A model generated the notes under the pieces. That model worked only from the letters and a program-made list of their open reading frames with translations, searched no databases and was not told the origin of the DNA. From Vibrio artabrorum (GTDB lineage: Bacteria; Pseudomonadota; Gammaproteobacteria; Enterobacterales; Vibrionaceae), in the NCBI RefSeq assembly GCF_024347295.1, contig NZ_AP025458.1, positions 992,001 through 1,056,000 on the forward strand: a stretch of 64,000 bases of DNA. Direction: 5' to 3'. Position 1 is the stretch's first letter; every line of letters starts with the position of its first letter. The position numbers and the translations under genes are program-made. This document shows, in pieces, positions 1 to 64,000 of the stretch.

Positions 1-1
1 A

Positions 2-451
2 ACAGGTTACGCTCCCAAAGCAAAGGCAACTACGCAGTGCCCAACTGATGCCAAGGGTCTCTTCAATCAACGTCGACGTTGGGCACGTGGCCGAGTAGAA
101 GCTTATACTGAAGCTTGGAAGACACATTGGGTAGCGGGCTTGTGTGCATCTCCTTGGTTTCTATTAACAGCAGCACAATACATATTTCCATCAAGCATTA
201 TTTTACTTGGGTTTATGGTTGTAATGGGAATTTGGATTCCAATCTTGATCGGCGGTGCCAATATAATTATCTACTTCTTGCTAGTGAAGTCATATATAAG
301 AGATTTTGATTTGTCTAATGACTTGTCAAATAACCAGGTGTTCAAAGCACCAATATATTCAGCATTATTGGAGTCTATTACATGGCTACCAAACTTACTT
401 GGATATTCTGATGAACTTCTGGGTAAGAAAAAAGGATGGTTAACAAGATAG
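2..451 (+). CDS. Membrane glycosyltransferase family 2, 3' end only
   Basis: An open frame enters from the window edge and ends at 451, giving about 149 visible residues. It carries Q-R-R-R-W-A-R-G near its start, the QxxRW motif that closes the catalytic domain of processive or membrane-anchored GT2 enzymes (cellulose synthase, hyaluronan synthase and relatives). Hydrophobic segments follow (around FLLTAAQYIFPSS and IILLGFMVVMGIWIPILI), as expected for the C-terminal membrane region. The N-terminal DxD and TED motifs lie outside the window, so donor and acceptor are unknown. It is on the same strand as the peptide gene, 52 bases upstream of it, and may be its operon partner. Family call is good; a role in peptide glycosylation is inference only. 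Confidence 0.75.
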   Translation, partial: TGYAPKAKATTQCPTDAKGLFNQRRRWARGRVEAYTEAWKTHWVAGLCASPWFLLTAAQYIFPSSIILLGFMVVMGIWIPILIGGANIIIYFLLVKSYIRDFDLSNDLSNNQVFKAPIYSALLESITWLPNLLGYSDELLGKKKGWLTR

Positions 452-503
452 TTTCTATGAGCGCAGTACTCTTTTACTGTAATTAAAATATAAGGAAATT
501 AAC

Positions 504-761
504 ATGTACAATTTGAATGCCGAAGAAATCATGATGGTTGATGGCGGTGGGGATGGTGCTGCTCTTATAGGTCCAGCTGTTCGTGGAATTGCCAAGTGGG
601 CTGCTGGAGGGATGGCATGGGAGGTTGCAACAAACCCAGGTAGTCAGGGTTTCAATAACGGTACACAAAATATCAGTGGCAATGGATATATGGGAAATGG
701 TTTGCAAACGGGGGGAGGGATGGCAGGTTCACCTACTGGTGGCCAAGGTTACGGTTATTAA
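504..761 (+). CDS. Microcin-like RiPP precursor with double-glycine leader
   Basis: An 85-residue peptide with a clear AAGGA ribosome site at about 491-495. The first 15 residues (MYNLNAEEIMMVDGG) match the class II microcin/bacteriocin leader pattern: a hydrophobic residue, Glu, then V-D/S-G-G. A C39 peptidase would cut after Gly15 or Gly16. The core of about 70 residues has an amphipathic Ala/Gly stretch (AALIGPAVRGIAKWAAGGMAWEV) and then a Gly/Asn/Gln-rich tail ending in GQGYGY. It has no Cys, so thioether or disulfide chemistry is excluded. A radical SAM enzyme and a C39 exporter downstream support a modified, exported peptide. The sequence matches no named microcin I recognise. Activity is inferred. 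Confidence 0.8.
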   Translation: MYNLNAEEIMMVDGGGDGAALIGPAVRGIAKWAAGGMAWEVATNPGSQGFNNGTQNISGNGYMGNGLQTGGGMAGSPTGGQGYGY

Positions 762-775
762 ATAATTAGTAAATT

Positions 776-806
776 AAAGATAGGAAGCTCTGCGCTTCTT
801 ATCTTT
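776..806 (+). terminator. Intercistronic hairpin after the precursor gene
   Basis: AAAGATAGGAAG (776-787) pairs with CTTCTTATCTTT (795-806) as a 12-bp stem with one G-U wobble and a 7-base loop. Only a short T run follows. This fits a leaky terminator or mRNA-stabilising stem, which would let precursor RNA exceed that of the enzymes downstream, as is common in RiPP operons. Confidence 0.6.
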
Positions 807-817
807 TAGGACGTTTT

Positions 818-1309
818 ATGTTAAATATAATTCAACCTTATAATTCAAAATTTTCTTATATAGCTAAGGCTTCGCTATTAGCGATTGTTTTAACTTATAT
901 TAATGGATATGTATTAATGCATGGTTTTATTGGTGATGAATTAATGAATGTTACCAATGTTCCTGTGAAAGAGATTTCTTTTTTCTCCATATTAGGTTTG
1001 GTGATTTTTTCTCCAATAGTCGAAACGTGTCTAGTGTTTATATGTTTTTCTATTTTAAATTTAATACCAATTATAAACAGCTCAGTACGTGCCATAATAT
1101 GTACGCTCGCCATGTCTTTCCTTCATCATTTAACAATTGATTATTGGGGTTTTTTTGTTGTCCCTGTATTTTATATTATGAGTGTTTCTTATCAACATTG
1201 GGCAGTCAGTTCGGTCGATGACGCACTAGAGGTATGTCTTATAATTCATGCACTATATAACCTTTCAATATTGGTTATTATATTTATTAGTGATTTTGTT
1301 CTTAATTGA
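818..1309 (+). CDS. CPBP-like membrane protein, putative immunity protein
   Basis: A very AT-rich gene for a 163-residue protein with about four or five membrane segments. It shows degenerate CPBP (Abi, Rce1-like) motifs: SPIVET around Glu69 in place of the usual E-E pair, SFLHH around His103-104, and HALYN (His144 to Asn148) as the HxxxN motif. CPBP proteins next to bacteriocin genes often act as self-immunity proteins, and some are intramembrane proteases. The ribosome site is TAGGAC at about 806-811. Its place directly behind the precursor and the intercistronic stem supports an immunity role, or leader/core processing. The single Glu leaves protease activity open. It could also be an unrelated small membrane protein. 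Confidence 0.6.
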   Translation: MLNIIQPYNSKFSYIAKASLLAIVLTYINGYVLMHGFIGDELMNVTNVPVKEISFFSILGLVIFSPIVETCLVFICFSILNLIPIINSSVRAIICTLAMSFLHHLTIDYWGFFVVPVFYIMSVSYQHWAVSSVDDALEVCLIIHALYNLSILVIIFISDFVLN

Positions 1310-1370
1310 GCATTAATTTGACCATCAAGGTGCCTGTCATAACTGTATGGATTATTAAGTGGTGAACATA

Positions 1371-2360
1371 ATGAAAATTAAAAGAATTGAAAGTTTTAAT
1401 GATTTTTTGTCAGTTAATTGGGCTTTGATGAATAATTGTAATTATAAATGTAATTACTGCCATTCTGACCTCAATAGTGGAACAATTAAATCGCCATCAT
1501 ATGAAGTTGTAATTAAATTTGTAGAGAAATTAATAGAGCGAGCAAGATTGCAAGGAATTCGACCGTACTTTGAATTTGGAGGTGGTGAAGTTACGTTACT
1601 TAGATATTTTAGTAAACTCATCAGCTATATTTATGAAAATGGCGGATTAGTCACGACAGTTTCTAATGGGTCAAAGCCACTAATATGGTGGCAAAAGCAC
1701 GCTCAATACTTGAACGGTGTAAGCCTCAGTTATCATATTAATGATCTTAAAAGTGAGTTTCATTTTATTGAGGTATCCAAAGTCCTTGAGGCTTCTCAAG
1801 CTACTCGTTTTCACGTCAACATTATGATGGTTCCTGATCGGTTTGATGATTGCTTAGCGTTTGCAAACAGGCTAAAACAGGAGGTCCGTTGCTCTATTGC
1901 TCTTCAGCCACTTTTTGAAGGTTTTGGGCATGGTGGAATTACCAAGAAATATCCGTATACGCCTGAACAAGAGCAAGTTATGAAAGACTTTCGCGGCCGA
2001 CCAGAGCTTAAAACACTTCCGCCATCAATGGCTGAATTAGAAGTGCATTATGTTGATGGTACAACCAAAAATCTGTCTACTTTTGATTTAATCGCCAATG
2101 ATCAAACAAATTTTATTGGCTGGGACTGTTACGCTGGTATTGATAGTTTAGTTGTTACATTCAGTGGCGACATCTACCGTTCTTGGTGTATGCAGGATGG
2201 CCCGATTGGCTCCATCTATGACGAAAACATTGAACTTCCTACTAAACCCACTAAATGCAGGACTAAAATTTGCCAATGCGGTGTTGATTTGTCAGCAAAA
2301 AAAGTGAATACAAAGTTGATTTCAAATAAACAACAAGAAATTGCAGTGACTCAGCTCTAG
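1371..2360 (+). CDS. Radical SAM peptide-modifying enzyme with C-terminal Cys cluster
   Basis: A 329-residue protein. Cys23, Cys27 and Cys30 form CxxxCxxC for the SAM-binding 4Fe-4S cluster. FEFGGGEVT near residue 67 is the GGE motif that contacts SAM. The C-terminal region has Cys253, Cys273, Cys296, Cys301 and Cys303 in an arrangement like a SPASM or Twitch domain, which binds an auxiliary cluster in RiPP maturases. I saw no clear RiPP recognition domain, so leader binding is unassigned. ATG at 1371 is preferred over the in-frame GTG at 1359 because conserved sequence begins after it. The likely substrate is the peptide encoded at 504-761; epimerisation or C-C crosslinking are possible, and a Cys-based sactionine is not. 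Confidence 0.8.
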   Translation: MKIKRIESFNDFLSVNWALMNNCNYKCNYCHSDLNSGTIKSPSYEVVIKFVEKLIERARLQGIRPYFEFGGGEVTLLRYFSKLISYIYENGGLVTTVSNGSKPLIWWQKHAQYLNGVSLSYHINDLKSEFHFIEVSKVLEASQATRFHVNIMMVPDRFDDCLAFANRLKQEVRCSIALQPLFEGFGHGGITKKYPYTPEQEQVMKDFRGRPELKTLPPSMAELEVHYVDGTTKNLSTFDLIANDQTNFIGWDCYAGIDSLVVTFSGDIYRSWCMQDGPIGSIYDENIELPTKPTKCRTKICQCGVDLSAKKVNTKLISNKQQEIAVTQL

Positions 2361-2387
2361 TCTGTTTGTTTAGGGAAAGGATGACCC

Positions 2388-3674
2388 GTGGTAGCAAGAG
2401 CCAAACATTTATATCGGCCAGAGTATTTCGAGGCGCAGAAATCAGACCATCAAGGATCTATTTTGATTGATGCATCATTGAATCAGTACCTATTCGCAGG
2501 TGCATCTGTGTTCGTTTTGATGACTATTATCTTTTTCGTTGTTTTTGCCGAGTACACCCGTAGAGATACTCTAAACGGTGTGGTTAGTCCGACAGGGGGC
2601 ATTGTCAAAGTGCAGGCAAATGATGAAGGATACGCCGAAAAAGTCTTTGTAAGTGAAGGTCAAAAGATACTCGCTGGTGAACCGTTGTATGAGATAAAAA
2701 CTGAGCGATATGATGAGTTTGGTCAAGGTGTTAAACAGCGAATTGTCTCCACGATTGAAAATCAAATTGCTTTGTTAAATGAACGCCGAAATAAAGAAGT
2801 AGAAAAGTCGCAACACCAGCGAGAGGTTATCGATGATGACCTGATACTTTTATCTGAAGAGGCAGGCATTCTCAACGTAGTCGTTGATCTATCTGAACAG
2901 GAGTTAAGCCTTGCTCAAAGTTTGGTTGATAAACAGCAAGTGTTGGTTAACAAGCAGTTCATCTCTGCCATCGAACTTCAAAGGCAAAAGCTTGAGCTAA
3001 TTACGCTAGAAGCTAAGGTGCAAACCCAGCGGCTAAGTCTACAGCGATTAGTGAGAGAACAAGCCAAACTCGAAGAAACTAAAAGCACGCTCCAGCTAGA
3101 GCTCGACATTACCCTGCAAGAAATTGATCGCCAGCTTCAGCAAATTGCTCAAAACAAAATTGAATACTTTTACCAAACGGATACCCAGATAGTATCGCCG
3201 ATTAACGGTGTGGTTGCGTCAATTTTCGTTAAGGAAGGTCATTCAGTTAACACAGGTCAACCGCTTCTTGTTGTTATCCCAGAGGGAGAAGAGCCAGTTG
3301 TTGTTGAGTTGTACGCACCGAGTCGCAGCATAGGTTTTATTCAAGAAGGCCAAGATGTCCGCTTGCGGTTCGATGCGTTCCCTTATGAAAAGTTTGGCGT
3401 ACAACAAGGTGTTATCTCATCGATATCAAAATCTGCTGTCACCGCTGAGATGCTGCCCAATAGCCCATTGATACAAAGCCAGCTTTCGCGCACTTATGGT
3501 GGCGTTGGTTTGTACCAAGTGAGAGTAAAACTCGATAAACCGACTATTACGGTTTATGGGGAGGAGCAAATGTTTGTGCCTGGAATGACATTGACCGCAG
3601 ATATTGAACTGGACACACGTAAGGTATACGAGTGGCTGTTAGAGCCTTTGTATACCATCAAGGGGCGAATGTAA
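2388..3674 (+). CDS. HlyD-family periplasmic adaptor of a peptide exporter
   Basis: A 428-residue membrane fusion protein. One membrane helix lies at about residues 30-52 (LFAGASVFVLMTIIFFVVF). It is followed by a biotinyl-lipoyl-like half, a long coiled coil of about 130 residues rich in Glu, Gln and Leu, the second lipoyl half (IVSPINGVVASIFVKEGHSV) and a C-terminal beta domain. This is the CvaA/HlyD architecture that links an inner-membrane ABC exporter to TolC. The start is GTG at 2388, seven bases after AAAGGA. Two bases separate it from the C39 transporter gene, so they are almost certainly co-transcribed. No TolC-type gene is in the window, so a housekeeping TolC is presumably used. 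Confidence 0.9.
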   Translation: MVARAKHLYRPEYFEAQKSDHQGSILIDASLNQYLFAGASVFVLMTIIFFVVFAEYTRRDTLNGVVSPTGGIVKVQANDEGYAEKVFVSEGQKILAGEPLYEIKTERYDEFGQGVKQRIVSTIENQIALLNERRNKEVEKSQHQREVIDDDLILLSEEAGILNVVVDLSEQELSLAQSLVDKQQVLVNKQFISAIELQRQKLELITLEAKVQTQRLSLQRLVREQAKLEETKSTLQLELDITLQEIDRQLQQIAQNKIEYFYQTDTQIVSPINGVVASIFVKEGHSVNTGQPLLVVIPEGEEPVVVELYAPSRSIGFIQEGQDVRLRFDAFPYEKFGVQQGVISSISKSAVTAEMLPNSPLIQSQLSRTYGGVGLYQVRVKLDKPTITVYGEEQMFVPGMTLTADIELDTRKVYEWLLEPLYTIKGRM

Positions 3675-3676
3675 TC

Positions 3677-5821
3677 ATGCATGCAGAAGGGTTGATAGAC
3701 TGGGGGTGGGGAAAGAAGCTCCCTTTAATCCGACAAACAGAAAAGGCGGAATGTGGTATTGCATGCCTCGCGATGGTTGCTGATTGGCATGGTTATAAAA
3801 CTGATTTGCGATCGCTAAGGGCAAAATGCGGTATTACCCAGCATGGGATTTCATTTACGCGGCTCATTGAGTGCAGTGCACTTATTAAGCTTTCAGGTCG
3901 CGCGGTACGTTTAGATCTACATGAGTTGGAGCAATTAGCAACACCTTGCATTTTACATTGGAATCTCAATCATTTCGTTGTGTTAAAAAAAGCGAGTGGC
4001 AAGAAAATTGAAATTCACGATCCAGCCAACGGTGCATTGACACTGAGTCATGATGAGGTCAATAAGCATTTCACAGGCATCGCGCTTGAACTAACACCGA
4101 CCCACGACTTTGAGGAAAAAGTTGAAAGCAAAGCGGTTAGGCTATCAACTCTAATTGGTAAAACCGTTGGCCTTAAAGGAGCACTAGGTCGAATCTTTGT
4201 GTTCGCATTGGTTTTAGAGGTGTTAGCCCTTACTTTGCCGATCTTTAACCAAATTGTGATTGATGAAGTGTTGGTTGGGTATGACAAAAATCTTCTTGTA
4301 CTTGTCATTGGAGCCATACTTATGGTTACCGCGACGCAAACCTTAATCGGCCTTGCTCAGCAATGGGCGACAATCAAGCTATCCGTGAATTTCAACATGC
4401 AGTGGGCGGCAAATGTTTTCCATCATTTGTTTCGATTACCTATAGATTGGTTTGAAAAACGGGATATCGGGAGCATTAGTGCTAAATTCTCAGCTGTGGA
4501 TGTTATTCAACAAACGTTAACGACTAGCGCTATTCAGGCCCTACTCGATTTAGTGTTAGTAGTTGGTACACTGTCGGTTATGTTGGTTTACAGTCCTCAG
4601 CTGTCCTTCATAGCGATCGCTGCAGCGGTAGGCTACATCGCTTTAAGGTTCGCGTGGTTTGGTGCCTTTAAACGCGCAGAGGAAAATACTTGGGAAGCTA
4701 GCACTCAAGAAGAAAGCTACTTCATAGAGACAGTTCGAGGAGTATTGAGCTTAAGAGTTAACGGGACGCTACCATGGCGTGAGTCTTCTTGGCGAAATCT
4801 CAATATCAATCGCAGAAACGCCCAGCTACACGAGCAAAAGCTTGGAATGATCTACAATACAATGAATGTAACGATTGTTAGTCTTGTTTCCGCGACGGTT
4901 CTCTGGTTTGGCGCAAACTTAGTATTGGACGGACTTTTTACCATCGGTATGCTCATGGCTTTCCTTTCATATCAAGGTCGATTCTCTGCCAGTATTAGTT
5001 CACTAATCGATAAGTACTTCGAGTTTAAGATGTTATCGGTGTACAACGAACGTTTAGCGGATATCGTCTTAACTGAGAAAGAAATAGAAAGTGTTCCTGA
5101 TACCTTGGGGTTGCCCGTTGTAACCAATAATCCAAGCGATACAGTTATCGAGTTTGACAACGTTTTATTCTCTTACGGGAAAGATCAGCCTCCAATTCTT
5201 AACGGTGCCAGTTTCAGTGTAAAAAGTAATGAGATTGTTGCGTTAGTTGGGCCGTCTGGTTGTGGTAAGTCAACAATATCTAAACTGTTATTGGGTATTT
5301 ATTCGGTTACGTCGGGTAGCATTAATTATTTTGGTAATAAGTCGACAGCCTCTAAATCTCTAAGAACTCAAGTCGGTGCGGTATTGCAAGAAGACCAACT
5401 GTTTAGCGGTTCAATTATCGAAAATATCACTTTCTTCGCTGGCGATTTAGATGAAGAGTGGCTAGTCGAGTGTGCCCGCAGGGCTGGTGTTCATGATGAC
5501 ATTGAACGTCTCAATATGGGCTACCACACTCTGGTTGGAGAGATGGGGTCTAGCCTTTCAGGAGGCCAAAAACAAAGAATTCTCATTGCGAGAGCGCTGT
5601 ATAAAAAACCTAAATTTCTAGTATTGGACGAGGCAACGAGTAGCTTAGATATCTACACGGAGTCGTTTGTTTGTCAGATGTTTAAAGAGATCAATATCCC
5701 TATTTTAATGATTGCTCACCGTCCAGAGACGATAGCATCGGCTGATCGAGTACTACTCATGGAAGGTGGTCTAGTTCAGGAAATCCCAAATAACTTTAAG
5801 CAGGAAGCTCAAGATGTATAA
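3677..5821 (+). CDS. C39-peptidase ABC exporter (CvaB/RaxB type)
   Basis: A 714-residue bifunctional transporter. The N-terminal C39 protease has [14 protein letters not shown] with Cys26 as nucleophile, [10 protein letters not shown] with the catalytic His, and HDPANG with the Asp. Then come about six membrane helices and a nucleotide-binding domain with Walker [10 protein letters not shown], signature LSGGQKQR and Walker [13 protein letters not shown]. It should cleave a double-glycine leader and export the core, which fits the leader at 504-761. ATG at 3677 with AGGGG upstream is preferred to the in-frame GTG at 3632, because C39 proteins start close to the Q-x-E-x-x-E-C-G motif. All catalytic residues are intact. 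Confidence 0.92.
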
Positions 5822-6452
5822 CCACGAAAGAATACTCTGTCCAGATAATCATTCGGCGTTATCTGAAGTTGAATTAATGGAACAATATGGTAAGTATTTT
5901 GGCTCGGATAATTGGGTAACATTTTCTGGGTGCCCTTCGATAACATTGACTAAAGTCGGCTTAAATGAATTCGAAGGTTTGCCAAGTGGTAGTGAAGTAA
6001 TCTCAATTGGTTCTGGATGTTACATAGAATCATCTCATTTTCCGGCCTTTCCTTCTGGTGTCACCAAACTGACAAGTGTTTCTGTAAACAACAGGCCATT
6101 TGGCAAAATAGTCATTGGCACAGGATGTGTACTCCAAGGTACTTCTATCTGTGCTTACGACAAAGTTTCAATAGGAAACAATGTGATTTTTGGCCCTAAT
6201 ACCGTGATTATGGACTGTAGCGGCCATGCTCTTTCAAAGCGAGGTCATCCGGATGAACTTAATGAGCTTAAAGCAGAGCCAGTCACCATTGGCAATGACG
6301 TTTGGATCGGTTACGGGTGCATTGTTCTTCCTGGGGTGAAGATTGGTGACGGTGCGGTTATTGGAGCAGGTAGCGTTGTGACGAAAGACATTCCAGCCAA
6401 CTGCATGGCTGCTGGCAACCCATGCACTGTTAAAAAAATAGAATTAAACTAA
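5814..6452 (+). CDS. Hexapeptide-repeat O-acyltransferase
   Basis: A 212-residue protein of the left-handed beta-helix acyltransferase class. Its C-terminal half has repeated [LIV]-G-x-x-x-x turns, for example [19 protein letters not shown] and [17 protein letters not shown], with the closing A-A-G-N-P signature. The family transfers acetyl from acetyl-CoA to sugar or antibiotic hydroxyls. The start codon overlaps the ABC exporter stop by 8 bases, implying translational coupling. In this setting it may acylate the peptide or a sugar attached to it, working with the upstream glycosyltransferase, or it may inactivate the product inside the cell. The substrate is not visible from sequence. Confidence 0.8.
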
Positions 6453-6472
6453 TAGAAAATGGAGCTCAGAAA

Positions 6473-7171
6473 ATGAGGTTAGTTTCCCTCTCGATATTAT
6501 CACTAGCATTGTTGTCGGGTTGTAGCAGTACCCCAATTATTTTCATGCCCGAGCACAATGTGACGGTTTCTGGAACGACGCTTGTTTTTGACGGTCCCAT
6601 ATCTGGCAATAGCGTTTTGGAAGCATTAAGAGTTGTTCGAAACTCTGGTGTAGAGATTGAAAAGCTTAGAATAACTAGCCCTGGCGGTGATGTGCCTTCG
6701 GGTATCGAACTTGGGTATTTCATCAAAGAAAATAATTTGAACGTTGAAGTTGATAAACTTTGTTTTTCTGCATGTGCAAATTATGTCATTCCAGCTGCAA
6801 AAACTGTCATAATTAAAGAAGGCTCTCTTATTGGTTGGCACGGAGGGCCAAGACAGTCAGATGAGCTTTGGTATGCTTCGTCACCCTCTAGTAATAAAGA
6901 AGAGTTAATAAAGTTTATATCTCGGCTACGCGAAAAAGAAGATGCATTTTTCGAGTACATTAATGTTGACCCAGACATCACAGTCTATGGTCAAACTAGT
7001 TCAGAAAAATGTCAACTAACAAAGGAAACGCACGGGTGGTACTACTCAATAAGAGATTTGGCTAAAATGGGTGTTCCTAACGTAGTTATAAATGGTGAGC
7101 TAGCCTCTTCGATTGAATATCAAGGTGATACAATTAATGCTTGTTTGATGCCAGAACTCAAAGGCATATGA
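6473..7171 (+). CDS. ClpP-like serine protease lipoprotein (COG3904 type)
   Basis: A 232-residue lipoprotein. The signal peptide ends in the lipobox L-S-G-C with Cys17 as the lipidated residue. The mature part resembles the periplasmic ClpP/crotonase-fold group: ITSPGGDVPSGIEL is the oxyanion-loop and strand region, CFSACAN carries the probable nucleophile Ser99, and GWHGGP carries His123. Cys97 and Cys101 flank Ser99. It begins 20 bases after the acyltransferase gene and is last in the cassette. A protease here could trim the exported peptide, act as immunity, or cut a partner. The DNA just downstream is IS debris, so the original cassette end may be lost. Confidence 0.65.
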   Translation: MRLVSLSILSLALLSGCSSTPIIFMPEHNVTVSGTTLVFDGPISGNSVLEALRVVRNSGVEIEKLRITSPGGDVPSGIELGYFIKENNLNVEVDKLCFSACANYVIPAAKTVIIKEGSLIGWHGGPRQSDELWYASSPSSNKEELIKFISRLREKEDAFFEYINVDPDITVYGQTSSEKCQLTKETHGWYYSIRDLAKMGVPNVVINGELASSIEYQGDTINACLMPELKGI

Positions 7172-7230
7172 AATGTAAAAACTCTGTGATTAACCATTGT
7201 TAGCGCTTGTTTAAAATGGTCCTGTCTATC

Positions 7231-7763
<533 letters not shown>

Positions 7764-7791
7764 CTAAGTGACCAAATTCACCGTACCACTA

Positions 7792-7845
7792 CACTTGTTC
7801 AACGGCCTGGATTTTAAATTCTTCTGGGTAGCGTTTTCCGCTCAT
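7792..7845 (-). pseudogene. Remnant of a second IS3-type orfA start
   Basis: The minus strand reads M-S-G-K-R-Y-P-E-E-F-K-I-Q-A-V-E-Q-V and then a stop. This is the familiar N-terminus of another IS3-group OrfA and differs from the 7413-7721 gene. The break coincides with the outer end of the other element, which suggests insertion of one IS into another. Too short to be functional. Confidence 0.6.
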
Positions 7846-8064
7846 GATGACACCTCATAGTTTGTTCAATTATATAACTATTTAGTGTGTAGGGAATCGG
7901 GGGCTTACCATTATGAGCGGCTTTTTGCTTTCTGGCGCTCGCCAAATTCTCTTCAAATATTACCCATCTCTTTGGTTAGAAATTGTTTTCTCTCGCTCTG
8001 TAGGCTTGGTATTCCCTTATACCTTGAGTAAGATGACCCGAACCCCCTTAGTTTTTATGGAATT

Positions 8065-8793
8065 ATGACTGAGTTATTTGAGCAAAAAAATTTGCAGCCT
8101 TTGTACATTCAAGTCGCGGGAGAGTTAAAGCGCGAGATTGATAAAGGCACTTATCCTGCGGGCAGTAAGCTACCGTCTGAAAATCAGCTGGTGGACCTGC
8201 TGAAAGTCAGCCGGGTAACGGTGCGTAAAGCGTTACAGCAACTCAATGATGGTGGTTACATCTTTTCAGAGAAAGGAAAGGGCAGCTTTGTTAAATCCAA
8301 TAAACTGCGTCACGATTTTCTTTCCATGTCTGGTTTGGCGCAGGAAGCTGCGGGCGCAGGGTTAGAGGCGACTAATATTGTTGATGCCTTTGAGGTGCAG
8401 CCTGCGGATGAGCTTGTCGCTCAGAAACTCAATATTTCGCCTGGTGAGCCCGTTAACTTTGCGCGTCGTTTACGATTGGTAAATGAACAAGTCGTCTCAT
8501 TTGAAGAGTTTTATATCCCTCGAGTGCTGTTGCCTAACCTCACAGAAGAAGATCTTAAGGGATCTAAGTTCGAATATTTGAGCCGTCACGGTATTGAGAT
8601 GATCAAGACGCAACAAAAACTGTTGCCGGCTCTGCCCGACGCCACCGTTCAGCAGTTATTGGATGTTGGGGAGCTTGACCCTATCTTGATTAACCAATCA
8701 CAAAACTACTATGAAGAACAGAAAATATACGAGTATTCAACGGTTTACTATAAATCTAGCTTGTATGATTTTGAGATAACCGCACGAGTCTAG
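8065..8793 (+). CDS. GntR/HutC-family regulator, probable sucrose operon regulator
   Basis: A 242-residue regulator. It has an N-terminal winged helix-turn-helix of the GntR type (YIQVAGELKREIDKGTY, LPSENQLVDLLKVSRVTVRKAL, FSEKGKGSFV) and a C-terminal UTRA ligand-binding domain from about residue 85. It lies upstream of scrA on the same strand and has its own terminator. A large inverted repeat of HutC-like half-sites sits between it and scrA, so local control is likely. Sucrose PTS operons in Vibrio more often carry a LacI-type ScrR, so a GntR member here is unusual. The ligand could be a sugar phosphate; this is inferred. Confidence 0.85.
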   Translation: MTELFEQKNLQPLYIQVAGELKREIDKGTYPAGSKLPSENQLVDLLKVSRVTVRKALQQLNDGGYIFSEKGKGSFVKSNKLRHDFLSMSGLAQEAAGAGLEATNIVDAFEVQPADELVAQKLNISPGEPVNFARRLRLVNEQVVSFEEFYIPRVLLPNLTEEDLKGSKFEYLSRHGIEMIKTQQKLLPALPDATVQQLLDVGELDPILINQSQNYYEEQKIYEYSTVYYKSSLYDFEITARV

Positions 8794-8802
8794 AGAATGT
8801 CG

Positions 8803-8832
8803 AATAGCCCACGTTTGTGGGCTATTTTTTTA
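8803..8832 (+). terminator. Rho-independent terminator after the GntR gene
   Basis: AATAGCCCAC (8803-8812), loop GTTT, and GTGGGCTATT (8817-8826) form a perfect 10-bp stem followed by a T run. It separates the regulator transcript from scrA. Confidence 0.9.
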
Positions 8833-8917
8833 TCTATAGGTTTTGAATGTAAGCAATCTTATGCATTTCCAATAAATAACAAGTGTGACGAATAACAAAA
8901 AAACGACAGTGAAAAAT

Positions 8918-8969
8918 ACAACCTGTATCCAACTTGTATTATTGTAAATACAAGTTGAATACAGGTTGT
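8918..8969. promoter_or_regulatory. Large palindromic operator upstream of scrA
   Basis: Two 23-base arms (8918-8940 and 8947-8969) are inverted with a single mismatch and a 6-base spacer. Each arm contains two related half-sites, ACCTGTAT and ACTTGTAT, spaced about one helical turn apart and mirrored in the other arm. Such TTGTA/TACAA half-sites suit GntR/HutC dimers, so two dimers could bind. A TGTGA half-site at about 8884 may add weak CRP input. The scrA ribosome site follows at about 8986. Confidence 0.7.
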
Positions 8970-9000
8970 TATTTCTTTGCACTCTTTGGAGACGAAAATT

Positions 9001-10365
9001 ATGGCGCGAGATGCGAAAGTTGTAGCGAATAGAGTTATGGCCTTACTGGGAGGTGAGGGCAATATCGCACAACTGAATCACTGTGCAACACGACTGCGTG
9101 TTGTGGCCAAGGACGATGAACAAGTCGATGCTGAAGGACTCAGCGCAACAGAAGGTGTACACGGGTACTTCTTCCAAAATGGTCAGCACCAAGTGATCTT
9201 GGGTACCGGATTTGTGGGTAAGGTTTTTGCCATTATGAAAGGCAATGAAGCCATTGAAGAAGCCCCACAAACTGAAGAGAAAAAAGACAAAGTCAGCACG
9301 TTCCAAACAGTAACACGTACTTTCTCTGACATCTTTGTTGCCATCATCCCAGCGTTGGTAGCAACCGGCTTACTTATGGGCTTGCGTGGGCTGTTGGTTA
9401 ACGGCTTCGGTATTGAACTGTCTCCACAGTTGAATACGTTGTCTCAAGTTTTAACCGATACTGCCTTCATCTTTATCCCAGTGTTGGTGACATGGTCTGC
9501 CATGCGAGTGTTTGGCGGTAATCCAGTGCTCGGTATTGTATTGGGCTTGATGCTGGTGGCACCGCAACTCGCCAATAAATGGGATGTCGCCTTTGGTAAC
9601 GCCGAAGCGATGATGATTCCATTCATGGGCTACGAAATTGCGGTGACTGGTTTACAAAGCTCGATTCTTCCTGCGGTGTTTATGGGTTGGTTTGCTGCCT
9701 TAGTTGAGCGCACATCACGCAAACACATCCCTGAAGTTCTGGATTTGATTCTGACACCATTTATTACCTTGTTGGTCTCTTTGATTGCTGGCTTGGTGTT
9801 CGTTGGTCCAATCCTACTCGGCATTGAAAAACTCATTACCGAAGCCGTGCTCTACTTCTTACAAATGCCATATGGCATTGGTGGCTTGATTTATGGCGGC
9901 GCAATTCAATTCATGGCGGTAACAGGTATGCACCACACCATCGTGCCTATCACTATTGCGATGGTGACAGACACTGGCTTTGACTACATCAACCCATTGG
10001 GTACTGCTGCAATCGCAGGCCAGTTTGGTGCGGCAATGGCGGTGATGTCGATGCAGACAGACAAAGTGAAGCGTACAGGTATGTTTGGCGCTGCGTTGCC
10101 AGCCCTGTTCGGTATCACTGAACCAGCGATGTTCGCGATTACTCTACCTCGCGTTAAACCGTTCTTGTATGGCTGTGTTGGTGGTGCATTAGGCGGCTGT
10201 TTGGGCGCGATTGCGGGTATCGGCTCTGCGGGTACAGGCGCAACTATGTTACCGGGCATTCTGCTTTACCTTGGCGGCGGTCTAGGAATGTATGTGCTTG
10301 TTATGTTGGTCGGTGCGGCTTCTGCTTTCGCATTAACAAAGCTGCTTTACAAAGAGCCTAAATAA
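9001..10365 (+). CDS. scrA: PTS sucrose permease, EIIBC
   Basis: A 454-residue inner-membrane permease that phosphorylates sucrose during import. The EIIB domain is N-terminal, with phosphorylated Cys28 in N-H-C-A-T-R-L-R. The EIIC domain from about residue 100 has roughly ten membrane segments and the conserved G-I-T-E-P-A-M-F motif near residue 375. There is no EIIA domain, so phosphate must come from a separate protein such as EIIA-Glc. ATG at 9001 is chosen over the upstream in-frame start because GGAG lies ahead of it and the EIIB fold begins there. The next gene is the matching sucrose-6-phosphate hydrolase. Confidence 0.92.
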   Translation: MARDAKVVANRVMALLGGEGNIAQLNHCATRLRVVAKDDEQVDAEGLSATEGVHGYFFQNGQHQVILGTGFVGKVFAIMKGNEAIEEAPQTEEKKDKVSTFQTVTRTFSDIFVAIIPALVATGLLMGLRGLLVNGFGIELSPQLNTLSQVLTDTAFIFIPVLVTWSAMRVFGGNPVLGIVLGLMLVAPQLANKWDVAFGNAEAMMIPFMGYEIAVTGLQSSILPAVFMGWFAALVERTSRKHIPEVLDLILTPFITLLVSLIAGLVFVGPILLGIEKLITEAVLYFLQMPYGIGGLIYGGAIQFMAVTGMHHTIVPITIAMVTDTGFDYINPLGTAAIAGQFGAAMAVMSMQTDKVKRTGMFGAALPALFGITEPAMFAITLPRVKPFLYGCVGGALGGCLGAIAGIGSAGTGATMLPGILLYLGGGLGMYVLVMLVGAASAFALTKLLYKEPK

Positions 10366-10411
10366 TTTTTTTACCACCCATTTGAGTGAATATCTTTTTC
10401 TTGGAGTTGTT

Positions 10412-11848
10412 ATGGATTTTTCTAAACGTCAAAACCGCTTTGTCCGAATTCACGAGGTGAGCGAGGAGTATTTGGCGGATATTGAGCACAAAACACAAAC
10501 AGACCCGTTTTACCCAAGCTACCACATCGCACCAAAGCACGGCCTGTTGAATGACCCGAATGGTTTGAGTTACTTCAATGGCGAGCACCATATTTTCTAC
10601 CAGTGGTTCCCGCTTGGCCCAGTGCACGGTTTGAAGCACTGGTACCACGTATCGACCAAAGATTTCGTGAACTTTACTGACCGCGGTATCGCGATGTACC
10701 CAGACCAAGATTACGACCATCATGGTTGTTATACCGGTGTTGGTGTACCACACGATGACCAGTTGTACATTTTCTACACGGCGAACTTGAAAAAGGAGAA
10801 TGATCAACGTCATCCGACTCAAGTTCTCGCGATTATGGACAAGCAAGGTCACGTGGAAAAGAAAGGCGTAGTCGTGGATTTCGATCCAAATGCCTACACT
10901 GGAGAGATTCGTGACCCAGTGCTGGTTTGTCGTGACAACGATTATCACATGTTGATTGGCGCTCAAGATCACAACGAAAAGGGCACGCTGGCTTATTATC
11001 ACGGCAACGCTATTGATGATTACCACCATATGGGTGACATCGATGTGGGTCTCGAAGACTTTGGCTATATGTGGGAGTGTCCGAATTACTACGAAACCGA
11101 TGAAAACGGGGTTTATATCTTCTCACCTCAAGGCGTGAACTCAGATAATAAGTACGATCTTAAGAACGTCTTCTCCGTGGTTTACATGGTCGGTGAACGT
11201 ATTGATTTTGAATCAAAAGTCTTCAACAACCAAGGCTACCGTGAGCTTGACAAAGGCTTCGATTTCTACGCGCCACAAACTTATCTGGATGACCAACAAC
11301 GTCGCATCCTTATTGGCTGGCTGGGTAACTCAAAAAGTGACTACCCAACCGATAAGAATGGCTGGGCACACATGTTGACTCTGCCACGTGAGTTGACGAT
11401 TGATGGTAGCTTCCTAATTCAGACACCACTGAAAGAGCTTGAAGCGCTGCGTCAAAACTCAGTGGATGTTGAAGGCTCTACACCGGTGGCATTAACGTCA
11501 CGTTCGTTTGAGTTAGAACTGAATGTAGATGAGTCTTTCACGCTGACTCTGGCTAACCAGAAAGGTGAGCAAATGGTGTTCCAAGGTGATCGCGATGAGC
11601 TGATTCTGGACCGCTCTCAAGTTTCTCACCTACATGCAGAAGCGTACGGTACTGTTCGTTACGCACAGCGCCTAGAGCAAGCACAAACCATTCGCGTTTT
11701 TGTCGATAACTCAGCGATTGAAATTTTTGCTGACAACGGGAAAACAGTGTTCACCTCTCGAATCTTCATCGATGAGTTGTCTCTGGTCACGCTCGATAAT
11801 GCGACTGGTACACTGCATTACATGTCTGCGATACAGGCTACTCGCTAG
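10412..11848 (+). CDS. scrB: Sucrose-6-phosphate hydrolase (GH32)
   Basis: A 478-residue cytoplasmic beta-fructosidase that splits sucrose-6-phosphate into glucose-6-phosphate and fructose. GH32 landmarks are all present: HGLLNDPNGL with the nucleophile Asp, the RDP motif (GEIRDPVL) with the transition-state Asp, and WECPNYY with the acid/base Glu. The C-terminal beta-sandwich ends near VDNSAIEIFADNG. ATG at 10412 follows GGAG and is preferred to a start 30 bases upstream. It lies 46 bases behind scrA. Confidence 0.93.
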   Translation: MDFSKRQNRFVRIHEVSEEYLADIEHKTQTDPFYPSYHIAPKHGLLNDPNGLSYFNGEHHIFYQWFPLGPVHGLKHWYHVSTKDFVNFTDRGIAMYPDQDYDHHGCYTGVGVPHDDQLYIFYTANLKKENDQRHPTQVLAIMDKQGHVEKKGVVVDFDPNAYTGEIRDPVLVCRDNDYHMLIGAQDHNEKGTLAYYHGNAIDDYHHMGDIDVGLEDFGYMWECPNYYETDENGVYIFSPQGVNSDNKYDLKNVFSVVYMVGERIDFESKVFNNQGYRELDKGFDFYAPQTYLDDQQRRILIGWLGNSKSDYPTDKNGWAHMLTLPRELTIDGSFLIQTPLKELEALRQNSVDVEGSTPVALTSRSFELELNVDESFTLTLANQKGEQMVFQGDRDELILDRSQVSHLHAEAYGTVRYAQRLEQAQTIRVFVDNSAIEIFADNGKTVFTSRIFIDELSLVTLDNATGTLHYMSAIQATR

Positions 11849-11880
11849 CCACCAATAAATTATTCCAAAACAAAAAAACA

Positions 11881-11902
11881 AGGCCCTCGTCGGGGAGGGC
11901 CT
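11881..11902. repeat. Intercistronic GC-rich hairpin between scrB and the porin gene
   Basis: AGGCCCTC (11881-11888) pairs with GAGGGCCT (11895-11902). On the plus strand only CTCTTATT follows, so termination would be weak. It may attenuate transcription or stabilise the upstream mRNA. The T-rich flank lies on the opposite side, so it would terminate minus-strand transcripts better. Confidence 0.6.
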
Positions 11903-11928
11903 CTTATTACCAAAATATAGGGTTTAGC

Positions 11929-13047
11929 ATGAAAAATACACTAAAAATGTCGCTCGCTGCGGCTTCAGTAATGGCTGCAATGACAGCGAACGCTGGAATC
12001 AGCATTGTTGATAACGAAAAAGGTAACTTCTTTGTCGGCGGCAATGTGGAGTTGAACTTCAATTTTCAAGATCGTGAGTCTAACCGAGATGGCGATAATG
12101 AATTTAACCAAGATGGTCGCGTATTGATTGAATTCGCAGGAGAAAAATATACCAGCAATGATCATTATGTTGGTGTAAAAGCACAACCGCTATTTACAAC
12201 CACCGGTGACGTAGTCCTGGATGATGCATATTTTGAGTTTGGTAAAAAGGAAAGTTGGGCAATAAAAGCTGGACGTTTTGAGGCTTACGATATGTTCCCT
12301 GTTGGGCTTGATGTATTCCTAGAATACTCAGGTGACACAGCTAACGACCTTTATTCAGACGGTGCAGCTTACACGTACCAAGCGAAAGAGGCGCGTGGTC
12401 GCGGCTCAGACGGCCAAATCATGTATAGCCAAACTTTTGGCAACTTGTATGTTGAAGTCGGCGCAATGCTAGGTGACCGCTCTAACTTGTTCGATGGCGG
12501 CATTGAAGGTAAATACCACAGCGAGCAAATTGACACAGTTAAAGATTCATTCCTAGTTCGCCCAGTTGTGGCTTACCAAATGGGTGACTTCAAGGTAGCC
12601 GCTTCGGTGGAAACCAACCTAGTTTCAGACGCGATTGTGGCGAACGGTGTTGATATCTCGGATCGAACAGGCTATGGCTTAACGGGTAACTGGTCCAGCG
12701 GTGATTGGAGTGTTAATACGAACGTTGCTTACATGGATGCTGTAGACGAAAACAACCTAACAGCCGGTGTTAATGCACTCTGGAATAACTTTGGCTTAGG
12801 CTACATTCACGCTAAAAATGAGTATGAAAACAAAGAGTTTTCTTCTTGGGCTGAAGGCGACGTAAACGTATCAACTTGGTATGCATCTTACGCATTCCGT
12901 GATGTACTTGAAGTACAAGATTTTTCAATCCTTCTAGGTACATACTACACGATGGTGGATAACAAACTGGACCAACAATCGGACGCATCAGCCTTTGCTG
13001 AAGAAAACGATTTCGGTGCTCGTGTACGTCTGTTCTACGAATTCTAA
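11929..13047 (+). CDS. Outer-membrane porin of the sucrose operon
   Basis: A 372-residue outer-membrane beta barrel. The signal peptide MKNTLKMSLAAASVMAAMTANA is cleaved before Gly-Ile. Alternating amphipathic strands run throughout, and the C-terminal aromatic strand ends ARVRLFYEF, as needed for BAM-dependent insertion. It lies between scrB and scrK, so it probably lets sucrose or related sugars cross the outer membrane, as ScrY does in enterobacteria. It lacks the N-terminal coiled-coil of ScrY and looks more like a Vibrio carbohydrate porin, so I do not use that symbol. Confidence 0.8.
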   Translation: MKNTLKMSLAAASVMAAMTANAGISIVDNEKGNFFVGGNVELNFNFQDRESNRDGDNEFNQDGRVLIEFAGEKYTSNDHYVGVKAQPLFTTTGDVVLDDAYFEFGKKESWAIKAGRFEAYDMFPVGLDVFLEYSGDTANDLYSDGAAYTYQAKEARGRGSDGQIMYSQTFGNLYVEVGAMLGDRSNLFDGGIEGKYHSEQIDTVKDSFLVRPVVAYQMGDFKVAASVETNLVSDAIVANGVDISDRTGYGLTGNWSSGDWSVNTNVAYMDAVDENNLTAGVNALWNNFGLGYIHAKNEYENKEFSSWAEGDVNVSTWYASYAFRDVLEVQDFSILLGTYYTMVDNKLDQQSDASAFAEENDFGARVRLFYEF

Positions 13048-13077
13048 TTTAAGCGTCGTTACTAGAGGCAAAGTGAT

Positions 13078-14004
13078 ATGAACAAGGTTTGGGTAACTGG
13101 AGATGCTGTTGTGGACTTGATTCCAGATGGCGAGACTCGTTATTTAAAATGTCCAGGTGGCGCACCAGCAAACGTTGCTGTGGCAATCTCTCGATTGGGC
13201 GGTGATACTGCTTTCTTTGGTCGAGTGGGGCAAGATCCACTAGGGCGCTTTATGAAGCAAACCCTAACAGATGAGAAGGTGAATACCGATGACATGCTGC
13301 TGGATGAAGCTCAGCGAACATCTACAGTGATTGTCGATTTAGATGATGATGGTGAACGCAGCTTTACCTTTATGGTTAAGCCAAGTGCCGACCAATTTTT
13401 CAGCGTCGAAGACATCCCAACATTTGCATCTGGGCAATGGATGCACAGCTGTTCTATCGCTTTAGCTAACGAGCCATCACGCAGCACAACGCTTGAAGCG
13501 ATGAAGCGAATGAAATCAGCAGGCGGCTTCATCAGCTTTGACCCTAACTTAAGGGAAGAGGTATGGGCAGATTCATCTCAGATCCAAGAGGTGGTGATGA
13601 GTGCTGTTAATCTGGCAGATGTGGTGAAGTTTTCTGAAGAGGAACTGACGTTCCTGACAGGTACTGACACTCTCGATTCGGCTTTGGACGCATTAAATGC
13701 GGTACCTAACAAGTTGATAATTGTGACGCTAGGCGCTCGTGGTGCATTGGCTGTTTACAATGGTGAACGCCGAGTCATTGAGGGCACTAAGGTTGAGCAA
13801 GTCATTGATACAACAGGCGCAGGTGATGCGTTTGTTGGTGGCTTGCTAGCGAAGCTGTCTCAGAATGCTGACTGGCGATCATGGCCTCAGGTCGAAACTG
13901 CCGTGCACTGGGGTAACGGCTGTGGCGCACTTGCGACGACGCAAAAAGGGGCGATGACGGCATTACCATCCTTTGAAAAGCTAACTAAATTAGTCGGGAA
14001 GTAG
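13078..14004 (+). CDS. scrK: Fructokinase (PfkB family)
   Basis: A 308-residue sugar kinase that phosphorylates the fructose released by ScrB. PfkB signatures are present: GGAPANVAVAISRLGG near residue 24 (substrate side) and DTTGAGDAFVGG near residue 245, with the catalytic Asp. The start at 13078 follows AGAGG. It is the last gene of the sucrose operon and is followed by a hairpin. Aminoimidazole riboside kinases are close relatives; the scr context favours fructose. Confidence 0.92.
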   Translation: MNKVWVTGDAVVDLIPDGETRYLKCPGGAPANVAVAISRLGGDTAFFGRVGQDPLGRFMKQTLTDEKVNTDDMLLDEAQRTSTVIVDLDDDGERSFTFMVKPSADQFFSVEDIPTFASGQWMHSCSIALANEPSRSTTLEAMKRMKSAGGFISFDPNLREEVWADSSQIQEVVMSAVNLADVVKFSEEELTFLTGTDTLDSALDALNAVPNKLIIVTLGARGALAVYNGERRVIEGTKVEQVIDTTGAGDAFVGGLLAKLSQNADWRSWPQVETAVHWGNGCGALATTQKGAMTALPSFEKLTKLVGK

Positions 14005-14033
14005 TGAATGCTGCCTCACAACGCTTGACCTAT

Positions 14034-14062
14034 AAAGCTGCTCTTAATGAGCGGCTTTTTGC
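14034..14062 (+). terminator. Terminator of the sucrose operon
   Basis: AAAGCTGCTC (14034-14043), loop TTAAT, and GAGCGGCTTT (14049-14058) form a stem with one G-U pair, then a T tract. The right half, ATGAGCGGCTTTTTGCT, also occurs at about 7914-7930 without its left arm. Confidence 0.75.
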
Positions 14063-14107
14063 TATCTGAAGTTTGCCTTTTTCTTGTTCAAAAACGTTCA
14101 AGTTTTC

Positions 14108-14446
14108 TTAGTTCGCTGGCAACACCACTGCCGACGCTTCTTCGTCCGAATCTTCCTTGTCTTCTACTTGGTCAGCAACCCAATCAATTGTCTTTGTTAG
14201 ATAAAGCTTATTGGTTTCGGTGTCACACCAACTCTTGGATAATCCTCTTCGATTGAATTCACTGCCAATTGCTGCGAGTGTCTGGTTACTTGAGCGCCCG
14301 TAATACAAGGTGTCACAAAGTTGCAGATTCGACATCGATTGTGGGTATGTATTAACCGACGAGGAGTTCATGCTCAGTGCTTTGGATTGATTATGAGTGC
14401 ATCCTGTTAGGCTCAGGAAAAAGAAAAGGATCAGTGTATTTTTCAT
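14108..14446 (-). CDS. Small lipoprotein of unknown function
   Basis: A 112-residue protein with a short signal peptide ending in the lipobox L-T-G-C (Cys16), so it is probably outer-membrane lipidated. The mature part contains LQLCDTLYYGRSSNQTLAAIGSE and a second Cys in SWCDTETN, then an acidic tail (EDKEDSDEEAS). The two cysteines could pair in the periplasm. I do not recognise the family. It is transcribed away from the AraC gene and has no obvious operon partner. Confidence 0.6.
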   Translation of the reverse strand: MKNTLILFFFLSLTGCTHNQSKALSMNSSSVNTYPQSMSNLQLCDTLYYGRSSNQTLAAIGSEFNRRGLSKSWCDTETNKLYLTKTIDWVADQVEDKEDSDEEASAVVLPAN

Positions 14447-14682
14447 GTTGTATCAAGTCTGTTGCCGATGATTTGAAGACAGTATTGGCATGTATGATTA
14501 AATTATTGTCAATTTTTTGCCAACTAGTTATAGACCAAGACTTTCCTCCCAGTTAGAAAGCGTTATTCAGCCATCGACAAAAACGGTATTAACAAACAAA
14601 AGCGCAATTTTGTACAAAAGTTGAAAGAGACTATAGAGTAGACTGATAAGTCGCTCGATAATCAACAGGCTTGGAAATTGTT

Positions 14683-15516
14683 ATGGAGAATAAGAAACGT
14701 TCTAAAGAAAAGGCCGAGTATAAGATAACGGAAGAGCTCGGTGGCCTTGAAATTCTTGATGCTGAATACGAAAAGCAGAACTTCTCGCGTCACAGCCACG
14801 AGGGCTACACGCTAGGAGTCATCGAGCAGGGCGCTCAGCGTTTCTATCGAACGGGTGGGCATCATATTGCGCCACAAAATGCGATTATTCTGGTCAATGC
14901 CGACGAAGTTCATAGCGGTCACTCTGCCACTGAAGGCGGTTGGGCGTATCGAGCCATGTATCCACTCCCAGAGCAACTTGCCAAGATCACTCAAGAGCTA
15001 AACCTACCGAATTACGGCGCGCCTTATTTCCCAAGAGCGGTTGTTGAAGACCCTGAACTCGCCAATCAATTGAGATTAGTCTTCAACACAATTGATGAAT
15101 CTGCCAATCGCTTGTTAAGAGAAACTTTGATGTATGGGATGTTGGTTAAGCTGATTAGTCGACACGGAAAATCGCCGCTTAATCCTCAACTCGATGGGAA
15201 AACTCAGCGCCAACTTGTTTTGGTGAAAGAGTTTTTAGATGATTTTCCACAAGCCGATGTGTCCTTAGACGAGCTATCCAGCCTAGCGGCTTTGAGCCCG
15301 TTCCACTTAGTGCGTTCTTTTCAGAAAGAGTTCGGCCTTCCACCTCATGCCTATCAGATTCAATCACGGCTAAGACTTGCTCGTAAGCTATTGAATCAAG
15401 GACATACTATTTCAGATGCCGCTCAAGAGTGTGGTTTTCATGATCAAAGCCATTTTCATCGACACTTCAAAAAGGCCAATGGCTATACGCCGGGGCAATA
15501 CATCAAAATGCTCTAA
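14683..15516 (+). CDS. AraC-family regulator with cupin sensor domain
   Basis: A 277-residue regulator. The N-terminal AraC-binding cupin (SRHSHEGYTLGVIEQG, then HHIAPQNAIILVNADEVHS) would bind a small ligand. The C-terminal pair of helix-turn-helix motifs starts at about residue 185 (LDELSSLAALSPFHLVRSF and ISDAAQECGFHDQSHFHRHF, with the P-x-x-Y segment GYTPGQY). ATG at 14683 is used; a TTG lies four codons upstream. It is just ahead of azlCD on the same strand, an arrangement common in Vibrio, so it probably activates that exporter. Confidence 0.85.
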   Translation: MENKKRSKEKAEYKITEELGGLEILDAEYEKQNFSRHSHEGYTLGVIEQGAQRFYRTGGHHIAPQNAIILVNADEVHSGHSATEGGWAYRAMYPLPEQLAKITQELNLPNYGAPYFPRAVVEDPELANQLRLVFNTIDESANRLLRETLMYGMLVKLISRHGKSPLNPQLDGKTQRQLVLVKEFLDDFPQADVSLDELSSLAALSPFHLVRSFQKEFGLPPHAYQIQSRLRLARKLLNQGHTISDAAQECGFHDQSHFHRHFKKANGYTPGQYIKML

Positions 15517-15641
15517 ATTGGCGTGGTTAAGTGCAGCTAAGTGTGGCGAACAAGGGGGATGAAATCGAGCAAGTTTATACAATCTAACCGACTCAACTCT
15601 TCTTACATTGAATAGCGAATGTGAAGAGAGAAAAGAATGAT

Positions 15642-16370
15642 ATGAGTAGTAAAAAAATGGATAGACGAACACAGTTATGGAAGGGCGTTTTAGCGGGAAT
15701 GCCTTTGAGTATTGCGGTCATCCCTTGGGGAATTCTAGCGGGCTCATATGCGATAGATGCTGGGTTGAATCCGCTTCAAGCGCAAGCGATGTCGGCTGTT
15801 TTATTTGCTGGCTCAGCGCAACTTGTCGCTGCAGGTATGTTCAAAGCGGGTATTGGTTTAGGCACCATGTTGTTGACCACACTGTTCATCACATCAAGGC
15901 ACTTTCTGTATAGTGTATCGATGCGTGACAAAATCAGCCATCTTCCTGCGCGTTGGCGTTTATTACTCGGTTTTTGGCTCACCGACGAGCTGTTCGCGAT
16001 TTGTAGTGGGCAGTCTCAGCAAGAGTTTAATCATTGGTACGCTGCGGGCGTAGGTGGCGGTTTTTACCTCGTCTGGAATATCGCGAGCTTTGTTGGCATT
16101 GTTGCGGGAAGCCAAATTCCTTCACTCAATGAAATTGGTCTCGACTTTGCGGTCGCAGCAACCTTTATCGCCTTGGTGTTCCCATTAATTCGAACTTTAC
16201 CTGTCGTGGTGTGTGTGGTGGTTTCACTGGTCACTTCGGTCGCCATGTCGGTTAACAATATTGAGGGTGGGCTAATGATTGCAGCGATTACTGGTATGTT
16301 AGCGGGCTTTTTCAGCGAATCGTTCCAAGAGCAAAACAACGGTAACAAGACAATCGTGGAGGGGAAATAG
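15642..16370 (+). CDS. azlC: AzlC-family branched-chain amino acid exporter subunit
   Basis: A 242-residue inner-membrane protein. It has the AzlC N-terminal signature (GVLAGMPLSIAVIPWGILAG) and the LFAGSAQLVAAGMF segment, with about seven membrane spans. Together with the small AzlD subunit it exports branched-chain amino acids or analogues. The start at 15642 has a purine-rich site (GAGAGAAAAGAA) ahead. Two bases separate its stop from azlD. An alternative start 21 bases upstream is possible. Confidence 0.85.
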   Translation: MSSKKMDRRTQLWKGVLAGMPLSIAVIPWGILAGSYAIDAGLNPLQAQAMSAVLFAGSAQLVAAGMFKAGIGLGTMLLTTLFITSRHFLYSVSMRDKISHLPARWRLLLGFWLTDELFAICSGQSQQEFNHWYAAGVGGGFYLVWNIASFVGIVAGSQIPSLNEIGLDFAVAATFIALVFPLIRTLPVVVCVVVSLVTSVAMSVNNIEGGLMIAAITGMLAGFFSESFQEQNNGNKTIVEGK

Positions 16371-16372
16371 AG

Positions 16373-16702
16373 ATGATTTGGATAACGATATTGCTTATGA
16401 CTGCGATTGTTTTCTTTAGTCGGTATTTTTTTCTTGAGCCTGCAATCCCGCTTCGACTCAACCAAACTACGCGTCGACTGTTACACTATTCAAGCCCTGC
16501 GGTGCTGACTGCGATTTGGGGGCCTATTGTATTTTCTCCGCAACAAACATTTTGGCCAAGCCTGGAAAACCCTTACTTGATAGGTGCGGTGGTTACAGGT
16601 CTGCTGATTTGGAAAACAGGCAATGTGCTACTTACTATCGGCGTCAGTATGGGCGTGTTTTTGCTCTATAACCTCGTTGCCGTTGATTACCTTTTCTCTT
16701 GA
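16373..16702 (+). CDS. azlD: AzlD-family small subunit
   Basis: A 109-residue protein with about four membrane helices (IWITILLMTAIVFFSRYFF at the start). It matches the AzlD partner in length and hydrophobic pattern, including the early F-x-R-x-x-F and the loop LLHYSSPAVLTAIW. It is translationally close-coupled to azlC. The substrate cannot be told from sequence. Confidence 0.85.
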   Translation: MIWITILLMTAIVFFSRYFFLEPAIPLRLNQTTRRLLHYSSPAVLTAIWGPIVFSPQQTFWPSLENPYLIGAVVTGLLIWKTGNVLLTIGVSMGVFLLYNLVAVDYLFS

Positions 16703-17222
16703 GCTTAGATTTTATGTTTCTCCCAAAAATGTAAGGGGCCAGGTCTTGCCTTCTGTTCTGAATGGTCTAGTTTTTTTAGGCCGTTTTTGTTTAGGATAGG
16801 TGGTGAGTAGACCATTATGGAATGGTTGATGATAAATCAAACAACGTTAAACCCGTTTGAGAAGATATGTTTAACCGTATCGGACGAGGGGGGACGGGAA
16901 AGTAACGAAAGTTCTTAGATATTAAATACCGACAATTACTCTCGGTATTTAAGTGAACGACAAAGCACCTTGGTGAGCGCAATGACCGTTTTATTTTAGC
17001 TAAAACGTCAGTGTCCCCAATTTTCCACATATATCCACGATCTCTTATCTTATAAATATAAGAGTCCTTCTTGAAATAAATTTTATGAAATCATTTAGGA
17101 AATGGAATTAATTTGAATTAAATACGTCTAACTCTAGGTTGTTTAATATGGTGTTATTATATGGTAACACTTTGTTAATATCTACCTGTTACTAATTTCC
17201 CCATTTTGTTAAGAGAGTAATA
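16703..17222. other. Intergenic region without a convincing gene
   Basis: About 520 bases. Around 16730-16760 there is GGGGCCAGGTCTTGCC, which resembles REP-type repeats near Y1 transposase genes, but no paired stem is clear. Open frames between 16815 and 17030 lack good start sites and family resemblance. The right part is AT-rich and holds the control region of the small gene at 17223. Confidence 0.4.
17151..17170. promoter_or_regulatory. Inverted repeat upstream of the small membrane protein gene
   Basis: GTGTTA (17151-17156) and TAACAC (17165-17170) are inverted around an 8-base AT-rich centre (TTATATGG), about 50 bases before the start codon. It looks like an operator for a dimeric regulator that I cannot name. 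Confidence 0.4.
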
Positions 17223-17306
17223 ATGAGACTGTTTTTTTGTTTAATATTTAGTGTTCTTAGTTTTTTAGGGGTGTTTGGACTTGCTGCATTATATATTGCT
17301 TATTAG
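17223..17306 (+). CDS. Putative 27-residue single-span membrane microprotein
   Basis: ATG at 17223 has a good ribosome site (AAGAGAG at 17211-17217) and encodes 27 residues. Nearly all are hydrophobic (FCLIFSVLSFLGVFGLAALYIAY), enough for one transmembrane helix. An inverted repeat lies upstream and a strong terminator starts 25 bases after the stop, so the small unit has its own apparent start and end signals. Such microproteins often tune membrane enzymes or sensor kinases. No homologue is recognised. A chance frame is possible but the signals around it argue for a gene. Confidence 0.5.
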   Translation: MRLFFCLIFSVLSFLGVFGLAALYIAY

Positions 17307-17330
17307 TTTAGACTTAACATTAAATAAGAA

Positions 17331-17356
17331 AAGCCCTAATAAATAGGGCTTGTTTT
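17331..17356. terminator. Terminator between the microprotein gene and scsC
   Basis: AAGCCCTA (17331-17338) and TAGGGCTT (17344-17351) form a stem with a 5-base loop, then GTTTTT on the plus strand. An A-rich left flank lets it also work for the convergent scsC transcript. Confidence 0.8.
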
Positions 17357-17395
17357 TATCTGGAATAATAAAAAATTAGTTCTTGTGAATTAATT

Positions 17396-18127
17396 CTATT
17401 TACTTTTTTCGTCTAGCTTGGCTTTTATTATTGGATATAGTTTTTCGTATGGCAGGTAACCGGGCAGCAATGTGCCATCAATTAACATTGCTGGTGTACC
17501 TTGAACACCGAGTTTTGTAAACAAGTTATAGTTTTCAGCAACTTCAATCGATATCTCACTGTTTGAAGAAACGTCGTCGGCTACTTTGTTCTTGTTGGCT
17601 ACTTTCATTATCGATCGAAGGTTGTGAATTCCAGGCTTACTGATCAACATCTCTTCAACAGCTTTGTATTTTGCTTTGTCATTGTTCCAGACATTGATTC
17701 CAAAAGTTGCTGAGTTTACTGCTGAATCTCTCTCCTTTAGAGGGACATAAATACTTATCACCTTAATGTCATTAGGGAAATGATCCGCTATTTTTCGAAG
17801 AACAGGATCTAACTTTTTGCACCACGGGCAACTATAATCAGTCATGTTTACGATCGTCAGTTTTGGATGCTCGGAACCATACCAAGGGTGGTGTGGGTTG
17901 TTATAAATAAAGTCATGGCTCTCGGCTAACGTTTTATCGAAGCTACTTTGTTGATCTATATAAGCAGCCAGACTGTCATGAACCGAATCGATAATACCTT
18001 CATTTTGTTCTAACATCTGTGTTATTTCGGCAAGCTTTTCTTGCTTTGTCATTGCGTAAGTGACGGGTGAGAAAGCCAGTGTAACTAATATACATTTTGT
18101 GATGATGCTTTTTGTTATGAATTTCAT
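17396..18127 (-). CDS. scsC: Periplasmic thiol-disulfide protein, ScsC-like (DsbA/DsbG fold)
   Basis: A 243-residue secreted thioredoxin-fold protein. The signal peptide ends near SPVTYA. An N-terminal helical region of about 60 residues may oligomerise the protein. The active site is Cys100-Pro-Trp-Cys103, and the cis-proline loop is V-Q-G-T-P-A-M. ScsC proteins are kept reduced by ScsB and protect against copper and misfolded disulfides. It ends the scsB-scsD-scsC operon, 10 bases behind scsD. DsbC/DsbG-type isomerase is an alternative name for the same role. Confidence 0.8.
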   Translation of the reverse strand: MKFITKSIITKCILVTLAFSPVTYAMTKQEKLAEITQMLEQNEGIIDSVHDSLAAYIDQQSSFDKTLAESHDFIYNNPHHPWYGSEHPKLTIVNMTDYSCPWCKKLDPVLRKIADHFPNDIKVISIYVPLKERDSAVNSATFGINVWNNDKAKYKAVEEMLISKPGIHNLRSIMKVANKNKVADDVSSNSEISIEVAENYNLFTKLGVQGTPAMLIDGTLLPGYLPYEKLYPIIKAKLDEKSK

Positions 18128-18137
18128 ATTTTTCCTC

Positions 18138-18665
18138 TTAATACTTAGCTAACCACAGTCGGGCTGCGATGCCCATTGGCGTAGTAATTCCAGAAGTAAC
18201 ACTTGTTACTTTTCCATCATTAATCACAATGAGTGTTGGCGTTAAGGAGATCCCCCAATCGCGTGCTATTTTGCTTTGAGTGTCATTAATGTTGTCGTAG
18301 CTATATCCTTTAGCGTTCATGTAACGCCGAACTCTTTCATCTTTACCCGAAGTCAGTGATACACCAACAACGGGATAGCTTGATGAAAGCCAATCAACCA
18401 CCGGTGTCACAAATTTGCAGGCCACGCACCATGTGGTCCAAAAATAAACCAATACTGGCTCTTTCTTACTCATTTCAATTACATCTATCGGTTTACCGGA
18501 TAACGACATTCCGACCATTGGCGGAACGTTCTGCATTGGAACGTCTTTTGTACGCCAATAATCAACACCAAAGACCACGACCAACGCAAACAAGGTATAC
18601 AGCAATGCCGAGCTCAACTTCTGCTTTTTGGTCTGAGGTTTTGCCTTAGATTTTTTTCTCGTCAT
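18138..18665 (-). CDS. scsD: Membrane-anchored thioredoxin-like protein, ScsD-like
   Basis: A 175-residue TlpA-type protein. Lys-rich N-terminus, one membrane anchor (LLYTLFALVVVFGVDYW, residues 21-37), then a periplasmic thioredoxin domain with Cys80-Val-Ala-Cys83 (FWTTWCVACKF) and the cis-proline loop S-L-T-P-T-L. It overlaps the end of scsB by 4 bases, so the two are coupled. The partner reductant is expected to be ScsB. Confidence 0.82.
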   Translation of the reverse strand: MTRKKSKAKPQTKKQKLSSALLYTLFALVVVFGVDYWRTKDVPMQNVPPMVGMSLSGKPIDVIEMSKKEPVLVYFWTTWCVACKFVTPVVDWLSSSYPVVGVSLTSGKDERVRRYMNAKGYSYDNINDTQSKIARDWGISLTPTLIVINDGKVTSVTSGITTPMGIAARLWLAKY

Positions 18666-20761
18666 TCGTCATCACCTCTTGCCTTCTCAATGGCTTCCAT
18701 CACCGCATCACTGGTTAAGATGACAGGAAGCTCAATACCTTCCGGAGCATTAGGGCCATAAACCATATTGAACGGAACACCGAACCGGTTATGATCTTGT
18801 AGGTATGACGTGACACTATCACTTGGGACTGTCCAATCGCCCTCCATCGGCACTACATCACCTTCAGTCAATGCGCTGTAGACCGGATCTTGTAAAAGAA
18901 CACCTATCTTGTTTGCTTTACAAGTCACACACCAATCAGCGGTGACATCAACAAAAACCACTTGGCCATTAGCAACATGCTCATCAATGATTTCGGTGGA
19001 CAACGCTTCCCACTCAGGTTCTGGTGGCAGCATTTTGGATGTTGCTTTTTCGACAAATAACGAAGCAGAGATAACACTCACCAGCAGCAAGGCAACAGCC
19101 CCCGCAGTCTTGATTCCATGCACTTGAATCAATCTGACAAGCAATAGGCCAACACTGACCGCCAGTATTACGTATAGCCACAATTGAGGGACATGAGGTC
19201 GAAGTAAGCTAAAGAGCCAAACGCTAGTGATTAGCATCATTCCGCCGAATAGGTATTTAACACGGTTCATCCATGCCCCTGGTTTAGGCAGCGCCAAAGC
19301 TATCGATGGGAATGCAGCAACGATAATCCATGGAAGCGCCATACCAACGGCAAGTGCTGTGAAAATGCCAAACATCGTCGGGATAGTCGTGGCGAGGGCA
19401 AAGGCGACTGCTGTCCCAAGAAATGGAGCAGAGCATGGTGTAGCCAATAGCGTTGCGAACATACCTTGAGTAAAGTGCCCGACGTAGCTACTGTCGCCCT
19501 TGGTTGCCATCCATGTATTTGCATTTGATGAAAGACGAATCTCGAAAAGCCCTAACATGTTGGCGCTGAAAAGAGCGGTGATGATAAACATCCCACCGAT
19601 AAACCAGCCATTTTGGAACTGAATTCCCCAACCGATAACGCTGCCTGAAACTTTTAACACAGCCAAGAAAGTGGCGATTAACCAGAAGGATGCGAGGATA
19701 CCACTCGCAGATGCTAGGAATTGGAACCTAACTTGTTTTCTTGCCATGCCTTGAGCAGAAATAACCCCACTCAATTTCATTCCAAGCACAGGGAATACAC
19801 AGGGCATGATGGTGAGAATCAACCCACCTACTAGCGCCAAAAGTACCATACTTATCATGGAGCTATTACCCACTATGCCGTTGGCAACAGTGGCTGGGTA
19901 TTCTACGATGAAGTCTTTGTCTTTGATACTTACACGGATGTGTTGGTTGTTGAGATCGGGTGTGCCCATCCAGCTACTTACATCGTAAGTTGCAATGACT
20001 TGGTTATCTTCAATTTCAATGTGAGGAATACCAAAGTCTGCATCTTGCATTTCATCTGAATCACCATCTACGATTACATCAGGTGCCGTCCAGCCAATTT
20101 GATGCGTAGCAATAACTTGAAGTTGTGACTTGCGAGCATCCCAAATCGTAGATGTTCCCTCTACAAGTGGTGACTCTTTCGGCACTTCGCTCATTGCTTC
20201 TGCGTAGACAAGCATCGCGTCGTTATTTACGGTCATATCACTTGGGTTAAACACCAAGTTGATATCAAAATCCGTGAGAATACATATGGTGGTACATGAA
20301 GACATCGTCAGTACCGCATTCAGCTCAACAGGTTTGTTCATATCATCAATATGAAGATTCATCGGGAAGATGATGTTGTGCTTGTAGCCTAGCGTATCTA
20401 TGCCGAGCAAATTGAAGCGTTGAGGAAACTTCCAAAACCATTGCAGTTGCGAAACGTTCTTAGAGTTCTCTGTCCATTTGATCTTGGGCGCAATGCCGCC
20501 TTCACCAGGACTTCTCCAGTAAGTTTTCCATTCATCAGAAAGGTTCACTTCCAGATAACCCGCCGCGGTTTTATCTTTTTTATTAATTTGTCCTGTCATG
20601 ACAAAACGCGTTTCTATATACGGATGTAACTTGTCTTGCATCCAACCCGTGGTAACCGGAGTCATCGATTCGCTCGCACTTGCGTTCACAGTGAATGTTG
20701 AACACAGCGCAACGAATAGCCAAAGCACAACAAAGTGCAATGACATTTTGCTTTTAGGCAT
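18662..20761 (-). CDS. scsB: DsbD-like thiol:disulfide transporter, ScsB-like
   Basis: A 699-residue membrane protein that carries electrons from cytoplasmic thioredoxin to periplasmic partners. It has a signal peptide, a large N-terminal periplasmic domain (to about residue 290) with paired Cys (SSCTTICIL), a DsbD transmembrane core with M-P-C-V-F-P-V-L-G and T-P-C-S-A-P-F-L-G (the two core cysteines), and a C-terminal thioredoxin domain with ADWCVTCKAN near residue 610. The N-terminal domain is larger than in DsbD, as in ScsB. First gene of the scs set transcribed toward lower coordinates. Confidence 0.88.
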   Translation of the reverse strand: MPKSKMSLHFVVLWLFVALCSTFTVNASASESMTPVTTGWMQDKLHPYIETRFVMTGQINKKDKTAAGYLEVNLSDEWKTYWRSPGEGGIAPKIKWTENSKNVSQLQWFWKFPQRFNLLGIDTLGYKHNIIFPMNLHIDDMNKPVELNAVLTMSSCTTICILTDFDINLVFNPSDMTVNNDAMLVYAEAMSEVPKESPLVEGTSTIWDARKSQLQVIATHQIGWTAPDVIVDGDSDEMQDADFGIPHIEIEDNQVIATYDVSSWMGTPDLNNQHIRVSIKDKDFIVEYPATVANGIVGNSSMISMVLLALVGGLILTIMPCVFPVLGMKLSGVISAQGMARKQVRFQFLASASGILASFWLIATFLAVLKVSGSVIGWGIQFQNGWFIGGMFIITALFSANMLGLFEIRLSSNANTWMATKGDSSYVGHFTQGMFATLLATPCSAPFLGTAVAFALATTIPTMFGIFTALAVGMALPWIIVAAFPSIALALPKPGAWMNRVKYLFGGMMLITSVWLFSLLRPHVPQLWLYVILAVSVGLLLVRLIQVHGIKTAGAVALLLVSVISASLFVEKATSKMLPPEPEWEALSTEIIDEHVANGQVVFVDVTADWCVTCKANKIGVLLQDPVYSALTEGDVVPMEGDWTVPSDSVTSYLQDHNRFGVPFNMVYGPNAPEGIELPVILTSDAVMEAIEKARGDDE

Positions 20762-20816
20762 GTCTAATTTTTCCTTAAAAATGAATAATATGAGTGTTAG
20801 TTAAACGCTCTTATTC

Positions 20817-21239
20817 TCATTCTTTAAAGACACAGACCTTGAGATGGATGCGCCTACCCTTGTGAAGGATTGGCTCAGTGAATGGAGGGAAATATGGGAC
20901 AGTACTTAGCAGCCACGATACGACGACAATGAGTATGAAGTACGTGAATATAGCTTGATCATTGATTTGGTGGTGATCAAAATTTATCAGGTGTTCTGAT
21001 AGCTCACATTTATGGATGGATTGATCGTCTTTGGATTGAGATGCCTCATCAATAAAACCGCTACCATCATCAACCTTGTTTACCTGTAGAGCACTAGAAA
21101 TCGTAGAATCACTGTTTTCATCGTTTACTTTGCAACTTTGAATAAAACTCATATTACTGGCGAGACAGAAACAGATAACCCAACCCACTAATAATAGTGC
21201 GCGAAGAGTTAGCTGATGTGTGTTTCGACTTGAGATCAT
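20817..21239 (-). CDS. Two-span membrane protein next to scsB, function unknown
   Basis: A 140-residue protein with one hydrophobic segment near the start (LLLVGWVICFCLASNMSF), a polar middle of about 60 residues with scattered Cys and His (SIHKCELSEHLINFDHHQ), and a second membrane span (FTYFILIVVVSWLLSTV), then a short basic tail. It sits 55 bases upstream of scsB on the same strand, so it may be the first gene of the scs transcript and take the position ScsA has in Salmonella. I do not see enough similarity to call it ScsA. The ATG at 21239 lacks a strong ribosome site. Confidence 0.5.
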   Translation of the reverse strand: MISSRNTHQLTLRALLLVGWVICFCLASNMSFIQSCKVNDENSDSTISSALQVNKVDDGSGFIDEASQSKDDQSIHKCELSEHLINFDHHQINDQAIFTYFILIVVVSWLLSTVPYFPPFTEPILHKGRRIHLKVCVFKE

Positions 21240-21801
21240 ATCTAAACTGCAGATGTCTTGTGATGGTAAACGTAGCAATACGACTTAACTAAAACAATAA
21301 AGTTCAATTTTTTCGTATGGCCAATAATTTTCATGAATCAAAGCGATTGAATGTCGGAGATAGCTTATCCAAAAAACTGGATAAATGAAAATGAGTCATT
21401 TCCTTGGTATTGGCTAGCATCTAGATTGTCTGGTCAACTTTCTCGCGAATAACCAATTTCGATTGGGTTAATCCGCACCAGTCGTTTTGGGTACTCGTTT
21501 AGTGACTGACTATTCTGTAGCAATTTATGAGTTGCTAATACTTGCTTTTTCAAAATACACTTCTGTCCAAAGGTGTGCTACGCACATGTCCATCATGTTT
21601 TTCGATAGACTGATTGGAATGTGGTCATTGTTAAGTTGTTACCCAAACATGCAGACTTTCGGTGCAGAGTTATAAAGGATTAATGTGCAAGCATTACATC
21701 TGAAGCCAGCAATATATGTTCGCATAACTTGCTGGCTTGCTTCATATTTGTATCCTCAGTTTTCAACGTCACTGGTGATGCAAAGATGCTTAATCAAATC
21801 A
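21240..21801. other. Intergenic region, no gene supported
   Basis: About 560 bases between two minus-strand transcripts. Open frames here are short and show no family pattern. The notable structure is the 10-bp perfect inverted repeat AAGCCAGCAA/TTGCTGGCTT at 21703-21712 and 21729-21738 with a 16-base loop, lying just beyond the FTR1 gene's 3' end. Confidence 0.5.
21703..21738. terminator. Possible terminator or structured RNA after the FTR1 gene
   Basis: Perfect 10-bp arms with a 16-base loop, 64 bases past the FTR1 stop. No strong T tract follows on either strand, so termination efficiency is uncertain. Confidence 0.4.
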
Positions 21802-22632
21802 CTAAGCGGCGGTTTTTGCTCTTGTTAACTTCTTTGTTTGACGGTGAGTTAATACAAACAGAATGCTTAATGTCGCTACGTATACAATAAGTTGCGCTAA
21901 GCTTGGTTTTTCTGTGTACCCAAACATTACGTGAATAAATAGACCAAACCAATTTGAATGGTGATCAAGCAGGGCGGTGCTATTCCATAATGGATTGATG
22001 AGCGGATTAATGAGCCCCGCAGAAGTAAACTTACTTACGGCATTTATGGCCATACCGGCGGCTAAAAATGACATCAATACAGCAAAGAAATTGAATACTT
22101 TACCAAGGTTGATTTTAATGAAGCCAAAGTACATAGCAACGCCAGCTACAATCGCACCTACCGATCCCATTAAGCTTCCACTTAGTATTGAAGCCCCGGT
22201 GGTTTCGCTATCGCTGGTTAAGCCTAAAAGAAATAATACAACTTCAATACCTTCACGGAACACACAAAAGAAAGCGACTAAACTTAGCGAAAATAAAGGT
22301 TTATTGTTTTCTTTGATATCATTCACTGAAGCTTTGATATCTTGAGAAGCTTTCATTCCGTTTGATTTCATCCAAATAACGGTATAACCAATTAAAATAC
22401 TCGATAACGCGAGGATGATTCCCCCGGTCATTTTCCCCTCAATTAATGCCGTAATTGTTGCGTTGTTTAACGCGATAATCGCGAGTAATAAAGAGATAAG
22501 GATTCCAGTTCCAGTCCCTCCTAAAATCCATTTTGAGCTCTTGGCTATCTCTTTTGTTGCGGCTAAAAGCAAAGAAACAATAATGGCCATTTCTAAGCCT
22601 TCTCTAAATACAATGGTCATACTGGCGAACAC
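21802..22632 (-). CDS. FTR1-family iron permease
   Basis: A 276-residue membrane protein of the FTR1/EfeU family. Two R-E-G-[LI]-E motifs, FREGLEMA near residue 9 and FREGIEVV near residue 125, are the iron-binding helices that define the family. About seven membrane spans. The start is GTG at 22632 with AGGG seven bases ahead. A Fur-like box lies about 42 bases upstream. No EfeO or EfeB partner is next to it, so the redox or periplasmic partner is elsewhere or not needed. Confidence 0.88.
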   Translation of the reverse strand: MFASMTIVFREGLEMAIIVSLLLAATKEIAKSSKWILGGTGTGILISLLLAIIALNNATITALIEGKMTGGIILALSSILIGYTVIWMKSNGMKASQDIKASVNDIKENNKPLFSLSLVAFFCVFREGIEVVLFLLGLTSDSETTGASILSGSLMGSVGAIVAGVAMYFGFIKINLGKVFNFFAVLMSFLAAGMAINAVSKFTSAGLINPLINPLWNSTALLDHHSNWFGLFIHVMFGYTEKPSLAQLIVYVATLSILFVLTHRQTKKLTRAKTAA

Positions 22633-22673
22633 AATAACACCCTATTTTGTTAAGTAAGTTAATGCATGATAAT

Positions 22674-22692
22674 GCAAGTTATTATCAATTGC
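22674..22692 (-). promoter_or_regulatory. Probable Fur box upstream of the FTR1 gene
   Basis: The minus strand reads GCAATTGATAATAACTTGC, which by eye agrees with about 12 of 19 positions of the classic Fur consensus, with an intact TGATAAT centre. It is inside a larger inverted repeat AATGCAA/TTGCATT. Position ahead of an iron permease gene fits iron repression. Confidence 0.55.
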
Positions 22693-22761
22693 ATTTGTGT
22701 TTATGGAAACTTATATTGACAAAACAGGCCAAACTTGACGACTTTGCAGAATTGCTCTTAT

Positions 22762-22793
22762 AAAAAAACACCGTTTTTCAGCGGTGTTTTGTT
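22762..22793. terminator. Bidirectional terminator after ttrA
   Basis: AACACCG (22767-22773) and CGGTGTT (22782-22788) form a stem with A and T tracts on both sides. It ends the ttrBCA transcript 36 bases beyond ttrA. Confidence 0.8.
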
Positions 22794-22823
22794 TAGGAGC
22801 GAAGTGGTACGGTTATTGTTGTA

Positions 22824-25805
22824 CTACTTGATTTTTGAGATGCGTACTTTCGTATCATAGAATACGGCAGACCCACCGACCTTATCTATCAGGCCCATGT
22901 TGGTCACATCCGGATCGGTTCGCATTATTGGGTTTAGGTTGAAACCGGCTTTGCGTTGCTTACTTCCTTCTATCACGACACCGTCAACTTCATAGTTAGA
23001 AGCCCCATAGCCATTGTGACCAAAGCCTACAATGAAGCTGATTGCATCCTCGGCTATGCCTTCGCGAAGTTTGACTTCAGCCTCTCGAACTCCATTCACA
23101 CTCTCAATTTTGATCATGTCACCCGTTTTAAGCCCTTTCTCTTCACCAGTTCGCTTGTTTATTTCTGCGTAGTTTGTTGGTGTTATTTGGCGGATAGAGC
23201 TGGCAGCAGCGAGTCGTGAGTGACTTTGTAGTGCTGACTTTCTTGTTAGGATCGTCATATCAAAGCCTGCATCAAGAGAGGACAGTGGCTTGTTAAGTGC
23301 GGTCATAGGTTGCGTGTAAACCGCATGCCCTTTGAACTTTTCACCTGTCATACTATCAATGGTCGTTGCGACTTTTTCTGAGTACATCGAGATGCAACTG
23401 TCGTATTTGTGAGTGAGTTGCTCTCCTTTACGACGATTATTTACCGACTCAAACAGGCCTCCACGGCTAATCGTGAATAGCACATCTAGCCACTCATTGG
23501 CTTTTAGCGTGCTCTTATGCTGTTGGTAGAATTCGTCAAGTCCAGTGATTCTTAACTCTTCATCAGTGATCTCTGGAATGTTGCCAAAATTGTGTGCAAG
23601 GTTAGCGACTCCCTTGATGTAATAATCCGACATCGTATTGAGTGGCCATAGCTTGCCGTTGCTGTCTGGAATAGCATTAGGACCAAAGCCGGGCATGTTC
23701 AGTTCAATGGCAACATCGATGAGGAATTGTTCATAGCTCATGTGATGACCCGCCGGTGTTTTATCCGTAATCGGTTCAACCACAGGAGTTCGAACAGCGG
23801 TTCCTTTTACTAGCGTGGCTTCCATCATCGGGTGGTGAACATACTGCTCTAAGTACATTAGGTCAGGGATCACGTAATCGGCATACGCTGAACTGTCGCC
23901 AATCACGATGTCTGAAGCAATCAGAAGAGGGACTTGCTCAGGATCTGAGATGCTGGCGATGATTTCATCTCGCCCTGTTGATGGTGTTGAGTACAGCGGT
24001 GTACACATGTGCCAGAGTAGAATGTCAGCCTTGTAAGGGTATCCCTCGATAAGTGATGGGATGATTTCACTGAATACGTCTTTAGTTAACGGGAACCAAG
24101 GGCGAGAGGCTGGGTATGGGTTTTGTCCATTATCTACCTTTTGCTTGTATTCGTGAGAATCCTCATACGCCATTCTCTCACGAGTAATGTGTAGACCTTT
24201 TGGAGATGTTTTTAAGTTCGGGATGGTCTTGAGATCGTAAGCACCAGCGTTGTAATCGAAACCGCCGCCGCCAACCGAGATGCCGCCCGTCCAGTTCATG
24301 TTGCCCATCATTACGTTGATTTGATTAATCAAGAAACCGGTGTAGTACCCATTTGGGTGTTGTGCTATCCCACGATAGAACTCGACCGCTGATTTGCGTC
24401 CGGCTTTGGCGATACCATTTGCTAGCCATTCTAGTTTCTCAATTTCAACACCGCTCTGCTCACTGTACTCTGCCATAGTTTGGCTAAACACAGACTCTTT
24501 TAGGAGTGAGAAAGAGGTCGCGACTTTATTTCCGTTGAGCTCGCCTTTGAATTCAATGTCTGCGATGTCGACTGTATCGAAAGGTACGATATTCCCGTGT
24601 TCATCGGCAACCAGATTTTTGCCATTCTGGCGTGCAAAATGACCGGTTTCGAGATCGATTAAGTATGATGCATTTGTGTACGACAGTTCACCGTAACGCT
24701 TCGCTGATTTTTGGGTTGGGTGGCTGAGGTAGCTGCGATTAAACCCATCGCTTTCAATCAGTGCTCGTAGGATTGCAGCTGCAATTGCTCCGTCTGTGCC
24801 AATTTTAGGACAAACCCAGTGCATATTGGGTGAGGTCTGCACTGTACGTGGGAGCACAGGGTCTACAACAGTGATTTGAGCGCCTTTTACTCTCGCTTCT
24901 GCACTGTATTTACCCATGGTTTGCATTGGGAAGTTCGCTTCACCAGGGGCGGTGCCGAAGAAGATCATGAACTCGGATTCAGTGATGTCGGCTTTGGCGT
25001 TATGTTTGCCTCCGTAAACTTCACCGGTCGCAATGTGGTGCGATAGTTCACAGATGTTTGTGTGTTCGTAATTATTAACGGTACCGAACGAGTTGCAGAA
25101 TCGACTTTGGAAGTCTTTGCGGCTCTTAACGATACGACCTGCTTGGAGTACAAACTTATTGCTCTTAAAACCGTAGTCGGGGTTTTGTGGGTCAATTAAA
25201 GTCTCTCGCTCTTGGTACAGGTGTTTAAAGCCTCTTACCTCGAGATTCTGACTCTTAGGATCGGTTGTGTCCGCGAATATTTTTCCGCCGTGCACGGTGT
25301 CGGAGATGAGTTCCTTCCAAGTGATCGTTTTCCACTTGCCTTCTCCACGTTTACCAACACGTTTTAGTGGTGCGGTAATTCGATATTTGTCGTATAGAGT
25401 TTCTATCCCTGCATTACCACGAGCACAAACGGTGCCCACGGCTGCAGCGGTAGCAGAAATCGGTGTGGTGATGTCGGTAAAATCAATCTTCGTATTCGGG
25501 TGGTAAGGATTACCTGTAATGCGTTCGATGGTTCCCGTTGTATTGTTGATTTTTACACGCAAGCCACACTCTGAGTGGCATTGGAGACAGGTGGTGTGCT
25601 TTACGCAATAGTCATTGGCAATGTCGTGTTTGCCAAGTTCGTTCATGCGCCATTCAACATTGTCTGAGTTACCGTATGCTTTGTAGTTTACCGGTTCTCC
25701 GTTTTTGCTCATTGTTAGTGTACGAGCAAAGATGTCAGAGTAGGCAAGGCCACCCGTTGCGATGCCAAGGCACGCAGCACCTTTGAGAACTTTACGTCTA
25801 TCCAT
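22824..25805 (-). CDS. ttrA: Tetrathionate reductase catalytic subunit A
   Basis: A 993-residue molybdopterin oxidoreductase. The N-terminus has a Tat signal (MDRRKVLKGAACLG), so it is exported folded. The 4Fe-4S motif CLQCHSECG with a fourth Cys in VCARGNAG follows, then the large molybdopterin guanine dinucleotide domains and the C-terminal dinucleotide-binding domain. Length and the B-C-A gene order match TtrA. It reduces tetrathionate to thiosulfate on the periplasmic side during anaerobic respiration. ATG at 25805 follows GAGGA and lies just past the ttrC stop. Other reductases of the same superfamily (polysulfide, arsenate) are less likely given length and neighbours. Confidence 0.85.
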   Translation of the reverse strand: MDRRKVLKGAACLGIATGGLAYSDIFARTLTMSKNGEPVNYKAYGNSDNVEWRMNELGKHDIANDYCVKHTTCLQCHSECGLRVKINNTTGTIERITGNPYHPNTKIDFTDITTPISATAAAVGTVCARGNAGIETLYDKYRITAPLKRVGKRGEGKWKTITWKELISDTVHGGKIFADTTDPKSQNLEVRGFKHLYQERETLIDPQNPDYGFKSNKFVLQAGRIVKSRKDFQSRFCNSFGTVNNYEHTNICELSHHIATGEVYGGKHNAKADITESEFMIFFGTAPGEANFPMQTMGKYSAEARVKGAQITVVDPVLPRTVQTSPNMHWVCPKIGTDGAIAAAILRALIESDGFNRSYLSHPTQKSAKRYGELSYTNASYLIDLETGHFARQNGKNLVADEHGNIVPFDTVDIADIEFKGELNGNKVATSFSLLKESVFSQTMAEYSEQSGVEIEKLEWLANGIAKAGRKSAVEFYRGIAQHPNGYYTGFLINQINVMMGNMNWTGGISVGGGGFDYNAGAYDLKTIPNLKTSPKGLHITRERMAYEDSHEYKQKVDNGQNPYPASRPWFPLTKDVFSEIIPSLIEGYPYKADILLWHMCTPLYSTPSTGRDEIIASISDPEQVPLLIASDIVIGDSSAYADYVIPDLMYLEQYVHHPMMEATLVKGTAVRTPVVEPITDKTPAGHHMSYEQFLIDVAIELNMPGFGPNAIPDSNGKLWPLNTMSDYYIKGVANLAHNFGNIPEITDEELRITGLDEFYQQHKSTLKANEWLDVLFTISRGGLFESVNNRRKGEQLTHKYDSCISMYSEKVATTIDSMTGEKFKGHAVYTQPMTALNKPLSSLDAGFDMTILTRKSALQSHSRLAAASSIRQITPTNYAEINKRTGEEKGLKTGDMIKIESVNGVREAEVKLREGIAEDAISFIVGFGHNGYGASNYEVDGVVIEGSKQRKAGFNLNPIMRTDPDVTNMGLIDKVGGSAVFYDTKVRISKIK

Positions 25806-25806
25806 C

Positions 25807-26775
25807 TTATTTATCCTCGATTTTTTTAACAAGAGCAGGAACAGCAAGCAATAGGGCGCAGAATACGCCGCCTGCTAGTAGTAGAGATGCTGCGGTATAG
25901 AAGAATTCATGCCCTTCAGGGGAGAATAATGAGATACCGGCACCGTGAGGGCTTATCCCTTCACCACCGACAAGTAAGCAGTATCGAACGAAGTAAGCAC
26001 TGATGCCGGATAGTATCAATGCTAGTAGAGTGCTGGCGCGTGATCGGCCAGTAAGCATGAAGACGAGAGCAAGCGTAAAACCACCGACGGCAAGCCATTC
26101 GAGATTGGCGAAGTGAGTATCTAGAAGCGCTTTAGACAGTCTAACTTCAGAGCCTGAGAATTTAACGGCCCACCAGTTCACGAGCAGTAGGAATGTGACG
26201 TTGACGAAGACTGCTGTGCGTAAGATGTCGGTACGCGTGCTATTCGGCTCTTTAGACAGTGCATTAAATAGCAAAGAACCCACGGTTAAACCCGTTAGTG
26301 AAGTGAGGACCACACTTAGTGGTGAGTTCCATAGCGCGACGCCATGCTCATTCATCATCCAGATACCAGAGTACGCAGGTAAGAATAGACCTAGGGCGAT
26401 AATACCTGCACGAAGTGGGTTGAATAGTTTTTCTAATAGGGCGTTGTACGGGGCAAAGACCGACAGTAATAGTAATCCCATGAAAGCTGGGATGGCGGGT
26501 ACACCGTATTTGATGATAGATCCGTTCCAGTTTTCCCATCCACTTGTGAAGCCGTAAATCAATCGACCTTGTTGTTGAACTTCAGCGAGTACGTTTAGGG
26601 TTGCACAAAGGGCTAGAACAACAGCCACGATCTGAGGAATGTAGTTTTTACTTGGCTTTTTATTTGAAATAGCCCAAGTCACACCGAGTCCACCTGCGAT
26701 CCCTGCTAAAAGCGAGTAGTTGACAAAGAGAAGACCAAAAGGCATTTGGTTCGATACATTGATAATATTAATCAT
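25807..26775 (-). CDS. ttrC: Tetrathionate reductase membrane subunit C (NrfD/PsrC family)
   Basis: A 322-residue integral membrane protein with about nine hydrophobic helices and no haem-ligand pattern, as in NrfD-type quinol dehydrogenases. It would oxidise menaquinol and pass electrons to TtrB. Its start overlaps the ttrB end by 8 bases, and its stop is one base before ttrA begins, so all three are coupled. Confidence 0.85.
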   Translation of the reverse strand: MINIINVSNQMPFGLLFVNYSLLAGIAGGLGVTWAISNKKPSKNYIPQIVAVVLALCATLNVLAEVQQQGRLIYGFTSGWENWNGSIIKYGVPAIPAFMGLLLLSVFAPYNALLEKLFNPLRAGIIALGLFLPAYSGIWMMNEHGVALWNSPLSVVLTSLTGLTVGSLLFNALSKEPNSTRTDILRTAVFVNVTFLLLVNWWAVKFSGSEVRLSKALLDTHFANLEWLAVGGFTLALVFMLTGRSRASTLLALILSGISAYFVRYCLLVGGEGISPHGAGISLFSPEGHEFFYTAASLLLAGGVFCALLLAVPALVKKIEDK

Positions 26776-27544
26776 TGGTTGCCCCTTTGAACGTCAGTTC
26801 GGTATCGTCTGTATTTCGCTCTAAATCCAATAGCCAAGTATTTGGCTCGATTTCACCATTGGTGATCTCAGGGTGGGTTAGGCTAATATAAAACACGTTC
26901 GGTTTGGTGCTGGCACTTGGTTTTAAGACGGAAACGGCATTTTCGGCAATCAGTTTACTGACGGGACTGTCTGGATCATTAAGATCACCAAAGACTCGTG
27001 CACCGCCCACGCAAGTTTCCTGGCAGGCGGGAAGTAGCCCTTCGTCTAGACGGTGTGCACAGAAGGTGCACTTATCGGCAATCTTTGTTTCAGTGTTAAT
27101 GAAGCGAGCACCGTATGGGCAAGCTGTCACGCATGAACCACATCCCCAACATTTGTCTGAGTCAACGAGCACTATGCCATCGTCTCGCTTGAAAGTGGCG
27201 CCTGTGGGGCAAACTGGGATACAGCTTGGCGTCTCACAGTGATTGCAGAGCCCTGGTACGAATGAGCGTTTGGTGTCTGGGTAGGTGTTGATTTCAACAT
27301 CGCTTACCCACGTTCTGAATTGTCCTACTGGCGCATTATTCTCAAACTTACATGCAACGGTACAGGCTTGGCATCCTACGCAGCGTCTCAAGTCGACAAC
27401 CATTCCCCATCGTTTTCCTGTGTGTTTCGATTTCTTCAGGGTTGGCGAGGGTTGCGATGCGACTGCGGATGTTGCTGCGGCAGTTGCTATCGAGCCTATT
27501 GAACCGCTGAGGAAATGACGTCTTGTTATATTGTTACTGGCCAT
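26768..27544 (-). CDS. ttrB: Tetrathionate reductase iron-sulfur subunit B
   Basis: A 258-residue electron-transfer protein. It has a Tat signal (ITRRHFLSGSIGS) and four ferredoxin-type Cys groups: CVGCQACTVACK, CNHCETPSCIPVCP, CWGCGSCVTACPYG, and CTFCAHRLDEG with CQETC, enough for four 4Fe-4S clusters. It wires TtrC to TtrA. It is the first gene of the operon; no ttrSR two-component pair is adjacent. Confidence 0.88.
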   Translation of the reverse strand: MASNNITRRHFLSGSIGSIATAAATSAVASQPSPTLKKSKHTGKRWGMVVDLRRCVGCQACTVACKFENNAPVGQFRTWVSDVEINTYPDTKRSFVPGLCNHCETPSCIPVCPTGATFKRDDGIVLVDSDKCWGCGSCVTACPYGARFINTETKIADKCTFCAHRLDEGLLPACQETCVGGARVFGDLNDPDSPVSKLIAENAVSVLKPSASTKPNVFYISLTHPEITNGEIEPNTWLLDLERNTDDTELTFKGATND

Positions 27545-27568
27545 TATTTATTCTCAAAGTGGATTTGT

Positions 27569-27585
27569 TGATAATTATGTTATCA
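27569..27585. promoter_or_regulatory. Inverted repeat upstream of ttrB
   Basis: TGATAA, five bases, then TTATCA, located 25-41 bases upstream of the ttrB start. Spacing is wrong for an FNR site (TTGAT-N4-ATCAA). It could bind a local regulator or Fur. Confidence 0.35.
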
Positions 27586-27816
27586 GTTGAGAAAGTGGCT
27601 AAATTGATCTGAACACTTGCATCGTCTTTCGACGATGAAAACTTAGATTACCCTGTGAAAGGTGGGGTAAGGTTATTTGGGGCTCACAATGGCCGCGCTC
27701 CAATAGTTCAGGACACCTCTAAGTTTGCTCTGCTCCAAATTTTATATAATAGGAGAATGAATACCGATTTTTGTGTAGCATATAGCAATCTTAAACCTAA
27801 CCTAGGCTCTAATTTT

Positions 27817-28440
27817 ATGAAATGTCGAATGATAAATATATTAATTCCTATTGCGCTCTTTGTATCGAGTTATAGTTTTGCCTCAAGTGATGTCGTTAAT
27901 AACTTCTCTCACATAGGGTTTGGTTATAAAGGTGCTAGTTTTAAGTCTGGATCTTTGAAAGCTTATCTCGATGATGAATATAACAATAAAGATAAAAAGG
28001 CAATGGGAGGGCTGTACTTGGATGTTAGCGCTCAAGTCGCTGATTATGTATATATCGAAGGAAAGACTGATTTTTTAACTCGGTTTAGTTCTGAGGTTGA
28101 TAGTTGGCAAGCGGGTGGGGGCATTATTGGTCGATTGGGCGACGCAATGGCAAGTTCTTTATCTTGCGGTGCAATAAACTATCGTGCTGATAGTGATTAT
28201 AGTGCTTCATATTCAGAACGAGGGACGTACTGTCAGGTAATGGTTAGGAAACAAATTGCGAATCATTGGTTGATGGGAGTCTCTTATCAACACGATTTTT
28301 TAGATATAGCAAGAGACGAGGTGAAGCTGAAAAATGTTTTTCAGTTTGGCTCTGTATTTGGATTGGTCGCTAATTTAGAGTATGCAGAACGAGATCAGGC
28401 GGAAGTCGGTTATGAATTAGGGGTGCAATTTTCCTTTTAA
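27817..28440 (+). CDS. Small outer-membrane beta-barrel protein
   Basis: A 207-residue secreted protein: the signal peptide ends near SYSFAS, then alternating strands (GGLYLDVSAQVADYVYIEGKT) and a C-terminal strand ending GVQFSF, typical of 8- to 10-strand barrels. Two Cys (SLSCGAINY, GTYCQVMV) could pair. A TATAAT box at 27745-27750 lies about 70 bases upstream of the start. Function unknown. An earlier ATG at 27757 is in frame, but the signal peptide begins at 27817. Confidence 0.65.
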   Translation: MKCRMINILIPIALFVSSYSFASSDVVNNFSHIGFGYKGASFKSGSLKAYLDDEYNNKDKKAMGGLYLDVSAQVADYVYIEGKTDFLTRFSSEVDSWQAGGGIIGRLGDAMASSLSCGAINYRADSDYSASYSERGTYCQVMVRKQIANHWLMGVSYQHDFLDIARDEVKLKNVFQFGSVFGLVANLEYAERDQAEVGYELGVQFSF

Positions 28441-28721
28441 GAGTCCTTAACAACATGAGGTACGTTTAATGAGCTTCGTTATTTTTTGCACTTCAACTGT
28501 CGTCGGTAAGTAAAAAAACGTTAAGTGTAAGATCTAAATAGGAAAAACATTTAAAGAAAATATTGTCTTCAATGGAAGGTGAATCTATGTTCATAAGGTA
28601 TTCATGCGCTTTCCTGCTGAACAACATTTAGATTTCTCTATCTACAGAATGTAAAATGGTCAAAATGTTTTCATTTTAATTAATAAAGTTAACGACATGT
28701 ATCGAGGTGTATTTTTCGTTT
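28441..28721. other. Control region ahead of the exopolysaccharide locus
   Basis: About 280 AT-rich bases with no open frame of note. No JUMPstart/ops element (GGCGGTAG) is seen. It should contain the promoter of the polysaccharide operon, but I cannot point to a specific box. Confidence 0.4.
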
Positions 28722-30074
28722 ATGAATACAAAACAAGCCCTGAAAATTGCAGAAGACGGCTATGCACCATTATTTAAAACGATGGATTTTCTTCTAATAA
28801 ATCTGTCTTTGGTCATTATTATCAATACGGTATTTGCTGATGAGACCGCAATTGATGTTGCAGAAGCGTTTTTTGTCGCGGTATTCTTTTTACTGTTTGG
28901 TGAGTATTGCCATTTATACCGAGTTCACATTCGTCGGCGTCTTGACTCTTCTATTGTTCGAATTATCGCGACAGCTTCCCTTACTCTAATTGCGATGGAA
29001 GTTGTTAAATATAACATTGGGGGGTTAGCCGGGAGTCAAATAAGCCATTTTCGGGGTGGCTTCTATTATTTTTGGTTTACCTGCGCGATGTTATCCACCA
29101 TTTTAATTCGAGTGATAGCCTTTTCGATCTATCGACAGTGCTTTACAAAATACAAAAAGGTAAAGCGAATCGCAATTGTTGGGTTGTCACCAGCGGCGAT
29201 CGCTTTGGAAAAGCAATTACAGATTTTCTATCGGCGACAGGACATAGAAATTGAATTGTATGATGATCGAAACGAAGAGCGATTTGGCTACATGATCAAA
29301 TCACGTTACGCCGGTAACGTTGATCTGCTGATTGAAAAGGCACAAAGCAACCAAATTGATGAAGTTTATATTGCGTTACCTATGGTGGCAAAAGAGCGAA
29401 TAATTCACTGTTTAACACGATTATCTGACACAACAGTCGATACTTTTATGGTTCCAGATCTATACAGCTATAACCTTTCGGCCTCCCAATTTAAGGCGGT
29501 TGGTAATGTACAAGCGTTAAGTATTTTCGGTACGCCATTTGATGGAATCGGCGGGATAATTAAGCGTATCGAAGATATTGTCTTAGCGAGTCTCATTTTA
29601 CTCTTTATTACCCCTGTTCTGGTTGCGGTGGCGATCGGAGTCAAACTCAGCTCTAAAGGACCGATCTTATTTAAACAGTATCGCTATGGGTTGGGGGGTA
29701 AACAGATCAAGGTATGGAAATTTCGCTCGATGAATGTGATGGAGAATGGCGAAGATTTTAAACAGGCAACACAATCGGACCCAAGAGTCACCAAATTTGG
29801 TGCTTTTATTCGTCGTACATCATTAGATGAACTGCCACAATTTTTCAATGTGTTGCAAGGTTCCATGTCTATCGTTGGCCCTAGACCCCATGCCGTTGCA
29901 CATAATGAGCAGTATCGAAAGATCGTCTCTAACTACATGGTTAGACATAAAATAAAGCCAGGTATTACTGGCTGGGCGCAAATTAATGGCTACCGTGGAG
30001 AGACAGAAACTGTCGATAAAATGAGTAAGCGGGTTGAATATGACATTGCTTATTTACAGGGTTGGTCACTTTGA
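28722..30074 (+). CDS. Undecaprenyl-phosphate sugar phosphotransferase, C-terminus cut by a stop
   Basis: A 450-residue initiating phosphoglycosyltransferase of the WcaJ/CpsE type: about four N-terminal membrane segments, a CoA-binding-like Rossmann domain (RIAIVGLSPAA), a membrane re-entrant region (KRIEDIVLASLILLF) and the catalytic domain (WKFRSMNV, RRTSLDELPQFFNVL, SIVGPRPHAV, ITGWAQINGYRGET). The frame ends at TGA (30072-30074) after G-W-S-L. Reading on in the same frame gives L-D-I-K-I-V-F-L-T-I-F-K-G-F-V-S-E-K-A-Y and a stop at 30137, the normal family ending. One TGG-to-TGA change therefore removes the last 21 residues. It would load the first sugar phosphate on the lipid carrier; activity here is doubtful. 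Confidence 0.85.
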   Translation: MNTKQALKIAEDGYAPLFKTMDFLLINLSLVIIINTVFADETAIDVAEAFFVAVFFLLFGEYCHLYRVHIRRRLDSSIVRIIATASLTLIAMEVVKYNIGGLAGSQISHFRGGFYYFWFTCAMLSTILIRVIAFSIYRQCFTKYKKVKRIAIVGLSPAAIALEKQLQIFYRRQDIEIELYDDRNEERFGYMIKSRYAGNVDLLIEKAQSNQIDEVYIALPMVAKERIIHCLTRLSDTTVDTFMVPDLYSYNLSASQFKAVGNVQALSIFGTPFDGIGGIIKRIEDIVLASLILLFITPVLVAVAIGVKLSSKGPILFKQYRYGLGGKQIKVWKFRSMNVMENGEDFKQATQSDPRVTKFGAFIRRTSLDELPQFFNVLQGSMSIVGPRPHAVAHNEQYRKIVSNYMVRHKIKPGITGWAQINGYRGETETVDKMSKRVEYDIAYLQGWSL

Positions 30075-30120
30075 TTGGACATTAAAATCGTGTTTCTAAC
30101 AATATTTAAAGGGTTTGTTA

Positions 30121-31425
30121 GTGAAAAGGCATACTAGCCTAGCCAGCATCAGCGCTGTGGTTTTGCTGGGTTTGGTTAGCTACACTTGTCAGGCTGAACT
30201 TACGCCTAAGTCACATATCACTGTCGCCGGTATTGATGTCCAGTCACGGGTCGGCGTTGAGTATGGTCAGGATTCAAATGTGACCTATCAAGTTAACCCT
30301 ATGAACGAGATGGATTCCGCATATACCACGTTAACGCCATATTTGCGTGCAGTCGGTGAGCGTGGGCAGGATCGATACCTGTTGGTGTACTCTGGTGAGT
30401 ATTCACGTTACGACAATGCAAGCGATGATGATTACACCGACCACTTTTTAATGTTTCAATCTTCGTTGAGGTTTGGGCTTAAGCACAGTCTGAATTGGTT
30501 TATTCAGCAAGATTGGGGGCATGAAGAAAGAGGCACAGAGCTAACGGAAGGTTTTAACCCCACTCAGTTTAATGCTTTTGGTGTGAAAACACCGTTACAG
30601 AATAAGTTTTTCAATAGCGAACTACGATACAGCTATGGGGCGCCAGAGGGGCGAGGGAAGTTAGACTTTGCCTGGCAAATTAAAGATATCACTTATGACA
30701 AGTTGGACGAAATACAAGGTGCGGATAGTGATTTTTATCATTATGTCAAGGAGCAGGAGTGGCAAGAAAATACCCTCACAGCCGAGCTGTTTGATCAGTA
30801 CTCATCGCGTACACGATTCCGATATAGTCTCATTAGCAATTTACGAAAATACGAAACGAATCCGGCTAAGGACTCTGCAGAAAATTATGCTCTCGTCGGA
30901 TTCAAGTCTCATCGAACGGGAAAATTGACCTTAGAGGCCGATGTAGCGTGGTTGTATAAACGCTTTACGAATAACAGCCAAGCACAATCTTTCAGCGGTC
31001 TAAATTGGGACGCCAATATGAACTGGCAACCTGTCAAACATTCAGAATGGTCGCTTTATGGCTGGCGAAGAGTTAAGGATCCTACCGAAGAAGGCGGTTA
31101 TATTCTGCACACTAAAGTGGGTGTGTCGTGGAAACACCATTGGTGGGTTGAGCGGTTTAGCACCAAGCTTGATTATGGAAGAGAAGTCGATGATTATCGG
31201 ATACAACAGAACGATAGAAAGGATGATTTAGATGTTGCATCGGTTACCTTGGGGTATGATTTTCGGCCATCAATTCGGCTCGAGTTGAACTACCAATTTG
31301 CCCGCAAACGTTCTAATTCCGATGACGTGAAATTTTTTATTAACGATAGCTCCAAACGCTCAGTAAAGCGCCACCTTGGCTATGACAAAAGTACAATTGG
31401 ACTGACACTAAAGGTACAGATTTAG
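30121..31425 (+). CDS. Outer-membrane beta-barrel of the exopolysaccharide exporter
   Basis: A 434-residue secreted barrel. The signal peptide ends near YTCQA, then about 18 amphipathic strands (for example HSLNWFIQQDW, RYSLISNLRKYE, STKLDYGREV) and a C-terminal strand ending GLTLKVQI. GTG at 30121 overlaps the ancestral end of the sugar-transferase gene. It lies directly before a short OPX gene, so it probably forms the outer-membrane pore for the polymer. Confidence 0.7.
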   Translation: MKRHTSLASISAVVLLGLVSYTCQAELTPKSHITVAGIDVQSRVGVEYGQDSNVTYQVNPMNEMDSAYTTLTPYLRAVGERGQDRYLLVYSGEYSRYDNASDDDYTDHFLMFQSSLRFGLKHSLNWFIQQDWGHEERGTELTEGFNPTQFNAFGVKTPLQNKFFNSELRYSYGAPEGRGKLDFAWQIKDITYDKLDEIQGADSDFYHYVKEQEWQENTLTAELFDQYSSRTRFRYSLISNLRKYETNPAKDSAENYALVGFKSHRTGKLTLEADVAWLYKRFTNNSQAQSFSGLNWDANMNWQPVKHSEWSLYGWRRVKDPTEEGGYILHTKVGVSWKHHWWVERFSTKLDYGREVDDYRIQQNDRKDDLDVASVTLGYDFRPSIRLELNYQFARKRSNSDDVKFFINDSSKRSVKRHLGYDKSTIGLTLKVQI

Positions 31426-31427
31426 AT

Positions 31428-32039
31428 ATGAATATAATAAAGCTACTGTTACTGGCTTGCTGTGTATTGATTAGCAGTATCAGTTTCGCCGAAACCGATA
31501 CCACGGCGGCACCTGAAAAAGAAGTGCAAAGTGCAGCTCCCGTGGTGTCTACTAGCGGCCACCCGTCCATTGATAATGAGACACGAAAGTATTTTTTACG
31601 ACCAGGGGATATGATACGAATCTGGGTGTATGGAGAAGAAGAGATGTCGATGTCTCTAAAAATAAGTAAGCGCGGTGTTATTAATTTCCCTTTTATCGGC
31701 CTCGTGCAGCTCTCTGGACAAACAACCGATGCGATTGAGCAAGATATTGAAACTCGTTTAAAAGACGGGTTTGTTTTATCGCCAATGGTGAGTGTTACTA
31801 TGGAAGAGTTCCGTAAATTTTACCTTCTCGGGGAAGTTGAGAACCCTAATGGCTATGAATATGAGCCACAACTGACGGTTGAACAAGCGATTGCCATGGC
31901 TGGTGGTTTCACTGACCGGGCTGATGAAAGTGATATTAACATTCGGCCATCAGGGCAAAAAGAGATGATAAAGAATGTCGAAATGACAGATCCTGTCTAT
32001 CCGGGCGATGTTGTTATTGTCGAGAAGAGTTTTTTCTAA
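31428..32039 (+). CDS. Polysaccharide export protein (short OPX, Wza-like)
   Basis: A 203-residue periplasmic protein. The signal peptide ends near ISFA. A polysaccharide-export domain follows (FLRPGDMIRIWVYGEEEM and INFPFIGLVQL) and one SLBB-like domain (FYLLGEVENPNGYEY). At about half the length of Wza, it lacks the C-terminal helix that makes Wza's own outer-membrane pore, so it needs a separate barrel. It starts three bases after that barrel gene and is followed 12 bases on by the Wzc-like gene. Confidence 0.85.
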   Translation: MNIIKLLLLACCVLISSISFAETDTTAAPEKEVQSAAPVVSTSGHPSIDNETRKYFLRPGDMIRIWVYGEEEMSMSLKISKRGVINFPFIGLVQLSGQTTDAIEQDIETRLKDGFVLSPMVSVTMEEFRKFYLLGEVENPNGYEYEPQLTVEQAIAMAGGFTDRADESDINIRPSGQKEMIKNVEMTDPVYPGDVVIVEKSFF

Positions 32040-32051
32040 GGTGAGAAATTA

Positions 32052-34268
32052 ATGATAAAACATGGTAAATCTCTGGAAAGCAACGTTAATTTTACGCCGC
32101 TTTTGACCGCCTTGAAAAATCATGGACTTAAACTGTTACTGGTTACTGCTGTTGTTACAGGACTCAGTTTACCGGTGATTTGGTCAATGACGGATAAATA
32201 CGTTTCGACGGCGACGGTATTGATAAAAGCGCAATCAGACAATGTGTCACCCATAGATCCGATAGAAAATTATGACTCTGCTCGTTCACAGTACTACGAA
32301 ACTCAATTTAGCCTTATGCAATCCAGAGTGGTGTTAGTCAAAGCCGTCGAGGCGATGGCGTTGCAAAAAAATGAACAATTTAATGGAGCAATGCTCGCCG
32401 ATAATGGAGATTGGACATTATCTAGAGAGTTACGCATTAATCATGCAGTGAAAGAGCTGCAACGGCATTTAACCTTTACTTTAGTGCGCTTAACTCAATT
32501 GGTTTATGTCTCTTATGAATCTGCCAGCCCACAACAGGCATCAATGATAGCCAATGGGGTAGCAAAAGCCTTTATTGATTATACGGTGGAGCAAAAAATA
32601 GCAAGGACACAACAAGCTAAACTATGGAATCAGCAACAGCTTGATGTACTCAAGAAGCAAATTCGTCAGCAAAAGCAAGAGATAGATGCATTTTTGCAAA
32701 GAGAAGGGTTGCTGACTTTTCGTGGTGTTGATGGCTTTCAAACAGAAGAGCTCGTTATTATTACGAATAAATTGGCGGATGCAAAAGAGCGACGTTTAGC
32801 CTCACAAGCCAATTATGAATTAGTGAATAAATATATGAAAGATCATAATACTGATCTTTCCTCGATGCCCGATTTTTCTTCTCACCCTCAGCTACAAGAT
32901 CTGAGAATTGCGCTTATACAAGCAACAAGAAAACTATCCGAGCTGACTCGACGATATGGCCCGAAACATATTAAAGTGATTGAAGCTAATGCTGAAATAA
33001 AGGTGATTCAGAAGCAAACGGCACAGTTGCTTAATGAATTGAGCCAAGGGCTTCAACAAAAATATCAAGCCGATCTTATCAAAGAAAATCACTATAAATC
33101 GCTTTTAGCTTTGCATAAAAAGGATTTCTCTGCACTAGCCAGTAAGCGCGAGCATTATGACGGTTTGATGGCCGATCTTACTCAAAAGCAATCCCTGTAT
33201 GAGCAGCTTTATTTGCGCACTACCGAACATGCTCTTAATACTACGTATAGGGAACAAGACGCACGTATTTATGATCCGGCAGTGGTCAGTGATCGCCCTG
33301 CGAAACCGAATAAGCCGTTGTTAGTTGTGATGGTCAGTATAATGACAATGATAATCGGTGCTTTGATTATCATTATTCGGGCTGCCACCAAGCAAACAAT
33401 AGCAACACTTGCACAGTTGGAAGAAAAATTTGGGTTGATTCCACTCACGGATATGCCCGTATTTACTGGTGAGCCGATGTCGACATGGGCATTAGGTAAA
33501 CAAATTTTCTCTAACCAATATGCGAACGAGATCGGCAATGGGGCCTATACTGCTCTATCGTTAGCTCGCCCTAAAAGCCAATGCGTAGGTGTTGTATCGT
33601 CATACCGAAAAGAAGGGGCAACAACAACGGCATTGTTATTGGCTGCGGCAGTAAGTGAAGTGAAATCAACCCTATTACTCGATTTGGATTATCGAGGAGA
33701 CGGTGAGTTCACGAAAGATATTATTGCGGACAGCGATACCATTGAGTCAGGCGACCAAGAGGAAGTGGCTGGATTCAGTCAACTCGTGTTGAATCAATTG
33801 GGTTCGATACAAACCGGAACTGAAAACAGTGCTTCATTATCACACGGCCCATCATCACTCGATATTGATCAAATCATTCAGCCTCTATCATCGGGACTGT
33901 CTTATCTTGCTCCGGGCATTCTGGCTGAATCGCCATTAACGTTTTTTTCTCGTCCAGAGTGTGAGTCTGCATTGAGGGCACTTCGTCAGCGTTTCGATAC
34001 TGTCATTATTAAGCTTCCAGCGCTGAATGATAGTAAGGATACACAGCTCTTATTGCGCTTTTTGGATAGCTTGATTGTCGTGGTTAAATCTGAGAAACAT
34101 ACGGCGAGTGAAATAAAGCAACAGTTGAATAAATTATCACCGTTGTTGAATGAGCCTGCTTTTGGCGTGCTTAATCAAGTGAGTGACGACCGGATTGTTG
34201 GTGAAGAATCTCTGCGTTTTATTGCTCAGGGTAGCATGGATATACTCAAGCTCGACGAGGCGTCTTAG
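32052..34268 (+). CDS. Wzc-like chain-length protein with degenerate kinase domain
   Basis: A 738-residue polysaccharide co-polymerase. The Wzz domain has a first membrane helix near residue 30, a long coiled-coil (about residues 190-400) and a second helix near residue 430 (VVMVSIMTMIIGALIIII). A BY-kinase-like ATPase domain follows. Its P-loop position reads S-S-Y-R-K-E-G-A-T-T-T, where the usual G-K-T/S is G-A-T, so the catalytic Lys is missing. Walker A' keeps Asp residues (LLLDLDYRGD). No C-terminal tyrosine cluster is present (the end is SMDILKLDEAS). It probably sets chain length without normal autokinase activity. Confidence 0.82.
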   Translation: MIKHGKSLESNVNFTPLLTALKNHGLKLLLVTAVVTGLSLPVIWSMTDKYVSTATVLIKAQSDNVSPIDPIENYDSARSQYYETQFSLMQSRVVLVKAVEAMALQKNEQFNGAMLADNGDWTLSRELRINHAVKELQRHLTFTLVRLTQLVYVSYESASPQQASMIANGVAKAFIDYTVEQKIARTQQAKLWNQQQLDVLKKQIRQQKQEIDAFLQREGLLTFRGVDGFQTEELVIITNKLADAKERRLASQANYELVNKYMKDHNTDLSSMPDFSSHPQLQDLRIALIQATRKLSELTRRYGPKHIKVIEANAEIKVIQKQTAQLLNELSQGLQQKYQADLIKENHYKSLLALHKKDFSALASKREHYDGLMADLTQKQSLYEQLYLRTTEHALNTTYREQDARIYDPAVVSDRPAKPNKPLLVVMVSIMTMIIGALIIIIRAATKQTIATLAQLEEKFGLIPLTDMPVFTGEPMSTWALGKQIFSNQYANEIGNGAYTALSLARPKSQCVGVVSSYRKEGATTTALLLAAAVSEVKSTLLLDLDYRGDGEFTKDIIADSDTIESGDQEEVAGFSQLVLNQLGSIQTGTENSASLSHGPSSLDIDQIIQPLSSGLSYLAPGILAESPLTFFSRPECESALRALRQRFDTVIIKLPALNDSKDTQLLLRFLDSLIVVVKSEKHTASEIKQQLNKLSPLLNEPAFGVLNQVSDDRIVGEESLRFIAQGSMDILKLDEAS

Positions 34269-35479
34269 TGAGTTTGCTTAAGAGCATTTCTACTATTGCG
34301 ACATCATCGATATTGTCTCAGCTAATTGGGGCTGGATCGATATGGTTGATTTCGCATTGGTACGGGATGTCGGAAGTTGGGTCGTACGCGTTAACGTATA
34401 GTATTGCCTTAATAGGTGCACAAGTTTGTACCTTTGCTTCACAACTACTCTTACCAAAACAACCGTTCAATGAGCTAGGGCAAAATCTCTCTTTTTGTTT
34501 TTGGTTTAGTGTTTGTGCATCGCTGGTTTATTCGGCGAGCATCGCATGGTTTTTTGATCGTCCTATTCTTCAAATTCTAATTTTAACCTTGGCGCATGCA
34601 TGGGTTTTGATCTCTGAGAATTTATTACTTAGAGACCAGAAGATGACCTTGCTCGCGTTACAAAGAACATCCATTTCGATGTTGGTATTGTTACTGATTT
34701 CTATCAGTGGAGACTTGAGTACATTCTATTGGGCTTGGGGTGCATCATTGTTGGTGTACATGCTGCTATGTATTGGTTACTCGCTACCAAAAAGCCTGAT
34801 GAATATGAAATTATTCTCGCTTTCACCTGTGTCTCCGTTCTTCCGTAAACACAAGCATCATATTGTCAAAGTTGGCAGCGCGGAGGTTTTGGCTATGGTG
34901 ACGAATAATTTACCGGTTATTCTCATTAACGTTTGGTTCAGTCCGGTTGTCGCTGGTTATTACGCGGTAGTAAGCCGCTTTTGCTTGGCGCCGATTGTGA
35001 TTGTTGGCAATGCCGTCAGAAACTCTATTTTTTCCAGTTGGTCCGTCGATTTTCGACACAGTCAGTTCAATTACGCCGAGTTTTCAAAGGTGCGCCGGTT
35101 GCTCTTTGTATTAGGAACGGTAGCCGTAGTAGGAGTCTTTATTTTTTATCCGATAGTGATGCAGTTGGGTTTTAATGCTGAATGGGTCGCTTCAGTGCCA
35201 ACGTCTCGCTATCTGTTGCCGTATTTGTTTATGGCATTAGCTGTCTGCCCATTGACCGTACTTGAATTGGTTTATGGTTCGCCTAGGTACTTTCTCCGTA
35301 TTCAGCTAGAGCAATTTGTGGTGGTGTTATTGGCTTTTGGTGCACTGCCATTTCTTATCCATGACTATGCGTATTCGGTGATCGCCTTCTCAGTACTCTC
35401 TTCGATTCGATATCTGTTTATCTATGTCAAAGTAAACAAAACGGCTGTGCAACTTCGTCGCACGATGGAGATGGCTTGA
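34268..35479 (+). CDS. Polysaccharide flippase (Wzx-like, MOP superfamily)
   Basis: A 403-residue membrane protein with about 12 hydrophobic helices and no soluble domain. The N-terminus (SILSQLIGAGSIWLISHWYG) and the general helix spacing fit oligosaccharide flippases that move lipid-linked repeat units across the inner membrane. The GTG start overlaps the stop of the Wzc-like gene by one base, and the stop overlaps the polymerase start by four. Confidence 0.8.
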   Translation: MSLLKSISTIATSSILSQLIGAGSIWLISHWYGMSEVGSYALTYSIALIGAQVCTFASQLLLPKQPFNELGQNLSFCFWFSVCASLVYSASIAWFFDRPILQILILTLAHAWVLISENLLLRDQKMTLLALQRTSISMLVLLLISISGDLSTFYWAWGASLLVYMLLCIGYSLPKSLMNMKLFSLSPVSPFFRKHKHHIVKVGSAEVLAMVTNNLPVILINVWFSPVVAGYYAVVSRFCLAPIVIVGNAVRNSIFSSWSVDFRHSQFNYAEFSKVRRLLFVLGTVAVVGVFIFYPIVMQLGFNAEWVASVPTSRYLLPYLFMALAVCPLTVLELVYGSPRYFLRIQLEQFVVVLLAFGALPFLIHDYAYSVIAFSVLSSIRYLFIYVKVNKTAVQLRRTMEMA

Positions 35480-36852
35480 AGATTAATAACGGCTTTTTTT
35501 TACAGGTTTACGCCTTTGTTACGTTGGTTATTTGCGGGTTAGTGCAGTATTTGACCGGAGTCGGGGCTGTGCTTTGGTTACCGTTTGTTGCGGCCTTCGC
35601 GATGGTGATATTGCGATTGATGCAAACCAATTATGAGGCGGTTAAGTTCGATAACATAGAAATCATACTCACTGTGCTGTTGGTGGGGGCCTATACGTTG
35701 ATCTTAGTATCGACCTTTTTGCAAAGCGGACTGACGGTGACCATTGTCGGTTGGAAGAACGAACTCGCGTTGTCGCTTATTTTTCTATGTTTGCTGTTGG
35801 GGTTTATCCGAGAGTCGCAGCTTTACCGCGTGGTGCAGACGTTATATTGGATTTTCTATCTGCAATTCCCCGTTATCTTGTATCAGATTTTCGTTGTCGT
35901 CCCGCAACGTGTGGCTTTTAAAGGTCCATTTGAAAAGTGGGACTCTGTGGTTGGGACGTTTGGCGGTGATCCTATGGGTGGGGGGAACACGGCAGCGCTA
36001 GGGCTATTCTGTTTACTTATAATGCTTCTTAAGTTATCTGAATTTAGACATGGTGTCGTGAGTCGACTCAATATGATAGGGCATATTGTTGCTGCGTTCA
36101 TTTTGTGTGTGCTTGGTGAAGTTAAGTTTGTCATTTTGCTTGCCCCTGTACTGCTGGTTTTTGTTTGGCTATGCCCCAGTTATGTTTATGGTGTTAGGCA
36201 GCAAGATATAAAGAAAGTATTTCTTATGGTTTGTGCGATGGCAGCATTGGTTCTATTCGCCATCGTGGTGCTTGCCGCCTCATATGCAACTACCTTCAAT
36301 ACTGCCCCTGACCATGGTGCTCTTCAGGTGTTTTGGGACTCCTTAGAGTATATCTATGACTCAAATTACATCTTACCGACGGGAGAATTAGGGCGCATGA
36401 CCACGTTGTTCTTTTGGTTGGATAATAATCAGCTTTATGGTTGGTCTAGTGTGTGGTTTGGCTATGGATTAAATGCCACCAACCACGGTAGCTCGGTCGC
36501 GCCTGGTTTCTTAAACCAAATATTTAACGTGCTTCTCGATTCTACGTCGCTCAGCATGATGTTGTGGGAGTTTGGTGTCGTTGGACTTATCCTATTTTTA
36601 TGTCCGATGTTACTGGTGCTCAAGGTATCGATGCCCAAGGAAGTGCTCAAGCGTGAGCAGCTATCGACACAAGATATTCAACTGCTCTCTTGGCAACCCG
36701 CGTTTATTGCGTTTAGCGTTGCAGGCTTATTAAGCCTACCTTACAGTCAAATCTTGATGTTGGTGCCTATGTTGCAGTTTCTTTTCTATTTATCACTGGG
36801 TGCAAGCCTCGTGATACGCAAGTCTGTTATTCAGTCGGGAGCAAGGTTATGA
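35476..36852 (+). CDS. Polysaccharide polymerase (Wzy-like)
   Basis: A 458-residue protein with about 11-12 membrane helices and one larger periplasmic loop between them (LEYIYDSNYILPTGELGRMTTL), the usual layout of Wzy polymerases and O-antigen ligases. It starts at TTG 35476, inside the flippase stop. Wzy sequences vary greatly, so the call rests on topology and on its place between flippase and glycosyltransferases. Confidence 0.7.
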   Translation: MKINNGFFLQVYAFVTLVICGLVQYLTGVGAVLWLPFVAAFAMVILRLMQTNYEAVKFDNIEIILTVLLVGAYTLILVSTFLQSGLTVTIVGWKNELALSLIFLCLLLGFIRESQLYRVVQTLYWIFYLQFPVILYQIFVVVPQRVAFKGPFEKWDSVVGTFGGDPMGGGNTAALGLFCLLIMLLKLSEFRHGVVSRLNMIGHIVAAFILCVLGEVKFVILLAPVLLVFVWLCPSYVYGVRQQDIKKVFLMVCAMAALVLFAIVVLAASYATTFNTAPDHGALQVFWDSLEYIYDSNYILPTGELGRMTTLFFWLDNNQLYGWSSVWFGYGLNATNHGSSVAPGFLNQIFNVLLDSTSLSMMLWEFGVVGLILFLCPMLLVLKVSMPKEVLKREQLSTQDIQLLSWQPAFIAFSVAGLLSLPYSQILMLVPMLQFLFYLSLGASLVIRKSVIQSGARL

Positions 36853-37844
36853 GTCATTTACCTAGAATTACCGTGATCATCAAAACACTCAATGAACAAG
36901 ACGGTATTGCTGCAACGATTAAAAGTGTGCAAAGTCATCTCAGTCATTACCAATATGATGTCATTGTTGCCGACAGCTTATCCGAAGATGATACGCAAAA
37001 AATCGCGTTAGAAAATGGCGCTAAAGTGGTGACGTTAGTGAATAAGAAGGATCGCTGCTGCGGCGTAGGTCCTCAACTTGGCTACTTATACAGTACCGGT
37101 GATTATCTGCTGCTATTGGATGGCGATATGTGTTTGCAAGACGGGTTCATTGATGAGGCGATAAATTTTCTGGAAAAAGAACCGACTTACGCCGCGGTGG
37201 CTGGGACGGTTGAAATGGATGAAGCGAATAGCTATGAATTTAAGTCTCGTCAACAAAGGCATCATAAAATATACCCGACGGGGGATTGCAATCATCTCGC
37301 TGGAGGTGGGTTGTATCGAGCGAGTGCTGTCAAGGATATCGGTTATCTAACACATCGTACGTTACATGCCTATGAGGAAGCAGAGCTTGGTATGAGGCTT
37401 CAATACGCGGGGTACAAATTACATCGCTTGGATGCCCCATTTTTCCACCATACCTCTTATGACATGCCGACATTAACGCTACTGCGCTATCGTTGGAAGC
37501 GGGGTTATTTGTTTGCGTCAGGTGAGTTATTAAAGAGTGCGTTTGGTCAAGCGTATTTTCGACAAGCGGTACGTGTGGTTCGGAATGAGCTGATTTTTGC
37601 TTGTTATCTCGCTTGGTTAATGTTGGTGTTGCTCGTGGGCAATGTGTCTGTGTTGGTGATGAGTCTGTTGCCACTGCTGCTCTTCTTTATAATGAAAGCG
37701 TTGAAAAATCGCTCGATAAAGGATGGAGCGCTGAGCGTTGTTAATTTAACGGTGTTTGCTGCGGGCTTAGTCAATGGGTTATTGTCACCGATTAAAGATC
37801 CGAATCAACCCCCGCAACATAAAGTGATCGAGCGAGAACCATGA
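36849..37844 (+). CDS. Glycosyltransferase family 2 with C-terminal membrane helices
   Basis: A 331-residue GT2. It has the N-terminal nucleotide-binding motif (ITVIIKTLNEQDGI), the DxD-type motif LLLDGDM near residue 95, and an acidic catalytic segment HAYEEAELGMRL near residue 177. Two or three hydrophobic helices at the C-terminus (LAWLMLVLLVGNVSVLVMSLL) anchor it. It should add a sugar to the lipid-linked repeat unit on the cytoplasmic face. It overlaps both neighbours by four bases. Confidence 0.82.
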   Translation: MSHLPRITVIIKTLNEQDGIAATIKSVQSHLSHYQYDVIVADSLSEDDTQKIALENGAKVVTLVNKKDRCCGVGPQLGYLYSTGDYLLLLDGDMCLQDGFIDEAINFLEKEPTYAAVAGTVEMDEANSYEFKSRQQRHHKIYPTGDCNHLAGGGLYRASAVKDIGYLTHRTLHAYEEAELGMRLQYAGYKLHRLDAPFFHHTSYDMPTLTLLRYRWKRGYLFASGELLKSAFGQAYFRQAVRVVRNELIFACYLAWLMLVLLVGNVSVLVMSLLPLLLFFIMKALKNRSIKDGALSVVNLTVFAAGLVNGLLSPIKDPNQPPQHKVIEREP

Positions 37845-39055
37845 TGAAAGTGTTAATGGTCAATAAGTTTTTTTTCTTAAAGGGCGGCGCTGAAACGGTC
37901 TTTTTTCAAGAAAGAGAGATGCTGATTGAGCGAGGGTTTTCGGTCATCGACTTTGCAATGGTCCACAATGACAATGTCATTTCGGACTACAGTGCGAATT
38001 TTGTCGATAATGTGGATTACCACGCCAACACCGGTTTGCTCAGTGCATTGAAAACAGCAGTACGGTTTGTCCATAACACCGAAGCGTGTGAAAAGCTTTC
38101 CGAATTAATTGCCGCAGAGCAACCCGATATCGTCCATTTTCACAACATTTACCATCAGTTGACGCCTTCCATCATCAAGGTGGCCAAACAGGCGGGATGT
38201 AAAACGGTTCTCACGGCTCATGATACTAAAATCGCCTGCCCGAGTTATACCATGTATCGCGATGGGCAGACCTGTGAAGCTTGCTTGCAAGGCAGTGTAT
38301 TTAATGCGTTAAAGTATCGATGCCAGCAAGGCTCATGGTTTAAAAGTGGTTTGCTTGTTGCAGAAGCGATGTATCAATCGCTTGCTCAGAACTATCAATC
38401 ACTGGATGTGATCATTTCACCGAGTCAGTTTTTAGCCAATATCATTCGTCGCAAGCTTCCTACGAATAGAATTGAAGTCATTGTTAATGGAATTGATGAG
38501 AACGTTGATCAGCAAGGTGTGGCTGATCATCGATATTTCTTGTATTTAGGGCGGTTGAGTCAGGAAAAAGGCGTGGCAACAATGATCGCGGCTTACGAGC
38601 TATCTAACCAATCAATACCATTAAGAATAGTCGGTACAGGACCACTTACTGACACTTTGTCTGGCAGACAGAGTAAGGTTGAGTGGTTAGGATTTAAAAC
38701 AGGCCATGAGTTGCACTCACTGATTAAGCAAGCCAGTGCGGTGATTGTCCCTTCTGAATGCTATGAAAACTGTTCAATGTCTGTTCTTGAGGCTATGTCA
38801 TACGGCAAGCCTATTATCGGTGCGAACATCGGAGGTATCCCCGAGCAAGTTCGAGATGGAAAAGAAGGGCGTTTATTTGAAGCGGGTAATGCTCATGATC
38901 TTGCCAGTGTGATGAATGAATTTGCGGAAAATCCAGAGCTAACACAGCACTACGGCGAACAAGCGAGGCAAAGGTTAGAGTCGGGTTACTCATTGAGTTC
39001 ACATCATCGACAGTTAGTGGATTTGTATCAACGTTTATTAGGTCAACCATCATGA
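37841..39055 (+). CDS. Glycosyltransferase family 4
   Basis: A 404-residue GT-B enzyme. The N-terminal acceptor domain has the Gly-rich loop FFLKGGAETVFFQ. The C-terminal donor domain has FLYLGRLSQEKG and the E-x7-E motif region (SECYENCSMSVLEAMSYGKPII), which holds the retaining-family catalytic Glu pair. Donor sugar unknown. Tandem ATG codons at 37841 and 37844; either could start. Confidence 0.85.
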   Translation: MMKVLMVNKFFFLKGGAETVFFQEREMLIERGFSVIDFAMVHNDNVISDYSANFVDNVDYHANTGLLSALKTAVRFVHNTEACEKLSELIAAEQPDIVHFHNIYHQLTPSIIKVAKQAGCKTVLTAHDTKIACPSYTMYRDGQTCEACLQGSVFNALKYRCQQGSWFKSGLLVAEAMYQSLAQNYQSLDVIISPSQFLANIIRRKLPTNRIEVIVNGIDENVDQQGVADHRYFLYLGRLSQEKGVATMIAAYELSNQSIPLRIVGTGPLTDTLSGRQSKVEWLGFKTGHELHSLIKQASAVIVPSECYENCSMSVLEAMSYGKPIIGANIGGIPEQVRDGKEGRLFEAGNAHDLASVMNEFAENPELTQHYGEQARQRLESGYSLSSHHRQLVDLYQRLLGQPS

Positions 39056-40158
39056 AAATAACCGTATTAGGAACGCGTGGCATTCCTGATGTGTTAGGGG
39101 GTGTCGAAACACACTGTCAGCACCTTTATCCTCTTCTTGTTGAGCAAGGGTTTGAGGTAGAGGTTATCGCGCGCTCTCCTTATGTCACTTATAAAACAGC
39201 GAGTTATCAAGGGGTCAAAACTAAGGCTCTGTGGGCACCTAAAAAAACGTCTTTGGAAGCTATCGTTCATTCGACTCTTGCGGCATTGTCAACCTTAACC
39301 GATGGTTCTAACGTGGTACATGTTCATGCAATCGGCCCTGGTCTAGTCGTGCCGTTATTACGTTTGATGGGAAAGAAAGTGGTATTCACTCACCATGGTC
39401 CAGATTATCAGCGAGAGAAATGGGGAAAGTTAGCCAAAGTTGTTTTGAAGCTTGGCGAGCGTTTTGCCGTCAACTATGCCAATGAAGTCATTGTCATATC
39501 AGAAGTGATCAATGACCTGATTAAACGCTCTTATCAAAGATATGATGCCAATCTTATTTTTAATGGCGTCAACGCTCCAAAGGCTGTGGCTGAGGAGGCG
39601 GTACAATGCACATTAGAGCGCTATCAGTTATCCGCACGTGGATATATTGTCGCGGTGGGGCGTTTTGTTGAAGAAAAAGGCTTCCATGATCTTCTTCAAG
39701 CTTACGCAAAATCTAAGCTTGATATGCCACTGGTGTTGGTCGGGGATAGCGACCATGAAAGTGCATACAGCCGTTCGTTGAAACAAGCGGCGAAGGATAT
39801 CCCTGGTGTAATACTGACTGGTTTTCTTAAAGGGGAAGCGCTACAAGTTGTCTTCTCTCAAGCAAAAATGTTCGTAATGCCTTCTTATCATGAAGGTTTA
39901 CCGATTGCACTGCTAGAGGCGATGTCGTATTCGTTGCCTGTGGTAGTGAGTGATATTGCCCCTAATTGCGCGGTTGAACTGGATTCGGATTGCTATTTTT
40001 CGGTCAAGAATATCGACGAATTATCACAGACAATACAGAAAAGGTGTGTGATGCCATTACAAGAATATTCCCCCCTATTAGAACGATATGACTGGCATAA
40101 AATCGCGAATCAAACGGCGGACGTTTATAATAAAGTAGTGGGAAATAAGCGTGACTGA
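39052..40158 (+). CDS. Glycosyltransferase family 4 with DUF1972-like N-terminus
   Basis: A 368-residue GT4. The N-terminus MKITVLGTRGIPDVLGGVET is the DUF1972 pattern seen in rhamnosyl- and galactosyltransferases of capsule loci. The donor domain has VAVGRFVEEKGF and YHEGLPIALLEAMSYSLPVV. It overlaps the preceding gene by four bases and the next gene by eight. Confidence 0.85.
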   Translation: MKITVLGTRGIPDVLGGVETHCQHLYPLLVEQGFEVEVIARSPYVTYKTASYQGVKTKALWAPKKTSLEAIVHSTLAALSTLTDGSNVVHVHAIGPGLVVPLLRLMGKKVVFTHHGPDYQREKWGKLAKVVLKLGERFAVNYANEVIVISEVINDLIKRSYQRYDANLIFNGVNAPKAVAEEAVQCTLERYQLSARGYIVAVGRFVEEKGFHDLLQAYAKSKLDMPLVLVGDSDHESAYSRSLKQAAKDIPGVILTGFLKGEALQVVFSQAKMFVMPSYHEGLPIALLEAMSYSLPVVVSDIAPNCAVELDSDCYFSVKNIDELSQTIQKRCVMPLQEYSPLLERYDWHKIANQTADVYNKVVGNKRD

Positions 40159-40579
40159 GCGTACTAATCAAAATAATGGCACGGCTGAGCCCGAAAAGAG
40201 TCGTGCGGTGACCCAGTTTTACCGAGTTTTGCAGCAAGAAACTCAAGAAAGCTTGAGTGAAGAGCAAAAGTTAGCCATTGAAAAAGCGGTGAATCAAGTT
40301 GGCTTAGTCGCAAAGCACTCTGTCGATATCCGTAAAAGTTTTCCTTGGTTTGGCAAGCGATTCTATGTGGTATTTCTGAGTGGACGTGATCATCGTGCTG
40401 CGGCACGTCAAGGTGAGTCGAAATGGTTAGCTTACCTAACGACGATATGCCTCACCATGTTTGTCCTTACGGGGGTGATGCTCTCTTTGTTGGCATTGTA
40501 TTTGTTAAAGTCGGCGTTAGGCATTGACTTGTTCAAGAATTTTTCACTAGGGATATGGGATTGGTTTCAATCACTGTAA
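40151..40579 (+). CDS. Small two-span membrane protein of the exopolysaccharide locus
   Basis: A 142-residue protein: a polar N-terminal part of about 90 residues with predicted helices (VTQFYRVLQQETQESLSEEQ), a basic stretch (SGRDHRAAARQGESKW), then one long or two short membrane segments (LTTICLTMFVLTGVMLSLLALYLL). I do not recognise the family. Tight overlaps with both neighbours mark it as part of the operon. It could be an accessory or regulatory membrane subunit. Confidence 0.6.
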   Translation: MTERTNQNNGTAEPEKSRAVTQFYRVLQQETQESLSEEQKLAIEKAVNQVGLVAKHSVDIRKSFPWFGKRFYVVFLSGRDHRAAARQGESKWLAYLTTICLTMFVLTGVMLSLLALYLLKSALGIDLFKNFSLGIWDWFQSL

Positions 40580-40599
40580 GGGAGCCGCGGGAGTGGTCA

Positions 40600-42045
40600 A
40601 TGACAAAAAATAAACAAGTGCAAAGAGCCGTTCGATGGTCGTGTTCATGGTTATACCTATTGGTTTTCGTCAGCCTTGTAGCCTCTAAAGTCTATGCTGA
40701 CGAAGGGGGAGAAAAAGTCACGCCAATTACGGCACTTAATACACTGATCACCAATCCCGGTATCGGGGTGGAAACGTTCCATGATGGTTGGGGCACGGAC
40801 TTAACTCTTGAACAATATCCAGCGTCGGGAATTGGATATTATCGGTACTATTGGAGTGAGCTTGAGCCAAGCGAAGGTGAGTACAATTTTGCTCTTATTG
40901 ATCGCTTGCTTGAAAATAACACCAAGCAGTCACGACGAGTCGCTTTGCGCTTTATGGCGCTTGACGAACCATCTTCAGGCACAAAAATCCCACAATGGCT
41001 TATCGATAAGGGGATTGCAGGGCAGTGGGTTGAAAATGGAAAAACCTTCGTGGCTGATCTTGATGACCCAACATACCTCTCCTATGTTGAAAAGTTACTC
41101 CGTGCTTTTGGTCAACGTTACGATGATGACTTGCGGCTTGCTCAGATTGACATCGGCATGGTGGGCTCTTGGGGGGAGTGGCATAACAGTAACTTTCCTG
41201 ATCTCGAGCCTCTGCACAGTCGATATTCAGATCAGCAGTTAAATACGTTCGTTGATTTGTATTTTTCGGCATTTCCAAATACGGCCAAATTGATGTTAAT
41301 TGGTGGAGGGTCTTCTCTGTCTTACGCTATTGAAAAAGGCGCAGGGTGGCGCGCCGATTGCTGGGGTGATTGGCATCATTTTTCTCCGACTTGGAGCCAT
41401 ATGGGAGATGACTACCCGTATAGAATTCAACAAGCAAAAGCGCAAACGCCATTATTCGATACCGCTTGGCAGCGCGAGCCGGTTAGTTTCGAAGTGTGTG
41501 GTAACATGCGTGGCTGGTGGACGACACAACATTATACGAGAGAGCAAGTCGCAGCGTCATTGGACTGGGCGATTAGCCACCACGCAAGCAGTCTTAATTT
41601 GAAATCGACACCGATTCCCGAGCAGTACCGTGATTTATTAGATAAAGCGTTACTAAAGATTGGGTATCGTTTCCGAGTTGATTCGATTCGTCATTCAGCT
41701 CGCGTGTTGGCGGGGCATCATCTCTCTCTGACAACCCATATTGTTAACGATGGCGTGGCACCAACGTACCAACCTTCTTATGCGTATTATCGGTTAGTAA
41801 ACAGCAGCGGTAAGGTCGTGTCTATTGGAAAAGACCGCACCAGCAGCGAAACGTGGCTTCCTGGATTATATCAATCGACGGTAAACCTCTCATTGCCGAT
41901 GGCACTAAAAGCCGGCCGCTACTATGTCGAAATAGCCGTGAGCGAAAGTCTTGACAGCAAACCTGTAAATTTGGCGAATACAGGAAAGCTGGCGGATGGG
42001 TGGTATCGTTTAAGTGACGTTATCGTTAAAGAGTCACAACAATAA
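40600..42045 (+). CDS. Secreted DUF4832-type protein, possible polysaccharide hydrolase
   Basis: A 481-residue exported protein. The signal peptide is long (to about VYADEGG). The main domain has TIM-barrel-like features of the DUF4832 family: NPGIGVETFHDGW at the start, YYRYYWSELEPSEGEYNF as in glycosidase strand 1-2, and IGMVGSWGEWHN with a candidate catalytic Glu near residue 195. The C-terminal domain of about 110 residues is beta-rich. It may trim or modify the exopolysaccharide in the periplasm. The start at 40600 follows CGGGAG. Confidence 0.65.
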   Translation: MTKNKQVQRAVRWSCSWLYLLVFVSLVASKVYADEGGEKVTPITALNTLITNPGIGVETFHDGWGTDLTLEQYPASGIGYYRYYWSELEPSEGEYNFALIDRLLENNTKQSRRVALRFMALDEPSSGTKIPQWLIDKGIAGQWVENGKTFVADLDDPTYLSYVEKLLRAFGQRYDDDLRLAQIDIGMVGSWGEWHNSNFPDLEPLHSRYSDQQLNTFVDLYFSAFPNTAKLMLIGGGSSLSYAIEKGAGWRADCWGDWHHFSPTWSHMGDDYPYRIQQAKAQTPLFDTAWQREPVSFEVCGNMRGWWTTQHYTREQVAASLDWAISHHASSLNLKSTPIPEQYRDLLDKALLKIGYRFRVDSIRHSARVLAGHHLSLTTHIVNDGVAPTYQPSYAYYRLVNSSGKVVSIGKDRTSSETWLPGLYQSTVNLSLPMALKAGRYYVEIAVSESLDSKPVNLANTGKLADGWYRLSDVIVKESQQ

Positions 42046-42106
42046 TCGCATGACTTTTGATGTGCTTTGTCGGTGCATTATTCATGGGCAGCCTCGAATT
42101 CAAGCT

Positions 42107-42125
42107 CGCCACGGAATCCGTGGCG
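42107..42125. repeat. Perfect palindrome between the DUF4832 and RNase H genes
   Basis: CGCCACGGA and TCCGTGGCG are inverted around a single A. No T tract follows, so it is more likely a protein site or RNA stem than a terminator. Confidence 0.5.
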
Positions 42126-42165
42126 GCATGGGTATCGAGTTTTACAGTTTTGGTTAGGAGTCAGT

Positions 42166-42933
42166 TTGGCTAAGAAATATTATGTGGTTTGGAAAGGTCG
42201 TACAGCGGGCATTTTTTCCACTTGGAACGAGTGTAAAGCACAAGTTGATGGTTTTGCTGGCGCGAGATATAAATCGTTTCCAACACTCAACGACGCTGAG
42301 TCTGCATTCGGTGGTAAAACCTCTTTGACGTCTAGCGCCGCGAAGCCAAGCTCAACGGGCAGAGCAACGAAAGCGAAGGTGCCACCGCTTTCGGAACAAC
42401 AAATCACGGATATGCCTTTTGATATTAAAATCTTCACTGACGGGGCTTGTGAACCCAATCCTGGAGAAGCGGGAACGGGGATAGCGGTTTACCAACACAA
42501 CCAGTTAACAGAATTGTGGTATGGCTTGTATCAGCCTGTGGGCACCAACAATACCGCCGAGTTACACGGGCTTAAGCAAGCGTTTATACTCGCGAAAGAG
42601 AAGCTCAATGCGGGTTTGTCTGTTGCGATTTATTGTGACTCCAAATACTCGATAGATTGCATTACTCTGTGGGCAACGGGTTGGGAGAAAAAGGGTTGGA
42701 CCAAGTCGGGCGGCGAGATTAAAAACCTCGATATTATTCAACCTGCGTATGCTCTTTACCAAGAATTGGCATCAAAAATTACGATTTATCATGTGAACGG
42801 TCACGTGGGCATTGAAGGCAATGAATTGGCCGATAGAATGTCGATTGTGGCTATCTCATCGAAAGAGCAACAAATGGTTCCATATCGTGATATCGAAGAT
42901 ATTGCCTCTATTTTGGCACTGCGAGCCGGCTAA
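42166..42933 (+). CDS. RNase HI with N-terminal viroplasmin (hybrid-binding) domain
   Basis: A 255-residue protein. Residues 1-45 form the caulimovirus-viroplasmin/RHBD domain (KYYVVWKGRTAGIFSTWNEC). The RNase H domain from about residue 85 has FTDGACEPNPGEAG, TNNTAELHGL, YCDSKYSID and the last Asp in GNELADRM, the full DEDD set. It removes RNA from RNA-DNA hybrids. TTG at 42166 with AGGAG five bases ahead is chosen, because the RHBD domain begins there. Probably a housekeeping extra copy and unrelated to the polymer. Confidence 0.88.
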   Translation: MAKKYYVVWKGRTAGIFSTWNECKAQVDGFAGARYKSFPTLNDAESAFGGKTSLTSSAAKPSSTGRATKAKVPPLSEQQITDMPFDIKIFTDGACEPNPGEAGTGIAVYQHNQLTELWYGLYQPVGTNNTAELHGLKQAFILAKEKLNAGLSVAIYCDSKYSIDCITLWATGWEKKGWTKSGGEIKNLDIIQPAYALYQELASKITIYHVNGHVGIEGNELADRMSIVAISSKEQQMVPYRDIEDIASILALRAG

Positions 42934-43006
42934 ACGGGAAACCTATCGATGACCTTGATATTCATTGGTAGGTGTTTCGCCCATTTCTTTATTTTTACGC
43001 CTGTCT

Positions 43007-44152
43007 TTAGGTTGGGTCTTCAATCCATTGCGACAACTGCTGAGCTTGTTTTATCGAATTAAAGTACTTGGTCACACGTTGTCTCGCTTTTAACCCCATC
43101 TCGGTTTTGTCATTGCTGCTTAATTGCGCAAAACGTTCAATCGCTTCTCTTAATTCCTCAACGTTCTTTTCACTAACCACAAAACCAGTCTCTGGTGAGA
43201 CGATCTCTTTGCAGCCCATGATGTTGGTTGTAATAACGGGTGTGCCGACAGCCATCGCTTCTTTTAGCACTAACGGCCCAGTATCGACACAACCTGTTTC
43301 TGAAAAACAGAATGGTGCGATGAGGCTATCGTAGTGCGACAGGTTTTCTTTGACCCACTCGTGAGATTTGGCGCCAAGAAAGGTCACATTTTGGGTGAGT
43401 CCTTGCTCTTCTACCTGTAATTTTAATGGTTGTTCTAAATCGCCAGTGCCGATAATGTCGAGGTGAATATCGAGAGGTTCGGCAATCGGTGCTAATGCAT
43501 CAATCAGATGGTGGATACCTTTTTGTTCAACCAATCGACCAAGGAAAACTAAGCGTAACTGCTTCGCTTCGGTCTTTTTGCGCAATTGGAACTGTTGGGT
43601 ATTTACTCCGCAGTGCAAGAGCTTAACATTGCCGTTGGCCATGCTCTTGAAGTCTCTGAGCATGTCTTTGCACACTGCGACCACAAAATCACTCGAAGAA
43701 ATTTTCTGTTGAATGTCATAAGCGAATTCGTAAACATCGTGACCGTGAGCCACGAACGAACAAGTGATGTTCAACAGCTTTGCAGCAACAATCGCGTGAG
43801 CAGCGGTGTGTTGGCAGAAGTGTGCGTGTACGTGGTCTATCTCTTTCTCGGAGAGTTGCAGCGCCAATTTGAATCCATAAGCGAGCAATGATTTTTTAGG
43901 CAAACTGGTTTGCTTGGAAACAAAGGATACTGCCCTGATAAAGCCGGTCCAATTGATGTTTGTGAGTTGACTCATTCGAACATCTCGACCAATTTCCACA
44001 ATATCATAATCAAACGACTTTTCGCTCTCTTCTCTGTCAAATGTCATCACGCAAACATCGTGTCCACAGGCATTAACAGAATCAACTTCTGTTTGAATAA
44101 AGGTCTCACTGAGTACTGGATAAGTGGGGGCTATAAAGGCTACTTTCTTCAT
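43007..44152 (-). CDS. Glycosyltransferase family 4
   Basis: A 381-residue GT-B enzyme, transcribed against the main exopolysaccharide operon. It has FIAPTYPVLSETFIQTEV at the N-terminus, as in WcaL/AmsK-type enzymes, HAHFCQHTA in the acceptor domain, and LVFLGRLVEQKGIHHLI with DTGPLVLKEAMAVGTPVI in the donor domain. Donor and acceptor are unknown. It is separated from the next plus-strand genes by about 295 bases of non-coding DNA that must hold two promoters. Confidence 0.83.
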   Translation of the reverse strand: MKKVAFIAPTYPVLSETFIQTEVDSVNACGHDVCVMTFDREESEKSFDYDIVEIGRDVRMSQLTNINWTGFIRAVSFVSKQTSLPKKSLLAYGFKLALQLSEKEIDHVHAHFCQHTAAHAIVAAKLLNITCSFVAHGHDVYEFAYDIQQKISSSDFVVAVCKDMLRDFKSMANGNVKLLHCGVNTQQFQLRKKTEAKQLRLVFLGRLVEQKGIHHLIDALAPIAEPLDIHLDIIGTGDLEQPLKLQVEEQGLTQNVTFLGAKSHEWVKENLSHYDSLIAPFCFSETGCVDTGPLVLKEAMAVGTPVITTNIMGCKEIVSPETGFVVSEKNVEELREAIERFAQLSSNDKTEMGLKARQRVTKYFNSIKQAQQLSQWIEDPT

Positions 44153-44447
44153 TCTTTGCTCCTTCGAATATTACGCAATAAAGCAATAAAGCAAGATACG
44201 AACCAAGATCAAAGGGTGCGCTGGGAGGACTTTTTGATTGCTTTCTTAAGGTTATCCCGCCAGATGTGGTCAGTTTTATCAAATTGATAATCAAATTGGA
44301 ATTATGATGATCTTCTTCCGTTTTCCTTGTTCGTCATTTTGAGAATAGCTGCGTAGGTGGTTGTATATGAAAGCAATTTAGTCGTGTGGGTTGTCGGCAT
44401 AGAACGTGCAAAGTTAGTTGTATACCGTATCAATCAGAGGCGTCAGC

Positions 44448-45374
44448 ATGGCTACAGTGAGCGTTATTATTCCCACCTACAATTGTTTGGATTATCTGCC
44501 GAAAGCCATTGGCAGTGTGATCAAGCAAACCCATCAAGATATCGAGATCATTATTATTGATGACAACAGTAATGATGGAACGTCTACTTATCTCGCGTCG
44601 ATTGATGATGAACGCATCATTAAACTATCCACCTTAGGGGTGGGAGCGCCTCAAGCAAGAAACCTTGGCATAGAAAAAGCTTCTGGTGAGTACATCGCTT
44701 TTTTAGATGCTGACGACTTTTGGTATCCAGACAAAATCGAGCGACAACTCGAATTTCATCAACGATACCCAGATCTTGCGATGAGTTTTACTAACTACGA
44801 ACACCTGACTGAAGATTATCAAGTGATCGTCGATTGCTTTAGTTACTGGTCGCAGTTTCAAGAGCAAGATGAGTTGTTTATCAACATCCAGAACCCGCTG
44901 GAGTTCATCATCGAAAACAATGTGATTGGTACATCGACGGTCATGGTCAAAGGCAATGTTTTTTCTCAAACTGGCACTTTCAACGCTGATGTTAAGTATG
45001 GAGAAGATTGGGACCTATGGCTGCGAATGAGTGAAAACCATCAGATTGGTGTGTTGAACTCAGTGCAGGTTGGTTACTTGATGAGAGCGAGCTCCGTGAC
45101 CCAAACAGACAGTCTTAAATTGAGAAATTTGCAGTCTATAGAAACCATCCTGCAACGTTATCAAAATGACCGTCAACAATGGAACCTGCCAACGTCCAGT
45201 TTTAAAATTGCCAACGCTAGAATACTAGAAGGCTACGCTGACTATTACAGAGGCTTACAGCAGAACCGACGGGCCATCTTTTATAGCATCCGCTCTTTAG
45301 CGCTGGCTCCGCAAAAAAGAACCTTACGACACTTTTTCGGAGACTGTAAGAGTTTCCTAACGCTTGCATGTTAG
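44448..45374 (+). CDS. Glycosyltransferase family 2
   Basis: A 308-residue GT2 with VSVIIPTYNCLDYL at the start, the IIIIDDNSNDGT motif, and LDADDFWYPDKI (DxD) near residue 87. EDWDLWLRM further on is the usual catalytic Asp region. No membrane anchor. It is followed ten bases later by a second flippase gene, so the pair may serve a branch or a second glycan. Confidence 0.85.
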   Translation: MATVSVIIPTYNCLDYLPKAIGSVIKQTHQDIEIIIIDDNSNDGTSTYLASIDDERIIKLSTLGVGAPQARNLGIEKASGEYIAFLDADDFWYPDKIERQLEFHQRYPDLAMSFTNYEHLTEDYQVIVDCFSYWSQFQEQDELFINIQNPLEFIIENNVIGTSTVMVKGNVFSQTGTFNADVKYGEDWDLWLRMSENHQIGVLNSVQVGYLMRASSVTQTDSLKLRNLQSIETILQRYQNDRQQWNLPTSSFKIANARILEGYADYYRGLQQNRRAIFYSIRSLALAPQKRTLRHFFGDCKSFLTLAC

Positions 45375-45384
45375 GGAACGGATG

Positions 45385-46827
45385 ATGTCCATGGGTTCAT
45401 TAAAACAGTCGGCCTATTACGCCATTGGTATCGTGATGATGAAAGGGATCTCACTGGTGATGATCCCCTATATCACCCATAAAATGACGTTAGTCGAATA
45501 CGGCTCCTTAGAGGTCATCGTGTTGTTGGCTGACATCGGGACGATCCTTTTTAGTTTTGGGATTGTTGAGGCCATGTATCGATATGTGGGCGTCGCTGAG
45601 GGTGAAGAGAAGAGAAAGCTGGTCTCGAACTGTTTCACATTGAGTGTTTTGGTCTGTGTGCTAGGAGGCGCTTTAATTGCTCTTAGTATGCCCCTGTTGT
45701 TGCTGATGCTGCCCGTTGAGTTCCAGCCTTATCAAATCCTACTTCTTCTGATCCCAACCATGCTCGATGGCGCAATTTCTATTCCGCTAACACTGATGCG
45801 AATGAATGCGATGGCAAAACGCTTTTGCATGCTCAATGTCATGAAGGCAAGTGTGCAAGCCGCAATGACGTTTGCATTGCTTGAAGCGGGGTATGGTATT
45901 GATGGTGTGTTGATTTCTTCTGCCGTTTCTAGCGTGTTGTTGATGTTGTGTTTATTGCGCTATCAATGGCAAGAGATGGGCGCATTTGGCAGCTTTAAGT
46001 ACTCAGTTAAGATCCTAAAGTTTGGATTGCCCACGTTAGTCGGTGGTGCTTCGATGTACATGATTACGGGGTTAGACCGATGGGTGATGGCAAGTTTCGT
46101 TGGTGTCGAAGAACTGGCGATTTATGCGGTCAGTGGCAAATTTGCGTTGATCCTTGGATTGTTGCTGCAACCTTATGCGCTTTGGTGGTTTCCAAATCGG
46201 GTGGCCATGCTGCAACAATCTGATGGTCAGAAAGCGTGTGCGGATAGAGCGCTGGTCGGCGTTAATCTGGCTATTGTATTGGGGGGTTTGATGATCCTGA
46301 CTGTGCCGGGTTTTATTACTTTGATTTTGCCAAGCAGTTATCAATATGCGGGTACCCTCGTCGTCGCACTCTTGGCGATTGGCGTGATTAAGAACGCAGG
46401 GGATTACCTCAACCTTGGTTGTTTCAGCGGTGATTCAAGCCAATCACAAATGTGGATACAAGGCGGTTGCGCGATCTTGGCTGCGATTGGTTATTTTGTG
46501 GTGACACCGATTTATGGTGTGTGGGGCGTTGTGGCAGTGCTTTGCGGTATCTACCTATTGCGGTTACTGCTCTTATATCTCGTCAGCCAAAGCATGGAGC
46601 CGTTACCTTATCAACACAAAAAATGGATAGTGGCGTTAAGCATTTCGATAGTGGCTATCGTGTGTGACCGCCTGATGGGTTTAGCACTGGTGAATGTGCC
46701 TGATTTTATTTTAGGAAGCTTTGTCGCTGTCATAACGCTGGTGGCCTTTGTTCGATACTCAGTGATCGTTATTCCTCAAACTGTGCTTGATCGATTTGTT
46801 GTTGGCAAACGTTCATCGGCAAATTGA
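45385..46827 (+). CDS. Second polysaccharide flippase (Wzx-like)
   Basis: A 480-residue protein with about 14 membrane helices, typical of the polysaccharide transporter family (SLKQSAYYAIGIVMMKGISL at the N-terminus). ATG at 45385 has AGGGA seven bases ahead; other in-frame ATGs are at 45382 and 45391. A second flippase in one locus suggests two different lipid-linked units or a duplicated function. Confidence 0.82.
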   Translation: MSMGSLKQSAYYAIGIVMMKGISLVMIPYITHKMTLVEYGSLEVIVLLADIGTILFSFGIVEAMYRYVGVAEGEEKRKLVSNCFTLSVLVCVLGGALIALSMPLLLLMLPVEFQPYQILLLLIPTMLDGAISIPLTLMRMNAMAKRFCMLNVMKASVQAAMTFALLEAGYGIDGVLISSAVSSVLLMLCLLRYQWQEMGAFGSFKYSVKILKFGLPTLVGGASMYMITGLDRWVMASFVGVEELAIYAVSGKFALILGLLLQPYALWWFPNRVAMLQQSDGQKACADRALVGVNLAIVLGGLMILTVPGFITLILPSSYQYAGTLVVALLAIGVIKNAGDYLNLGCFSGDSSQSQMWIQGGCAILAAIGYFVVTPIYGVWGVVAVLCGIYLLRLLLLYLVSQSMEPLPYQHKKWIVALSISIVAIVCDRLMGLALVNVPDFILGSFVAVITLVAFVRYSVIVIPQTVLDRFVVGKRSSAN

Positions 46828-46838
46828 ACCGACGCTCT

Positions 46839-48170
46839 CTAAGTCGTCGCTTTTTTTGATAAATGAAGGTAAGGCGTCACTAATTCTTTTATGTTCACTT
46901 TTGCACCAAGACGAGCGGCCAGTAAGTACATACCGCCAATCTTTCGGTGTAGGAATAGGGCATCGGCTGGCGGTGTATGCCAATATTCTTGCTCCATACT
47001 CAAAATGGTCCCTGCTTCACGAAGCCTTTGTGCTAAACCACTGGCTTTGAAGTCGTAATCTTCGTCGACAAGCATGGGTTCACATGCCATTTTCACTAAG
47101 TTGAGAATCGCTTGGCGCTGAGCTGGGAGAATGGTCTCGCTAAAGAAGCCGATCTGCTCTAAGCCCAGGTTGAGGCCTTGTTCATCGTGGTTGATCACAG
47201 AAGTAAAAGCCAAGCGATAACCATCACTGAAGCGGTCGCTGTATTCACGTGTTGCCCCAAAATCTAACAGGCCAATCTGATGAGTGTGTTCAACGTAAAG
47301 GTAGTTAGCAAAATTGGGGTCGGTCTGCACCATTTTAAAGTCGAACAACTCTCTGAACATCAGTTCAAGCAAGCTACGCATCACAAAGTCACGAGTGCTT
47401 TGGTCATGGCCTTCTATTTGTTCAATAGAAACACCTTCAATGAAGTCCATCGCGAGTATCGATTCTGCCGAGATTTGAGGGTGGATTTTGGGTACTACAA
47501 AATGAGTGTGCTCTTTAAGTGCATGATAGTAACGTGTTGCGTAGTCAGCCTCACGAGCATAATCGGCTTCGTCGTGGAGCTGCTTTTTTGCTTCTTCTAA
47601 TAAGCCTTTATAATCAACCGTTTTGGGTATCAAACCCACGATGTTAAGTAGTGTGCCTACGTTGTTGACATCACTGTCGATGCTTTTGCGAATGCCAGGG
47701 TATTGAACTTTAACCGCTAATTTGTCTCCAGCGTCACTATAAGCTTGGTGGACTTGGCCTATGGAGGCACTGGCGATCGGTTTAAAGTTAAAGGTGATAA
47801 AGTTTGCTTTCCAACTGTCACCCAGTGCGTTTTCTAACACTTGGTTGAGTTGTTTCGCCGGCAATGGGTCGGCATCGGAACGCAAGCGGCTCAGAATGTT
47901 CGCGAGTTCAGGTTCAAGAATATCACCCGCGTCCATTGATAACATTTGGCCTAGTTTCATGGCTGCGCCACGCAAATGAGCCAGTTGATCGGTGAGGCGA
48001 GCAATGTTTTTGGGTGTCAGCATTAATTCTTTAGCGCTAGGACGGTTGCCTTTCGCGAGTTGCTTGGTGCCTTCCGTTATCACGTTACCTGCAACTCTGG
48101 TCGCTAACGACGCAAATTTACTGAATCTCGCCATTCGATGTGTGGGAAGGTTGCTCTCTTTTGCCGACAT
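46839..48170 (-). CDS. ABC1/UbiB-family atypical kinase
   Basis: A 443-residue UbiB-like protein. It has the family's KxGQ motif (MKLGQMLSM) and the linked E-P-E-L segment, then ASIGQVHQA in the nucleotide-binding loop, VKVQYPG with the ion-pair Lys, and LLDFGATRE with the metal-binding Asp. There is no C-terminal membrane helix as in UbiB, so it is closer to the soluble ABC1 group. These proteins support quinone or lipid homeostasis with ATPase activity. Start chosen at the Met after AGAGA. Confidence 0.85.
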   Translation of the reverse strand: MSAKESNLPTHRMARFSKFASLATRVAGNVITEGTKQLAKGNRPSAKELMLTPKNIARLTDQLAHLRGAAMKLGQMLSMDAGDILEPELANILSRLRSDADPLPAKQLNQVLENALGDSWKANFITFNFKPIASASIGQVHQAYSDAGDKLAVKVQYPGIRKSIDSDVNNVGTLLNIVGLIPKTVDYKGLLEEAKKQLHDEADYAREADYATRYYHALKEHTHFVVPKIHPQISAESILAMDFIEGVSIEQIEGHDQSTRDFVMRSLLELMFRELFDFKMVQTDPNFANYLYVEHTHQIGLLDFGATREYSDRFSDGYRLAFTSVINHDEQGLNLGLEQIGFFSETILPAQRQAILNLVKMACEPMLVDEDYDFKASGLAQRLREAGTILSMEQEYWHTPPADALFLHRKIGGMYLLAARLGAKVNIKELVTPYLHLSKKATT

Positions 48171-48229
48171 AAAGGTTCTCTCTTGGGATTGAGGTACACT
48201 AAAAATGTTTTGAATTGCTGTACTGTACA

Positions 48230-48427
48230 ATGTTTAGTTGGGTAACCGTTCCTTTGTTTGTGATGACTCGTATGCAGGTTAGCACCATTAATAAGCTGGT
48301 GTTGTGGGGCGGTAATCAAACAACTAAGGACAAAGACACGCTGTCTGCCGGGTTAAAGTGGGTGACCGCTATGTGGGTATTCACCGCATGGCTGAGCCTC
48401 ATTTCTACCAAACCGCCGTTGGTCTGA
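48230..48427 (+). CDS. Possible small membrane protein (65 residues)
   Basis: ATG at 48230 opens a 65-residue frame with two moderately hydrophobic stretches (WVTVPLFVM, GLKWVTAMWVFTAWLSLIS). It lies between two minus-strand genes and has no clear ribosome site. No family is recognised. It may be a chance frame. Confidence 0.3.
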   Translation: MFSWVTVPLFVMTRMQVSTINKLVLWGGNQTTKDKDTLSAGLKWVTAMWVFTAWLSLISTKPPLV

Positions 48428-48439
48428 CTTAAGTAAAAA

Positions 48440-48826
48440 CTATTTAATGCAGCCGTGTACATTGCAGCGCGACTTTCCTGTTAGCCAGAAGGAGACTTTG
48501 TATCGGTTGTTAGCAAAACGCAGATAACACCAGTCAGCCAATGGTTTGAATATCGCCCAACGCAATGGGGCATACAGCCAACCCTTACCAACCAACTTCC
48601 ACGCTTGGTAGGTCGCGTCCAACCCCAACAGCAATTGCCCGTTCTTATCGAGGGCATGCAATATCGTGTTAGCCGCGTTTGCATCAATCTGTGGATAGTC
48701 TGAAAACGCGTCACTGTATATGTTGATAGTTTGAATCTTATTCTCGGTATCATGCTTTGCAAGTGCCGCCATCTCTTTGGCGCACAGTGGGCATGTCCCA
48801 TCGTAAAATATCGTTAATGCAGTCAT
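48440..48826 (-). CDS. DCC-family (DUF393) thiol-disulfide protein
   Basis: A 128-residue protein beginning TALTIFYDGTCPLCAKEM, with the DxxCPxC signature (D-G-T-C-P-L-C) that names the DCC family, and the later L-G-L-D-A and W-L-Y-A-P-L segments. Predicted thioredoxin-like redox role. The ATG follows AGGGAAG. No operon partner. Confidence 0.85.
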   Translation of the reverse strand: MTALTIFYDGTCPLCAKEMAALAKHDTENKIQTINIYSDAFSDYPQIDANAANTILHALDKNGQLLLGLDATYQAWKLVGKGWLYAPLRWAIFKPLADWCYLRFANNRYKVSFWLTGKSRCNVHGCIK

Positions 48827-48968
48827 TGCTTCCCTTACTCTTTATCTGTTCCTCTTTGTACGGGAGGGATTCTTTAGTGGATCATTTGGGTTAGTTATTC
48901 GACACTGTCATCATGACGAATATTTTACGGTAAAACCCGTGCCTTCACATTTTGAGAGTTTATACGCA

Positions 48969-49526
48969 ATGACCACAAAGTTAATCACCCGTTTCATTAT
49001 CACTTTTTCTGCCCTGTTGCTAAGTGGTTGCGTGAGCTACAGCGTTACTGAACAAGAAATGACGAACTACCTGCAAGATTCGGTGATGTTAGAACAAGAA
49101 GTCGGTGTGCAAAACGTTATGTATGCACAAGTGGCGGTTGATGACTTAGCGGTGCAAATTGGTCGAGCTGATGCCGAGCGAGTGTCTGTTCTGGCGAATA
49201 CCAATGCAAAGGTTCAAGTGTTTAACATGCCAAACATGGGGCTAGATCTGGATATCGAATTCAGCGCGATTCCCGAATATGACCAAGAGAGTGGAGAGGT
49301 CTACTTAAAGTCTCTGCGTCTAGAGCGCTTTGAAGAAAAAGATAAACAGCTTTCGCCTGAGGTCGCCAAACTACTTAAGCCTGCCGTTTCTATGATTGGC
49401 TTTGCTTTGTCCCAGTCACCGGTTTACAAACTGGATAGTAATAAAGTGCAAGAGCTATTGATTAAGTCATCTCAGCCCAATCTCGTGATTAAAGATAACA
49501 AATTGGTTATCCAACTGTTTGATTAG
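48969..49526 (+). CDS. DUF1439 lipoprotein (YceB-like)
   Basis: A 185-residue lipoprotein with the lipobox L-S-G-C near residue 21, followed by YSVTEQEMTNYLQ. The rest (VDLDIEFSA-like strands, then LSPEVAKLLKPAV) fits the DUF1439/YceB group of outer-membrane lipoproteins with a lipid-binding-type fold. Exact role unknown. The start is chosen with GAGAG ahead. Confidence 0.75.
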   Translation: MTTKLITRFIITFSALLLSGCVSYSVTEQEMTNYLQDSVMLEQEVGVQNVMYAQVAVDDLAVQIGRADAERVSVLANTNAKVQVFNMPNMGLDLDIEFSAIPEYDQESGEVYLKSLRLERFEEKDKQLSPEVAKLLKPAVSMIGFALSQSPVYKLDSNKVQELLIKSSQPNLVIKDNKLVIQLFD

Positions 49527-49657
49527 TGGCTTCTCTATTCAATCCCGTCAGTGGCTATCGTTTCCATGGACAGGAGAGCCATGGCTAACATTGTACATTT
49601 AACGATAGGGCAACTCTCTGATCACAGGGTAGTTCTCTGAGCGTAGTAGTCTTTCTG

Positions 49658-50425
49658 TTAAATTTTCAAATCATCGAATCCAATACATTCGATACTGTTG
49701 TCTTTGAGCCATTGTTGTAAAACCGAGTTAGTTAGAAGGGCGTGTTCTTCCGTTCGTTTCGTGTGATAGCTAGATAGTGACCTAAGCTCGTGACTGGCAA
49801 AAAGTGATGGATGACACATTAATTCAAGTACACCGTTAGGCATTGTAGCTTGGTAGCTCAGCAATAAATCCTGCAGGCCATTAAGCGATACGCCTTCGTC
49901 AAAGAAGCGTATGTCGAAAGCATCAGGTGTTGGTACACGCAGTGCATCTTGCCCACTCACGATATTATCGATTCGTCGAACGGGTAGGCCGATTTCATTG
50001 GCTGTTCGAGTAAACGCCGCTTTAAGAGGTTGGAAAACACCACCAAAGTGATGGCTGTCGATATGGTTTATTTTCAAACCTGCTGCAATCGCTGCTTGAT
50101 ATTGCGCCTTAATCTCAAGTGCTACTTCCTCTTCGACGATGTCTGTTTTGTTGAGTAGCGTTGATTTATCAAAAAAATCACCTCGGCTATCCACGAGACT
50201 TGGCACTAGCTTTGGGGCGCTAACGGGTTTACCTGCTGTGACCGTAAAGTGAAGGCCTACTTCAGGAACCAAGCCTTGGTGGTAAAGTTCGATGGCGTGT
50301 TGTGTACCTGGTTGGTTCATCATGATAGTGGTTGATTTCACGATACCCGCTTGTAAACAATCGACGATGCCATCGTTTACGCTTTCGGTGAGGCCGAAAT
50401 CATCGGCGTTGAGTATGAGTTTCAC
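49658..50425 (-). CDS. chbG: Chitooligosaccharide deacetylase ChbG/YdjC
   Basis: A 255-residue carbohydrate deacetylase. LILNADDFGL carries the metal-binding Asp pair, INHIDSHHFG carries the His ligands, and MCHPSLF the later His. It removes one acetyl group from chitin disaccharides or their phosphates so that they can induce and enter catabolism. It stands apart from any chb PTS genes here, so its physiological substrate may differ. Marine Vibrio commonly degrade chitin. Confidence 0.85.
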   Translation of the reverse strand: MKLILNADDFGLTESVNDGIVDCLQAGIVKSTTIMMNQPGTQHAIELYHQGLVPEVGLHFTVTAGKPVSAPKLVPSLVDSRGDFFDKSTLLNKTDIVEEEVALEIKAQYQAAIAAGLKINHIDSHHFGGVFQPLKAAFTRTANEIGLPVRRIDNIVSGQDALRVPTPDAFDIRFFDEGVSLNGLQDLLLSYQATMPNGVLELMCHPSLFASHELRSLSSYHTKRTEEHALLTNSVLQQWLKDNSIECIGFDDLKI

Positions 50426-50682
50426 TGTTGACCCTTATGACAAGTTAGGTTCTAGGTTTAATCGTTTTGAATGAGTTTAGTGCTCGCGGAGTGAAAAGAC
50501 TTAAAATTATTCTCATAATAAAAAGTGCGCTCGCTTGACCAAGTTTGTCTTGGTCTTTAAGAGAGTCTTGCGAGTCCATATTCACAGAGATAAGATTTAT
50601 TCATTACGTGATGTAATCTATAGGGTAAGCGACTACGTTTACAAACCAGAATTAACGGGCCATGCATTATTGAGAGTAATTT

Positions 50683-51642
50683 ATGGGGTTATTTGAGAAC
50701 AGGCAACAAACACTGTCATTGCTGCATACATTCAGCGTTGCAGCCAAACATTTGAGCTTTACTTTGGCGGCCGATGAGCTGTTTTTGACTCAGGGTGGGG
50801 TAAGTCATCGTATTAAAAAACTGGAGCAACAGCTTAGATTCAGTTTGTTTGTGCGCAAAACTCGTAAATTGGAACTCACACCCGAAGGACAAAGGGTCTT
50901 ATCAATGCTCAACGCCTCTTTCGAGTCGATATTTTCTGAACTCGTGGATATCCAAACGGGTGAATTGAGTGGTGAATTATATATCGCAACTTCTCCTTAT
51001 TTTGCTGCGTCTTGGCTGATGCCACGCTTACCTGAATTTAGAAAGCTGTATCCTAATCTGAGCATTAAACTTCACACCAAGCAGAACCAATCTGACTTCC
51101 AATTTGAACCTTATGATGTGGCGATTTTTTATGGCAAAGGCCACTACCCTAATCATTACAGTGAGCGCTTGTTTTCAGGGACTAGAACGCCGGTATGCAG
51201 CCCTGAATATGCCAAGATGCTAGGATTCGAAGCATTAAACGATGGGATTTTTGCTCTGGATAAGCCAAGTATTGATAACTTGGTCCTGAAAGAGAGGCTA
51301 CAAGCTTTAGCTAAGGTACGCTTTATTCATAGTGGTGGTGTCTCTGCTTGGCAGCGTTGGTTAGCAGAAGCTCAAAGTGATGTAGATTGCACCTTGATGT
51401 GCGATTACTACAGTGATAGTCGTCTCGCAATGGATGCTGCAATGTTATCGATGGGAGTTGTATTAGGGCGCTTAGAGTTCATGAAGCCGCAGATTGAACA
51501 GGGGTTGCTAGTGGCTCCATTCATGAATATTGAGTCTGATAAGGGCTATGATTTGGTGTGCCCGAAAGGCATGGAGCAGCGAACCAAGTTCCAGGTATTT
51601 GCTCTATGGGCGAAGCAGCAGTTATCAGGCGAAGCCGTCTAG
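50683..51642 (+). CDS. LysR-family regulator (GcvA-like)
   Basis: A 319-residue regulator. The N-terminal helix-turn-helix is LLHTFSVAAKHLSFTLAADELFLTQGGVSHRIKKLE, of the GcvA/AmpR branch, and the C-terminal substrate-binding domain starts at about residue 90 (GELYIATSPYFAASWLMPRL). It lies next to a VOC gene on the same strand, 57 bases apart, which may be a target or an unrelated gene. Confidence 0.87.
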   Translation: MGLFENRQQTLSLLHTFSVAAKHLSFTLAADELFLTQGGVSHRIKKLEQQLRFSLFVRKTRKLELTPEGQRVLSMLNASFESIFSELVDIQTGELSGELYIATSPYFAASWLMPRLPEFRKLYPNLSIKLHTKQNQSDFQFEPYDVAIFYGKGHYPNHYSERLFSGTRTPVCSPEYAKMLGFEALNDGIFALDKPSIDNLVLKERLQALAKVRFIHSGGVSAWQRWLAEAQSDVDCTLMCDYYSDSRLAMDAAMLSMGVVLGRLEFMKPQIEQGLLVAPFMNIESDKGYDLVCPKGMEQRTKFQVFALWAKQQLSGEAV

Positions 51643-51699
51643 ACAAAGGCGAATTAAAGGTCTAGTTTGGGAGTTCATTTACTAAAAGAGAGGTGAATT

Positions 51700-52080
51700 A
51701 TGTTCAGCCATGTTTTTCTTGGTACCGAAGATATTACGCGCGCGAAGTCTTTCTATGACCCCATCATGAAAGTGCTGGGCTATAGTGAAGGTTCTGTTGA
51801 CCCTAAAGGGCGCTGTATTTATGTCAGCCAAACGGGCATATTAGGTTTAACTAAACCGATTGATGGTCAGCCAGCAACACACGGTAATGGTATGACCATC
51901 GGTTTTCTCGCATCATCTCCCGAGTTGGTGGACGAATGGCATCGTGTCGGTGTCGAAAACGGGGGTACAAGTATTGAAAACGGCCCCGGAGTGAGAGGCT
52001 CTGATGCGCGTCGTCTTTATATAGCCTATCTGCGAGATCCTGATGGAAACAAGATCTGTGCAACTCACTTTATGCCATAG
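51700..52080 (+). CDS. VOC-family (glyoxalase-like) protein
   Basis: A 126-residue single-module VOC protein. It starts MFSHVFLGTEDITRAKSFYD, with a metal-ligand His, and ends IAYLRDPDGNKICATHF, the usual Asp-Pro-Asp-Gly-Asn turn before the last ligand region. Such proteins include lyases and resistance proteins; the substrate cannot be told. Confidence 0.8.
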   Translation: MFSHVFLGTEDITRAKSFYDPIMKVLGYSEGSVDPKGRCIYVSQTGILGLTKPIDGQPATHGNGMTIGFLASSPELVDEWHRVGVENGGTSIENGPGVRGSDARRLYIAYLRDPDGNKICATHFMP

Positions 52081-52184
52081 TGGCGTATAATTAGGCTGGG
52101 TTGATGGTTTAGGGCTTGCGAATCAGAGCGCTAAACTTGCTCTTTTTTCCTAAAGACTCGCACCTATTGCAAAGGATCTGCTAG

Positions 52185-52586
52185 ATGACATCGAGTGAAT
52201 TGTTTTATGAGAGTTTTAAGCGTTGCCGGATTGACCAAGAATTCTTGGAGAGTTTTTTAGCGGATTTTTGCAAGCATAATCCAAGGTTTTCAGAACGCTT
52301 TGAAAACATAGGGTTAGAGCAACAAACTAAAATGCTTAAAGCTTCGATTATCCTCATCCACAACTCTGTCGGTCTGCCGAGTGTGCGAAATTCGGTGAGG
52401 AAGTTGGGTAAAAGACATAAAGATTTAGGGTTGAATATTTCGGAACAAGAGCTCAACGAGTGGTTTCAGTCATTGCTCAATACCGTTAAGAAATACGATC
52501 CTCATTATGATGCTCAGGTTGAACAAGCTTGGACTGAAACATTCGATGTTGGTCTCAAGATCATGAAAAAAGAGTGTGTGGTCTGA
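52185..52586 (+). CDS. Globin-like protein
   Basis: A 133-residue all-helical protein with a bacterial single-domain globin pattern: FYESFKRCRIDQEFLESFLADFCKHNPRF at the N-terminus, and KLGKRHKDLGL carrying the probable proximal His near residue 78, followed by the FG and G helix segment (NISEQELNEWF). It may bind haem and gas ligands, or be a globin-type sensor. It ends just before a strong bidirectional terminator. Confidence 0.72.
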   Translation: MTSSELFYESFKRCRIDQEFLESFLADFCKHNPRFSERFENIGLEQQTKMLKASIILIHNSVGLPSVRNSVRKLGKRHKDLGLNISEQELNEWFQSLLNTVKKYDPHYDAQVEQAWTETFDVGLKIMKKECVV

Positions 52587-52603
52587 ACCAAAATGTGTAA
52601 CGA

Positions 52604-52640
52604 AGTAAGCCTCGTCTAACGAGAGGCTTACTCAGTTTTT
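52604..52640. terminator. Terminator after the globin gene
   Basis: AGTAAGCCTC (52604-52613) and GAGGCTTACT (52623-52632) form a perfect 10-bp stem followed by CAGTTTTT. The pseudogene on the other strand ends at 52649, so it may serve both. Confidence 0.85.
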
Positions 52641-52648
52641 CTACTCAA

Positions 52649-53197
52649 TTAAAAGGTAAAGCCTGCTTGGATACTTACTACCGAGTCAGCGGTATACCAA
52701 CCAGTACTTCCTCCGAACTCATACCAATCAAATCCAGCTCGAGTCACAAACTTGGAGTGGCCGAAAACGGGTTTTAGTGACTTGTATTCTGCGCCGATAC
52801 TGTAAGTTAAGCCAAGAGCACCATGGGACCCTTTGTGGACTTCATTATTATCGCTAGATAGGAACACCAATTTGGTGTCTGAGTGTGAAAAAGCGCCCGC
52901 CTTACCATAAACAGCGAAGTTTTCGCTGAAGCTGTGCTTATACATAGGTGTTAATGAAAGCATTAAAGAATCGAACTCTTGCTCTGTTTTAAAGATCCTT
53001 CTCTTCAGTGCTAATAACAAGTAATGTCGATTCAATATACCAATTGCTTTGAACGATCTGGCTACCTAGTGTGAACTGAGCGCCAACGTCACCGCTATCC
53101 ACCCAATGCGTACATTTCATTTGATGCAAAAGCTGAAGTTGATGCGATGCCGGTAACCGAGGCAATCGTAAGACCCGCTAAGATTAATTTTTTTCAT
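52649..53197 (-). pseudogene. Outer-membrane barrel gene broken by several frameshifts
   Basis: From ATG at 53197 (GGAAACA ahead) the reading is M-K-K and then an A7 run where six would keep the frame. In the shifted frame a full signal peptide follows (LILAGLTIASVTGIASTSAFA and SNEMYALGG) to a stop. A third frame gives barrel strands (GDVGAQFTLGSQIVQSNWYI), and a further shift opens the long C-terminal half ending SIQAGFTF at 52649. At least three small indels are needed to restore one protein. The parts look like an 8-strand OmpA/OmpX-type barrel of about 180 residues. Confidence 0.75.
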
Positions 53198-53308
53198 TGT
53201 TTCCACTCTGGTTTGTAAATTTCGGGGAGGATTAAATGAACGATGTGCAGGAGTTACTCTGTGATTTTATGGGTTTTCTTTGAGGGAGGGCGGTATATGT
53301 TTCACGAA

Positions 53309-53342
53309 GAAAAACCTCTGGCGACGGAGGTCATCGCCAGAG
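53309..53342 (-). terminator. Terminator of the barrel gene at 53437
   Basis: CTCTGGCGA and TCGCCAGAG (53316-53324, 53334-53342) pair perfectly. On the minus strand GGTTTTTCTTC follows. Confidence 0.8.
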
Positions 53343-53436
53343 ATCAGAATCAATTGAGGCTTACGTTTTAATAGAAATTAAATCCAAACGACCTATGTTG
53401 GGCTGGCCTAGCTTCTAACACGTTACGAGAATCGAA

Positions 53437-54207
53437 TTAAAAGTGAGCAGCCCAACCAATCAGGAACCCTTGCGATGCGGTATCGTATTCAAAGGTACCC
53501 TTGTTTTCGTAATCAACCCAGGTCGATTTGTAGGCAACATTTAAGTCAGACCAACTGTTTATCTGGTATCTAAGTCCAGTTAAGAGAGATGAGGTAAAGT
53601 TGGTGTCACTACTAAGCCCTGCATCAATGGTTGCATGAAACTTCCAATCCTTATTGATCTGCGTTATCCATCTCACACCTATTTGGTAATCAACCCAATC
53701 TTCATCGAGTGATCGGTCTGTACTTAGCTTGCCACCTGAGCCGTAAAGCTTGGCATCAATGTCGTTATCCCACCAACGAAGCCCAAACAGATAATCAATC
53801 GTGCCAAAATCGTATTGGTAGCGCTTAAACCCCTTCACATCTAAAACACCTTGTCGGATATCAAGGTTGCCCCTCAATACCTCTAGGTTGCTACCTAACA
53901 CTGAGTTTGTTTTTCCGCTTAACTTCATGAAGCTGTAGTCAATGTAATAGCCCCACTGATTGTCATGGATACCCTCTAAACGCACCATTGCGGTCATATC
54001 AAGATGATCCATAATGAATGCAGGATCAACATCGACATCTGCTGACAAGCCACCAATGGTACTGTCTCCGCGGATATTGAGGGCAAGCGCGTAAATTTCG
54101 AAGCTATGTTGCCACTTTTTTGTATCCGCTTGTGAACTTGCTTCCTGAGTATTTACGGTTGAACTTGCAGCCAATGCTGATGCGAGTAGGTAACGCCATT
54201 TAGCCAT
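53437..54207 (-). CDS. Outer-membrane barrel protein next to a sulfatase
   Basis: A 256-residue secreted protein. The signal peptide is near MAKWRYLLASALAASSTVNT; beta strands alternate throughout (WGYYIDYSFMKLSG, IDYLFGLRWWDND, DYQIGVRWITQINK) and the C-terminus is FLIGWAAHF, an outer-membrane insertion signal. The ATG at 54207 follows AAGGAT. It is divergent from the DUF4345-sulfatase pair and may share regulation with it. Confidence 0.72.
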   Translation of the reverse strand: MAKWRYLLASALAASSTVNTQEASSQADTKKWQHSFEIYALALNIRGDSTIGGLSADVDVDPAFIMDHLDMTAMVRLEGIHDNQWGYYIDYSFMKLSGKTNSVLGSNLEVLRGNLDIRQGVLDVKGFKRYQYDFGTIDYLFGLRWWDNDIDAKLYGSGGKLSTDRSLDEDWVDYQIGVRWITQINKDWKFHATIDAGLSSDTNFTSSLLTGLRYQINSWSDLNVAYKSTWVDYENKGTFEYDTASQGFLIGWAAHF

Positions 54208-54346
54208 ATTGATATCCTTATCTTCGATGTGAAATAGCACGAATGTGAATGTGTGTTTTAACTATCCATTTTTCACTTATGCAACTTGTATATTGCTGAT
54301 TGTAGACTATGTTTTTTAAAAGGAGCCGCATTAAAAGAGTAAGGAT

Positions 54347-54736
54347 ATGAAGCCACAGAGCATTTTTTTGTTCGTCGCTGTTTTGGGTTTAACACCGATT
54401 GCGTTGTCGTACGGTTATGCCCCCGTTGTCTCACTTGATTATCTTTTAGGAATTGATGCTAGCCCTATTAATGTCACTCATATCTTTCGTGCCGTGATGG
54501 GGTTGTACTTAGCGTTGGCTCTGTTTTGGATAGCAGGGGCATTACTAAAGAAATACCGACTGCCAGCACTCTACAGTTTGGTGGTCTTCATGTTGGGTTT
54601 GGCTGCTGGTCGAGTCATTAGCTTGTTGATAGATGGCATGCCTCACTGGTTACTTGTCGTCTATCTACTATTGGAGCTTGGCTTTGGTTTGGTAGGAATA
54701 AAAATGGTTCACAAAGAGCAACCTGAAACAGTATAA
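54347..54736 (+). CDS. DUF4345 membrane protein
   Basis: A 129-residue protein with four membrane helices and the family's HIFRAVMGLYLALALFW and GLAAGRVISLLIDG segments. Function unknown in the family. It starts 10 bases ahead of the sulfatase gene and so is probably co-transcribed with it. Confidence 0.75.
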   Translation: MKPQSIFLFVAVLGLTPIALSYGYAPVVSLDYLLGIDASPINVTHIFRAVMGLYLALALFWIAGALLKKYRLPALYSLVVFMLGLAAGRVISLLIDGMPHWLLVVYLLLELGFGLVGIKMVHKEQPETV

Positions 54737-54745
54737 GGACATTCT

Positions 54746-56248
54746 ATGAAAAGGATTTTCCACCTTGTTGTGATGAGTGTGTTGAGTAGCTTTTCGCTAT
54801 CGGCATGGTCAGCACAAGAGCAACCGAATATTTTTGTTATCTTCACGGATGATATTGGGATATCAAATCTGAGTGCTTATCACAATGGTGTGATGAGTAG
54901 TGAAACACCGAACATCGATAGTATTGCTGAAAAGGGCATGCTACTGACAGATTATTACGCTCAGCCTTCTTGTACGGCGGGTCGTTCTGCATTCTTAACG
55001 GGTCAACTTCCTGTGCGAACAGGCATGCACTCAGTCGGATTGCCGGGAGGCCCAGTGGGTTTGAGTGCAGACACACCAACGCTTCCTGAAATTCTTAAAA
55101 CCATGGGTTATGTTACGGGTCAGTTTGGTAAAAACCACCTCGGTGACCGAGATGAATTCCTACCGACAATGCACGGTTTTGATGAGTATTGGGGTTGGTT
55201 GTATCACTTGAATGCAATGGAATACACCGAAGATCCAGATTGGCCAAAAGATGGCTCTTTGGATGCCTTTGCACCTCGTAATGTTATTTACGCAAGATCA
55301 GACGGTAAAGGTGGTCAAACGATCGAAGACGATGGTGCATTGTCGATCGAGCGTATGCGTACCCTCGATGACGAAGTGAATAAACACGCGATCAACTTCA
55401 TCGAAAGGGCGGTTGAAGCGGATAAGCCCTTCTTCACTTGGTACTGTCCATCACGTGGTCACGTCTGGACGCACCTGTCACCTGAATACGAAGCGATGCT
55501 TGGCCAAAATGGTTGGGGACTTCAAGAAGTGGTCATGAAAGATCTTGATGATCATGTCGGTGAGATGATGGCGAAAATGGAAGAGCTCGGTATTGCCGAC
55601 AACACCATCATCATTTTCACTGCCGATAACGGCCCAGAGATCATGACTTGGCCCGATGGCGGTATGACACCTTATCGAGGTGAAAAAGGCACAACTTGGG
55701 AAGGTGGCGTAAGAGCACCTGCACTGGTTAGCTGGCCGGGTAAAATCCCTGCGGGTACTGTAGGCAATGGCATCTTTGATGGTATGGACTGGTTACCCAC
55801 TCTGGTCGCTGCGGCTGGTGGTCCACCGGATCTAAAAGAGAAACTGTTGAAAGGTCACGATGGCTTTAAAGCGCACCTTGATGGTTACAACCAAGTGGAT
55901 ATGCTGACTAAAAAAGGCGAGTCAAACCGTAAAGAGATCTACTACTACGAACGAGATCAGCTGCAAGCGGTTCGTGTTGGTGATTGGAAGGCGCATTTCA
56001 TCGTGCAAAACCACGGTTGGAGTGGTCCTAAAGAAGAGTTAAACGCTCCGTTACTGTTTAACTTACGTCGTGACCCATACGAGCGAGCGGCAGAAGAGTC
56101 GGGTATGTACCTAAAATGGATGGGACAAAAAATGTGGGCATTTGGTCCTGCACAAGCTGCTGTACAACAACATCTAGCAACCTTTCAAGAGTGGCCTCCA
56201 GTAACACCTGACTCTCCGGCAGAGAAGACCGGTGGTGTAGGTAACTAG
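54746..56248 (+). CDS. Periplasmic sulfatase (arylsulfatase family)
   Basis: A 500-residue secreted sulfatase. The signal peptide ends near SAWSA. The active-site motif C-T-A-G-R carries Cys76, which must be converted to formylglycine. Metal ligands are in FTDDIG (Asp35-Asp36) and FTADNGPE, and the region after that (YRGEKGTTWEGGVRAP) fits the family. It removes sulfate from a sulfated sugar or aryl compound. No maturase gene is in the window. Confidence 0.88.
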   Translation: MKRIFHLVVMSVLSSFSLSAWSAQEQPNIFVIFTDDIGISNLSAYHNGVMSSETPNIDSIAEKGMLLTDYYAQPSCTAGRSAFLTGQLPVRTGMHSVGLPGGPVGLSADTPTLPEILKTMGYVTGQFGKNHLGDRDEFLPTMHGFDEYWGWLYHLNAMEYTEDPDWPKDGSLDAFAPRNVIYARSDGKGGQTIEDDGALSIERMRTLDDEVNKHAINFIERAVEADKPFFTWYCPSRGHVWTHLSPEYEAMLGQNGWGLQEVVMKDLDDHVGEMMAKMEELGIADNTIIIFTADNGPEIMTWPDGGMTPYRGEKGTTWEGGVRAPALVSWPGKIPAGTVGNGIFDGMDWLPTLVAAAGGPPDLKEKLLKGHDGFKAHLDGYNQVDMLTKKGESNRKEIYYYERDQLQAVRVGDWKAHFIVQNHGWSGPKEELNAPLLFNLRRDPYERAAEESGMYLKWMGQKMWAFGPAQAAVQQHLATFQEWPPVTPDSPAEKTGGVGN

Positions 56249-56261
56249 TTAAATATCATAA

Positions 56262-56293
56262 AAAATCCCGCTCACACAGAGCGGGATTTTTAT
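56262..56293 (+). terminator. Terminator after the sulfatase gene
   Basis: AAAATCCCGCTC and GAGCGGGATTTT (56262-56273, 56279-56290) form a perfect stem followed by T residues. The A-rich left side lets it also end the convergent LacI transcript. Confidence 0.9.
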
Positions 56294-56316
56294 TTGAATG
56301 CGTCTTAACGTTGGTT

Positions 56317-57342
56317 TTATTTTAGCGTCGTTTTTCGTTCAATAAACTTCACGGGTACCATCAGCTTAACTAAGCTGGTGTCTTGCTCTTGAATCTGGCC
56401 AACAACAATTTTCACGGATTCACGAGCAAGGCGTTTGAAATCTTGCTTGAAAGTAGTGAGTTGGTAGTTTAACCATTGAGTCTGTGGGATATCATCAAAG
56501 CCAATCACTTGAAGATCTTCTGGGATACGCAGGTTGAACTCTAAGCGCGCCACATCCATTACTGCCATCGCGAGGTTATCTGTCGCACAGAAAATCGCTT
56601 GAGGATGTGTGGGTTCTGAAAACAGAGTCCGAATGGTATCTAGAGCATCAAGGTAGTCATAGTCAGCTTCAATAACACGAGCTTGTTGGCCAGTGAGGTC
56701 TTCGAATTCAGAGCAAAAGCCCGATTCACGCTCACCGTTGGTGTAGGTCGGAACATTACCGGTTAGGTAAACCGCTGACTTTGTTCCTACGCTATGCAAA
56801 TGCTGAGCGGCAACTTGGCCAGCGGCGTAGTTATCGCTCACTACATGGCTACTTTTCGTCCCTTCAACCACACGTGCGTACTGAACAATAGGGATGTCGA
56901 ACTCTTCACACTCTTCATAAAGCGACTTATTAAAGGTCGCAGAAGCAGCAATCACGCCATCAACTCGGTATTGGAAGATATTAGGAATCGAGTGGTTGTC
57001 GTTATCATCCACTTGCCAAGGAATCAACACCGCAGAGTACCCCTGTTTTTGCAGCTCTGTGGAGATAAGCTGCAGAGTTTTCATGTGGATAGGGTAGTCG
57101 GCATCTGGGAAAACGAGGCCAATCAATTTGGATTCATTTGTCGTCAGACTGCGGGCAAAGGCATTGGGACGATAATTCAACGATTTGGCTGCATCGAACA
57201 CTTTTTGCTTGGTCTTTTCAGACACTGAACTGCCCGGAACAAATACGCGAGATACCGTTGATTGAGAAACGCCAGCAAGTTTAGCGACATCTTTAGAGGT
57301 GACGGTTGGCTTTGACGCCGTGGAGTGTTTTGGAGAGCTCAT
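56317..57342 (-). CDS. LacI-family regulator
   Basis: A 341-residue repressor. The helix-turn-helix is VTSKDVAKLAGVSQSTVSRVF at about residues 13-33, then the hinge helix and a periplasmic-binding-like effector domain (LIGLVFPDADYPIHM, FCATDNLAMAVMD, VIGFDDIPQ). It is convergent with the sulfatase gene and upstream of a decayed barrel, so it probably controls sulfatase-related or nearby transport genes. Confidence 0.87.
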   Translation of the reverse strand: MSSPKHSTASKPTVTSKDVAKLAGVSQSTVSRVFVPGSSVSEKTKQKVFDAAKSLNYRPNAFARSLTTNESKLIGLVFPDADYPIHMKTLQLISTELQKQGYSAVLIPWQVDDNDNHSIPNIFQYRVDGVIAASATFNKSLYEECEEFDIPIVQYARVVEGTKSSHVVSDNYAAGQVAAQHLHSVGTKSAVYLTGNVPTYTNGERESGFCSEFEDLTGQQARVIEADYDYLDALDTIRTLFSEPTHPQAIFCATDNLAMAVMDVARLEFNLRIPEDLQVIGFDDIPQTQWLNYQLTTFKQDFKRLARESVKIVVGQIQEQDTSLVKLMVPVKFIERKTTLK

Positions 57343-57515
57343 AGACCATACTTTTGAAGCAAATTGACTGTGCACAGAGTAACATCATTAGGTACGTATT
57401 CATAAAGTAATACCAAGGAATGGCATGAAAAATAAGGAATAATGTCTATTTTGAATTTTATGTTGGGTATAACCCATTCTCTGTATTGGTAAAACAGTAT
57501 GATGACAGAGGTAGT

Positions 57516-57546
57516 GATAAAAAGCTCTGCGTAAGAGCAGAGCTTT
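57516..57546 (-). terminator. Terminator downstream of the barrel fragment
   Basis: AAAGCTCTGC and GCAGAGCTTT (57521-57530, 57537-57546) pair perfectly, with a T-rich minus-strand exit. Confidence 0.75.
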
Positions 57547-57614
57547 AGATTACGAATTTACCCATAAAATGAGCAACATGCCGCTAAGCCGCTGGTTATT
57601 TAAACCATAAGCCA

Positions 57615-57851
57615 TTAGAAGTAGTAACGAATACCTGCAGCAAATTGGTCATCGCTATTTTCGTAGTGGCTACCAACAGACTTGTCGTTACCATTATCAA
57701 ACTGGTATTCCGTCCAAACTAAGAATTTATTCTTCTTAAAGTGGTACTCAAGGCCTGGGATAATTAACTGACGTTTGTAGCCATTGGCGTTGTTATCAGT
57801 ATCCGTCAAGTAGTTAACGTTAAATAGCGCAGGAAAAACGCTTGAGAACAA
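57615..57851 (-). pseudogene. C-terminal fragment of a KdgM-like porin
   Basis: About 75 codons encode barrel strands (GYKRQLIIPGLEYHF, FLVWTEYQFDNG, DDQFAAGIRYYF) ending in the aromatic C-terminal signal. It resembles the last third of KdgM/OmpL-type oligosaccharide porins. There is no signal peptide or start; the upstream side passes into a repeat-like sequence at about 57838. A functional protein is unlikely. Confidence 0.65.
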
Positions 57852-57960
57852 GGCGGAAATTTTCGATAAGTAGTTATTCTACAATCAAAATTTCTAACGA
57901 CGTTATCGAGTGTTTTAACAAGCTAGGGTGAGCAGTTATTTACTACGATTGGTATCAGTT
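57838..57960. repeat. Vibrio-type intergenic repeat, tentative
   Basis: The stretch with GAGAACAAGGCGG near 57843 and AGGGTGAGCAGTTATTTACT near 57925 resembles, from memory, a dispersed intergenic repeat of Vibrio genomes. It abuts the porin fragment. Copy number cannot be shown, since no second copy is in the window. Confidence 0.35.
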
Positions 57961-57997
57961 GTTAGTGGAGCAATAATGAATGGGTTGGAGCACTGAC

Positions 57998-58075
57998 TAG
58001 GAGCGAGAAGGCTCTCCTAGTACGGTACGCGTAGCAACCTAAAGTCAATGTCTGTTTAGGTTGCTACTGTTTCTT
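57998..58075 (+). ncRNA. Two consecutive perfect hairpins, possible small RNA 3' end
   Basis: ACTAGGAG/CTCCTAGT (57998-58005, 58016-58023) is followed at once by GTAGCAACCTAAA/TTTAGGTTGCTAC (58031-58043, 58055-58067), then TGTTTCTTTTT on the plus strand. That order fits a structured RNA ending in a terminator. It could also be only the plus-strand side of a terminator pair or a folded repeat. Confidence 0.35.
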
Positions 58076-58117
58076 TTTAAACTTTTGGCTTTTATCGTTT
58101 GTATTAAAGCGTCTCGA

Positions 58118-59134
58118 TTACAGCGTTGGGTTCATGATGCTTGAAGTACGCTCGAACACATCTAGACCTTGCTGTTGTAGCCAGTAAGGAAGGTCGATAA
58201 GAACCCAGTTCTCAGACAGCTTATCACCGTCGCGGTAGTAAACGTCAACCACTTGCATGTTTGCACGTACTTCACCGCCCGTCATACCTAAGAAGCCACC
58301 TGTTGGTGTATTTGATAGGTTTGGCCAACCGAAGAAACAAGAGAAGTTACCTTCAGCGAAACGACAAACGTGGCCGTTGAACTTCTTATCTTTCAAGTTG
58401 TTGCGGAAAGGAAGTTGGTGCTGTTGTTGGTAGCGAGGAATGGTGTAAGACGCGCCGATACCACATGGGCCGTACCAAATCATGTCTTTTGACCAGCTCT
58501 TCGCGAGTACTTCTGGTGGGCAACCCATCGCGCCGCTGTCGTTAAGAGCCGACAAGTCATCAACCATTTTGTTGACTAGAGCCAGCGTTGCAACGCCTTC
58601 TTCTGGAGCCGCATCTTCGAATAACAGACCATCGTGGTTACGTGGGCCAGGGTAGACGAAGTGCTTACCCGTTGATGGTGGCAGTGGGTAGCAACCCGCT
58701 TGATCCATCATGCCTAGTAGGTCTAGGAAGAGGCCTGTTTTTGTGATTTTGCCATCAACCACACAGTTAAATTCTGCGTAGCGAACGTTCATGATCTTGC
58801 CCGTTGGGCGCATGCCTAGGTATTCAGCGTCGAATAGACCCATGAAGTGACCCATGCTCATTACCCAAATCTCATCTGGGTTGATTTCGTTGTTGCCGCC
58901 GATGAAGATATCTTGACGACGTTGCATACGAGTCATTGACTTCATCATTGGCGCCCAGAATACGTCAGCGGCTGCTTGTGCGCCTTCTTGCTCACGGAAT
59001 GGATAAACACCGCGCCATAAGTAATCTTCAGACGTGTGTGCTTTTAAAACTTCAGCAACGTTCTCGTGAGTTGCGTTTTCCATTGCATCGAAATACTCAC
59101 GAACAATGCGTTTAGCTTCTTGATATTTAGACAT
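58118..59134 (-). CDS. Two-domain SnoaL-like (NTF2 fold) protein
   Basis: A 338-residue soluble protein built of two SnoaL-like halves, about residues 1-150 (KAHTSEDYLWRGVYPFREQEG) and 190-338 (WSKDMIWYGPCGIG, then VVDVYYRDGDKLSENWVLID). The family includes polyketide cyclases and many small-molecule isomerases or hydratases. It lies 125 bases behind an MFS gene on the same strand, so the pair may take up and process one substrate. Confidence 0.78.
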   Translation of the reverse strand: MSKYQEAKRIVREYFDAMENATHENVAEVLKAHTSEDYLWRGVYPFREQEGAQAAADVFWAPMMKSMTRMQRRQDIFIGGNNEINPDEIWVMSMGHFMGLFDAEYLGMRPTGKIMNVRYAEFNCVVDGKITKTGLFLDLLGMMDQAGCYPLPPSTGKHFVYPGPRNHDGLLFEDAAPEEGVATLALVNKMVDDLSALNDSGAMGCPPEVLAKSWSKDMIWYGPCGIGASYTIPRYQQQHQLPFRNNLKDKKFNGHVCRFAEGNFSCFFGWPNLSNTPTGGFLGMTGGEVRANMQVVDVYYRDGDKLSENWVLIDLPYWLQQQGLDVFERTSSIMNPTL

Positions 59135-59259
59135 AATAATTTCTCTTTGTGTTGTCGAGCCAACATTCGGAACAGGACTCGATTGGGATTTTGTTACCGG
59201 CTGATTTTTCAGCTGGCTTTAAATTTTTCGTACTTGAATTTCAGCGTATGAGTATCGAA

Positions 59260-60564
59260 TTAAGCTTTTGCTGTTTCTGCTTTTTTGCTTTTATCGAAGA
59301 TGCCGCCTTTCAGTGTTTCTGGTAGAGATAGCCACAGTAGACCCGCTACAATCCATACGATTGGCGAGCCCCACATTGCTGTCTCAAGATCGGAGCGTGC
59401 TTGGATGAAGACCAGCACCATAGGAGCCCACATGCCGATGATACGGCCACCGTGGAACAGTGCTGCACCGAAGCTACGTAAGTGAGCTGGGAACAATTCA
59501 GAGAAGTAACCACCCCATACCGCAGAAGCAGACAGACCAAAGTTGTAGATAAGACCAAGGATAGCGAGCATGTTTAGGCTGCCGATCATCATATCGCTTG
59601 GTGCAACGAAGAATACTGAAGCCATTACACCCGCAAGGATGAAACCAAACGCGTTTACTTTACGACCGTATTTATCAGCGATCGCTCCCCATACCCAAGC
59701 ACCGAACAGAGAACCGAAAGCTGAGATAGAGAAGATGATGCCGATAGTTGCGCCGTCAAATTGACGAACTTCTTTTAGGTACGTTGTTACAAAGCCAGAA
59801 AAGAATTGGTAACCATAGAAGTTAAGACCAGCCAGTAATAGACATGTAATCGTTAACTTGCGGTATGGCGCGCTGATCATTTCACCCCAAGAACCTTTTT
59901 TCGCTTCGGTGACTTCGCCTGCGGCATTTGTGGTCGCTTGTTGATCTTCTTCACCATACGCGATCACTTTCTTGTCGCTAGGTAGGATGAACATCATCAG
60001 TGCAGCCGCGACGAGAGGAGGAATACCACCTACCCACATTAGGCTCTGCCAAGGTGCATCAACGCTCGAAATAAACGCTGCATACGCACCCATTGCCATT
60101 AGAGCAACCGAGAACATTGAAGAAGCGAATGCGGTTAACTTACCGCGAACCGACGGTGTGAATAGGCCGATCATCAGGCTTACCGCTACCGTGAAGTAAC
60201 CACCTAAAGAAATACCAATGATGAAACGCATCGCTGCCCACATGGCGTAGTCAGTAAACATCATGTTGATGATGGTTGCGCCGCCGTTCAGTGCTGTGAT
60301 GACAATAAGAGTTGATTTCTTACCAAAGTTTGATGCCACCCAGGCACAGCTTAGAGCACCAATAAGCGCACCAATCGACTGCCATGTATAGAACTGTGCG
60401 GTGTCCGCTAAGTTAATGCCATCATAAGCATCTACGATGTAGGGGCGTACGTAGTCAATAATTACAAAGTTATAACAATAGAAAAAGTAGCCAACTAGAA
60501 TTGCAAGATAAGCAGCTACCCTTTGAATCATAGGAACTTCGCTCATGTGTTTTTTAGTAGTCAT
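59260..60564 (-). CDS. MFS transporter
   Basis: A 434-residue major facilitator with 12 membrane helices. The loop 2-3 motif reads GKKSTLI, and GAIADKYGRK in the second half is the repeat of the same signature. N- and C-terminal halves are joined by a central polar loop (EEDQQATTNAAGEVTEAKKG). It resembles aromatic-acid/sugar-acid symporters of the MHS or AAHS type. Divergent from the symporter gene at 60911. Confidence 0.83.
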   Translation of the reverse strand: MTTKKHMSEVPMIQRVAAYLAILVGYFFYCYNFVIIDYVRPYIVDAYDGINLADTAQFYTWQSIGALIGALSCAWVASNFGKKSTLIVITALNGGATIINMMFTDYAMWAAMRFIIGISLGGYFTVAVSLMIGLFTPSVRGKLTAFASSMFSVALMAMGAYAAFISSVDAPWQSLMWVGGIPPLVAAALMMFILPSDKKVIAYGEEDQQATTNAAGEVTEAKKGSWGEMISAPYRKLTITCLLLAGLNFYGYQFFSGFVTTYLKEVRQFDGATIGIIFSISAFGSLFGAWVWGAIADKYGRKVNAFGFILAGVMASVFFVAPSDMMIGSLNMLAILGLIYNFGLSASAVWGGYFSELFPAHLRSFGAALFHGGRIIGMWAPMVLVFIQARSDLETAMWGSPIVWIVAGLLWLSLPETLKGGIFDKSKKAETAKA

Positions 60565-60910
60565 GACCGATAAACCTTTATTTTTGATAGGGTGTTTTTA
60601 GTTTTGATTTATGTGTAGTGGTCATTACTGTTCACTACACCGCATTCATTTCGGTAGAGATAATAGAATTTTTATGGTTATTAGTTCCGTGATCAAAGTC
60701 AATTTTAAAATGAGTGCGTACCCATTTTGTATATTTTGGTGATCTTGATCTCATTCGATCGTAATTTGCATTTCATTGAGTGTTTTCGAGGTTGTATTTA
60801 CAATCTTAGTGACAATAATCACACTTACTATGAGTTTTTGAAGGAAGTTATTCTTTTTTGAGTACTATTGGATGCGAATATATCGCCAAATCAAATAAAC
60901 GGAATCTAAA
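60565..60910. other. Divergent promoter region between MFS and symporter genes
   Basis: About 346 AT-rich bases without a gene. It contains one good and one weak CRP-like site (listed separately). Confidence 0.6.
60738..60753. promoter_or_regulatory. CRP-like binding site
   Basis: GGTGATCTTGATCTCA agrees with 13 of 16 positions of the CRP core TGTGATCTAGATCACA. A weaker match, CGTGATCAAAGTCAAT, lies at 60688-60703. Either could give catabolite control of the divergent transporter genes. Confidence 0.55.
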
Positions 60911-62452
60911 ATGGTTACGTACTCAAGTGTGGTGGTTATTGCTCTTTATGTAATAACGACATTATTTATCAGTTATTTAGTTAATAAGCGTTCAAGCTCT
61001 AGTGGCGACTTTTCAACGGGTGGAAAGCAGTTCGGCTGGTTTACCGCAGGTGTGTCGATTCTTGCGACTTATATTAGTGCGATGACGTTTGTAGGCATGC
61101 CGGGTTGGGTTTACCGTTCCGGTCTAGAAGCGATGAGTGTCCACTTAAATTACCCAATAGTGATTTTTTTCACTGTGGTTTTCTTTGTTCCGGTTTTTTA
61201 TAAACTCGGCCTGACCTCGATCTACGAATATTTAGAGCATCGTTTTGGTGTGGTGGCTCGTACCATTAATTCCGTTGTATTTATTGTGGTTCAGTGTATT
61301 TCGGCTGGGGTTATTCTGTATGCGGTTGCCCTGATCTTAGTGCAAGTGCTTCCGATTGGTATTTTTGAAGCGATCATCTATATCAGTTTGTTTACTGCTT
61401 TGTATACGTATTCGGGGGGGATTTCGACTGTAATATGGACAGATCTGCTTCAGTCTGCGGTGCTTATTATTGGTAGCATTGCCATTTTTGTCTTATTACT
61501 CATGCAGATTAATAGCGGAGATACGGTGTCTCCCGAGCATCTAAATATCATTAATCTGGATTTTGATTTCGGTGTTGATACCACATTGTGGGCAGGCGTA
61601 GTGGCCGTCAGCTTCTTACATCTAAGTGTGTATGGTACTAACCAATTAATTATTCAAAGAACCCTCGCGACAAAAAATGTGGAGATGGCGCAAAAGTCGA
61701 TGCTGCTTTGTGGCTACGGTGCGTTCTTTATTTATCTTTTTTTTGCCGTGATGGGCGTCTTACTCAGTGTCTTTTACCAAGATCAAAGTTTTGAAAACAG
61801 CAATGAAGTCATTCTCGATTTTGTGTTCAACCATACTAATCCAATCATTGTTGGGCTGGTGATTTCAGCCTTGTCGGCTGCGGCAATGTCGACGTTGGAT
61901 TCCACTTACAACTCTATGGCAACGGTCGCGACGTTCGATTTCTATAAACGCTTTTTCTGCAAGCAAGCTTCGGATGCGCATTACGAATCGGTGGCAAGAA
62001 AAATGAGTCTTGTGGCCGCCGTTCTGGTTATTGTCCCGGCTTTGTTGGCGGTCTCGAACGAGTCTGTGCTGAAAACCATTGCGAGTTTAACCTCTATTTT
62101 TGTCGGTATTCGCCTTGGTTCTTTCATTCTCGGTCTGTTTTTCAAAAACGCCAATGAAAAAGGTGTGATTGCTGGCAGTATTGGGAGCGTCATCGGGGTG
62201 TTTATTGCTAAATACAGTGGCATTGCTTGGCCTTGGTTAGCATTGCTGGGCACTGCGATTTTCTTAGTTTTAGGTGTAGTCGTCAGTCGCTTCTGGGGAA
62301 AAGTCAATGAACAACAACAGGCATTTATCGCCACGCAGAAGCACTTATTTGCAAAGCCTGCTGCCAGCCATTACGGCTTGCTTGTGTTCGCTGTTATTAC
62401 GATAGCGGTTTGTACGGTTATTCCTGATTGGCTTTATGCTGCTCTTTCTTAA
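60911..62452 (+). CDS. Sodium:solute symporter (SSS family)
   Basis: A 513-residue membrane protein with about 13 helices. SSS features include the early GGKQFGWFTAGVSILATYISAMTF (sodium-site helix), the tyrosine/glycine-rich LYTYSGGISTVIWTD segment near residue 165, and LVISALSAAAMSTLDSTYNS near residue 320 (second sodium-site helix). It is followed 26 bases on by L-serine dehydratase, so an amino acid such as serine is a reasonable guess; sugar or sugar-acid uptake is possible. Confidence 0.85.
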   Translation: MVTYSSVVVIALYVITTLFISYLVNKRSSSSGDFSTGGKQFGWFTAGVSILATYISAMTFVGMPGWVYRSGLEAMSVHLNYPIVIFFTVVFFVPVFYKLGLTSIYEYLEHRFGVVARTINSVVFIVVQCISAGVILYAVALILVQVLPIGIFEAIIYISLFTALYTYSGGISTVIWTDLLQSAVLIIGSIAIFVLLLMQINSGDTVSPEHLNIINLDFDFGVDTTLWAGVVAVSFLHLSVYGTNQLIIQRTLATKNVEMAQKSMLLCGYGAFFIYLFFAVMGVLLSVFYQDQSFENSNEVILDFVFNHTNPIIVGLVISALSAAAMSTLDSTYNSMATVATFDFYKRFFCKQASDAHYESVARKMSLVAAVLVIVPALLAVSNESVLKTIASLTSIFVGIRLGSFILGLFFKNANEKGVIAGSIGSVIGVFIAKYSGIAWPWLALLGTAIFLVLGVVVSRFWGKVNEQQQAFIATQKHLFAKPAASHYGLLVFAVITIAVCTVIPDWLYAALS

Positions 62453-62478
62453 TGGTTTAAAATTTAACTGGTAAATGT

Positions 62479-63849
62479 ATGCTGTCCATTTTTGATATCT
62501 ACAAAATTGGTGTGGGTCCCTCTAGTTCACACACCAATGGCCCAATGATTGCGGGTTTTCATTTCACTCAATTGATCGCCGATAGAATCACAGATGTGGT
62601 TCGTGTTCAGGTCGATCTCTATGGTTCATTGTCGTTAACTGGGATCGGACACCACACGGATAGAGCGACGATTTTAGGCTTGCTCGGTAATAAACCCGAT
62701 ACCATAAAAATAAGCAGTGCCAATCAAGCCATGCGTTTTGCTATAGACAGTGGACAAATGCGGTTGAGTGGCTGTCGCACCATTGGCTTTAATTATCAAA
62801 CAGACATGCTATTTCACGAAGACAATCTACCTTTGCATGAAAACGGGATGATGATTACCGCATTTGATCAAAGTGGAAACGTGATTGTTGATGAAACCTA
62901 TTACTCGATTGGAGGTGGCTTTATTGCCACCGCCGATGAACTGCAAAGTGGTTGTCAGAGCCAACCGACGGAGGTGATGTTCCCATTTAGCAGTGCCGAT
63001 GAAATGCTCGCGCAGGCGGATAAGAATGGCATGAGCTTGGGGGGCATGATTTTACAAAATGAAGAGGCTTTTCAAAGCTCAGATGCTATTTCAGAAAAGG
63101 TCGATCAAATTTGGCGCGTGATGACTCGTTGTATGGAGCGTGGCTTTGAAACCGAAGGCATTCTTGATGGTGGTTTGAACGTGACACGCCGAGCGCCAAA
63201 TTTGTTGAAAAAACTTGAAGCGAATGCCGCGGTTGAAAATGATCCAATGGAAATCATGGATTGGATCAACTTGTTTGCGTTTGCGGTCAGCGAAGAAAAT
63301 GCCGCAGGTGGCCAGGTGGTGACATCACCCACCAATGGCGCGGCGGGTGTTATTCCTGCCGTATTGATGTATTACCACCGCTTTATTAAAGAGCTTGATA
63401 CCAAGCAGTTAAAAGACTTTTTAGCTGTATCGGGGGCGATCGGGATTTTGTATAAAACCAATGCGTCGATTTCCGGTGCGGAAGTTGGGTGCCAAGGTGA
63501 AGTCGGTGTGTCCTCATCAATGGCCGCTGCCGGTTTAACGGCGTTACGCGGTGGCAGTAATGAACAGATTTGTATTGCCGCAGAAATCGCAATGGAGCAC
63601 TCATTGGGTATGACATGTGATCCTATTGGTGGCTTGGTGCAAGTGCCGTGTATTGAGCGAAACGCGATGGGGGCAATGAAAGCCATTAACGCTTCACGCA
63701 TGGCGCTTAAACGTAACAGTAAATCTCTAATATCCTTGGATAAGGTTATCGAAACCATGTACCAAACGGGCAAAGATATGAACAAGAAGTATCGTGAAAC
63801 ATCACTCGGTGGGCTTGCACTAATTCACCTAGCTGCACCGTGTGAGTAA
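62479..63849 (+). CDS. sdaA: L-serine ammonia-lyase, iron-sulfur dependent
   Basis: A 456-residue single-chain enzyme that turns L-serine into pyruvate and ammonia. The beta domain starts SIFDIYKIGVGPSSSHT. The alpha domain holds the cluster ligands: GCQGEVGVSSSMAAAG, GMTCDPIGG and VQVPCIERNAMGA give the three cysteines. Length fits the type 2 SdaA/SdaB group. With the adjacent symporter it would let the cell use serine as carbon and nitrogen source. Confidence 0.92.
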   Translation: MLSIFDIYKIGVGPSSSHTNGPMIAGFHFTQLIADRITDVVRVQVDLYGSLSLTGIGHHTDRATILGLLGNKPDTIKISSANQAMRFAIDSGQMRLSGCRTIGFNYQTDMLFHEDNLPLHENGMMITAFDQSGNVIVDETYYSIGGGFIATADELQSGCQSQPTEVMFPFSSADEMLAQADKNGMSLGGMILQNEEAFQSSDAISEKVDQIWRVMTRCMERGFETEGILDGGLNVTRRAPNLLKKLEANAAVENDPMEIMDWINLFAFAVSEENAAGGQVVTSPTNGAAGVIPAVLMYYHRFIKELDTKQLKDFLAVSGAIGILYKTNASISGAEVGCQGEVGVSSSMAAAGLTALRGGSNEQICIAAEIAMEHSLGMTCDPIGGLVQVPCIERNAMGAMKAINASRMALKRNSKSLISLDKVIETMYQTGKDMNKKYRETSLGGLALIHLAAPCE

Positions 63850-63876
63850 TCTGAGGTTACACTCACGAGGCCAATA

Positions 63877-63932
63877 AGAAAGCCCAACTGTACTCGATTG
63901 TCGATATCGTAGTCGGTTGGGCTTTCTGTTTT
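63877..63932 (+). terminator. Terminator after sdaA
   Basis: AGAAAGCCCAAC (63877-63888) pairs with GTTGGGCTTTCT (63916-63927) around a 27-base loop that can itself fold, then GTTTTT. Confidence 0.85.
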
Positions 63933-64000
63933 TAAGAGATTTCTGCCGCAGCTCCCTAACCGGTATTCACACTGGAAATCTTCAGATTCTAGATGTTGAT

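Follow-up and report, generated by a model that had tools for sequence, protein, structure and literature searches.

A class IIb-like microcin cluster in Vibrio artabrorum whose glycosyltransferase and radical SAM genes suggest a cargo other than a siderophore

The closest described relatives of the locus reported here are the class IIb microcins, including MccH47 (mch) and MccE492 (mce). In these systems the MchC/MchD pair links enterobactin to the microcin (PMC3281104, PMC7472721), and the chemistry of MceIJ/MchCD is given as an open question in the part of PMC7472721 available to us, both papers being cited from partial text. The Vibrio locus shares with them a precursor with a double-glycine (GG) leader accompanied by an immunity gene, a C39 exporter, an HlyD protein and an MchC/MchD (MceJ/MceI) pair, which is here encoded upstream of the window. 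Unlike the class IIb clusters, however, the Vibrio loci have neither an IroB-type glucosyltransferase nor a Gly/Ser tail ending in Ser, and instead carry a family 2 glycosyltransferase (GT2) and a radical SAM enzyme.

Two further systems share parts of this arrangement. The pAWOD920 bacteriocin locus of Aliivibrio wodanis combines RTX-acyltransferase-like and MchC-like genes with a GG precursor, HlyD and a C39 exporter, but the 19 kb covered (L103) gave no match to GT2 or radical SAM; strain-level inhibition has been reported for A. wodanis and, in the available portions of that report, is not tied by mutation to this locus (PMC4462113). In Serratia marcescens SM39, MchC and a toxin-activating lysine-acyltransferase are encoded near class II microcins that lack the canonical class IIb tail, with NRPS/adenylation genes as companions rather than GT2 and radical SAM genes (PMC13101503, available in part).

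A partial parallel is also provided by mycofactocin biosynthesis, in which a radical SAM enzyme works together with a GT2 enzyme (the counterpart here being a sub-threshold MftF match) towards a single ribosomal-peptide product. Mycofactocin is a redox cofactor, and we know of no C39 exporter or MchC/MchD pair in its biosynthesis. Searches of an open-access library listed no description of the combination of genes reported here.

Extent and gene content of the locus

The window is a 64,000-nucleotide stretch of the V. artabrorum genome (contig NZ_AP025458.1, positions 992,001 to 1,056,000), within which the original prediction placed seven microcin genes on one strand with overlaps or tiny gaps. 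This layout was borne out, as all seven open reading frames were recovered at their coordinates on the + strand with intergenic spacings of -8 to 61 bases. The boundaries of the locus did not stand: the cluster starts ~2.6 kb 5' of window base 1, and the predicted coordinates are therefore incomplete. Of the three genes that precede the precursor on the same strand, one encodes an HlyC-fold acyltransferase, the next a SelO-like protein and the last a membrane GT2 glycosyltransferase; the first two and most of the third fall beyond the edge of the window, which is why the original prediction did not include them. The features of the extended locus are as follows (L046 base 15001 corresponds to window base 1).

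L046:12410-12910 (5' of the window), + strand: HlyC-fold, MchD-type gene; Pfam PF02794; homologous to MchD
L046:12894-14264 (5' of the window), + strand: SelO-like, MchC-type gene; Pfam PF02696; homologous to MchC
1..451, + strand: 3' end of the gene for the membrane GT2 glycosyltransferase (391 aa, start 725 bases before the window); PF13632
504..761, + strand: precursor peptide, 85 aa; leader MYNLNAEEIMMVDGG, kept at the equivalent place in relatives
818..1309, + strand: 163-aa membrane protein, CPBP/CAAX-like, probable immunity protein by position
1371..2360, + strand: radical SAM enzyme, 329 aa; PF04055; CxxxCxxC and five C-terminal Cys
2388..3674, + strand: HlyD-family periplasmic adaptor; PF13437; TIGR01843 below its cut-off
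3677..5821, + strand: C39-peptidase ABC exporter; PF03412, PF00664, PF00005; 36% identity to MchF (BLASTP)
5814..6452, + strand: hexapeptide-repeat O-acyltransferase, accessory; PF00132
6473..7171, + strand: ClpP-like lipoprotein, accessory; lipobox LLSGC

The same gene order was found in further Vibrio as well as in Photobacterium and betaproteobacteria, with an open reading frame bearing a GG or GA leader at the equivalent position, and this recurrence indicates that the locus is more than a chance grouping. The hexapeptide transferase and ClpP-like genes are accessory, as they occur in 12 of 15 and 5 of 15 loci respectively (one of the latter weakly); most presence counts, here and below, come from one bacterial family and are not independent.

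Pfam matches agreed with the predicted identities of the HlyD adaptor, the C39 exporter, the hexapeptide transferase and the radical SAM enzyme. The C39 Cys/His/Asp residues, expected to be intact, were all found in their motifs (ECGIACL, NHFVVL and HDPANG), along with Walker A and the ABC signature. Two other labels were weakened. The 163-aa protein, described as CPBP-like, has no Pfam match of its own, but aligns with a PF02517-matching Janthinobacterium protein (L012) from the equivalent place, with six residues common to all five rows of the alignment. For the lipoprotein, the lipobox was confirmed, while the ClpP-type match was sub-threshold (25.8 bits, cut-off 120) and Pfam returned none.

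The linking pair and its candidate cargo

The SelO-like and HlyC-fold proteins are homologues of MchC and MchD of microcin H47. This pair places the locus among the relatives of the class IIb siderophore microcins and rules out an isolated, unrelated RiPP locus. The combination of genes, originally thought to resemble no recognised system, is thus less isolated than supposed, although the conjugate must differ from that of class IIb, since the siderophore genes tested for are absent. On balance, we favour a class IIb-like microcin to whose C-terminus the MchC/MchD-type pair would join a sugar-containing moiety other than a siderophore, the radical SAM enzyme helping to make that moiety; both the conjugate and the substrate of the radical SAM enzyme are here putative.

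The homology of the linking pair to that of siderophore microcins would also fit an ordinary siderophore microcin that borrows its siderophore and glucosyltransferase from elsewhere in the genome, and E. coli Nissle does take IroB from another locus (PMC7472721, available text). However, a whole-genome search (E <= 1e-5; a Pantoea positive control matched at 9.9e-169) found an MchA-type (IroB-type, MchA/MceC) enterobactin glucosyltransferase in 0 of 30 Vibrionaceae genomes carrying the SelO-like gene. In the V. artabrorum genome the best match to one dihydroxybenzoate ligase model, TIGR02275, reached 182.5 bits against a cut-off of 723.55, which 2 of 14 control genomes passed. As to the Gly/Ser-rich tail ending in a linked Ser, the precursor tails are Gly-rich, but only 2 of 37 end in Ser, and that of the window ends in Tyr. 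These searches were restricted to enterobactin-type catechol siderophores. In a crude 19-mer scan of 14 loci for Fur-like sites, the best site upstream of the V. artabrorum cluster had 7 mismatches and was equalled in 57.5% of 40 shuffles (5% for L105, 12.5% for L003 and L009), while the H47 control region had 5 mismatches. With glucosyltransferase, ligase and Ser-ending tail all lacking, the siderophore version was set aside, and we consider borrowing from elsewhere in the genome highly improbable.

The SelO-like protein matched PF02696 at 28.8 bits (cut-off 22.8), but scored 18.8 bits against a cut-off of 900 with the NCBIfam SelO equivalog, and is therefore not a SelO orthologue. The SelO-domain Lys, loop His/Asn and DFG motifs are invariant in 13 aligned proteins, with variants in the wider SelO-like set (DLG in G254, DFT in G195). 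The cluster proteins retain HxxxxxxN and DFG, both of which are absent from E. coli and Pantoea MchC. Branches of the SelO tree were very long and unusable for rooting.

The HlyC-fold protein has the TAAT fold and matches PF02794 above cut-off; a fold missing from the VIA-align listing was not counted as excluded. These features would be expected of a lipidated microcin, with the HlyC-fold enzyme fatty-acylating core Lys residues and the SelO-like protein AMPylating something else. However, 13 of 37 precursors, including 7 of the 27 from radical SAM loci, have no Lys beyond residue 15, which rules out Lys acylation as a general modification. Catalysis in HlyC/TAAT enzymes involves a His/Asp dyad, with residual activity reported in the absence of the His (PMC8510554, seen in part). 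In a by-eye reading of a low-scoring alignment (E 0.012), the catalytic His column held Arg in 11 of 13 HlyC-fold proteins and His in the other 2, and the Asp was present in 0 of 13, which likewise argues against lipidation. We regard this alternative as very unlikely.

The GT2 motifs DSD, ED and QRRRW are invariant among 14 aligned proteins. Matches to curated families all fell far under cut-off, including 70.2 bits (cut-off 280) for TIGR03965, the MftF model of mycofactocin biosynthesis, and in all 14 members the best of these sub-threshold models included poly-GlcNAc synthase and NodC. No GT2 match was present in the stretch read from three genomes with a SelO-like gene (L103, L116 and L121), and GT2 is thus not required by MchC/MchD-type pairs in general. 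For the hexapeptide transferase, the best NCBIfam model was galactoside O-acetyltransferase (83.4 bits, cut-off 347).

In the favoured sugar-conjugate model, a ribosomal precursor with an evident GG leader and a variable core rich in small residues would receive a sugar-containing moiety built by the membrane GT2, to which the hexapeptide acyltransferase would contribute in many loci. With MceIJ as the analogue, the MchC-type protein may use ATP to activate the C-terminal carboxylate of the peptide, and the MchD-type protein may transfer the activated peptide to a hydroxyl of the conjugate. The C39 exporter would cleave after GG and secrete the product with HlyD and TolC, as is established for these families. 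An outer-membrane receptor of related bacteria might then recognise the conjugate, and immunity would come from the small membrane protein encoded next to the precursor.

A more specific version is that these are Trojan-horse microcins with a glycan in place of the siderophore, in which a short GlcNAc-type oligosaccharide made by GT2 (compare its poly-GlcNAc synthase and NodC models) and decorated by the hexapeptide transferase and radical SAM enzyme is joined to the C-terminus by the pair, with uptake through the sugar or chito-oligosaccharide receptors of chitin-using competitors. This idea is speculative and on present evidence unlikely, and its putative link to chitin is based on the ecology of Vibrio, Chitiniphilus and Janthinobacterium.

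The radical SAM enzyme and the precursor cores

The radical SAM enzyme matched PF04055 at 31.9 bits (cut-off 29.5); its ATG start lies at 1371, and an alternative GTG at 1359 is possible. C23/C27/C30 are invariant in 14 aligned proteins, as are C253, C273, C296, C301 and C303, confirming the predicted C-terminal Cys cluster. Pfam listed no SPASM domain for the enzyme, and the predicted structure has a mean pLDDT of 59.6 and is poor in the C-terminal region (residues 235-329 below 50), leaving the auxiliary domain unsettled and making the Foldseek matches correspondingly weak. The gene was found in 21 of the 30 Vibrionaceae genomes with a SelO-like gene, always together with the latter (21/21), and none was seen without it.

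Neither outcome named beforehand as refuting the original proposal came about: the GG leader is conserved among precursors of relatives, and radical SAM genes adjoin such peptides. The proposal was upheld in that the precursor is of microcin type and has a dedicated exporter, and in that the radical SAM enzyme belongs to the locus. A search for precursors in the protein database gave seven matches among nine candidates, including that of V. artabrorum itself; the cinful survey recorded microcin matches in 2.8% of sampled Vibrionaceae species (PMC9746304, available part). The core predicted here has 70 aa and an average mass of 6705.2 Da if unmodified. No fixed C-terminal residue was common to the 37 precursors, and the joining site is therefore not visible in the sequence.

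The radical SAM gene comes next after those for the precursor and the immunity protein, which raises the possibility, as originally proposed, that the enzyme modifies the peptide core (by an epimer, a crosslink or otherwise), with the MchC/MchD-type pair adding a separate C-terminal conjugate. Structure and profile matches to the peptide epimerase YydG/EpeE and to peptide maturases such as DarE are consistent with this, as are potential modification sites in the cores, 36 of 37 of which contain Tyr and all 37 Ser. By contrast, the cores are hypervariable, and the only widely shared motif, a GDG that follows the leader in 24 of the 29 GG-type precursors, also occurs in L115, a locus with no radical SAM gene. 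In addition, the best profile matches in 14 of 14 radical SAM members were viperin-type and STM4011-type models, and the lack of an RRE-like domain in the Pfam result argues weakly in the same direction. Core modification is thus a credible but less probable reading. Within the favoured sugar-conjugate model, the radical SAM enzyme would carry out one tailoring step, for which the sugar or small-molecule part is, tentatively, a somewhat likelier target than the peptide.

Significance

Because the Vibrio SelO-like proteins retain kinase-type motifs no longer present in E. coli MchC, they may be better suited to studies of MceIJ/MchCD chemistry. Taken together, the resemblance of this cluster to the siderophore-microcin clusters of gut bacteria, with GT2 and radical SAM genes replacing those for the iron-binding molecule, suggests a different cargo. 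If so, the enterobactin-linking pair of the microcins would be a general, exchangeable ligation module, not confined to siderophores, whose cargo differs between bacteria, and large peptide antibiotics could gain a second route of import into Gram-negative cells.

Gene content of the cluster

The original prediction described a microcin-type locus of seven genes at the start of the window (G000:C1:992001-1056000, from a 4.44-Mb genome on two contigs), and inspection of the window sequence confirmed all seven as genuine and collinear. An ORF and Pfam search of L046, a locus that reaches upstream of the window, revealed three further genes on the same strand:

L046, upstream of the window, + strand: HlyC-fold protein, 166 aa (PF02794, 38.3 bits)
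L046, upstream of the window, + strand: SelO-like protein, 456 aa (PF02696, 28.8 bits)
L046, beginning upstream of the window, + strand: GT2 membrane glycosyltransferase, 391 aa (PF13632, 73.6 bits)

The ten-gene run, with intergenic gaps of -17 to 61 bases, has the order hlyC - selO - GT2 - precursor - membrane protein - radical SAM - hlyD - C39/ABC - hexapeptide transferase - ClpP-like. About 3.2–4.3 kb upstream of the window, L046:10730-11806 holds a TnsA-like endonuclease gene (PF08722, 29.8 bits) and, after it, a 149-aa ORF without a family match, which may be a truncated TnsB. These two ORFs hint that a Tn7-like element may have brought the cluster in; the other loci searched gave no match to either of them. 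Downstream, the cluster is closed by two minus-strand ORFs (window:7120-7757) that we take to resemble pieces of an IS3-type transposase, the second of which extends into the tail of the ClpP-like gene.

Relationship to the MchC/MchD linking pair

Passages of PMC3281104 place MchC and MceJ among the distant homologues of SelO, with the HlyC-like MchD and MceI as their partners, and mention that two V. cholerae strains carry homologues of mchC. MceIJ/MchCD join the siderophore to the precursor according to an excerpt of PMC7472721, where their exact function is left undefined, and MceC, MceI and MceJ are described in part of PMC6071977. When the annotated E. coli H47 locus (L129) was used as the reference, the SelO-like protein aligned with MchC (36% over 230 aa, 132 bits; hhalign 99.9%) and the HlyC-fold protein with MchD (34% over 64 aa, 41.6 bits; hhalign 98.4%), while the exporters of the two loci were 36% identical. 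Among the 120 relatives of the SelO-like protein that a database search listed, several carry the source name MchC. Since an ordinary SelO/YdiU is encoded elsewhere in the same genome (507.1 bits), the SelO-like protein of the cluster represents a separate lineage. In their SelO-type active sites, the MchC proteins of E. coli (L129:6653-8203) and Pantoea (L106:9833-11398) have lost the loop His and the Gly of the DFG motif, both of which the Vibrio SelO-like proteins retain.

In open-access PMC papers, represented mostly by titles, abstract starts or passages, we found no description of a radical SAM or GT2 gene together with an MchC/MchD pair. An Aliivibrio wodanis plasmid locus (L103), as presented in part of PMC4462113, is a relative but shows neither GT2 nor radical SAM within 19 kb, and a Serratia locus in passages of PMC13101503 combines MchC and a lysine acyltransferase with genes of the NRPS type.

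Conservation of the gene set

Scanning genomes with the radical SAM enzyme identified 15 loci (ten from Vibrio, two from Photobacterium and one each from a Janthinobacterium MAG, Chitiniphilus and another proteobacterial MAG), with the closest relatives of the window's enzyme in Vibrio. HlyC-fold, SelO-like and GT2 genes were present in 14 of the 15. The exception, L004, starts 448 bases before its radical SAM gene; all three were located on another contig of what, judged by coordinates, is apparently the same genome (G325). HlyD and C39 exporter genes were present in 15/15 loci each, the hexapeptide transferase in 12/15, and a ClpP-like match in 5/15, one of them weak. Over a tally of 26 distinct radical SAM loci (our own, the 15 from the scan, eight family genomes [G134, G304, G097, G072, G120, G215, G284, G294] and two plasmids), hlyC, selO, GT2, radical SAM, hlyD and C39 occurred together in 25, some as broken pieces; in G097, hlyD and C39 were not found within the 37 kb examined.

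Among 329 Vibrionaceae genomes (E <= 1e-20), all 21 with the radical SAM family lay within the 30 with the SelO-like family (Fisher p = 2e-26, uncorrected for shared descent). In an order-wide sample of 394 genomes, 6 carried the radical SAM family, all belonging to the same genus as the window; these 6 also carried the SelO-like family, which occurred in 8 altogether. GT2 was matched in six of the nine SelO-like genomes without radical SAM (L115, L117, L118, L119, L120, L126) and unmatched in three (L116, L121 and G209, the last examined via the plasmid record L103, which has identical coordinates).

Some loci differ in layout. L014:3914-9957 contains an additional SelO-like gene (31.97% to that of the window) followed by another small ORF, and a large ORF, presumably resembling a GMC oxidoreductase, sits between GT2 and radical SAM. 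Transposase-bearing DNA breaks the radical SAM gene in three relatives (L015:8421-10001; L107/L108 of G304; L109 of G097), where the adjoining genes look whole, and in L016 and G215 the radical SAM gene is split over two frames.

Precursors, siderophore features and radical SAM substrate

A GG- or GA-leader ORF was found inside the cluster in 25/26 radical SAM loci; in the remaining one, G325, a precursor match lies close to a contig end (L125). The precursor set (n=37) drew 27 members from radical SAM loci and the other 10 from loci that lack this gene. L112 and L114 were omitted as duplicates of L010 and L016, and so were two more GG-type ORFs of L012 (4866-5042, 12319-12603), the first L014 ORF (3074-3211, no GG) and regex matches outside clusters. 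GDG follows GG in 24 of 29 GG-type precursors. C-terminal residues were Y (9), R (8), F (7), N (4), L (2), S (2), and I, C, A, T and H (one each); the G134 precursor, outside this set, ends in Arg.

The cores, the parts after the leader, differ widely. L008 and L011 have cores that are 95% identical and radical SAM enzymes that are 66% identical, and L002 and the second L009 precursor show 88% and 77%, respectively. Other pairs have the reverse pattern, such as the window and L003 (core 30%, radical SAM 80%). These mismatches in both directions indicate that precursors move between cluster lineages and vary within them, as judged from sequence identities. At L009:7977-9288, two precursor/immunity cassettes lie in tandem within one cluster, the second nearly the same as that of L002, including a similar small membrane protein. 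A second precursor type (L117, L118, L126, L110, L111) has an MFEL... leader ending in SGA and short cores of acidic or Pro-rich character, several of which end EEGRY(R); it occurs in loci that have a radical SAM gene as well as in loci that do not, and is unlike class II microcins.

On three tested features, the cluster falls outside the siderophore microcins. MchA glucosyltransferase was found in none of the 30 Vibrionaceae genomes with a SelO-like gene (the identical query matched Pantoea at 9.9e-169); the best match to a dihydroxybenzoate ligase model in the window's genome scored 182.5 bits against a cut-off of 723.55; and the terminal Ser of class IIb tails (motif as given in a passage of PMC10233263) ends only 2/37 precursors. 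A scan for Fur-like sites found none prominent at the window's locus, and a borderline one in L105.

All 14 radical SAM members compared matched viperin-type and STM4011-type models, 13 matched NrdG2 and 10 MoaA-type, while the peptide-maturase models DarE, GeoRSP and ACGX each matched 9/14. The nearest solved structures by sequence were viperin, tetraether lipid synthase and YydG; those found via a predicted model of poor quality were viperin, BlsE and EpeE. These matches are as compatible with a peptide substrate as with a sugar or a nucleotide. We lean towards a sugar or nucleotide, on points that are each weak: the cores are hypervariable and exchangeable, the radical SAM gene sits with GT2, and L115, which has no radical SAM gene, has similar leaders and GDG starts. 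We read the locus as a class IIb-like microcin cluster whose conjugate differs and probably contains sugar; it likely works in the fashion of siderophore microcins.
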